IMG/VR virus record: IMGVR_UViG_3300025466_000136
Coordinates: 1 to 28,742 of that record
Reading direction: 5' to 3' (one strand)
Origin: a virus
DNA: 28,742 bases
Shown here: piece after piece, positions 1 to 28,742 of the stretch
How positions within the stretch are numbered: the first letter of the stretch is position 1
Layout: the number at the start of each line of letters is the position of its first letter
Position numbers and translations under genes: made by a program
The notes under the pieces: generated by a model
What the model saw: only the letters and a program-made list of their open reading frames with translations
The model's database searches: none
Told to the model about the DNA's origin: nothing

Positions 1-2
1 TA

Positions 3-233
3 CTAGATGGCTTTGCCTGTGCATGGCAACGTGCACCGTATGGCTGGAGCATTTGTGGGTCAGATGGTTCATGGTCATACACATGGAAAGAGTTGTTAAA
101 AGACCTTTACCCACAAGATAGAGAACACCTACAAAAGACTGCTATCTGGACTGAAGCAACTAAAGATGTGGGTCAACTTCCCCGTATCATATTTGTCCCA
201 GGAGAAGAGTTAATTGAGGAGGATGAGGAATGA
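3..233 (+). CDS. Hypothetical protein, 5' end cut off by window
   Basis: An open frame enters from the left edge and runs 76 codons to a TGA at 231-233, with no start inside the window. The visible product is Trp-rich near its start and ends in an acidic tail (EELIEEDEE). I do not recognise the family. Its stop overlaps the ATG of the next small gene (ATGA at 230-233), the usual junction in this phage, which supports it as the tail end of a real gene in the same operon. Confidence 0.6.
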   Translation, partial: LDGFACAWQRAPYGWSICGSDGSWSYTWKELLKDLYPQDREHLQKTAIWTEATKDVGQLPRIIFVPGEELIEEDEE

Positions 234-358
234 TTCATTGTTACTCCTGCGGGGGAAGTTTTAGCGCGAATACGGGTGCTGATTTGGATAAGTGCATATT
301 CTGCGATAGTGTGGACTTTGTAAAAGAGACGACTAATGGGGGTTCGGATAATGGTTGA
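230..358 (+). CDS. Small zinc-ribbon protein (42 aa)
   Basis: This 42-codon frame starts at the ATG of an ATGA overlap with the preceding gene. It encodes two knuckles, CYSC (residues 4-7) and CIFC (residues 22-25), separated by 14 residues. This is the four-cysteine layout of a zinc ribbon. It overlaps the next gene by 8 to 23 bases depending on which start that gene uses. The cysteine pairs and the coupling suggest a real protein. Its role is unknown; small zinc ribbons in phages often bind nucleic acid or host proteins. Confidence 0.55.
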   Translation: MIHCYSCGGSFSANTGADLDKCIFCDSVDFVKETTNGGSDNG

Positions 359-839
359 GGTAAAAGAAGCACGTCAGGTATATGAGGCCAAGCTGGGTAC
401 GCTTAGCTTTACCCGCGGTAAGTTTGATGATTGGTGCGTCCACGTAGACGGTCACTATGTACCGCGCTTTCCTAAAGATGACTGGTACTTTATGAAGCTT
501 CAAGCATTCAAAGAGGACATGGGGGAGTCCGTATACGATGATTTTAAGACGCTATACAGCGTAACTCGTAAGGATGTAGAGCAGGACGTCTTTGACTGGA
601 TTAAGGCTAAAAGCGCGGACTACCCTAACCCACACGAGTTTGAGGTGGTATTCGCTGTTCTATATATGACAATGATTGCAGAAGAGAACAAAGAGGGTGC
701 TATCCTCAAAAAGCGCATTAAGCGCCTAGGAGTGCATCAAGTACTCGTAGAAGGTATGCACTTCAAAGAGGCGGCTAACTGGTCTCGCGGTAAGCCTTCA
801 ATCGTCATAGCCAAGGAGTGTCACGCTAGGGGGTTTTAA
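336..839 (+). CDS. Hypothetical phage protein
   Basis: A 167-codon gene whose product is soluble and mixed alpha/beta in appearance, with no signal peptide or membrane segment. An aromatic N-terminal half (FDDWCVHVDGHYVPRFPKDDW near residues 30-50) is followed by a charged helical half. The second in-frame ATG at 351 (MVEVKEARQ) is an equally good start and would cut the overlap with the upstream gene to 8 bases. I recognise no catalytic motif. The TAA stop lies in the loop of a terminator hairpin, so this gene closes the leftmost transcription unit. Confidence 0.75.
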   Translation: MGVRIMVEVKEARQVYEAKLGTLSFTRGKFDDWCVHVDGHYVPRFPKDDWYFMKLQAFKEDMGESVYDDFKTLYSVTRKDVEQDVFDWIKAKSADYPNPHEFEVVFAVLYMTMIAEENKEGAILKKRIKRLGVHQVLVEGMHFKEAANWSRGKPSIVIAKECHARGF

Positions 840-861
840 CTCCCTAGCGCTTTATTATTTT
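824..861 (+). terminator. Rho-independent terminator overlapping a stop codon
   Basis: Bases 824-833 pair with 840-849 (10 bp including one G-T pair), loop TTTTAA at 834-839, followed by a T-rich tract at 851-861. The TAA stop of the upstream gene (837-839) is part of the loop. The hairpin ends just before the -10 element of the next gene. Confidence 0.75.
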
Positions 862-869
862 GTCATAAT
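861..869 (+). promoter_or_regulatory. Extended -10 promoter for a leaderless mRNA
   Basis: TGTCATAAT matches an extended -10 (TGN followed by CATAAT at 864-869). Six bases separate it from the ATG at 876, so transcription would begin at or next to the start codon. No Shine-Dalgarno is visible before 876. No good -35 is seen. Leaderless transcripts are common in Actinobacteria. Confidence 0.5.
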
Positions 870-875
870 TGCGGT

Positions 876-1589
876 ATGCCTGAAAACCGTAAAGATACCT
901 TTATCAATAGCCTTGGACTTAAAGGCGTGGTTCAAAACGCACGTCTTCGCCCTGATAGCCCTGGTCAACTCCCATGGGCTAGAAACTATGATATTGGAAG
1001 CCCTCAAGAGTTAGAGCGCGGGACTACAGGTAACTTTGGGCGCTTATTAGGAACTACCCATACTCCAGAATCTAGTGAATTTGAAGAGCTGACTAAAGGT
1101 CAACAGCAGTTGCCCTTGTGGCAAGAAGGGCCTGCCACTGTGGCTATGCACTTCGGTAACTCAGGGCCTAGAACATCTTCAGCCGCATTAGGACAAATGA
1201 TTGAAGACGCACGTAAGATTACTGGACAAAACCCTGTTCAAGACGAAGAGCGCTCAAGTTATGGAGACGCTGCTGCTAAAAGTCTTGGCGTAAAAACTGA
1301 TGGAGTTACCTGGCAAGGAGAAAGCCCAGAGCACACCGACTGGAGAGTACGTCACAATAGGTCCACCATGAGGGAACATCGTGATGACCCAGGCATTAAG
1401 TATACTTTTGAAGATATTGCCCCCGAAGAGCTAGATAAAGGGTTTAATACCGTTATGCGCGCGGCGGCTACTGCTAAAGGCAAGAGCAAAGCGGTTCAAG
1501 TACGCCCTAAGGAAGATAATGCTGCTCAACGCCAATTACCTTCTCGTCAATTCTTAGGAGTGCCTTCGGTACAGAAAACTCTATTCTAA
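876..1589 (+). CDS. Putative clamp-motif protein, paralogue of 2330-3151
   Basis: A 237-aa hydrophilic, probably partly disordered protein of unknown family. Residues 78-82 read QLPLW, identical to the core of the beta-clamp-binding motif of mycobacterial ImuB (QLPLWG). The last five residues, QKTLF, also fit the QxxLF pattern of clamp-binding peptides. It resembles the product of 2330-3151: a DTFINSLG/QDFINGTFG start, a QLPLW/QLPLF centre followed by an Ala-rich helix, and a later segment with Tyr-x-Phe-x-Asp-Ile. The start is leaderless, with no ribosome site. The gene ends in a TAATG overlap with the next. Clamp binding is inference; a virion or scaffold-like role is also possible. Confidence 0.75.
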   Translation: MPENRKDTFINSLGLKGVVQNARLRPDSPGQLPWARNYDIGSPQELERGTTGNFGRLLGTTHTPESSEFEELTKGQQQLPLWQEGPATVAMHFGNSGPRTSSAALGQMIEDARKITGQNPVQDEERSSYGDAAAKSLGVKTDGVTWQGESPEHTDWRVRHNRSTMREHRDDPGIKYTFEDIAPEELDKGFNTVMRAAATAKGKSKAVQVRPKEDNAAQRQLPSRQFLGVPSVQKTLF

Positions 1590-1822
1590 TGAGATTTAGT
1601 ACGTGGCTATTTGAACAGATAGAGGATGTTGGGCCATTTTCCAAGATTGCAAAGGTTTGCTGGGATGACGTTAACAATGGATGCGGAGTAGCAACTTTCA
1701 CAGCATCTCAATGGGCTGACCACTTTATATTAAAACACCCTGTGAAATCGCGCTTACTAGTAGAGATGCTCTTCACCGCAAACGATGAGTTCACTACATA
1801 TAGACGAAAACTTGACGCCTGA
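1589..1822 (+). CDS. YozE-like SAM-fold small protein
   Basis: A 77-aa protein starting in the TAATG junction with the gene before. The pattern FSTWLFEQIEDVGPFSKIAKVCWDD, then a loop, then TASQWADHFILKH resembles the YozE_SAM_like family, whose members begin with a W-L motif, a short G/D-rich turn and a second helix ending near a conserved Tyr/Trp-x-x-H/Y. This family is small, helical and of unknown role in bacteria and actinophages. The assignment rests on pattern recognition only, so the family name is moderate confidence; the gene itself is well supported by coupling and length. Confidence 0.65.
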   Translation: MRFSTWLFEQIEDVGPFSKIAKVCWDDVNNGCGVATFTASQWADHFILKHPVKSRLLVEMLFTANDEFTTYRRKLDA

Positions 1823-1840
1823 CACAAGAGCTTGTAGAGT
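1812..1840 (+). promoter_or_regulatory. Sigma70-type promoter giving a leaderless mRNA
   Basis: TTGACG (1812-1817), 17-base spacer, TAGAGT (1835-1840), then six bases to the ATG at 1847. The spacing puts the transcription start on the start codon. No Shine-Dalgarno lies between. It overlaps the 3' end of the upstream gene. Confidence 0.55.
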
Positions 1841-1846
1841 TCTGCC

Positions 1847-2317
1847 ATGAGAACTTTAAAACATATATTCGCAAACGGTGAGCACAACTTCATTCTAGAA
1901 ACAGGTGAGAAGACTGCTCTAGGAACTCCTGCGGGTGTGTGGGCGTCTTACACCCCGCCTAAGGGCAAAAACCCAGGCGTAGTCATGATGCTCTACTCCA
2001 CAAAGGAATCTCGTACCTATGTGCCCCATGTATTAGGGGCGCTAGGTCTACACTCACTCCGTACCTACGGTGAGATGCCTGAAGGTTCCCACAACCTATC
2101 ACCGCACAGCTTTGGAATTCAACAACGCCTAGCAAAGCTTTTGGGGCAGCTTCCTGCTTATTCTGCGGTTAATTACGAGAACTGGTTCGACAGTCTAAAT
2201 TACGTTAACGCATGGTCAAAGGGACTTCAGTCCGTACCGTGCGAGGATTTGACGTATGATATTGACAACGGAAAACAGTTCGTTCTTGATGTAGTGTCTG
2301 GGCGCGCTGTACTATAG
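1847..2317 (+). CDS. Hypothetical protein
   Basis: A 156-aa soluble protein of unrecognised family. The first 60 residues look like a small beta sheet (FANGEHNFILETGEK, then VWASYTPPKG, then GVVMMLYSTKESRTYVPHVLG), and a helical half rich in Leu, His and Ser follows. No catalytic motif, signal or membrane segment is visible. A TTGACG/TAGAGT promoter sits so close upstream that the message is likely leaderless. The gene lies between the two QLPLW/QLPLF paralogues, which suggests a linked job, but nothing in its own sequence shows what that is. Confidence 0.7.
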   Translation: MRTLKHIFANGEHNFILETGEKTALGTPAGVWASYTPPKGKNPGVVMMLYSTKESRTYVPHVLGALGLHSLRTYGEMPEGSHNLSPHSFGIQQRLAKLLGQLPAYSAVNYENWFDSLNYVNAWSKGLQSVPCEDLTYDIDNGKQFVLDVVSGRAVL

Positions 2318-2329
2318 ATAGGTGCTCTC

Positions 2330-3151
2330 ATGGCTCGAAATGCCCAAGATTTTATTAACGGAACTTTCGGAAGTAACTACGGGGATACGACTAAATACCT
2401 CCATGGTACAGGCGAAAACGCTCTAGGAACCCAATCGGGAGCAACAGTAAAAATAGAGCATCCTCATACCGAGTACACCACCCATGCTGACTATGATGAT
2501 TACAATAGCGCAGACGAACCTGAAGCAGGTTCGGCTCGCTTTGAAAGGCATGTAAATAGGCACGAAGGCGACCAGTTTGATGACAGTGGGCGCCAATTTA
2601 AAGATACAGGCCAGCTCCCCCTATTTACTACACGGCACATCCCACCAGTACTTAGCTACATGACTGCCACTAAAGACGCAACACCGCAAGCTATGCAGAC
2701 CGCCGCGCATGCCGCAGAGGAGACTCGCCGTAGATTTGGAGAGCGCCCATGGGCCTCTAGCAATACTTCAGAGCACTCTACCCCTATGGTTAATGCTGGA
2801 ATTAAAAGCGGTATTATTAAGGGCGTAATCGGGCAAGCCGCAGGAGAGAAAGCTACAGCCTCGAACGACATGGGCTGGGAAAATAGTTTAAGAGACATGT
2901 CTAATGCTAGAGGCGAGCATGCTTACGAGTTTAACGACATTCCAAAAGATGATTTTAAAGGCACAGTCGGCTACTCTGATTGGAGTAGGCATGACCCAGC
3001 TGTTGTTAAAACAGATTTTGATAACATCAAAGAAGAACTTAGAGCTAAACACACCTCAGGACAGCCAAATCAGTTTGAAAATGTTCCGCTACCTGGAATG
3101 TCCAATGCTAACGACTTTAGTCCGAATCCTTGGAATAAGGGAGAAGTGTGA
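2330..3151 (+). CDS. Putative clamp-motif protein, paralogue of 876-1589
   Basis: A 273-aa hydrophilic protein. Residues 95-99 are QLPLF, a close match to the QL-x-LF beta-clamp-binding consensus, at the place where the upstream paralogue has QLPLW. Shared landmarks with that protein are the N-terminal DFING segment, the Ala-rich helix after the motif, and YEFNDIPKDDFKG against YTFEDIAPEELDKG. The N-terminal 90 residues are rich in Asp, His and Tyr and look disordered. The ATG has a weak AGGTG ribosome site. The stop forms a TGATG overlap with the next gene. Function unknown; clamp recruitment is a hypothesis. Confidence 0.75.
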   Translation: MARNAQDFINGTFGSNYGDTTKYLHGTGENALGTQSGATVKIEHPHTEYTTHADYDDYNSADEPEAGSARFERHVNRHEGDQFDDSGRQFKDTGQLPLFTTRHIPPVLSYMTATKDATPQAMQTAAHAAEETRRRFGERPWASSNTSEHSTPMVNAGIKSGIIKGVIGQAAGEKATASNDMGWENSLRDMSNARGEHAYEFNDIPKDDFKGTVGYSDWSRHDPAVVKTDFDNIKEELRAKHTSGQPNQFENVPLPGMSNANDFSPNPWNKGEV

Positions 3152-3366
3152 TGAGTGACCCAGCATGGGGACGTTCTAAAGCAGAACGCGCTTTAGGTGA
3201 GCACTTAACACCTAAAAAGAAAGTAAAGCCCGCACAAGCGCAAGACCTTCGCCGTGTGCAGACAGGTCAGTTCGATGGCCCACGTGCTTCTTACGGCCGC
3301 TATAATGTTTCCGAGCAATCAGCGGATATTCTTAACCGCTCTAAGCGCAATATGGATATGAGGTAA
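3151..3366 (+). CDS. Small basic hypothetical protein
   Basis: A 71-aa basic protein beginning MSDPAWGRSKAERALGEH, with a Lys-rich stretch (TPKKKVKPAQ) and a C-terminal half with Arg and Tyr (ASYGRYNVSEQSADILNRSKR). The ATG at 3151 is preferred over the GTG at 3148 because it gives the TGATG overlap seen elsewhere here. It shares the D/S-PAW opening with the product of 3598-3903. Probably a small nucleic-acid-binding or virion-associated protein; the family is not recognised. Confidence 0.65.
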   Translation: MSDPAWGRSKAERALGEHLTPKKKVKPAQAQDLRRVQTGQFDGPRASYGRYNVSEQSADILNRSKRNMDMR

Positions 3367-3370
3367 CAAA

Positions 3371-3598
3371 GTGTCATTCATGCTACCAATAGCAGAAGCC
3401 GCAGAGGGTGCTGGCGCTAAAGCCGCCGCCGAGGGCGCAGCTTCTATGGGTGAAAAGGATAAGTCTGTAAAGAACGAGACCTCAGGGGATATGGGTCGCG
3501 TAGAGCAGATGGAAGTCGGAAGAAACGAAGGACAACCAGAAGGCCGTACAGGTACACCTTCTCTAAGCGTCGCAGACGTGACAGGACCAGTGATGTAA
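3371..3598 (+). CDS. Small Ala/Gly-rich hypothetical protein
   Basis: A 75-aa protein starting with GTG at 3371, four bases after the previous stop, and ending in a TAATG overlap with the next gene. The N-terminus (MSFMLPIAEAAEG) is followed by Ala/Gly repeats and then a charged Glu/Gly/Arg region, so most of it is likely disordered. No motif is recognised. The same codons read on the opposite strand give a longer open frame, judged to be a shadow because gene order and coupling favour this strand. Confidence 0.55.
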   Translation: MSFMLPIAEAAEGAGAKAAAEGAASMGEKDKSVKNETSGDMGRVEQMEVGRNEGQPEGRTGTPSLSVADVTGPVM

Positions 3599-3903
3599 TG
3601 GCTAGCTCACCAGCATGGGAACGCAAAGAAGGAAAGAACCCTAAGGGCGGATTAAACGCTAAGGGCCGAGCTTCAGCTAAGGCTGAAGGCCATAATCTTA
3701 AAGCTCCAGTTAAAGCTGGGGATAACCCACGTCGCGCCTCTTTCCTAGCGCGTATGGGTGGAGCCCCTGGACCAGAGCATAAGCCTAACGGAGAGCCTAC
3801 CCGTTTACTTTTATCCCTACAGGCGTGGGGCGCTTCATCTAAAGCAGATGCTAAGAAGAAAGCTGCGGCTATCTCTAAGCGCAACGAAGGGAAGAAAAAG
3901 TAA
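3598..3903 (+). CDS. DUF6321-like basic protein
   Basis: A 101-aa strongly basic protein. The opening AWERKEGKNPKGGLNAKGRAS and later RRASFLARMGG match the DUF6321 pattern (AWxRKEGKNPxGGLNxKG ... RRKSFCARM) found widely in phages of bacteria and cyanobacteria. Here the segment between the two motifs is of normal length, and an extra C-terminal part (residues 60-101) ends in a Lys-rich tail. The family has no proven function. The gene starts and stops in TAATG overlaps, forming a chain of translationally coupled genes from 3598 to 4291. Confidence 0.75.
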   Translation: MASSPAWERKEGKNPKGGLNAKGRASAKAEGHNLKAPVKAGDNPRRASFLARMGGAPGPEHKPNGEPTRLLLSLQAWGASSKADAKKKAAAISKRNEGKKK

Positions 3904-3998
3904 TGGCGTCTCCTTGCTGGGCTAACTATACTCAATTTGGCATGAAAACTAAAGATGGTAAGCAAGTCCCTAACTGTGTTCCAGAAAAGAGTAAGTAA
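3903..3998 (+). CDS. Tiny conserved phage peptide (31 aa)
   Basis: A 31-codon frame from the ATG of a TAATG overlap at 3903 to a TAA that itself overlaps the next ATG at 3998. The product holds two cysteines and the phrase KDGKQVPNCVPEK, a pattern I associate with short phage proteins in which K-x-G-x-x-VPNCVP recurs near the C-terminus, often beside DUF6321-type genes. Exact fit between its neighbours supports it as a real gene. Function unknown. Confidence 0.65.
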   Translation: MASPCWANYTQFGMKTKDGKQVPNCVPEKSK

Positions 3999-4291
3999 TG
4001 GCCGAGGCTAAGAAGTTTGGTCCATACAAGGGTAGTGACGCTAATGGTGGAAGAAGCATCTACGTATATAAGAAAAAGGTAGACGGTAAGTGGGTAACCA
4101 CTTCCAAGAATAAAGCTCGTGCTGATTATGAGTCTGAGAACGGTAAGATTAAATCTAAGAACAAAACCGTTGACCACAAAGACAACAATCACAATAACGA
4201 CTCTAAGGGCAACCTTCGTATTCTAGATAAGGGCAAGAACACCGCAAAGGAAAATAAACGCCGTGCGGGTAAAAAAGAAAACGAAAAGTAA
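3998..4291 (+). CDS. HNH endonuclease-like protein
   Basis: A 97-aa basic protein. Residues around 58-82 read VDHKDNNHNNDSKGNLRIL, the core of the HNH_3-type nuclease fold: the DH pair supplies the catalytic His, NHNND the middle segment, and NLR(I/V)L the strand before the final N/H position (here KNTAKENK). The N-terminal part (YVYKKKVDGKWVTTSKNKARADYE) looks like a small beta hairpin that precedes HNH cores in phage proteins that bind DNA. It is short compared with free-standing homing enzymes, so it may be a minimal nicking enzyme or a packaging-linked HNH. TAATG overlaps bound both ends. Confidence 0.75.
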   Translation: MAEAKKFGPYKGSDANGGRSIYVYKKKVDGKWVTTSKNKARADYESENGKIKSKNKTVDHKDNNHNNDSKGNLRILDKGKNTAKENKRRAGKKENEK

Positions 4292-4524
4292 TGCGAATTC
4301 ATAGCAAGTACGCCTACAAAGAGCAATTCCCTAACCGCGGAGCATGGGACGTCATTCATCCTTCCTATTTAACTATAGGTGGCAGCGGTATTGTGGGAAA
4401 CTTTGGCGCAGAGTCTCCTATGTCAGCTGCACCAACTGGAGAACCTGTTGAAGGCGTTAGCATGAATACTGGTATGGGCGAAGCCGCAGGTGCCGCGCCT
4501 ACATATGGAGGCAGTGGAATTTAA
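4291..4524 (+). CDS. Hypothetical protein
   Basis: A 77-aa protein whose first 35 residues are ordered (MRIHSKYAYKEQFPNRGAW, then a hydrophobic IHPSYLTIGGSGIVG) and whose C-terminal half is Gly/Ala/Pro-rich, repeating a GGSGI phrase at residues 30-34 and at the very end. It is coupled to the HNH gene by TAATG. Function not recognised. It closes the chain of coupled genes, and a 46-base gap with a new ribosome site follows. Confidence 0.6.
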   Translation: MRIHSKYAYKEQFPNRGAWDVIHPSYLTIGGSGIVGNFGAESPMSAAPTGEPVEGVSMNTGMGEAAGAAPTYGGSGI

Positions 4525-4570
4525 GTAAGAGTTACCTTGTTTAAGTACTACAACTATCTAAGGGAGCGAA

Positions 4571-4762
4571 ATGATTACCACAGTTGAGCATAGAGAACTA
4601 ACCCTACAAGACCGTTGCGATTCATGTGGGGCCGCGGCTAAGGTTGCCGCTACCTTCCTTTCAGGTGACCTGTTATTCTGCGGGCACCACGCCAAAAAAG
4701 CTAGTTCCACCCTTGAAGCGCAAGCGGCTTCCGTTTATGACCCAGAAGGTGTCTTAAACTAA
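4571..4762 (+). CDS. DUF7455-like zinc protein
   Basis: A 63-aa protein of the DUF7455 type found in Actinobacteria and their phages. LTLQDRCDSCGAAAKVAA, then GDLLFCGHHAKK, gives a zinc site made by CDSC and FCGHH. The N-terminal T-L-x-D-R-C-D-x-C-G-A-x-A signature is the usual opening of the family. A GGGAGCG ribosome site lies 5 bases before the ATG. The biochemical role of the family is unknown. Its presence supports an actinobacterial host. Confidence 0.75.
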   Translation: MITTVEHRELTLQDRCDSCGAAAKVAATFLSGDLLFCGHHAKKASSTLEAQAASVYDPEGVLN

Positions 4763-4873
4763 GTGGCCTCTACGGCTGACCGTTACACCTGCGAATGGTG
4801 CAAGAAAGTCTATGTCGTAGCCTCTTTAGCCCGCCATTGCGAGCAAAAACATTTAAACTCAGAGGATGAGTAA
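4763..4873 (+). CDS. C2H2 zinc-finger mini-protein (36 aa)
   Basis: A 36-codon frame starting with GTG directly after the previous stop and ending 8 bases inside the next gene. The product contains YTCEWCKKVYVVASLARHCEQKH, which fits a C2H2 finger: C-x2-C-x11-H-x4-H with the usual aromatic and Leu positions between the Cys and His pairs. Single-finger C2H2 mini-proteins are rare in bacteria but occur in actinophages. It probably binds DNA, RNA or protein. The GTG start lacks a clear ribosome site, so it may depend on coupling. Confidence 0.6.
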   Translation: MASTADRYTCEWCKKVYVVASLARHCEQKHLNSEDE

Positions 4874-5375
4874 AAGAGCCATTGATTTAGAGCATGCTGA
4901 TGTTATCGGCGGCATGGTCAAGCAAAGTCTTTATCACAAAGCGTCTAAGGTAAAAAAGAAAGCTGCTGGTAAGGCTTCTGGTAAAAAAGATGAAAAACCA
5001 ACTAAAGCAGAAAAACCAACTAAATCAGAGAAGCCAACTAAATCAGAGAAGAAAGAAACCCCAACACAAACTTCTACGCCCCCTAACCCTAGTCCATCTA
5101 AGACTACCGAGACCCCTAAGCCTACCGCTAAGAAGACTTCTAAAAAAACTACTGAAAAGAAGTCATTCAAACCTGAGCCAGTAACTCGTGGCGACAACCC
5201 TACACACGCGATTAGTGCGGATACAGGCAAGCCTGTAAAGCTGTCTGAGGCTCATAAGAAGAATATTGATGCGTATAACGCGGGTAAGAGCTCTACTCCA
5301 GCGGTTAACCTAGAGGAAGGCATGTTCACGCCTCGCCAGTTCACCGTGACCGACAACCGTTCTAGCGCAAAATGA
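4866..5375 (+). CDS. Lysine-rich histone-H1-like protein
   Basis: A 169-aa protein with an ordered N-terminus (residues 1-28), a long basic disordered region (28-108) dominated by Lys, Thr, Pro and Ser, and a C-terminal tail (109-169). The basic part includes a five-residue repeat EKPTK(S/A) at 43-62 and SKKTTEKK-type runs, as in histone H1 tails and bacterial Lys-rich nucleoid proteins. Likely a DNA-condensing or internal virion protein; no enzyme motif. The next gene begins in an ATGA overlap with its stop. An antisense open frame here is a by-product of the repeats. Confidence 0.7.
   Translation: MSKRAIDLEHADVIGGMVKQSLYHKASKVKKKAAGKASGKKDEKPTKAEKPTKSEKPTKSEKKETPTQTSTPPNPSPSKTTETPKPTAKKTSKKTTEKKSFKPEPVTRGDNPTHAISADTGKPVKLSEAHKKNIDAYNAGKSSTPAVNLEEGMFTPRQFTVTDNRSSAK
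4992..5051 (+). repeat. 15-bp tandem coding repeat (EKPTK-S/A)
   Basis: Four tandem units of 15 bases encode EKPTKA, EKPTKS, EKPTKS and a last partial EK-type unit in the basic region of the histone-like protein. Codons differ among copies (gaaaaa against gagaag), so the repeat is not brand new. Confidence 0.6.
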
Positions 5376-5521
5376 AGAAAGTAAAGAAACAGGTAGCCCC
5401 ACCAGCTGCCCCAATGGTCCCTGAGTCTCGTAATGAAAGAGACCGACTGACTCGAACCATTGCCCCTATCATTAAAGGCCAAAAGACCAACGCCACACAG
5501 TGGGATAGATGGACGCCATGA
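5372..5521 (+). CDS. Small basic hypothetical protein (49 aa)
   Basis: A 49-codon frame joined by ATGA overlaps to the genes on both sides. The product starts MKKVKKQVAPPAAPMVP and ends in ATQWDRWTP. It is basic, Pro/Ala-rich at the N-terminus, with a short amphipathic segment (ERDRLTRTIAPIIKG). No family recognised. The tight coupling to the histone-like gene suggests co-expression with it. Confidence 0.55.
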   Translation: MKKVKKQVAPPAAPMVPESRNERDRLTRTIAPIIKGQKTNATQWDRWTP

Positions 5522-5679
5522 AGCGTAAAAAAGAGTTTAAAGAGGCAGTATTTAAGCCTATGCAGATTAAAGACTCTAGATTCGGGCTTCGTAAACTATT
5601 TCAGAATACAAATGAAAGTCCAAGTATCGCTACGTACAGGCAGCCAGGAAAAGGCGTCTCAGGAGAGCATTTAAATTAG
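5518..5679 (+). CDS. Small basic protein with C-terminal GEH motif (53 aa)
   Basis: A 53-codon frame starting in the ATGA overlap at 5518 and ending in TAG. The product is basic at the N-terminus (MKRKKEFKEAVFKP) and ends YRQPGKGVSGEHLN. The last residues resemble the C-terminus of the gene at 20832-21140 (IGKNLIRGEHFR), so the two may share a short C-terminal peptide. Otherwise unrecognised. It is the last gene of the left small-gene block. Confidence 0.55.
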   Translation: MKRKKEFKEAVFKPMQIKDSRFGLRKLFQNTNESPSIATYRQPGKGVSGEHLN

Positions 5680-5691
5680 TCTATTCTAATG

Positions 5692-5697
5692 TAAAAT
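5692..5697 (+). promoter_or_regulatory. Possible -10 element before tail-fibre operon
   Basis: TAAAAT at 5692-5697 lies about 25 bases before the ATG at 5722, in an AT-rich gap after the small-gene block. The -35 region is poor (TTTAAA near 5670). A GAAGGGA ribosome site follows. Weak evidence on its own. Confidence 0.3.
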
Positions 5698-5721
5698 AAA
5701 CAGTATTCTGAAGGGAAGTCC

Positions 5722-6594
5722 ATGACAGCTACGTACCCAACACAGGTCAAAACCTTTAACACCCACAACACTCTTGATGTTATCAACGCGGGTGACCCAA
5801 ACGCTATTCAAGACGAGGTTGTTGCCCTTGAGAGCACTGTAGGGGCTAACCCTACCCTGTCTACCACCCCAGCCACTACGGGTTGGAACGGAACTTCATA
5901 CACTTATTCAACGGTAAGCGCTCGTATCGCCAACGTGGAGCTGGGCGTAGTCGGAGATTCTCATACTCAATACCTACGTAAGTCGGCGGATTCGGCTAAC
6001 GTTATCACCCCAAGCGCAAATAACATCAAGGCTGCTGTGTTCAAAGCTGCAAGCGGACAATCTGTAAACCTTGTTGAATTTCAAAACTCATCTGGAACAC
6101 CTGTCACCTATATTGATTCTAATGGTAACTTGCAGGGGTTCAGCGTATCTGGAACCATAACTATTGGCAGCACTGCCATTTCCCTTAATGGCACAGCCAC
6201 AACCATCGCTGGTTTGACGCTTACAGCGCCTGTGATTAATAACGGAACAATCAGCGGAGCTACTTACGTCACCCCTCCTAATAGCCAAACGGGAACGACT
6301 TACACAGCCGCGGCTATTGATGCCTATTCATTTACGCTTCTCAGCAACGCTGCAGCTATCGCGGTGACAATCCCGCAAAATAACTCTGGAACTAACGGTT
6401 TCGGAGCAGGAACACAGCTTAACTTTGCTCAAATGGGTGCGGGACAGGTGACCATCTCTGGTGGTACAGGGGTAACCCTTCTTTCTACTGCGGCCACCCC
6501 AGCAGCGCCTAAGCTTAGACTTCAGTACAGCGTTGCAACAGCTGTTCAAACAAACGTAGCCAATACCTGGATAGTCACGGGGGACATAGTTTAA
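5722..6594 (+). CDS. Tail fibre / receptor-binding protein
   Basis: A 290-aa protein with the texture of a phage fibre: low Cys and charge, high Thr/Ser/Asn/Gly. The N-terminal helix (residues 10-45, VINAGDPNAIQDEVVALESTV) would trimerise or attach. HTQYLRKSADSAN and VFKAASGQSVNLVEFQNSSG, then YIDSNGN, are typical of fibre shafts in which a SGQSxNLxEFQ strand pairs with a YIDSNGN turn. The rest is a beta-rich C-terminus with GTQLNFAQMGAGQVTISGG near 225-245, a pattern seen in C-terminal fibre knobs. GAAGGGA ribosome site; TAATG coupling to the next tail gene. Receptor binding is inferred from type and position. Confidence 0.75.
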   Translation: MTATYPTQVKTFNTHNTLDVINAGDPNAIQDEVVALESTVGANPTLSTTPATTGWNGTSYTYSTVSARIANVELGVVGDSHTQYLRKSADSANVITPSANNIKAAVFKAASGQSVNLVEFQNSSGTPVTYIDSNGNLQGFSVSGTITIGSTAISLNGTATTIAGLTLTAPVINNGTISGATYVTPPNSQTGTTYTAAAIDAYSFTLLSNAAAIAVTIPQNNSGTNGFGAGTQLNFAQMGAGQVTISGGTGVTLLSTAATPAAPKLRLQYSVATAVQTNVANTWIVTGDIV

Positions 6595-7592
6595 TGCCTA
6601 ATTTCTTTGGGATTGTAGCTTCGTCTCTTGCTAAAGCTTTAGCGAGCGTGTTAGACACGTTTAACAGAGCTAATAATGCGTCTTCTTTGGGAACCGCTGA
6701 TAATACGGTCGCCCCTACGGGTTCTTGGTCTGTTATTAGAGGCTCCTGGGGAATCGCGTCTAACGCCGCTAATAGTTCTACCGCCGCTTCTTCCTACCCG
6801 CTAGCTACGCTTAACTTTCAAAGTAATACAGTAACCTTAGGCGTAGATAACATCGGTCCAGGTGCTGGTACCGCTTTTTGGGTCACTGATTCTGGAACTT
6901 GGTGGGCTACTTATGTAGACGCCACACGGTCGTGCTCAACATGCTACAACGGTTCTAATCCAAACTACACTACTTGCTACAACGGCTCTAACCCTGTGTA
7001 CGGTACCTGTTATAACGGCTCTAACCCAATCAATGGAACTTGTTATAACACATCTAACCCAATTAATGGAACTTGCTATAACCCGCCTAACTACGGCACC
7101 AATACTTGTATTAACATCGGATACTGCTATAACGGAAACGCTTACACCTGTGTTACTGGGTATAACACAGCTAACCCTTACACGTGTGTTACGGGCTACA
7201 ACACGTCTAACCCTTATACGTGTATAAAAAGCTATAACAGCTCAAACGCTTACACGTGCGTAGCTGGCTACAACACGTCTAACGCCTATAGCTGTAGCTG
7301 CGTTACTAACAACTCAGTCAATCTTATAAAGTCTATAGCTAGCACTATCAGCACCGTAGCTACTTTCACCATGACCGCCACAGTCTTAGGTCTAAAGACC
7401 CTAATAAATGGTGTGACAGGGGTCATCACTGTGCGTGGGTATTCCACAACAGGATACACTACTCAAATTGGAACAGACCAAACAGCTACCGCTACAGGGT
7501 TTACCGCCAAAAATACCCATGGTATTATCCTCGGACCAACTACGTATAGCGCGGCTCAAACCGCTAATATTGACAACTTCCAAGTTAACTAA
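6594..7592 (+). CDS. Jelly-roll tail protein with inserted Cys-rich repeat
   Basis: A 332-aa protein in three parts. Residues 20-112 (DTFNRANNASSLGTAD, then SWSVIRGSWGIASN, then WWATYVDAT) look like the first half of a concanavalin/LamG-like jelly roll. Residues 113-237 are a repeat with 14 cysteines. Residues 240-332 (TFTMTATVLGLKTLINGVTG, GTDQTATATGFTAK, IDNFQVN) look like the second half of the same fold, including its usual closing DNFxV strand. The repeat thus seems inserted in a loop of one domain. It is coupled by TAATG to the upstream fibre gene and lies in the tail block. Probable role: host-surface adhesion, with the Cys region as a disulphide- or metal-braced spike. Confidence 0.8.
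   Translation: MPNFFGIVASSLAKALASVLDTFNRANNASSLGTADNTVAPTGSWSVIRGSWGIASNAANSSTAASSYPLATLNFQSNTVTLGVDNIGPGAGTAFWVTDSGTWWATYVDATRSCSTCYNGSNPNYTTCYNGSNPVYGTCYNGSNPINGTCYNTSNPINGTCYNPPNYGTNTCINIGYCYNGNAYTCVTGYNTANPYTCVTGYNTSNPYTCIKSYNSSNAYTCVAGYNTSNAYSCSCVTNNSVNLIKSIASTISTVATFTMTATVLGLKTLINGVTGVITVRGYSTTGYTTQIGTDQTATATGFTAKNTHGIILGPTTYSAAQTANIDNFQVN
6933..7301 (+). repeat. Tandem 33-bp then 36-bp Cys-rich coding repeat
   Basis: Cysteines 117, 128, 139, 150, 161 and 172 are exactly 11 residues apart, with unit C-Y-N-G-S-N-P-x-x-G-T. Cysteines 186, 198, 210, 222 and 234 are exactly 12 apart, with unit C-V-T-G-Y-N-T-S-N-P-Y-T. Both share the core YNxSNP. At the DNA level units differ at third positions, so repetition is kept by selection on protein or by older duplications. 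Confidence 0.85.
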
Positions 7593-7601
7593 AGGACTAA
7601 C

Positions 7602-7940
7602 ATGCTGAAACAATATACGAAGTATGAGATAGAGAAAAAAAGGTTTCGTAAGGAAGCTCGACGTAAGTTCATAGATGATGTGGCGCACAAGCTTGGGCTT
7701 CACTTTCACTGGATTAGAGACCTACAAATAAAAAAGATTCTTGACCAAAACCTTGCCCCTGACACCTCAACTGTCACCGAGCGAATCGCTTTTGTAGTTA
7801 ATGAAGAAGTAGTAGAGGTTATGTTCTGCCAGCCTAAACTTGCGGCTATTCTATTAAGCAACCCAACTATACTTGATGTATCATCAGACAAGCTAATACG
7901 ACCTGGATATAAGTACAAAAACAATAAATTCATAGCCTAG
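7602..7940 (+). CDS. Hypothetical protein with repeated 50-aa module
   Basis: A 112-aa protein with a basic N-terminal helix (residues 5-48) and a C-terminal module (61-112: RIAFVVNEEVVEVMFCQPKLAAILLSNPTILDV ... NNKF). The same module occurs in the product of 9555-9857 (RVAVIVGTEVAEVMAVTEKARAAFLSNPTFVDL ... TGKF). AAAGGA lies just before the ATG. It sits among tail genes, so it may be a tail-fibre accessory or chaperone, but no established function can be assigned. Confidence 0.7.
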   Translation: MLKQYTKYEIEKKRFRKEARRKFIDDVAHKLGLHFHWIRDLQIKKILDQNLAPDTSTVTERIAFVVNEEVVEVMFCQPKLAAILLSNPTILDVSSDKLIRPGYKYKNNKFIA

Positions 7941-7949
7941 GAGCACTAT

Positions 7950-8714
7950 ATGAAGAAGGTAAACTTCTTACTTGACCGACACTACTCGTTGCCTATAACT
8001 AGCCCAGTACCCGCCTCATCCTTGCTGCCTAAATGGCACCGTGAGGGGGAGATGTACATAAATAAAAATACAGGGCTTTTGCATATAGCGGATGAGTCGG
8101 AACGTGCGGCTGGAATGCGCTTGTGTATGCCTTTCTTTGACTCTTTAAGCTCAGGGTTTTTCCTTACTACTTGGGCTGACATAGAGATAACTAGAAATGA
8201 TGGACTTGCTATAGAGTGGCAGTACATTGAAAAAAATGTTAAAGGTGTTTGGATTAAAGCAAAAGATGATTGGGATATAGTAAAAGAGCGTCAAGGAGAT
8301 ATTGGCTACACAATCCCTAGACCTGCTGGTCACGCCACTAACCACATGGTGTGGAACTCTAGGTGGGGTTGGCGCCTCCCTAAAGGTTGGAGCATGCTTG
8401 TTACTCACCCTCTAAACCAACATCAATTACCGTTTACTACTTTATCCGCGATTGTAGACAGCGATAGATTTGCTTCTCATGGAAACATACCTTTCTTCCT
8501 GCGTGAAGGCTGGACAGGGATTATTGAGAAGGGGACACCCTTTGCCCAACTAATTCCTATTAAGCGCTCTGATTGGTTTATTGATACAAAAATTCAAGAT
8601 GAAGAGGCGCTGTTTACTGCCCGTAGCGCTAGAGAAGTTTCTTATGGTTATTATCGGTCTAAATTATGGGTGCCAAAAAAATACAAAAAGGAAGACAAAA
8701 ATGGGTCTATTTAA
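7950..8714 (+). CDS. Conserved phage protein, DUF6065-like, first of tandem pair
   Basis: A 254-aa protein. The C-terminal part carries a string of landmarks: GWRLPKGWSMLVTHPLNQ, LPFTTLSAIVDSDRF, IPFFLREGWTGIIEKGTPFAQLIPIKRSDW. The order G-W-x-(V/L)-x-x-x-HP(L/V)N, then LSxxVDxD, then a hydrophobic strand, then KGTPxxQxIPxKRxDW is shared with the next gene and resembles the DUF6065 family, which has no known function. The N-terminal 60 residues contain SSLLPKWHREGE, matching VIPDWYKDLAPRR next door. GGAGCAC lies before the ATG. Probably cytosolic; not an obvious virion protein. Confidence 0.7.
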   Translation: MKKVNFLLDRHYSLPITSPVPASSLLPKWHREGEMYINKNTGLLHIADESERAAGMRLCMPFFDSLSSGFFLTTWADIEITRNDGLAIEWQYIEKNVKGVWIKAKDDWDIVKERQGDIGYTIPRPAGHATNHMVWNSRWGWRLPKGWSMLVTHPLNQHQLPFTTLSAIVDSDRFASHGNIPFFLREGWTGIIEKGTPFAQLIPIKRSDWFIDTKIQDEEALFTARSAREVSYGYYRSKLWVPKKYKKEDKNGSI

Positions 8715-9498
8715 GAAGTCTAAGTGGGACAAGCGCTCTTCTGCTGACCCTTCAGATTTGGGAACTATTGACTTTTTATTAACTGAAACAGATGAGAGTA
8801 CTTCTTACGTAGAAGTTAAAAAGGCCATTGAAGTTATACCTGACTGGTATAAAGATTTAGCGCCCAGGCGCATAATTAGAGAGGGAGACCTAAAAGACGA
8901 CTTTACTATTAAGCGCTGCATTCCAGTCTTAGACGCGCTTACTACTGGTTACTATCTAGTTACTAAGTACGATATCACTTTTAAATATGACGAGGAACGG
9001 GGTTGGTGTGATTTAGAGGGTAACTTCAACCCCAATAAGCCAGAGGTTAGCATGCACCCTGTGCAACAACTAGGTAGCATGCCTTTTAGTCCAGAGTTTT
9101 CTAAGTATGCTTATAAATGGGATAACCCCTTCACCATTAAAACTCCTCCTGGTTATAGCGTCATGTTTACGCACCCAGTAAACGCCCCATATCTTCCCTT
9201 CTACACGCTAAGCGGCGTTGTAGACACAGATATGTATTTTCAACCTGTACTGTTCCCCTTCTTATCCAAAAATAACTTTAACGGCGTACTGCCCGCTGGA
9301 ACACCTATTGTTCAAATTATCCCCTTCAAAAGAGATGATTGGAAGTCTGAGGTCTACACAGATGGGATGTCCAGGGAGTACGTACTCAACAGAAGTCAAA
9401 TTAGTGAGGCTTATGAGAGCCAAAGGTACGATAAAGACGGCAATGCCATGGGTGGTATGTACAAAAGGGACTACCGTAAAAAGAAAAAGTATTTATAA
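8701..9498 (+). CDS. Conserved phage protein, DUF6065-like, second of tandem pair
   Basis: A 265-aa protein, tandem paralogue of the gene before. The start is set at the ATG at 8701 (MGLFKKSKWDKRSS), with AAGGAAG a few bases upstream. A longer open frame extends upstream but lies over the previous gene. Matching landmarks: GYSVMFTHPVNA, LSGVVDTDMYF, LPAGTPIVQIIPFKRDDW. HP(V/L)N, VDxD and the GTPxxQxIPxKRxDW box are strictly kept in both copies and are candidates for the active or binding site. The gene overlaps the previous one by 14 bases. Function unknown. Confidence 0.75.
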   Translation: MGLFKKSKWDKRSSADPSDLGTIDFLLTETDESTSYVEVKKAIEVIPDWYKDLAPRRIIREGDLKDDFTIKRCIPVLDALTTGYYLVTKYDITFKYDEERGWCDLEGNFNPNKPEVSMHPVQQLGSMPFSPEFSKYAYKWDNPFTIKTPPGYSVMFTHPVNAPYLPFYTLSGVVDTDMYFQPVLFPFLSKNNFNGVLPAGTPIVQIIPFKRDDWKSEVYTDGMSREYVLNRSQISEAYESQRYDKDGNAMGGMYKRDYRKKKKYL

Positions 9499-9554
9499 CC
9501 TGAATCCGCAATTTAAATCTGTAAACTATAGTTAAGCTATAAGGAGGCTACTCA

Positions 9555-9857
9555 ATGTCTACACCCGTCACCGCTGCCCCAGGGTCTGCACCAGTTGTAC
9601 CTGTATCACCCGACCTACCGCGGGTCGCTGTAATCGTAGGCACAGAGGTCGCTGAGGTTATGGCTGTTACTGAGAAGGCAAGAGCAGCTTTTCTTAGCAA
9701 CCCTACTTTTGTTGATTTGGGCTTTAATCCAGAGCGTATCGCTGATGGAGACCAATACGACCCAGCTACAGGTAAATTTACTAAACTAGAAGAGATTCTA
9801 CAGAAGCAAGCAGACGAGGCCGCCGCGGCTGCAGCTGCTAATACAGCCACAGCTTAA
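9555..9857 (+). CDS. Hypothetical protein with repeated 50-aa module
   Basis: A 100-aa protein with a Pro/Ala/Val-rich lead (1-22), the conserved module also found at 7602-7940 (residues 23-75, keyed by EVAEVM and FLSNPTFVDL), and an Ala-rich helical tail (83-100). The ribosome site AAGGAGG is strong and about 8 bases upstream. The gap before it holds a TATAGT element. It may be a small structural or fibre-accessory protein; unknown family. Confidence 0.7.
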   Translation: MSTPVTAAPGSAPVVPVSPDLPRVAVIVGTEVAEVMAVTEKARAAFLSNPTFVDLGFNPERIADGDQYDPATGKFTKLEEILQKQADEAAAAAAANTATA

Positions 9858-9872
9858 TTAGGTAGGTAATCT

Positions 9873-10160
9873 ATGTCTGATTACAAAAACAAATGGGAAG
9901 AGTACAAAGCCAAAAACGGCGCTACTCCACTTGACCTTTTTAAAGTGCGTGACCAAAACATCACCCATGCCGAAATGCAGCGTCGCTACGACATCTGTAA
10001 GGGCTGTCCTATGTTCGTAGGGCTAACTAAGCAGTGCCGTGAATGCGGGTGCTTTATGGGGATGAAGGTTAAAATTGATAAGGCTAGATGTCCGCTAGGG
10101 CATTGGGAAGCCTATGAGGGTGAGCCTGAAGAGATAGAGTTGGATAATCCTTCAGAGTAA
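9873..10160 (+). CDS. Zinc-binding phage protein, DUF6171-like
   Basis: A 95-aa protein. CKGCPMFVGLTKQCRECGCFMGMKVKIDKARCPLGHW (residues 42-79) fits a small family common in phages: R-x3-C-x2-C-(P)-...-T-x2-C-x2-CGCF(M)-x2-K-...-A-x-CPxGxW. Five or more cysteines would hold one or two zinc ions. The acidic C-terminal tail is typical. The family occurs among structural and tail genes but has no proven role. Spacing of 15 bases from the previous stop and GTAGGTA upstream suggest the same operon. Confidence 0.75.
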   Translation: MSDYKNKWEEYKAKNGATPLDLFKVRDQNITHAEMQRRYDICKGCPMFVGLTKQCRECGCFMGMKVKIDKARCPLGHWEAYEGEPEEIELDNPSE

Positions 10161-10196
10161 AGCCTGACAGTCTGCTAATCCTATTGGAGAATAGTG

Positions 10197-10232
10197 ATGT
10201 GCGTCTTTTGGCGCGCTTTCTCTAGAGAATAG
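10197..10232 (+). CDS. Possible 11-aa leader peptide
   Basis: ATG at 10197 has GGAG seven bases upstream. The frame is 11 codons (MCVFWRAFSRE) and its TAG overlaps the AGGA ribosome site of the next, strongly expressed gene. A perfect palindrome, TTCTCTAGAGAA, lies at 10219-10230. It could couple translation into the 685-aa gene or could be chance. Confidence 0.25.
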   Translation: MCVFWRAFSRE

Positions 10233-10240
10233 GAAATACC

Positions 10241-12298
10241 ATGGCAAGAGATAGTGGGTACAAGCAAGTACCTAGCGGCAATATTCAGACTGACTTTGTA
10301 TGGGGCAACATGGCTCCTCAGACTAACATTGACCGTGGCGTTGGAACCCCCGCATACAATGCAACTGGCGGAGGAACTGGCGATAAGGCGTGGGGAACCA
10401 CAACAGATATTCAGAGCGGACAACTGGCTACAAACGACATTTCTGTAACCGCTAACCAGCTCACACTCAAGGCATTCGCAGATAGCCACGTTAACTACGT
10501 CGGCAACTGGGAAGCTTTCCCAGGCTACCAACAGATTGTTGGTTGGGGCGATAACAACCCAATCACTTCCTCTGTAACTGGTGCCTCTGTAAGCGGTTCG
10601 GCTACTACGCCAACAACCGTAACTTACACAACCATCCATCCTTTCGTTGTTGGACAGCTTGTTACCATCACAGGGCTTTCAAACTCTGTCTACAACATCT
10701 CAGGCGTAATCGCATCTGTAACTGCTGGTACATCATTCACTCTTGTTGTACCAAGCTCTGTAGTTCCTAACAACACAGCTACCTTGACCACTCAAACAGG
10801 TACAGCAACTGTCTACTACAACACATCTACCCTTACAGCCGCTTCTGGAAACGGAACAACTGTTACCTACACAGGAACAAACACCTTCGTAGTTGGTCAG
10901 CTCGTAAGCATCTTGGGCTTTACTGGAACAACCTTTAACCTAAGCAACATGCCAGTCGCCTCCGCAAGCTCATCACAGTTCACTGTTACAGCTCCTATTT
11001 CAGGAACTGCAACTATCGCTAACGCCGTAAAGGGTGCGAGCGCTGTCGCTTGGTATCTTGGCACTATTACTACAGTAACTGCTGCTTCTGCTTCAGGTAC
11101 TACCGCAGTATCTTACACAGCTAACACTGGCTCAACAGCTACTGTTACAGCTGCTTCAAACGCAACTGTAAACGGCGTTAACGTTGTTACTTACGTAGCT
11201 AACAACACATTTAACCCAGGAAACACTGTTTCTATCTCAGGTATCACAGGAACAACTGCCTACAACCTCTCTAACGTATCTATCTTGAACGCAACTCCTA
11301 CACAGTTCACTGTGCAGAACGCCGCTTCAGGAACTGCCGTAACTGGTCAATCAGCTACCGCTACTGCGTCCTCATTGGTTATCGGTCAGCCTGTAACTGT
11401 TACTGGTCTTGCTGTTAGCTCAGGCACATCTTTGAACCTCGCTAACCTCCCAGTAGCCACCGCTAACGCAACAGGCTTTACTCTAACCAACGGTTCAAAC
11501 ATCACTGGTGCGTCTACCGCTGGTGCGGGTAACTGCGGGCTAGCTCAAGGATATGTAACTGCTACTGTTCCTAGCCTTGTTGGAAAGACAGCTGCGGAAG
11601 CAGACCGTCTTATCGCCATTGCTGACTTGAACACAGGAGTTATCAGCTACACCACAACTGGTGCTCTTGCACAAGACCAAAGCCTTACCGTCACAGGTGC
11701 GTCTAACTCAGGTGGAACTGTTACCTATGTAACTAACACTGGTTATGCTCCAGTTGCAGGTCAGACTATCTCAGTCTACGGCTTGCCAACAGCAGCGTTC
11801 AACCTCCAGAACGTGACAGTTGCTACAGGAAGCTCAACAGGCTTCACAGTAACTAACGCAGCTACTGGAACAACTGTTACAGGCTTCGTTGGAACTTCTG
11901 GAACTGTTACCGCAGCATCTTCTGATGGAACTAACCACACCTACACCGCGGCTAACACCTTCGTTGCAGGTCAAACAGTTACTATCAGCGGACTGGCTTA
12001 CCCAGGATACAACGGAACATTCACCGTTATTGCTTCTGGTTTGAGCACAAGCTCATTCAAGGTAACACCTACATCACCAGTAGCAAGCGGTATCTCGCTC
12101 TCAAGCGCTAACGGCTTCTTCTTGGGTATCGGCGCAAGCGCTCGTATCCCACAGAACGCTAACTTGGTTGCTACTCAGAGCATCGCAGCTGGTGCTTCAA
12201 ACATCCAGTCAGGTGCAGCTATTAACTACAGCGTCTTCGCTCCAATCGGAAACGAATCTGCTGGAACACAAGCTGGAACCTTTACCTATACCTATTAA
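10241..12298 (+). CDS. Large beta-repeat virion protein (fibre or decoration)
   Basis: A 685-aa Thr/Ser/Asn/Val-rich protein with one Cys. An N-terminal cap (1-105) is followed by about six copies of a 45-60 aa beta module near 125-172, 205-253, 315-363, 375-417, 492-541 and 566-611, each with F-x-x-G-Q-x-V-(T/S)-I-x-G-(L/I/F), then NLSN-V-type and FTV strands. Residues 437-475 (VPSLVGKTAAEADRLI) resemble a PASTA domain. The C-terminal 70 residues are a distinct end domain. Codon use is C-ending and like the capsid gene, so the product is probably abundant. Candidates: head or tail fibre, tail tube with Ig-like repeats. A strong terminator follows. Confidence 0.75.
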   Translation: MARDSGYKQVPSGNIQTDFVWGNMAPQTNIDRGVGTPAYNATGGGTGDKAWGTTTDIQSGQLATNDISVTANQLTLKAFADSHVNYVGNWEAFPGYQQIVGWGDNNPITSSVTGASVSGSATTPTTVTYTTIHPFVVGQLVTITGLSNSVYNISGVIASVTAGTSFTLVVPSSVVPNNTATLTTQTGTATVYYNTSTLTAASGNGTTVTYTGTNTFVVGQLVSILGFTGTTFNLSNMPVASASSSQFTVTAPISGTATIANAVKGASAVAWYLGTITTVTAASASGTTAVSYTANTGSTATVTAASNATVNGVNVVTYVANNTFNPGNTVSISGITGTTAYNLSNVSILNATPTQFTVQNAASGTAVTGQSATATASSLVIGQPVTVTGLAVSSGTSLNLANLPVATANATGFTLTNGSNITGASTAGAGNCGLAQGYVTATVPSLVGKTAAEADRLIAIADLNTGVISYTTTGALAQDQSLTVTGASNSGGTVTYVTNTGYAPVAGQTISVYGLPTAAFNLQNVTVATGSSTGFTVTNAATGTTVTGFVGTSGTVTAASSDGTNHTYTAANTFVAGQTVTISGLAYPGYNGTFTVIASGLSTSSFKVTPTSPVASGISLSSANGFFLGIGASARIPQNANLVATQSIAAGASNIQSGAAINYSVFAPIGNESAGTQAGTFTYTY

Positions 12299-12312
12299 GA
12301 TATAGAGTAATA

Positions 12313-12342
12313 AAAAAGCCCCCTAGCAATAGGGGGCTTTTT
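12313..12342. terminator. Bidirectional terminator
   Basis: A perfect 13-bp stem (12313-12325 with 12330-12342) closed by a GCAA tetraloop, with A and T tracts on either side, separates converging genes. It serves the 685-aa gene on the plus strand and the WhiB gene on the minus strand, whose stop abuts it. Confidence 0.9.
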
Positions 12343-12678
12343 CTATTTCATATACTTAGCTCTTCGGAGCCTACGCCTGTCTGTTTCTGTGGTTCCTGCC
12401 CAAATACCCTGCAGTGATGCGTCATTTAACGCGTATTCCAAACAAGGGTCTTTAAATTGACAAGCATCACATATAGGCTTAATACGCCTTAGGTTAGCCT
12501 TAGCGCCCTCTGGAGTCTCAGGAAAGAACAACTCAGGGTCAACCTGAGTACATACCTGAGACCCGTCAAAATACGGCGCTTTAGTACCAGTTATGCTTTT
12601 GCCAGAACTTCCATGCGTTAATGATTCCTGCTGGGTCACTTGGGCTCCCGTATCGTTTTTGAATGTATCGTAGGCCAT
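12343..12678 (-). CDS. whiB: WhiB-family transcriptional regulator
   Basis: A 111-aa protein with the four-cysteine 4Fe-4S signature Cys43, Cys70, Cys73, Cys79 (C-xn-C-x2-C-x5-C) and, after it, GIWAGTTETDRRRLRR, the G[VI]WGGTTxxxRRxLRR box of WhiB proteins with Ala in place of the second Gly, plus a short basic tail. Such proteins bind the primary sigma factor and sense redox or NO. Phage versions (such as TM4 WhiB) reduce host whiB2 activity and affect superinfection. The first 33 codons overlap the upstream transglycosylase gene. A GTG at 12639, with GGGAG just upstream, would give a 98-aa protein. Leftward, unlike its neighbours. Confidence 0.9.
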   Translation of the reverse strand: MAYDTFKNDTGAQVTQQESLTHGSSGKSITGTKAPYFDGSQVCTQVDPELFFPETPEGAKANLRRIKPICDACQFKDPCLEYALNDASLQGIWAGTTETDRRRLRRAKYMK

Positions 12679-13117
12679 ATTTAATTTGTAAAGACGCGCT
12701 ATATGTCTTGGTTACCTTGTAATTTCCCCATGTAGTTGGTAAGAACTGGGCGATACCTAAAGCGTGGCTTCTCATATTGAGAGCCTTAGGGTTGAAATGA
12801 CTTTCAGACCCCCAAAGATGGTTTAAGGCATTCCATTCCTTAATAGAGAGACCCTTAGAGTATGTCGTTAGGAACGCAATAGTCTGTGGGTCAAAGTACT
12901 TCACATATGGGCTGGCTAAGGCTTTCTTAGCGGCAGACCGTGTAGTAGTTACTGTTAGATATTCGAGCGAAACTGTTACAGTCTTCTCGGGCTTAGCTGT
13001 AATAGGCAAAGCATGTACTACAGGTGTGAGCAACTGGCTCCACACTGTAAGACATACACCCGCCGTTCTAACTAACTTTTTTAAATCAATTACGAAATTG
13101 ATTCTGATATTAAGCAT
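12581..13117 (-). CDS. Secreted SLT-domain lytic transglycosylase
   Basis: A 178-aa protein. Residues 1-37 look like an export signal (basic start, then AGVCLTVWSQLLTPVVHALP). Residues 93-150 form a small SLT fold: LWGSESHFNPKA with catalytic Glu105, GIAQFLPTTW (121-130), and a helical YGLRYIQKRYG. The C-terminus AWKFWQKHNWY is the usual ending of actinobacterial SLT proteins. It cleaves the glycan backbone of peptidoglycan outside the membrane. AGAGGAG lies 5 bases before the ATG. Its 3' end overlaps the WhiB start by 98 bases. It may aid lysis or act as a host-derived cargo gene; it is short for the family. Confidence 0.85.
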   Translation of the reverse strand: MLNIRINFVIDLKKLVRTAGVCLTVWSQLLTPVVHALPITAKPEKTVTVSLEYLTVTTTRSAAKKALASPYVKYFDPQTIAFLTTYSKGLSIKEWNALNHLWGSESHFNPKALNMRSHALGIAQFLPTTWGNYKVTKTYSASLQIKYGLRYIQKRYGSPSDPAGIINAWKFWQKHNWY

Positions 13118-13241
13118 CTCTGCTCCTCTCAGTCATATCTTTAGCATACACAAGGAAGTACAGCCAACGCCAACTCATAAGGGCGCATTTAGGTAAAAAT
13201 ATTTACTTTTTTTCTGTAAACTTGCATATATCGCACTTTTT
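13118..13241. promoter_or_regulatory. Divergent intergenic region, promoters likely
   Basis: A 124-base AT-rich gap between the leftward transglycosylase and the rightward lysis genes. It must hold at least the leftward promoter; a TATGCT on the minus strand near 13140-13150 is a weak -10 candidate. Rich A/T runs occur at 13195-13215. I see no clear operator. Confidence 0.4.
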
Positions 13242-13613
13242 GTGACCCTTATTACGGACAACTCAACGGCTCTCTGCATAAATCTACTATCGAGAACTGG
13301 GTTGACATTGGATACATCAACTGTTATAGCAACTACCTCATCCGCGCTATTCATAGGAGGCGTCATTCTGGGTGTTGTCCGCTGGGCATTGAAAAATCAT
13401 ACAGAAGCTCTGGTCAAAGAATACTTTTCAGAGTTAAAGCCTAACCACGGGTCATCCCTCAGTGATGTAATCCGTCTACAAGTATTGCCTCTAGTGCAGG
13501 AGCTTCGGGAAAATCAGAAGCACATAGAGAAGGTTGTAGACAAGGTGGATTCTAAAGTAGATAAGCTCGAAGGTCGCTTTGAGCAACACGTAGAGGAATG
13601 GGAATCCGAATGA
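13242..13613 (+). CDS. Membrane/coiled-coil protein, holin-like
   Basis: A 123-aa protein with one membrane span (about residues 30-50, ALFIGGVILGVVRWAL) followed by a charged coiled coil (65-118) with heptads in VQELRENQKHIEKVVDKVDSKVDKLEGRF. One span plus a cytoplasmic coiled coil resembles the DUF2746-type proteins found beside lysins in actinophages. The GTG start at 13242 has no ribosome site. A TTG at 13302 (codon 21) is an alternative, and a sigma70-like sequence lies there. The stop overlaps the next gene. Likely part of the lysis set. Confidence 0.65.
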   Translation: MTLITDNSTALCINLLSRTGLTLDTSTVIATTSSALFIGGVILGVVRWALKNHTEALVKEYFSELKPNHGSSLSDVIRLQVLPLVQELRENQKHIEKVVDKVDSKVDKLEGRFEQHVEEWESE

Positions 13614-14035
13614 CCGACGCACACAAGCAGAGGATAACTAACCACTATGTGATGGTTTACCCTGACCACGCCCCTAGAGAAGATGACCCTCACTATAAAG
13701 ATTTTGAGGCCTATCGCCGCAAGACCAAAGACACAGCTCGATGCGCTATTGGCGACCACCGAGATGATTTCTCTGAATGTCTAGGCGGCCTTGAGTTGCA
13801 CCATTCGCACGTGGAATTCGCCCTTTTGAACAACGTTTCATTAGAGTGGCTAGAAAAAGATTACCCAGGCGTTTCTAATCCAGATGAGGTAGGCGCTTGG
13901 ATTGAATCCGCAGCTAACTTGACTTGGTATTGCGAAGCACATCACCGCGGGCCAGGGGGCGTTCACCACGCAGCAGCCGCGGACTTTGAGGCTGAGAAGT
14001 ATGTAAAGGGTTTAATAACAAAGGATGATAAGTGA
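13610..14035 (+). CDS. HNH endonuclease-like protein
   Basis: A 141-aa protein from the ATG at 13610, which overlaps the previous stop as ATGA; an in-frame ATG at 13598 would add four residues. The signature runs ARCAIGDHRDDFSECLGGLELHHSHVEFALLN, then NLTWYCEAHHRGPGGVHHAAAADFEAEKYV. The LELHHSHVE and CEAHHRGPGGVH blocks with C..C pairs are typical of an actinobacterial HNH subfamily, with GGLELHH as the first His cluster. HNH proteins cut DNA with one metal. Its place inside the lysis cassette is odd; it could be a mobile intruder or a packaging-related nuclease. Regulated with the lysis genes by coupling. Confidence 0.75.
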   Translation: MTDAHKQRITNHYVMVYPDHAPREDDPHYKDFEAYRRKTKDTARCAIGDHRDDFSECLGGLELHHSHVEFALLNNVSLEWLEKDYPGVSNPDEVGAWIESAANLTWYCEAHHRGPGGVHHAAAADFEAEKYVKGLITKDDK

Positions 14036-14520
14036 GCTACACACCTGCTATAGGAGATTATGCTGTAGTACGCACTAATGGCGTGTTCGGTAAGCTTATT
14101 CGAATTGGCACACTTTCTCGCTGGAACCACGTAATTGTTTATGTTGGAGACGGTTGGAGTGTAGAAGCTAATCCTAAAGGTGTTCAGCTACGTCCGTTGA
14201 GCGAGTACGACGGAATGAGTCTGGCGTGGAACCAGCACGAAAACTTAACCCCAGAACATCGTGCTGCTATCGCGGCAAACGCCCGTGCGCTTGTTGGTAA
14301 AGAATATAGCTTTGCCACCATCTTTATTTTAGCTTTACGTATTCTAGGATTAAAGATACTTTCTAATTTTGCTGTTTTAAGGTACTTAGCAAAGAAAGAA
14401 GGATATATCTGCTCAGAACTAGTGGTCACTTGCTATGACAAAGCGGGCATTTCCATATCCGATAAACCAGATTACTTAACTACTCCAGGGGACTTAGCAG
14501 AGAGGTTGATGTACCAGTGA
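14032..14520 (+). CDS. Permuted NlpC/P60 (YiiX-like) cysteine hydrolase
   Basis: A 162-aa protein starting at GTG in a GTGA overlap. WNHVIVYVGDGWSVEANPKGV gives His33 and Glu45, and YICSELV gives Cys127, the order His-Glu-Cys of the permuted papain-like fold (YiiX/YaeF type) rather than Cys first as in classical NlpC. An insert from 95-122 (FILALRILGLKILSNFAVL) is hydrophobic and may touch the membrane. Related proteins cleave amide bonds in lipids or cell walls. Coupled to the CHAP endolysin, so it likely joins lysis. Confidence 0.75.
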   Translation: MSYTPAIGDYAVVRTNGVFGKLIRIGTLSRWNHVIVYVGDGWSVEANPKGVQLRPLSEYDGMSLAWNQHENLTPEHRAAIAANARALVGKEYSFATIFILALRILGLKILSNFAVLRYLAKKEGYICSELVVTCYDKAGISISDKPDYLTTPGDLAERLMYQ

Positions 14521-15386
14521 CTTCAGGCGTTGATATCGTAAACATTGCCCGTACTCAAATCGGTTTTGTTGAAGGCCCAAACAACGAGAACCCTTACGGG
14601 TCATGGTACGGGATTCCAAACGAGAGCTACTGCGCGATGGGTGTTAGCTGGGTCTTTGCCCAAGCGAACGCATCTCATCTTGTTGCTGCTCAAACACCTA
14701 AAGGTTTTGCTTACTGTCCCGCAGGATTGACTTGGTTTCAAAAGAATAAACAAATTGTTGATAAGTACTCAGCGCTTCCAGGTGATATTGTCTTTTATTG
14801 CTGGTCTGGGAACGGGGTGGCAGACCATGTGGAAATCGTGGAAGCGGCCTCAAAAGACGGCATAACAGCTATTGGGTTTAACACTGGCCCTGAGTCTTAT
14901 ACAGGTAACCAAGGAAACGGAGATGGTGTATACCGCCGTCACCGCCCCTACCTTTACGTAATGGCTATCGCTCGCCCAGCCTATACAGGAAGCTCTGCGC
15001 CTACTAAATCACTCTCACAAAATAAAGGAGTAGCTGCTGGAGTAGCAGGAGCAACCGCCCTTACTGGAGGCGGTGTTGCGGCAATTCACACGGCCAACAC
15101 CCCAGCTCCTATTCCTACGGCTAAGCCTACTGTAATAGTGGCTCCGCCTTTCCCAGGCTCATCCGTGTTCAAAGTAGGAGCTAAGGGCAAAGTAGAGTTG
15201 GTTGTGGCTAAGGCTTTGGCTAACGCTGGACTCATGCCTGCTAACTTAGTCTCTAATGTTCTAACCGCAGAAGAGATTGCGCTTATCCCTGTGTACCAAG
15301 GTCTATACCCAGGGCTTAAAGCTTCAAAGGGCAAAGGTATTGATGCGGCTACTTACACGTCTATGGTGGCTAAGGCTAATGAATGA
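14517..15386 (+). CDS. CHAP-domain endolysin
   Basis: A 289-aa protein. Residues 1-155 are a CHAP amidase/peptidase: YCAMGVSWVF with nucleophile Cys39, GDIVFYCWSGNGVADHVEIVEA with His104, and GFNT (Asn122) as the likely third residue. After a Gly/Ala hydrophobic stretch (171-190) and a Pro-rich linker (193-213), residues 217-287 (FKVGAKGKVELVVAKALANAG ... GKGIDAATYTSMVA) resemble a peptidoglycan-binding domain. It cleaves the peptide part of the wall. No signal peptide, so it depends on a holin. GTG start overlaps the previous stop (GTGA), and its stop overlaps the next ATG. Confidence 0.85.
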   Translation: MTSGVDIVNIARTQIGFVEGPNNENPYGSWYGIPNESYCAMGVSWVFAQANASHLVAAQTPKGFAYCPAGLTWFQKNKQIVDKYSALPGDIVFYCWSGNGVADHVEIVEAASKDGITAIGFNTGPESYTGNQGNGDGVYRRHRPYLYVMAIARPAYTGSSAPTKSLSQNKGVAAGVAGATALTGGGVAAIHTANTPAPIPTAKPTVIVAPPFPGSSVFKVGAKGKVELVVAKALANAGLMPANLVSNVLTAEEIALIPVYQGLYPGLKASKGKGIDAATYTSMVAKANE

Positions 15387-15709
15387 GACACTTTCAGAAA
15401 ATATCTGACTGGTGCTCCTCCGCTTTTGGCTCACCTTGGTTCTTAATTATCCATCTAGTCTTTTGGTCTTTTTGGATGACCTTCGCGGCTTTTGACCCGT
15501 ACCCATTTAATCTGCTCACATTAACCGTATCTTTAGAATCTATCCTCTTGTCAGGACTTCTCTTGAACGCGACTAACCGCTCAGGGGATGAAGACAGGCG
15601 TATAATTACTAAAGACCTAAAACTTGACCAAGAGACCCACAATCACATTGAGGAGCTCCGACATCACGTAAAAGAGATATTGGAGCACATCCGTGGGGAT
15701 AAAGCTTAA
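15383..15709 (+). CDS. DUF1003-family membrane protein, holin candidate
   Basis: A 108-aa protein with two membrane spans (about residues 18-38 and 42-62). FGSPWFLIIHLVFWSFW, then FDPYPFNLLTLTVSLESILLS, then DRR and a D/E-rich helix, matches DUF1003. The C-terminal helix (IEELRHHVKEILEHI) is probably a coiled coil. Bacterial members are of unknown role. In a phage, next to an endolysin, holin or spanin-like work is plausible. ATGA overlap with the endolysin stop. Confidence 0.8.
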   Translation: MRHFQKISDWCSSAFGSPWFLIIHLVFWSFWMTFAAFDPYPFNLLTLTVSLESILLSGLLLNATNRSGDEDRRIITKDLKLDQETHNHIEELRHHVKEILEHIRGDKA

Positions 15710-15920
15710 CTTCAGTAGCCCAGCCCACTTAGCTATAGCTGGTTCGGCGGGGCTTGCAACATGGGCCGCGACAGGGTATTCTACTGACCCGAAACACCTT
15801 GTAGCTGTTGCCACAGCATCGCTAGCTGGTGTATCATCGCACACAGCGAGTTCGTCTTCACCTAACGTGCAGGCGGATTCACACATTGTAACGCCCTACG
15901 CCAATAACATAGAGGAATAA
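15693..15920 (+). CDS. Small two-span membrane protein, holin candidate
   Basis: A 75-aa protein from GTG at 15693 (GGAG a few bases upstream) that overlaps the DUF1003 gene by 17 bases. Two weakly hydrophobic Ala/Gly-rich segments (about 10-27 and 35-50) flank a short loop, and a polar tail follows. Size, two spans and position after the lysin suit a class II holin. No sequence family is recognised. The neighbouring gene is an alternative holin. Confidence 0.65.
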   Translation: MGIKLNFSSPAHLAIAGSAGLATWAATGYSTDPKHLVAVATASLAGVSSHTASSSSPNVQADSHIVTPYANNIEE

Positions 15921-15922
15921 AC

Positions 15923-16240
15923 ATGAAACTTAGCGCTAAGTCTAAAGTCTTTATCGAGCACTACATCTACGGTCTTGCTTTGGCCGTTGTTGTAAACGTC
16001 GCAAAGACCGTATCAACTAAGGGTGCCCACAACTACTCAACCATCGCATGGTCTGTGGTCGAAGGTGTCCTTATGCCAATCCTTATCAAGGCTAACCCAA
16101 AGAGCCTTTACAACAAGGTATACGCATCAACAGGCATTCCTGAGGCTACTATCGCAAAGGTCGCAGACACAGCTATTGCTGATGTCGTAAAGACTGCCGC
16201 TACAGATGCCGCTGCTGCTGGGGTAGACCCAGTTAAGTAA
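15923..16240 (+). CDS. Small membrane protein, holin candidate
   Basis: A 105-aa protein with two hydrophobic stretches (about 13-27, YIYGLALAVVVNVA, and 41-56, TIAWSVVEGVLMPILI), the second followed by an Ala-rich C-terminal helix. Codon use is C-ending and close to that of the capsid gene, hinting at high expression. Located at the end of the lysis cassette with a terminator 18 bases on. Could be a holin or a virion-linked membrane protein. Family not recognised. Confidence 0.7.
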   Translation: MKLSAKSKVFIEHYIYGLALAVVVNVAKTVSTKGAHNYSTIAWSVVEGVLMPILIKANPKSLYNKVYASTGIPEATIAKVADTAIADVVKTAATDAAAAGVDPVK

Positions 16241-16257
16241 GTTCGCAGAGAACCCAG

Positions 16258-16284
16258 AAGGCGCCCTTTCGGGGGCGCCTTTTG
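16258..16284 (+). terminator. Rho-independent terminator after lysis cassette
   Basis: A 9-bp stem (16258-16266 with 16273-16281) with loop TTTCGG and a short T run closes the lysis cassette. The T run merges with the -10 element of the next unit. Confidence 0.85.
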
Positions 16285-16291
16285 CTATACT
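16283..16291 (+). promoter_or_regulatory. Extended -10 promoter
   Basis: TGCTATACT is a good extended -10 directly after the terminator. Start expected near 16298; the ribosome site AGGAGG is at 16315-16320, before the ATG at 16326. No -35 seen. Confidence 0.55.
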
Positions 16292-16325
16292 CGTACTTGC
16301 GAATAAAGGGCTCTAGGAGGATTAA

Positions 16326-16601
16326 ATGGCACTCAAGTGCGATAACTGTTTTAATGATGCGCAATATACCCATGCAGACCAAGGCGTAAGCCCAGCCCAC
16401 TTCTGCCGTAACTGCCTACCACCAAATCTATACGAACGGGCTCAGGCAGGGCACTTTCCTGTTCAAGACCCCGATGCTAAAGAGACTCCAGTTGAGATTC
16501 CTGTTGCTAAGAGCAAATCACAGGTGCGCAGGATTGCTAAAACTGCAGACATCCCAGAAGAAGATGTCGTATTAGAGACACCTGTAGATGAGGATAATTA
16601 G
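16326..16601 (+). CDS. Zinc-finger hypothetical protein
   Basis: A 91-aa protein. The first 35 residues form a zinc knuckle pair (CDNCFNDAQYTH, then HFCRNCLPPNL), and the C-terminal half is acidic and Pro/Val-rich with a short basic patch (KSKSQVRRIAK). Strong ribosome site AGGAGG. It starts a new transcription unit after the lysis terminator and overlaps the next gene by 14 bases. Role unknown; the CxxC pairs imply zinc and probable nucleic-acid or protein binding. Confidence 0.7.
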   Translation: MALKCDNCFNDAQYTHADQGVSPAHFCRNCLPPNLYERAQAGHFPVQDPDAKETPVEIPVAKSKSQVRRIAKTADIPEEDVVLETPVDEDN

Positions 16602-16884
16602 ACAAAAAGCTTTACAGGTACACCCAGTACCAGCACATGCCATGTCTCCAAAAGGACCATTTCCAAAAGAAATGATGGCTGAGCCCGTAATTGTGTACGA
16701 GTATGACTCTGCGTATGAAGTAGACGGCTCAGACTTTGAGCTAGGGGCTACAGTTCAAAATAACTTTAAACCACCAAAGTACCTTAGATGCAGCGTATGT
16801 CTTGCCCGCGTAATAGAGACTGAAACCCAATACCATGTCTGTGAGGATGTAGATGGAGAACTACAACCGCCGTCGAACGAGTAG
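16588..16884 (+). CDS. Hypothetical protein with C-terminal zinc motif
   Basis: A 98-aa protein from an ATG that overlaps the previous gene. The N-terminal half has a Pro/Met-rich start and an acidic YEYDSAYEVDGSDFE region. The C-terminal third holds LRCSVCLARVIETETQYHVC, a probable zinc site (C-x2-C ... H-x-C). Later ATGs (for example at 16642) are also possible starts because the ribosome site is weak. It overlaps the next gene by 32 bases. Function not recognised. Confidence 0.6.
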   Translation: MRIIRQKALQVHPVPAHAMSPKGPFPKEMMAEPVIVYEYDSAYEVDGSDFELGATVQNNFKPPKYLRCSVCLARVIETETQYHVCEDVDGELQPPSNE

Positions 16885-17305
16885 AAGTTTTAAGGACCTC
16901 CAACGCCAAGACGAGGCTAACAAACGCCTTAACATTGCGTTGGCAATGGGTGAAAAAGTCCGCGGTGAAGGTGAGACTCGTAAGCAGTGGAGCGACTTTG
17001 AGGTGCAAGACGCTAGAGAAGTTACTCCTGTTTATAATCAAATGACCGCCCCTACTATTAATCCATCTAGGCCCAGAGCTCTAAAAATAGCCTACAGCAG
17101 AGAGGCAGAGAAGCTTGTAGTTAGATTTAGAGATGGAACTTGGTGGGAGTACAACGAGGTTCCAGTAGACATCTGGAATGACCTTAAAGTCAGTGATTCC
17201 ACTGGGCGTTATTTAAAACACTCAGGGCTAGACCAGCACGACAACATGGGACCATTTAATCCAGATGAAATGCCAGAAGAAGTAAGGGTGATGTTTAACA
17301 ACTAA
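16853..17305 (+). CDS. KTSC-domain protein
   Basis: A 150-aa protein with a basic, likely disordered N-terminus (1-50) and a KTSC domain at about 76-123: ALKIAYSREAEKLVVRFRDG, WWEYNEVPVDIWNDLKVSDSTGRYL. The domain is a small beta-rich fold named for conserved residues and is found in phage and bacterial proteins, sometimes fused to RNA- or stress-linked enzymes; its biochemistry is unknown. GAGG lies before the ATG, and the long 32-base overlap with the previous gene is unusual. A TAATG overlap joins it to the next gene. Confidence 0.75.
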   Translation: MENYNRRRTSRSFKDLQRQDEANKRLNIALAMGEKVRGEGETRKQWSDFEVQDAREVTPVYNQMTAPTINPSRPRALKIAYSREAEKLVVRFRDGTWWEYNEVPVDIWNDLKVSDSTGRYLKHSGLDQHDNMGPFNPDEMPEEVRVMFNN

Positions 17306-17595
17306 TGAAAACTTACGGACCACTATACGGCGGAACACTTAGATACTGGCATAAAAAGGCATTACCTATTGTAGAGGTAGGAAGTACACAAGAGACCGAG
17401 CATCCCTTTAGAAAAGGAAAGTGCCTAGTACTTAGAGCCCCTTTCACAGAAACAGGCCTTTACTTTGGCCTCTGGTACTATAATCCTAAAATTAATCCAG
17501 ATGACGATTTAACAATAGATAAGATACTAGCTGAGGCTATGAGAGGCAGAGACGCCTGGAAGCCAGAGGAAGGACTATTTGATGATATTTTCTAA
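17305..17595 (+). CDS. Hypothetical protein
   Basis: A 96-aa soluble protein rich in Tyr, Trp and Leu (RYWHKKALPIVEVGS, APFTETGLYFGLWYYNP) with an acidic C-terminal tail ending DDIF. No family recognised. Joined by TAATG to the KTSC gene and overlapping the next by 14 bases, so expression is coupled. Confidence 0.65.
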   Translation: MKTYGPLYGGTLRYWHKKALPIVEVGSTQETEHPFRKGKCLVLRAPFTETGLYFGLWYYNPKINPDDDLTIDKILAEAMRGRDAWKPEEGLFDDIF

Positions 17596-17824
17596 GTCTA
17601 AAGAGCCTTGGACTAAACCTTTTTCAGAAAAAGTAGCTAAGCGCATCTCTAGGATACCAACAGGAGAACTTGAGCTTTGGGTAGACCAAGCCTTGTATGA
17701 AGTAGGGCGTTGCATGTCCAGCTACCAAAAGAATAGACAAGCCGTTTATCTAGATGAAGCCCTCAAAGGCGCGGAAGCATTGCATGCAGTGGTTGACGAA
17801 CTGCACAATCGAATGACGCGTTAA
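17582..17824 (+). CDS. Small helical hypothetical protein
   Basis: An 80-aa mostly helical protein starting at ATG 17582, chosen over a TTG three bases earlier because an AGGA lies at a normal distance. ELELWVDQALYEVGRCMSSY and a second helix (DEALKGAEALHAVVDELHNR) suggest a helical hairpin. No family recognised. Last gene before the terminase; a terminator follows. Confidence 0.65.
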   Translation: MIFSKSKEPWTKPFSEKVAKRISRIPTGELELWVDQALYEVGRCMSSYQKNRQAVYLDEALKGAEALHAVVDELHNRMTR

Positions 17825-17842
17825 TAACTAATCTTATTGGTG

Positions 17843-17851
17843 TGATACACT
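17843..17851 (+). promoter_or_regulatory. Extended -10 element before terminase
   Basis: TGATACACT fits TGN plus TACACT. The -35 region is poor. It points into a 40-base stretch with a CCCC-GTA-GGGG hairpin and then a terminator, so its transcript could be a short RNA or an attenuated leader for the terminase gene. Confidence 0.4.
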
Positions 17852-17892
17852 AAGCCTAGCCTCTTGTCCTCTCCCCGTAGGGGCAGCAGAAC

Positions 17893-17920
17893 GCCTGAGT
17901 TTAACAACTCAGGCTTTTTG
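17893..17920 (+). terminator. Rho-independent terminator before terminase gene
   Basis: A 9-bp stem (17893-17901 with 17906-17914), loop TAAC and T tract 17915-17919. It lies 23 bases before the terminase ATG. Confidence 0.85.
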
Positions 17921-17942
17921 TTCTAAATTAGACTAGAGGCAT

Positions 17943-20288
17943 ATGGAACACTTAATAGACGAAGAAGACGAAGAGTTTGACCCCGAGATTGAGGGCGAAC
18001 CCGCTCCTGAAGAACAGGAGGATGAGCTTGACGAGCTTTCTAAAGAGTTTGTAAAGAAGCTCATTGACCGTTGCATCCAATTTATGGATGCCCTTGTAGG
18101 CGTAGACGACGGTGAAGAACACGCTCTTCGCCCCTACCAACTACCTCTTGCCCGACGCATCATTGAGTCTGTAATCATCAATGACGGTGAGGAAATCACA
18201 GCTCTGGCCGCTCGTCAGTCAGGCAAATCAGAAACTATTGCTAATACAGTAGCTACTCTAATGGTACTTCTACCTCGCTTAGCAAAGATGTACCCAGACC
18301 TGCTAGGCAAGTATAAACATGGCCTTTGGGTAGGTATGTTTGCTCCAGTTGAGACTCAGGCTGAAACTTTGTTTGGTCGTACCGTCAACCGCTTAACATC
18401 TGAGCGCGCCTTGGAGGTTCTGGGTGACCCAGAGATTGACGACAGTTTAGGTAAGGTCCCTGGGGTAAAGCGCCAAATCAAATTGAAGAACTCGGGCTCT
18501 CGTATTGTAATGATGACTGCGAACCCACGAGCTAAAATTGAATCAGAATCGTTCCATCTGGTAGTTATTGATGAGTGCCAAGAAGCTGATGATTTTATCG
18601 TTTCTAAATCTATTTCCCCTATGTTGGCTGCATATAACGGAACTATGATTAAAACAGGTACTCCAACCACCCATAAGAACAACTTCTACAAGGCCATACA
18701 GTTTAATAAGCGTAGGCAGACCGCGCGTAACCGCCAGAACCACTTTCAATGGGATTACAAAGATGTTTCTAAGGTTAGCGCTAACTATGGCAAATACATT
18801 AAAAAAGAGATGCTCCGTATCGGTGAAGACTCTGATGAATTCCAGATGAGTTACAACTGCCTTACTCCAGACACCAAGGTACTTACTGGAGACTTGCGAT
18901 ATGTAGAAATAGGCTCAGTACAGGTAGGGGATATTTTAGTAGGCTTTGACGAGGAAACTCAAACAAAGGGCGCACATCGTAAGATACGTGAAACTACTGT
19001 AATTAAAGCGGAACGCATCTTTCGTCCTACCTATGAGATTGCGTTATCTGATGGCACTGTGGTTAAGGCTTCTGACGGTCATTTATGGCTAGTATCAACC
19101 GCAGGTCGTCGCACCGTATGGAAGCGCACGGACGAGCTAACTTCCACCGACTGTATATTTAAAATCTTTGATACGTGGAAGCACATTGAGGACTATCGCA
19201 CAGGTTACCTATCCGCAGCCTTTGACGGAGAAGGTCACTTCTCTCGGCAAGCAATGCTTGGGTTCTCTCAACGTGAAAACGTGATGCTTGGTAAAGTGCG
19301 AAAGTTCCTAGACGAATTAGGCTTTAAGTACTGGGAACGCCATGAGACTGGGACCAACAATGATGTGACGGTCCTTCATATTGCTGGTGGTCGAGCAGGG
19401 ATGTCTCGTTTCTTAGGGCAAATTCGTCCTGAGCGTTTACTTCAAAAAGTGGACCTTAATTCATTTGGCTCTATTGGTCGCCATGATTTTGTGGGGCAGG
19501 ACTTTGAGCACCCGCTAGTGCTATCGGTGACTTCTGTTGGAGAACAAGAAGTCGTTGCGCTTGAGACTACAACTCAAACTTTTATTGCAGAAGGCCTCGC
19601 GTCGCATAACTGTAAATGGCTTCTTGAACGAGGCATGTTCGTTACCTCTTCCGTTATGGATAACCTTGGCGATACCTCTATGGAGCTCCAACGCGCATGG
19701 CACCGTACCCCAGTAGTTGTAGGTATTGACCCAGCTCGTAAAATTGACTCTACAGTTGTAACGGTAGTGTGGGTTAACTGGGATACTCCAGATGAATTTG
19801 GGTACTACGACCACCGCGTACTTAACTGGCTTGAGCTTCAAGGAGATGACTGGGAAGACCAGTACTTCCAGATTGTTAAATTCTTAGAGGCCTACGACGT
19901 TATGTACGTGGGTGTAGACGCCAACGGTGTGGGTGACGCAGTTGCCCAGCGCTTAAAGCTTTTGCTACCTAGAGCTGAAGTATTTGCTGTAGGCAGTAGC
20001 CAACCAGAGCAGTCTAAGCGTTGGAAGCACCTAAAAGCTCTCATTGACCGCGAGCTCATTGGATGGCCTGCCCATGCTAAAACACGCAGATTGCGCACAT
20101 GGAAGCGCTTTTATCAACAGATGACTGACCTAGAAACTAAGTTCACTGGGCCTAACTTCTTGGCAAAAGCTCCTGATGAGGCACACGCCCATGACGACTA
20201 CGCAGACAGTCTGGCTATCGCCTGCGCTTTAACTTTAGATATGACACTGCCTCAAGTAGAGGTCTCTAGTTCACCATTCTTTAGATAA
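17943..20288 (+). CDS. terL: Terminase large subunit, interrupted by an intein
   Basis: The 781-aa precursor is the DNA-packaging motor, about 530 aa after splicing. N-terminal ATPase: Walker A variant ARQSGKSE (90-97), Walker B LVVIDE (206-211), coupling motif TGTP (239-242). Intein: residues 306-556. C-terminal RNase-H-like nuclease: Asp596 (VGIDPA), Asp659 (VGVDANG) and the D-rich HDDYADS (750-756) as the metal site. An acidic N-terminal 35 residues precede the ATPase. The extein join YN/CKW lies at the end of the ATPase and start of the nuclease link. No small terminase is seen upstream. It binds the portal during packaging. Confidence 0.95.
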   Translation: MEHLIDEEDEEFDPEIEGEPAPEEQEDELDELSKEFVKKLIDRCIQFMDALVGVDDGEEHALRPYQLPLARRIIESVIINDGEEITALAARQSGKSETIANTVATLMVLLPRLAKMYPDLLGKYKHGLWVGMFAPVETQAETLFGRTVNRLTSERALEVLGDPEIDDSLGKVPGVKRQIKLKNSGSRIVMMTANPRAKIESESFHLVVIDECQEADDFIVSKSISPMLAAYNGTMIKTGTPTTHKNNFYKAIQFNKRRQTARNRQNHFQWDYKDVSKVSANYGKYIKKEMLRIGEDSDEFQMSYNCLTPDTKVLTGDLRYVEIGSVQVGDILVGFDEETQTKGAHRKIRETTVIKAERIFRPTYEIALSDGTVVKASDGHLWLVSTAGRRTVWKRTDELTSTDCIFKIFDTWKHIEDYRTGYLSAAFDGEGHFSRQAMLGFSQRENVMLGKVRKFLDELGFKYWERHETGTNNDVTVLHIAGGRAGMSRFLGQIRPERLLQKVDLNSFGSIGRHDFVGQDFEHPLVLSVTSVGEQEVVALETTTQTFIAEGLASHNCKWLLERGMFVTSSVMDNLGDTSMELQRAWHRTPVVVGIDPARKIDSTVVTVVWVNWDTPDEFGYYDHRVLNWLELQGDDWEDQYFQIVKFLEAYDVMYVGVDANGVGDAVAQRLKLLLPRAEVFAVGSSQPEQSKRWKHLKALIDRELIGWPAHAKTRRLRTWKRFYQQMTDLETKFTGPNFLAKAPDEAHAHDDYADSLAIACALTLDMTLPQVEVSSSPFFR
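18858..19610 (+). mobile_element. Intein with LAGLIDADG nuclease in TerL
   Basis: 251 residues (306-556). Block A is CLTPDTKVLT starting at the nucleophile Cys306; block B ends in His380 (ASDGH, Ser in place of the usual Thr); the end is LASHN with +1 Cys557. A LAGLIDADG-type helix (GYLSAAFDGEG, 421-430) is clear, and a second such helix is not. GC and codon use match the extein. All splice residues are intact, so self-splicing is expected. Confidence 0.9.
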
Positions 20289-20336
20289 TTCGGCCTTTAG
20301 GCTGACTTACGCGTAAATATGTAGCACACTTTTCTA

Positions 20337-20348
20337 TGAGGTACCTCA
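20337..20348. promoter_or_regulatory. Palindrome upstream of small virion gene
   Basis: TGAGGTACCTCA is a perfect 12-base palindrome 20 bases before the ATG at 20368 and just ahead of the AAGGAG ribosome site. It could be an operator or a small hairpin; no function shown. Confidence 0.3.
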
Positions 20349-20367
20349 ACCTATAAGGAGTTTAATA

Positions 20368-20766
20368 ATGGCAATAGCACCAGAACCAAAGTTCCCAGAG
20401 CGTCCAGGAACAGTTTACGACCGCAAGTTCTCACCAGCTACACCTGGTCAACGCGGACCACTTCGTTTTGAAGAGGGAGTTGCAACAGACACTGACGTCC
20501 CACAGGAATTCACAAAGGGCGCAATGTCGGGTTATATCCCAGCACCAGGCCGTCCAAACCACAATGCAAACGTTTTCGAGAAGCTTCCAGAAGAGACAAT
20601 GCGTGAGCGCGCTCACGTTGGTTCTGCTGCATGGGTAGAGGCTCCAGACCACCTAGCTGAGTTCGCTGCTGGCGGTTTCGCTGACCACGGCGATAACCGT
20701 ATCGAGGAAGTTGCTCGTAACGGCGGTTACCAAAAGGCTGGCAATCCAGCAGTCGTTAACGACTAA
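20368..20766 (+). CDS. Probable abundant virion-associated protein
   Basis: A 132-aa protein, Pro- and Gly-rich at the start (APEPKFPERPGT) with a charged helical C-terminal part. I recognise no family. It sits between TerL and portal with its own ribosome site (AAGGAG) and terminator. Codon use is strongly biased to the same codons as the major capsid gene (AAG, TTC, CGT, GAC), so high expression is likely. A decoration, capsid-interior or assembly protein is the best guess. Confidence 0.7.
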   Translation: MAIAPEPKFPERPGTVYDRKFSPATPGQRGPLRFEEGVATDTDVPQEFTKGAMSGYIPAPGRPNHNANVFEKLPEETMRERAHVGSAAWVEAPDHLAEFAAGGFADHGDNRIEEVARNGGYQKAGNPAVVND

Positions 20767-20780
20767 GTAATAGGAATCCT

Positions 20781-20819
20781 CCCCGCCGTCCTAGTTCGCT
20801 AGCACTGGCGGGGCTTTTC
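20781..20819 (+). terminator. Terminator with UUCG tetraloop
   Basis: An outer 7-bp stem (20781-20787 with 20807-20813), then an inner stem CTAG/CTAG closing a TTCG loop (20795-20798), then CTTTTCT. It ends the transcript of the small virion gene. Confidence 0.85.
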
Positions 20820-20831
20820 TAAGGATTATTG

Positions 20832-21140
20832 ATGGCACTTATTTCAGGTAAGTCAGTTAAGCAGGGGCCTAAGGGCGAACCCGCTAACCCAAAGCTATGG
20901 AACATGATTACAACTCAAGCTCGTTCTAAGTTCAGCACTTACCCTTCCCCCGCTGCAGCTCACTGGGTTCACGCCAGATATGAGCAGCTTGGTGGAAAGT
21001 TCGTACCATCTAAGAAAGACATTGACCCAAGGTTCAGGGATTACGCGCACGAAGAGCAAGAGAAAAAAGAAGAAACTGCTAAGAAAAAGGTTACTAAGCC
21101 AATCGGCAAAAACCTTATTCGCGGTGAGCATTTCAGATAA
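20832..21140 (+). CDS. DUF5872-like conserved phage protein
   Basis: A 102-aa basic protein from ATG 20832 (a TTG three bases before is less likely). NPKLWNMITTQARSKFSTYPSPAAAHWVHARYEQLGGKF fits a short domain common in phages (P-x-L-W ... F-x-x-YPS-x-x-A-x-x-W-x-x-x-x-Y-x-x-x-GG), related to DUF5872. A Lys/Glu-rich tail ends IGKNLIRGEHFR, similar to the C-terminus of the protein at 5518-5679. Adjacent to the portal gene; likely a head- or DNA-associated factor, function unknown. Confidence 0.7.
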   Translation: MALISGKSVKQGPKGEPANPKLWNMITTQARSKFSTYPSPAAAHWVHARYEQLGGKFVPSKKDIDPRFRDYAHEEQEKKEETAKKKVTKPIGKNLIRGEHFR

Positions 21141-21170
21141 ACCTTCTTTAAATCTATTTAGGTATTTTAA

Positions 21171-21179
21171 TGGTAAGAT
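21171..21179 (+). promoter_or_regulatory. Extended -10 promoter for portal
   Basis: TGGTAAGAT at 21171-21179 fits TGN plus TAAGAT. Start expected near 21186, giving a 22-base leader with AGAGGTG before the GTG at 21208. No -35 seen. Confidence 0.5.
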
Positions 21180-21207
21180 TAGCTTTCTATTTGAAAGAGG
21201 TGATTAG

Positions 21208-23925
21208 GTGAGCGGTATGGATTTCTCCCCACCGAGTTACCGCGCAGCATCCTCTGATTTAACCATCTCCATTTCTCCACTAGGACTAGTGGAATTGGCA
21301 GATGAAGAGTTTGAAGTACACGGTCCCCGCCTTAACCGTTACAGCCTTCAATGGGCTATGTACCTAGGCCACCACTACTCTTATCGTCGTCAAACAGGCG
21401 AAACCCAAATGATGCTCAACTATTACAGAGCATTCTCAGACTTTCTAATTAACTTTACATTCGGTAAGGGCGTTAACTTCCGTAGCCCTAAAGAGACCGA
21501 AGCTATTGTCCCAGACCTACTTGAGCGCGTATGGGAAGTAGATAACAATAAGGCTACTGTTCTATGGGAAATCGGACAACAAGGAACTGTCTCAGGCGAC
21601 TGCTTTATTAAAGTCGCTTACGAAGAGGCCTACGTAGACCCAGCTAGGCGTCAACACCCTGGACGAGTCCGCATCCTCCCTCTTAACTCTTCTTTCTGTT
21701 TCCCAGAGTTCCACCCCCATGACCGCGAACGTCTTGTGCGTTTTAAGCTCAAGTACAGATTTTGGGGTTGTGTAGACACTGAAACAGAAGCTCTAACACG
21801 CTCTGGGTGGAAGAGATATGATGAATTAGTTGATGGGGATGAAATTCTTACTCTTGACCCTAATACTGATGAAATCCAGTGGAAATCTGCTCTAATAAAT
21901 ATCTATGATTATTCAGGGCATATGGTTCAATGGTCTAATCACATCAATGCTGTCTCTACCCCTAATCATAGGTGGTTAGTCGAAAAACAAGTAGGTAGGA
22001 ATGACACCCTAGCTTATGAGAGACAAATCGCCCGTACAGAGATAGGAATAGATGGAGACCCAAGTATCTCGGACCTCCGAAATGGAAGTCGCATTATAGT
22101 AGGTGGTGGAACTCCACGGGCTTTTTCTACTACTAAAACGATAGAAGATGAAGTTGTAGAGACGTTAGCTTGGTACATATGTGAAGGAAATGACCATACA
22201 AACCAAAATGGATATCGTTCTGGGAGAATATCTCAAAGTTCTATAGTTTATCCAGAAAAGACAGAGCGTATCCGTACTCTTGCTAAATGGTGGAGGGATA
22301 CTAAAGGAGCCAGTTTCTCTGAGGGAGTTATTAAACCTCGCGGGGTTGTTGAATTTTATCTGGGTAAGGGTACTTTTGGAGTATTAGATACTTTGGCACC
22401 TAATAAAGAAATAACTCCAGAACTTATAACCAGTTTGACCGCAGAACAAGCATCTCTCTTTTATGAAACGCTATTAGATGCAGACGGTTGCAGAACCCAT
22501 GGAGATAAGAAAACTACCCGATGGACTCAATTAGATGCTGGTCGTAAGGATTCTTTCCAAATGCTGGCAGCTATGCTAGGTATTCGTTCTAATATCACAT
22601 CAGATAATGAAAAAGTACAGGTTTATAGTAAGAGACACATCCTCTCTGACTATACGTCAGCTAGTGCCCAAAGGGTATATTTAGAGGATGGAAAGATTTG
22701 GTGTCCTACAGTAGATGGTGGTATTTGGTTTGCCCGTAGAGAGGGGTCTACATATTGGACGGGTAATACATCACTAGAAGGCACACGTCAGGTGTTTACC
22801 TATACAGAAATCCTGACAGACGACGTAATTGAGGAATACATCAATGATGAGCTTATTGACTCCCGCCCTAATCCGCTCGGCACTATTCCTGTTATTCATA
22901 TTCCGAATGTTCGTATTAGTGGTAGCCCTTGGGGTCTCAGCGACTGCAACGACATTATTAACATTAATCGCGCTTATAATGAAACTGCCACTGATATTGC
23001 TGACATTGTTAACTATCACGCAGCGCCAGTTACGGTCATTATTGGAGCAAAGGCCTCACAACTAGAAAAGGGCGCCAACAAAGTATGGGGCGGACTTCCA
23101 AAAGACGCTCGCGTTGAGAACCTTGAAGGCGGAGCACAAGGACTAAAGGGAGCCATGGAGTTCATGGCTATGATGAAAAAGTCCATGCACGAGATGATTG
23201 GTGTTCCAGAGACTGCTCTTGGACAAGCACAACCTATCTCTAACACCTCAGGCGTTGCACTTTCTATTCAATTCCAGCCTTTGATGAACCGTTACCACCA
23301 GAAGATTATTCAGTACTCGCACGGACTAGAGCGTGTTAATGAGCTTATCCTCCTAAATCTTGCTCTAAAGGAACCTGAGACCTTTATTTGGGACCCTAAC
23401 TCAAGCACTACTCCGTTAAAGCAAGGTCAACTTGCACAGTTAGACGTTAACGACCCCCTTACTTTCCGTTCATATGTTCACTTCCCACAGCCACTCCCAC
23501 TAGACAAGCTGATTGCTCTTAACGAAATTCAATCTAAGTTGTCCCTTGGTCTTGAGTCTAAAGAGGGAGCGCTTCGCTCTCTTGGTGAAGAGTTCCCAGC
23601 AGAGAAGCTCACTGAAATTCGTCAAGAACTTCAAGATGATGCCCTTGCTGATGGCGCACTTAAACTTATTCAAACACAGATTGAGCAGGACATCCTGGCT
23701 CTTACAGGCGCACAGCCTGGTGCCGCTGGTGCTCCATCTACCCCAATGGGTGGTCCTGGAGCTCCTGGTGGAGATGTACCAATGACTCCTACTGAACCTG
23801 TCGTACTAGACGAGGCCACTATCGCCGCACAAATGGGTGACCAAGGCGTACGCGCCCGCCTCGTAACTGATGCTTACGGAACCAAACTCCCACAGAGAAG
23901 GGTCCCGCAAGACTACGAAAAATAA
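21208..23925 (+). CDS. Portal protein, interrupted by an intein
   Basis: The 905-aa precursor is the 12-fold head vertex protein through which DNA enters, about 572 aa after splicing. Extein marks: N-terminal YSLQWAMYLGHHYSY, NYYRAFSDFLINFTFGKG, a WEIGQQGTVSGDCFIKVAYE strand-helix, then after the intein IPVIHIPN, NINRAYNETATDIADIVNYHAAPV, IGVPETALGQAQPISNTSG, and a long C-terminal helix, all as in SPP1/HK97-type portals. The C-terminal 100 residues are Pro/Gly-rich. The intein occupies residues 188-520. GTG start with AGAGGTG upstream; ATG at 21217 is a possible alternative. Followed by the scaffold and capsid genes. Confidence 0.9.
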   Translation: MSGMDFSPPSYRAASSDLTISISPLGLVELADEEFEVHGPRLNRYSLQWAMYLGHHYSYRRQTGETQMMLNYYRAFSDFLINFTFGKGVNFRSPKETEAIVPDLLERVWEVDNNKATVLWEIGQQGTVSGDCFIKVAYEEAYVDPARRQHPGRVRILPLNSSFCFPEFHPHDRERLVRFKLKYRFWGCVDTETEALTRSGWKRYDELVDGDEILTLDPNTDEIQWKSALINIYDYSGHMVQWSNHINAVSTPNHRWLVEKQVGRNDTLAYERQIARTEIGIDGDPSISDLRNGSRIIVGGGTPRAFSTTKTIEDEVVETLAWYICEGNDHTNQNGYRSGRISQSSIVYPEKTERIRTLAKWWRDTKGASFSEGVIKPRGVVEFYLGKGTFGVLDTLAPNKEITPELITSLTAEQASLFYETLLDADGCRTHGDKKTTRWTQLDAGRKDSFQMLAAMLGIRSNITSDNEKVQVYSKRHILSDYTSASAQRVYLEDGKIWCPTVDGGIWFARREGSTYWTGNTSLEGTRQVFTYTEILTDDVIEEYINDELIDSRPNPLGTIPVIHIPNVRISGSPWGLSDCNDIININRAYNETATDIADIVNYHAAPVTVIIGAKASQLEKGANKVWGGLPKDARVENLEGGAQGLKGAMEFMAMMKKSMHEMIGVPETALGQAQPISNTSGVALSIQFQPLMNRYHQKIIQYSHGLERVNELILLNLALKEPETFIWDPNSSTTPLKQGQLAQLDVNDPLTFRSYVHFPQPLPLDKLIALNEIQSKLSLGLESKEGALRSLGEEFPAEKLTEIRQELQDDALADGALKLIQTQIEQDILALTGAQPGAAGAPSTPMGGPGAPGGDVPMTPTEPVVLDEATIAAQMGDQGVRARLVTDAYGTKLPQRRVPQDYEK
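21769..22767 (+). mobile_element. Intein with two LAGLIDADG motifs in portal
   Basis: 333 residues (188-520). Block A is CVDTETEALT (Cys188), block B TPNH (Thr251 to His254), homing helices ETLAWYICEGN (318-328) and LFYETLLDADG (417-427). The end reads IWCPTVDGG ... YWTGN, then +1 Thr521. The usual penultimate His is Gly519, as in a set of phage inteins ending TGN(S/T). Codon use is more A/T-ending than in the extein. Confidence 0.9.
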
Positions 23926-24008
23926 TGCTATTTAAGCAGACAATTTCGCAGTATAAAGAGAAAATAAAGATACTAATAAACGTTAGGTCATATGTGCTAC
24001 GAGCTTAG
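23925..24008 (+). CDS. Possible small peptide after portal (27 aa)
   Basis: A 27-codon frame starts in a TAATG overlap with the portal stop and encodes MLFKQTISQYKEKIKILINV, then a short tail. TAATG starts are typical of genes in this phage, but there is no other support, and the 125-base gap before the scaffold gene could simply be leader. A GAGC-TTAG-GCTC hairpin lies at 24001-24012. Confidence 0.25.
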   Translation: MLFKQTISQYKEKIKILINVRSYVLRA

Positions 24009-24050
24009 GCTCATTCGGAAAACGACCCCTAGGATGCAAAGGATATAAGT

Positions 24051-24848
24051 ATGTCAGATACTGCAAATGCAATGGCTAATGCTTTTGAAGCAGAAGCTGG
24101 TACAGCTCCAGTTGTAAATGTGTCGGGCGTTGACGCGCCTACTGTTAACACTACTGCTACGAATGCAGCTACTCCAAAGTTTTATACTGAGGAAGACTTA
24201 GCTCGTGTTCGTTCGCAAGAGAAGGACAAGCTTTACCCAGAAATCGAAAGATTGAAGGAACAAGTTAGCTCTCTTGCTAAGGAGAAGGAAGAAAAAGCCG
24301 CTCGTAAGGCAGCTCAAGCAGCAGAAGAAGCTGCAGAAGCTGAGGCTCAACAAAAGGCTAAATTGGAAAGTGACTTGGACGCCAAGGAACTTCTAAAGCT
24401 TAAAGAGCAAGAGTGGCAAGAGCAGTTGGCACGTGAGCGTTCGGAACGCGAAACGGCCTTCGCTCTTCTGGAGCGTGAACGAGAGTTCGCAAACTTGCAG
24501 AATTATAAGCAACAACTGCTTGACGCTGAAGGCGACAATGTTATGCCACAGCTTCTCAAGTATCTTCAGGGTAATACCCGTGAAGAGCTTGAAGCTAGCT
24601 TGGCAGATTTGAAGGCTCAGTCTGAAAGCATTTTGACAGATGCGCAAGCTGCTATCCAGCAGCAGCGTAAAGAGCAAGTTGGAACAAGGGCGACCTTGCC
24701 TCCTAACGGACCTCTCGAAACCAATATGGAGCAACGTCAGTTAACGCCGCAAGAAATTGCAGCAATGCCGCTAAACGAATACGCAAAGTACCGCGACAAG
24801 CTTCTAAGCCCTGCCGCTCGGAATCAATCCCGTGGTTTGTTCGGCTAA
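24051..24848 (+). CDS. Capsid scaffolding protein
   Basis: A 265-aa protein of typical scaffold build: a disordered N-terminus, a long acidic/basic coiled coil (about 45-160 with LARVRSQEKDKLYPEIERLKE and many Ala, Glu, Lys), a helical part, and a C-terminal LTPQEIAAMPLNEYAKYRDKLL motif like those that touch the capsid protein. It guides capsid assembly and leaves before or during packaging. Placed directly before the major capsid gene, as expected. AAAGGA ribosome site. No protease domain seen. Confidence 0.85.
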   Translation: MSDTANAMANAFEAEAGTAPVVNVSGVDAPTVNTTATNAATPKFYTEEDLARVRSQEKDKLYPEIERLKEQVSSLAKEKEEKAARKAAQAAEEAAEAEAQQKAKLESDLDAKELLKLKEQEWQEQLARERSERETAFALLEREREFANLQNYKQQLLDAEGDNVMPQLLKYLQGNTREELEASLADLKAQSESILTDAQAAIQQQRKEQVGTRATLPPNGPLETNMEQRQLTPQEIAAMPLNEYAKYRDKLLSPAARNQSRGLFG

Positions 24849-24886
24849 CCCACAACCTCAAAACTATTAACAAGGAGTCATAGCTA

Positions 24887-25957
24887 ATGGCATCAGGAAT
24901 TACAGGTACAGGTAACCTTGCCGCGTCACCTACAGCCTATTCAGGCACAAACACCCAGCTCACCCAAGCGATTCAGACAATCTGGTCCAAGGAAATCTTG
25001 TTCCAAGCAATGCCTATTCTTCGCTTTGAGCAATTCGCAGTTAAGAAGACAGAACTCGGCGTAGCCCCTGGTCTTCAGATTAACTTCATGCGTTACAACA
25101 ACCTCGGCTTTGCTTCACCGCTCGTCGAAGGTGTTCGTATGCAGACAAACGCACTTACAGCTCAACAGTTCTCAATCACAGTAACAGAGCATGGTTATGC
25201 TCTTGCTGTTTCTGAGCTTCTCTTGAACGCATCATTCGATGACGTTATGGCTTCAGCCTCACGTCTTCTTGGCCGTAACATGGCTATCTATCTTGACCAA
25301 CTCTCACGCGACACTCTCTACCAAGCATCTTCAACCATTTATGGTGAAGACCGTTCAGCGCTCACTGCTGTTAACAACTGGTACGCAGATGGAACAAAGG
25401 GTACATCTCGTGCGTCACTGACAGGTACTTACTACATGACTCCTCACACCGTCAAGGACGCTGTTGAGAGCCTAGCAACCAAGAACATCCCTCGCCTCGG
25501 TGAGACCTATGTATGTTTCGTTCACCCACACCAAAGCCGCAAGCTTCGTGACATGCCTGAATTCATTGAAGTCACAAAGTACGCTGCTCCAGGAAACTTC
25601 ATGCTCGGTGAAATCGGCCGTTTGTATGACTGCGTATTCATTGAGACCACTCAGGTTCTCAAGGTCGCTGGTGGAGCTGGTACTTCTTACACTGCTGATA
25701 CAGCTGTAGCTAACCCAACCATCACCCCTGGTGGAGGTTACACAACTCCAGCTACCCTCACAGGTAACGGAGCTAACGACCGCTACTCAGCTATCTTCAT
25801 TGGAGATAACGCATTCGGTCACGCAATCTCACTTCCAGTCGAACTCCGCGATGGCGGTATCTTGGACTTCGGTCGTGAGCACGCACTTGCTTGGTACTCA
25901 ATCTTCGGTCTTGGTCTTATCACTGACCAAAGCGTCATCATAGCCGAAACCAATTAG
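24887..25957 (+). CDS. Major capsid protein, N4-gp56 type HK97 fold
   Basis: A 356-aa protein. Residues 25-60 (QTIWSKEILFQAMPILRFEQFAVKKTELG) form the N-terminal arm and first strand. RLLGRNMAIYLDQLSRDTLY is the spine helix, ETYVCFVHPHQSRKLRDM and NFMLGEIGRLYDCVFIETTQV the P-domain/A-domain boundary, and DRYSAIFIGDNAFGHAI near the end is typical of N4-gp56-like capsid proteins. A Gly/Thr loop (263-293) probably sits on the capsid surface. Codon use strongly favours C-ending codons, as for a highly made protein. AAGGAG ribosome site. Confidence 0.9.
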   Translation: MASGITGTGNLAASPTAYSGTNTQLTQAIQTIWSKEILFQAMPILRFEQFAVKKTELGVAPGLQINFMRYNNLGFASPLVEGVRMQTNALTAQQFSITVTEHGYALAVSELLLNASFDDVMASASRLLGRNMAIYLDQLSRDTLYQASSTIYGEDRSALTAVNNWYADGTKGTSRASLTGTYYMTPHTVKDAVESLATKNIPRLGETYVCFVHPHQSRKLRDMPEFIEVTKYAAPGNFMLGEIGRLYDCVFIETTQVLKVAGGAGTSYTADTAVANPTITPGGGYTTPATLTGNGANDRYSAIFIGDNAFGHAISLPVELRDGGILDFGREHALAWYSIFGLGLITDQSVIIAETN

Positions 25958-25978
25958 CCTAAACAGTGGTGAGATTAT

Positions 25979-26003
25979 CCTAGTAGGCAAATGACCTACT
26001 AGG
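25979..26003 (+). other. Hairpin masking a ribosome site
   Basis: A perfect 9-bp inverted repeat, CCTAGTAGG (25979-25987) and CCTACTAGG (25995-26003), loop CAAATGA. The 3' arm covers half of the AGGAGG site (26001-26006) ahead of the ATG at 26017. It could also act as a transcription pause or weak terminator after the capsid gene. Confidence 0.6.
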
Positions 26004-26016
26004 AGGTCTTATTATT

Positions 26017-26061
26017 ATGGCAGTACAGCATGTTAAAAGTGAGTGCCCGAAAGGACCTTAA
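26017..26061 (+). CDS. Possible 14-aa peptide, coupled micro-ORF
   Basis: An ATG 10 bases after AGGAGG starts a 14-codon frame (MAVQHVKSECPKGP). A second frame of 27 codons (26030-26113, MLKVSARKDLKGRGK ... ) overlaps it one base out of phase. Either or both may be translated; the strong ribosome site is the main evidence. Confidence 0.3.
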   Translation: MAVQHVKSECPKGP

Positions 26062-26113
26062 AGGCCGCGGTAAAGTACTTACAGTCAGAAACCAACTAAT
26101 CACAACTAAATAG
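26030..26113 (+). CDS. Possible 27-aa basic peptide
   Basis: A 27-codon frame with a basic product (ARKDLKGRGKVLTVRNQLITTK) in the second phase to the micro-ORF at 26017. No own ribosome site. Reads like protein rather than random sequence, but this is weak evidence. A frameshift from the first frame is possible. Confidence 0.25.
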   Translation: MLKVSARKDLKGRGKVLTVRNQLITTK

Positions 26114-26120
26114 CTAGAAG

Positions 26121-26144
26121 GGCGGGGGCGTTGAACCCCCCGCC
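26121..26144 (+). terminator. GC-rich hairpin between capsid genes
   Basis: GGCGGGGG (26121-26128) pairs with CCCCCGCC (26137-26144), loop of eight bases. No T tract follows, so it may attenuate rather than end transcription, or stabilise the upstream mRNA. Confidence 0.5.
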
Positions 26145-26178
26145 TTATCCAACCGAGATACTAATTAGGAGAATACAA

Positions 26179-26544
26179 ATGGCTAAAGCAAAGCCCACTG
26201 ATGTAACGGGTCGTATGCGCGAAGAGCTAGCTGCTAAGAACATTGAAGCTACTCAAGAGGCAGCGAACAAGATGTCTATGGCAACAGCTCAAGCAAAGAT
26301 TGACCTTGAGACCAATGTTATTGACGCAACAGTTCCAGAGCGTCAAACCGTGATTGTAGATGAAGTAATCACAGTCGCTAATCCAGATGAGGATTACGTT
26401 GAAATCCGCGTTATTGAGGATGTTGAAAACATGACCTTAGGCGCAGGAAACACATACAGCTTTAAGGCAGGACAGCGTTACAAGGTAACCCGTCATGTTG
26501 CACAGCACCTGAAGGAAAAAGGTCGTCTAGCTGGAGTTATCTAA
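26179..26544 (+). CDS. Small capsid-neighbour protein
   Basis: A 121-aa protein from ATG 26179, chosen because AGGAG precedes it; the longer frame upstream has no ribosome site. A Lys/Ala/Glu-rich helical N-terminus (1-50) is followed by a beta domain ending NTYSFKAGQRYKVTRHVAQHLKEKGRL. The last part (F-x-x-G-x-x-x-x-V-x-x-x-V-A-x-H-L-x-x-x-G) is a pattern of small proteins that follow capsid genes in many phages. It may decorate heads or link head and connector; exact role unknown. A terminator follows. Confidence 0.7.
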   Translation: MAKAKPTDVTGRMREELAAKNIEATQEAANKMSMATAQAKIDLETNVIDATVPERQTVIVDEVITVANPDEDYVEIRVIEDVENMTLGAGNTYSFKAGQRYKVTRHVAQHLKEKGRLAGVI

Positions 26545-26563
26545 TAGATAACTAAAGAAGTGG

Positions 26564-26592
26564 GCGCCTCTTCGGGGGCGCTTCTTCGTTTG
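26564..26592 (+). terminator. Terminator with UUCG tetraloop
   Basis: GCGCCTC (26564-26570) pairs with GGGGCGC (26575-26581) around a TTCG loop, and an outer AAGAA/TTCTT pairing extends it. T-rich sequence follows. Confidence 0.8.
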
Positions 26593-26652
26593 TACAGACT
26601 TTTATTAAAAAATCCGACACCATTGGATATGTTGATGTGAGGAGTTTTCTTA

Positions 26653-27717
26653 GTGGCCACAGTAGTTGACCTAATCTCAAGAGTAAGACTTGAGCTTGGA
26701 GACCAAGCTTCACAGTTTTCTTACTCAGCGACGGGTGATGGCTCTACAACCACCTTCAGCTTAGGCTATAAGCCTGTTGACCCCACTACTCTATTAGTAA
26801 CTGTAGCCAACACAAACATACCTACCCCTGCTGGGTACACCCTTGAGCAGGATACTGGAGTAATCCATTTTGTTACACCCCCAGCCGCAGCCGCTTCTAT
26901 AGTGGTCAGTGGCATTCATTATCGTTATTTTACAGATGACGACATCACTATCTTTCTTAATACAGCCATTGTTGAGCATACTTTTAACCGCACAGACGTC
27001 TACGGCTCTCAGATAACCGTAGCCACCATCCCTTCTGTAGAGGAGTACCCAATCGCGGTACTTGCTATCGTGGATGCCCTTTGGGCTTTGGCAACCGACG
27101 CGGCGTTTGATATTAACATTACCGCCCCAGACGGCGTAGTTATCCCACGCTCACAACGGTTCTCTCAGCTCAGCATGCACATTGAAAAGCGCATGGAGAA
27201 CTACAAGATGCTCTGCGCCCAGCTTAACGTGGGTCTTTATCGTATTGAAATGGGTACGCTTATCCGCACCTCGCGTACAACTAACAAGTACATCCCTATC
27301 TACATGGGTCAAGAAGTTGATGACTCTCGCCAGCCAGAGCGCGTTTACATCAATAACAACCTCATGGGCCGCAATGCTCCCATTGCGTACTGCAACGTAC
27401 AAGACATTGTTCTATATCAAGGTGACTCATTCTATACAGAAATAGATTTCCCATTTGATATTACTGGACTCAACTTTAAAGCTCAGATTCGCACCTACCC
27501 TAACTCGCCATCTCTGTATGGAACCTTCACGATTACTGTACTCTCCACCAGCTCATCAGTTAGTAAGATTGGCCTTACCCTCACCAATTCAGATACTGCG
27601 TATATGCCTGTCCGTGCTTTCTGGGATTTGCAAGCAACATCCGCTACAAGCTCAACTTATGAGCAGACTTATGTGCGCGGACAAGTATTCACTATCCAGC
27701 AGGTGACCCTTGACTAG
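26653..27717 (+). CDS. Head-tail adaptor fused to BppU-like collar domain
   Basis: A 354-aa protein starting with GTG after GAGGAG. Residues 1-205 look like a head-tail connector: VVDLISRVRLELGD at the N-terminus, a beta insertion (22-90), then helices with EEYPIAVLAIVDALWALATDA and a long amphipathic helix (170-195). Residues 250-354 (VLYQGDSFYTEIDFPFDITGLNFKAQIR ... WDLQATS ... VRGQVFTIQQVTLD) match the N-terminal collar domain of BppU-type baseplate proteins. The fusion would let the connector ring carry a beta-sandwich for fibre attachment. The next gene is a fibre starting inside its stop. Confidence 0.7.
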   Translation: MATVVDLISRVRLELGDQASQFSYSATGDGSTTTFSLGYKPVDPTTLLVTVANTNIPTPAGYTLEQDTGVIHFVTPPAAAASIVVSGIHYRYFTDDDITIFLNTAIVEHTFNRTDVYGSQITVATIPSVEEYPIAVLAIVDALWALATDAAFDINITAPDGVVIPRSQRFSQLSMHIEKRMENYKMLCAQLNVGLYRIEMGTLIRTSRTTNKYIPIYMGQEVDDSRQPERVYINNNLMGRNAPIAYCNVQDIVLYQGDSFYTEIDFPFDITGLNFKAQIRTYPNSPSLYGTFTITVLSTSSSVSKIGLTLTNSDTAYMPVRAFWDLQATSATSSTYEQTYVRGQVFTIQQVTLD

Positions 27718-28742
27718 TTGTGGCTGTGGTTATAACGGAGGACCTGGCTGCACCTGCGTAGCCCAAACAATTACTATTATTCCTCCTGCGTCTATTCCTA
27801 TTGTTATTGGAACTGGGCAAGGCGGAGCTGTAGGCGCGCAAGGTACCCAAGGTGTTCAGGGTACTCAAGGTCTCCAAGGAACCCAAGGTGTCCAAGGCGC
27901 CCAAGGTGTTCAAGGAAATCAAGGAGTACAAGGTATTCAAGGGTCCCAAGGCTTACAAGGACTTCAAGGTTTTGGATACGCACAACTTCAGGGAACACAA
28001 GGCTTACAAGGTGCGCAAGGTGTGCAAGGAAGACAGGGCGTACAGGGTACGCAAGGTGTTCAAGGCGTACAAGGCACTCAAGGAAACACAGGTATTCAGG
28101 GTTATCTAGGAAACACTGGAGCCGCTGGCGCCACGGGTTCACAAGGTACTCAAGGAGTTCAGGGTTCTCAAGGTTTACTTGGAGCGCAAGGGTACCTTGG
28201 TAATGCTGGTGCACAAGGTGCTCAAGGTACACAAGGTTTACAGGGCACCTCAGGTGCTCAAGGAACAGCGGGCGCGCAGGGTTACTTAGGTAATGCTGGT
28301 GCTCAGGGCGCTCAAGGAACTCAGGGTCTGCAAGGAACTCAAGGGTTACAAGGAGCGCAAGGTACTGCTGGTGCGCAAGGTTATCTTGGTAACGCGGGTG
28401 CTCAAGGAGCGCAAGGCGCACAAGGAACTCAGGGCATTCAAGGCTCTTTAGGAGCGCAAGGCTATTTGGGTAATACGGGTACTCAGGGCGCACAAGGCGC
28501 ACAAGGAACTCAAGGTCTTCAAGGCTCATTAGGTGTACAAGGAACTATTGGAACTTTAGGCGCGCAAGGAACCCAAGGTACTCAAGGTACGCAAGGTCTT
28601 GGAACTCAGGGCTCTCAAGGAACTCAAGGGTTACAAGGAGCGCAAGGTACTGCTGGTGCGCAAGGTTATCTTGGTAACGCGGGTGCTCAAGGAGCGCAAG
28701 GCGCACAAGGAACTCAGGGCATTCAAGGCTCTTTAGGAGCGC
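27710..28742 (+). CDS. Collagen-like Gly-X-Gln fibre protein, 3' end cut
   Basis: An open frame from TTG at 27710 to the window edge. The start is fixed by an in-frame TGA at 27704 and the absence of another start codon; AGGTG lies just upstream, and it overlaps the adaptor by 8 bases. The product opens TSCGCGYNGGPGCTC (two CxC pairs), then a hydrophobic stretch (VAQTITIIPPASIPIVIG), then over 100 Gly-X-Y triplets, nearly all with Gln in the third place and no proline. Two breaks in the triplet register occur (near GLQGFGYAQLQG and GTQGLGTQ). It should form a triple-helical fibre, with the Cys-rich start probably cross-linking or anchoring chains. Gene continues off the right edge. Confidence 0.85.
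   Translation, partial: MTSCGCGYNGGPGCTCVAQTITIIPPASIPIVIGTGQGGAVGAQGTQGVQGTQGLQGTQGVQGAQGVQGNQGVQGIQGSQGLQGLQGFGYAQLQGTQGLQGAQGVQGRQGVQGTQGVQGVQGTQGNTGIQGYLGNTGAAGATGSQGTQGVQGSQGLLGAQGYLGNAGAQGAQGTQGLQGTSGAQGTAGAQGYLGNAGAQGAQGTQGLQGTQGLQGAQGTAGAQGYLGNAGAQGAQGAQGTQGIQGSLGAQGYLGNTGTQGAQGAQGTQGLQGSLGVQGTIGTLGAQGTQGTQGTQGLGTQGSQGTQGLQGAQGTAGAQGYLGNAGAQGAQGAQGTQGIQGSLGA
28331..28457 (+). repeat. 127-bp exact direct repeat, copy 1
   Basis: 127 bases identical to 28616-28742, 285 bases apart (95 codons, so in frame) in the collagen-like gene. The peptide unit contains GYLGNAGAQGAQG, which also occurs in more diverged copies. Confidence 0.9.
28616..28742 (+). repeat. 127-bp exact direct repeat, copy 2 (runs to edge)
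   Basis: Exact copy of 28331-28457. The match reaches the window edge, so the repeat unit is at least 127 bases and may be longer. Recent duplication or gene conversion inside the fibre gene is the simplest cause. Confidence 0.9.

Follow-up and report, generated by a model that had tools for sequence, protein, structure and literature searches.

Introduction

What kind of structure is formed by the regularly spaced cysteines of a putative phage tail protein, and what might it do for the virus? The question is raised by a gene at 6594..7592 on the plus strand of a viral DNA sequence of 28,742 nucleotides (IMG/VR record IMGVR_UViG_3300025466_000136, positions 1 to 28,742), the whole of which is referred to here as the window. 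A preliminary description of this gene read its cysteines as a loop insertion within a concanavalin/LamG-like domain, grown by unit duplication and projecting as a single disulphide- or metal-stacked rod. From the analysis reported here it appears likely that a hypervariable, probably disulphide-bonded antiparallel ladder extends one hairpin of a phage receptor-binding-type domain.

Genomic setting

The window comes from a bacterial virus of a lake in an uncultured-virus collection and, judging from its sequence matches, is part of an actinophage-type virus. The upstream gene (5722..6594, plus strand) is a structural gene; the last 100 residues of its product have PHROGs matches among minor tail and virion structural proteins of actinophages. 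This C-terminal domain, annotated elsewhere as minor tail protein, occurs in 197 phage records, of which 191 are from Gordonia phages. The terminase, intein aside, is nearest to Streptomyces phages such as BRock, genes for portal, major head and endolysin lie further along in the window, and in a syntenic relative (locus L082) a downstream protein has a tail-sheath-like start.

Several other features of the window were recorded. The terminase large subunit gene (17943-20288) contains an intein with a LAGLIDADG-like part at about residues 306-558, which is also present in mycobacteriophage terminases. The portal gene (21208-23925) is unusually long at 905 aa, and a second intein is suggested by matches of its residues 184-264 (approximately) to the PhoH-like and thymidylate synthase families of PHROG. 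Adjacent proteins encoded at 7950-8714 and 8581-9498 both belong to PHROG 7084, an apparent tandem duplication that is kept in L082, and a low-complexity Lys/Pro/Thr/Ser-rich protein with EKPTKSEKPTK repeats is encoded at 4866-5375.

The gene and its 14 cysteines

The ATG-initiated open reading frame at 6594..7592 encodes a tail adhesin-like protein of 332 aa, for which an AF2 model, structure matches and relatives point to a CBM66/concanavalin-like sandwich with an inserted cysteine ladder. Its cysteines are at residues 114, 117, 128, 139, 150, 161, 172, 178, 186, 198, 210, 222, 234 and 236, with successive gaps of 3, 11 (five times), 6, 8, 12 (four times) and 2, and none was found outside residues 114-236. 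The periodic cysteines of the preliminary description, six at spacing 11 (117-172) followed by five at spacing 12 (186-234), are real, and 200,000 random shufflings of the insert sequence never reproduced equal-spacing runs of at least five plus at least four. Cysteines 114, 178 and 236 had been left out of that description; their addition gives 14 = 7 + 7 in a mirror-symmetric arrangement, which is the key to the nature of the element. The YNxSNP core ascribed to every unit was overstated, being exact in four ascending units (YNGSNP three times and YNTSNP) and one descending unit (YNTSNP), while a further descending unit has YNTANP and the remainder have YNPPNY, YNSSNA and YNTSNA.

On the basis of cysteine positions and the mirror analysis described below, the insert was divided into an ascending arm with seven cysteines (residues 114-172; 6933..7109, plus strand), a putative hairpin tip of the sequence INIGY between Cys172 and Cys178 (residues 173-177; 7110..7124, plus strand), and a descending arm with seven cysteines (residues 178-236; 7125..7301, plus strand), the last of these also supported by paired indels in relatives. 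Ascending gaps of 3 and five times 11 thus stand opposite descending gaps of 2, four times 12 and 8, and the distance between the conserved WW and Cys 114 is 10 residues, as is that between Cys 236 and a conserved Lys. Neither histidine nor any T4-type HxH motif is present in the insert (residues 113-238 for the composition). For the window protein alone the mirror test gave p-values of 0.09 on spacings and 0.02 on cumulative positions; these are modest because its two arms are almost uniform, and the case for the window therefore rests on the family.

The carrier domain and the register of the hairpin

An AF2 model of the window protein was built from a 42-row alignment. Its flanks have pLDDT values mostly of 86-96, with 86-89 over residues 71-110, about 90-96 over residues 241-310 of the C-terminal flank and 65-83 beyond, while the insert is left unresolved at pLDDT <50 over residues 124-227. 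In this model, both flanks fold as one CBM66/concanavalin-like two-sheet sandwich. The N-terminal half (residues 20-112; 6651..6929, plus strand) ends in the conserved strand FWVTDSGTWW and was kept in 137 ORFs detected with an HMM; the C-terminal half (residues 237-332; 7302..7589, plus strand) begins with the strand SVNLIKSIAST and is conserved in 133 ORFs.

With the insert excluded (residues 24-332), the best fold match was CBM66 of Bacillus subtilis (PDB 4b1m, 4azz), with a Z score of 16.4 and 2.6 A over 149 residues at about 13% identity, followed by the C-terminal domain of the Douge central fibre (Z 15.9, 167 residues aligned, 8zdp residues 689-875) and the receptor-binding domain of TM4 gp23 (Z 14.2). 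Searches of the whole protein or the joined flanks against Pfam LamG, lectin and CBM profiles gave no match, so that a similarity of fold is proposed here and family membership is not claimed. CBM66 lacks a cysteine ladder, and its likeness to the window protein is one of fold. The Douge gp20 domain (PDB 8zdp/8zdq; PMC13033339) shares both the sandwich fold of the window flanks and an actinophage tail setting, but it has no large cysteine insert that could be aligned and ends a long fibre protein, whereas the window domain is a separate protein of 332 aa. The earlier placement of the insertion within one concanavalin/LamG-like sandwich is thus borne out.

The two modelled strands that flank the insert, at residues 101-109 and 240-248, follow the relation i+j = 349, and the sums of the proposed cysteine pairs are 347-351. 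This shared register suggests that the ladder continues a hairpin of the sandwich, and from their equal length and register the two strands are predicted to be directly adjacent. In an AF2 model of relative L197, the insert of which is likewise unresolved, low-confidence tip strands at 130-134 and 150-154 (i+j = 284) lie on the cysteine register of 284-286.

Collection and diversity of relatives

Neither the whole protein nor the flanks could be assigned to a family by direct searches of Pfam, PHROGs, PDB sequences and a phage collection, and back-translated repeat patterns had no match in viral contigs. The insert matched no named family, and the preliminary description likewise knew of none with its double period. 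Loci were instead gathered through the terminase and one neighbouring gene, which led to proteins with both flanks and quite different cysteine-rich inserts, and a joined-flank profile was then used to obtain relatives from two scans of viral contigs of uncultured phages. Both flanks were found in 133 ORFs with 80 distinct inserts, which form 53 clusters at <60% identity. The best BFVD matches were uncultured Caudovirales proteins in UniProt (E down to 1e-15), of which the uncharacterised A0A6J7WYT9 and A0A6J5RDN1 probably belong to the same family as the window protein. A scan of GTDB genomes with the flank profile gave no relative, and hence no host can be read from prophages.

Inserts range from 14 residues without cysteine (L085, L087) to 491 residues with 36 cysteines (L147), and the cysteine number per insert from 0 to 50, the highest being that of L203; the largest relatives would have up to about 25 candidate rungs and about 230 residues per arm. 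The 14-residue loop of L085 and L087 is a natural empty site, in agreement with the proposed loop insertion. Unit number, which the preliminary description had proposed to compare among related phages, differs among them, and the element is variable as had been suspected: pairs with flank identity of 0.7-0.8 have a mean insert identity of 0.53 and a cysteine difference of 6.5. Inserts are rich in Thr, Ser, Gly, Tyr and Asn, charged residues are rare, and His makes up 0.4% of the residues. In five relatives (L082, L037, L031, L130 and L136) a KVGGxWK-type domain, which the window protein lacks, precedes the sandwich.

Cysteine periods across the relatives are roughly 4-18, with arm period pairs of about 4/5, 5/5, 7/7, 9/9, 10/10, 12/12, 13/12 and 17/16. 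The double period that had been pointed out in the window is present, but it is one of many and does not consist of two stacked blocks; in every clear case the two arms agree in period. An offset of one residue between the arms, as in the window, is common (L157 13/12, L092 4/5, L147 17/16).

Even parity and mirror symmetry

The number of cysteines is even in all 80 distinct inserts and in 53 of 53 clusters. Other residues of the same inserts were used as the parity control, and for Y, N, S, T, G, A, P, Q and V an even count was seen in 24-34 of 53 clusters, close to one in two; this control replaced other cysteine-bearing ORFs, a small set of mostly homologous terminases (even/odd 18/5 and 7/4).

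Spacings mirrored to within 1 residue make up a fraction of 0.495 when each insert is reflected about its true centre, and of 0.26-0.31 when the centre is displaced by 1-4 cysteines (43 clusters). Fisher p-values were 6e-10 for spacing and 4e-13 for cumulative position, values not to be taken literally since the clusters share ancestry and their independence is overstated. The distance from the sandwich to the first cysteine agreed to within 2 residues with that from the last cysteine to the sandwich in 51% of 39 clusters, compared with 24% after permutation. The clearest single case is L147, in which 17 aperiodic spacings of the ascending arm (17,17,17,14,18,18,9,12,9,12,21,13,11,10,13,13,9) recur on the descending arm in the opposite order, with no deviation larger than 1 residue (read reversed: 16,16,16,14,19,19,10,11,10,11,21,13,11,9,14,13,9). 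A reversed-order mirror of aperiodic spacings is also present in L144, and in L199 vicinal CC nodes (spacing 9, 11) stand opposite CxxC nodes (spacing 9, 11) on the other arm. Such reversed order cannot be produced by simple unit duplication.

Roughly 10 of the 48 testable clusters lack mirror symmetry (among them L095, L103, L126, L143, L088, L102 and L117). Repeated CCSGV-type units with an even cysteine number and no mirror symmetry were observed in L095, L103, L105, L126 and L143. These even but unmirrored inserts suggest that a second disulphide arrangement may exist on the same carrier, and the non-mirrored clusters probably have other disulphide arrangements.

Paired changes in both arms

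Closely related inserts with unequal cysteine numbers were compared, and pairs below about 0.55 insert identity, which represent unrelated subfamilies, were left out of the counts. At insert identity >=0.55, 11 of 11 such pairs differ equally in both arms. In L208 and L211, the inserts of which are 88% identical, 22 aa with 5 cysteines are deleted in one arm and 18 aa with 5 cysteines at the mirror place, and both deletions are visible in the DNA as well. Growth by unit duplication, as first proposed, is therefore insufficient by itself, because the paired deletions show that both arms must change jointly. The loss of odd numbers of cysteines per arm (5+5, 1+1) excludes pairing within an arm. 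Taken together, parity, mirrored spacings and paired changes indicate that Cys i on one arm is paired with Cys N+1-i (15-i in the window) on an antiparallel second arm, and a ladder topology is well supported. The window pairs would be 114-236, 117-234, 128-222, 139-210, 150-198, 161-186 and 172-178. The change of period, which had been read as a new type of unit along one rod, marks instead the turn of a hairpin with 11 residues per rung on the way up and 12 on the way down. The first interpretation as a whole is partly supported.

Proposed structure and alternatives

In the proposed structure, one beta-hairpin of a CBM66/concanavalin-like sandwich would be lengthened into a two-arm antiparallel ladder, each rung of which would be formed by Cys i of the ascending and Cys N+1-i of the descending arm. 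The window would have seven rungs, separated by segments of 11 residues in the ascending and 12 in the descending arm and ending in a tip of 5 residues. At 3.3 A per residue, a fully extended ladder would measure at most about 19 nm in the window and about 77 nm in L147. Disulphides are the simplest rungs, given cysteine counts that are always even, an almost complete lack of His and few charged residues, and the disulphide linkage that the preliminary description had considered is probable. The bonds would most likely close once the virion has left the reducing cytoplasm, which would give a stiff, protease-resistant ribbon. The inter-rung segments, rich in Tyr, Ser, Thr, Asn and Gly, and the tip would then form a variable, exposed surface in contact with the host. 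Length and spacing would be free to change provided that both arms follow, and the adhesin could diversify while the sandwich stays constant. A role in receptor binding is suggested by the fold of the carrier and by how variable the insert is; the CBM-like domains of Douge bind the mycobacterial surface (PMC13033339).

The ladder could be correct and its role structural, as a rigid spacer, a protease shield or a clamp between tail parts, with receptor binding left to the sandwich or to another part. Of sandwich and ladder, only the former resembles structures that are known to bind hosts, and disulphide networks do occur in virions, the tail of phage Milano being locked by them (PMC10811340). 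The extreme variability of the inserts on conserved flanks is the pattern of a host contact and not of a fixed spacer, which makes a purely structural role rather unlikely.

A change in chemistry appears more doubtful still, namely that paired cysteines on the same antiparallel arms hold Zn, Fe or Fe-S, possibly with six cysteines per layer in a trimer. Even parity and mirror pairing fit a metal ladder equally well, its base in the window would have C-x2-C opposite C-x-C (Cys 114/117 and 234/236), and CC nodes opposite CxxC nodes recur along the ladder in L199 and L203. The scarcity of His and of charged residues speaks against it, as do most rungs having one cysteine per arm at long spacing; an exchange of Cys for His is not evident. 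The needle of the T4 long tail fibre protein gp37 is an intertwined trimer in which His-x-His rungs hold iron. Its tip resembles the window element as a long up-and-down receptor-binding hairpin held by regular ligand pairs, but the window insert has paired cysteines and lacks the HxH motifs. Metal rungs may occur, chiefly at the base (CxxC opposite CxC) and in the CC/CxxC subfamily.

A rod or solenoid running in a single direction, with each 11/12-residue unit as a coil, cysteines stacked or bonded i to i+1 and the period change as a change of unit type, is very improbable: the units are locally regular and insect antifreeze proteins have 12-residue cysteine-bearing coils, but those beta-solenoids carry two cysteines per coil with the disulphide within the coil whereas the window insert has one per unit, the seven cysteines of each window arm cannot all pair within that arm, and neither the reversed mirror of aperiodic spacings (L147, L144), nor the centre-specific register, nor the mirrored deletions of odd cysteine numbers (5+5, 1+1) are predicted.

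Comparison of the cysteine ladder with known elements

Mirror-placed cysteines on antiparallel arms, the arrangement of a cystine ladder, were found in the family and in the window (7+7). Theta-defensins are cyclic peptides of 18 residues with three rungs. They and the beta-hairpin antimicrobial peptides share antiparallel strands joined by mirror-placed cysteine pairs, while the window ladder is internal to a 332-aa chain, is not cyclic, has longer spacing and has relatives with many more candidate rungs. Bovine ultralong CDR-H3 (PMC8602281) is similarly a hypervariable cysteine-rich hairpin extension from a conserved sandwich, borne on a stalk, but its stalk ends in a small disulphide knob, it has no ladder and its origin is unrelated. 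No description of an element such as that of the window was found in open-licence papers. There is about an even chance that it represents an undescribed class of hypervariable recognition element, in which an antiparallel cystine ladder of open-ended size stands on a conserved sandwich. Length, rung spacing and loops would then be free to evolve provided that both arms change together, and the element would be to phages what an antibody loop is elsewhere, stapled by disulphides.

Significance

Through mirror order, even parity and compensating deletions, the pairing of up to 50 cysteines can be read from sequence, and a hypervariable region whose topology could not otherwise be predicted is thereby made directly testable. 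The paired changes also make one ask by what route rungs are gained and lost in step on two arms that lie far apart in the gene. With disulphide rungs, stiff, cystine-stapled probes would be borne by many uncultured freshwater phages. Such probes would offer a natural library of scaffolds for binding surfaces, and they would hint at the way in which these phages recognise hosts that have yet to be grown together with them.
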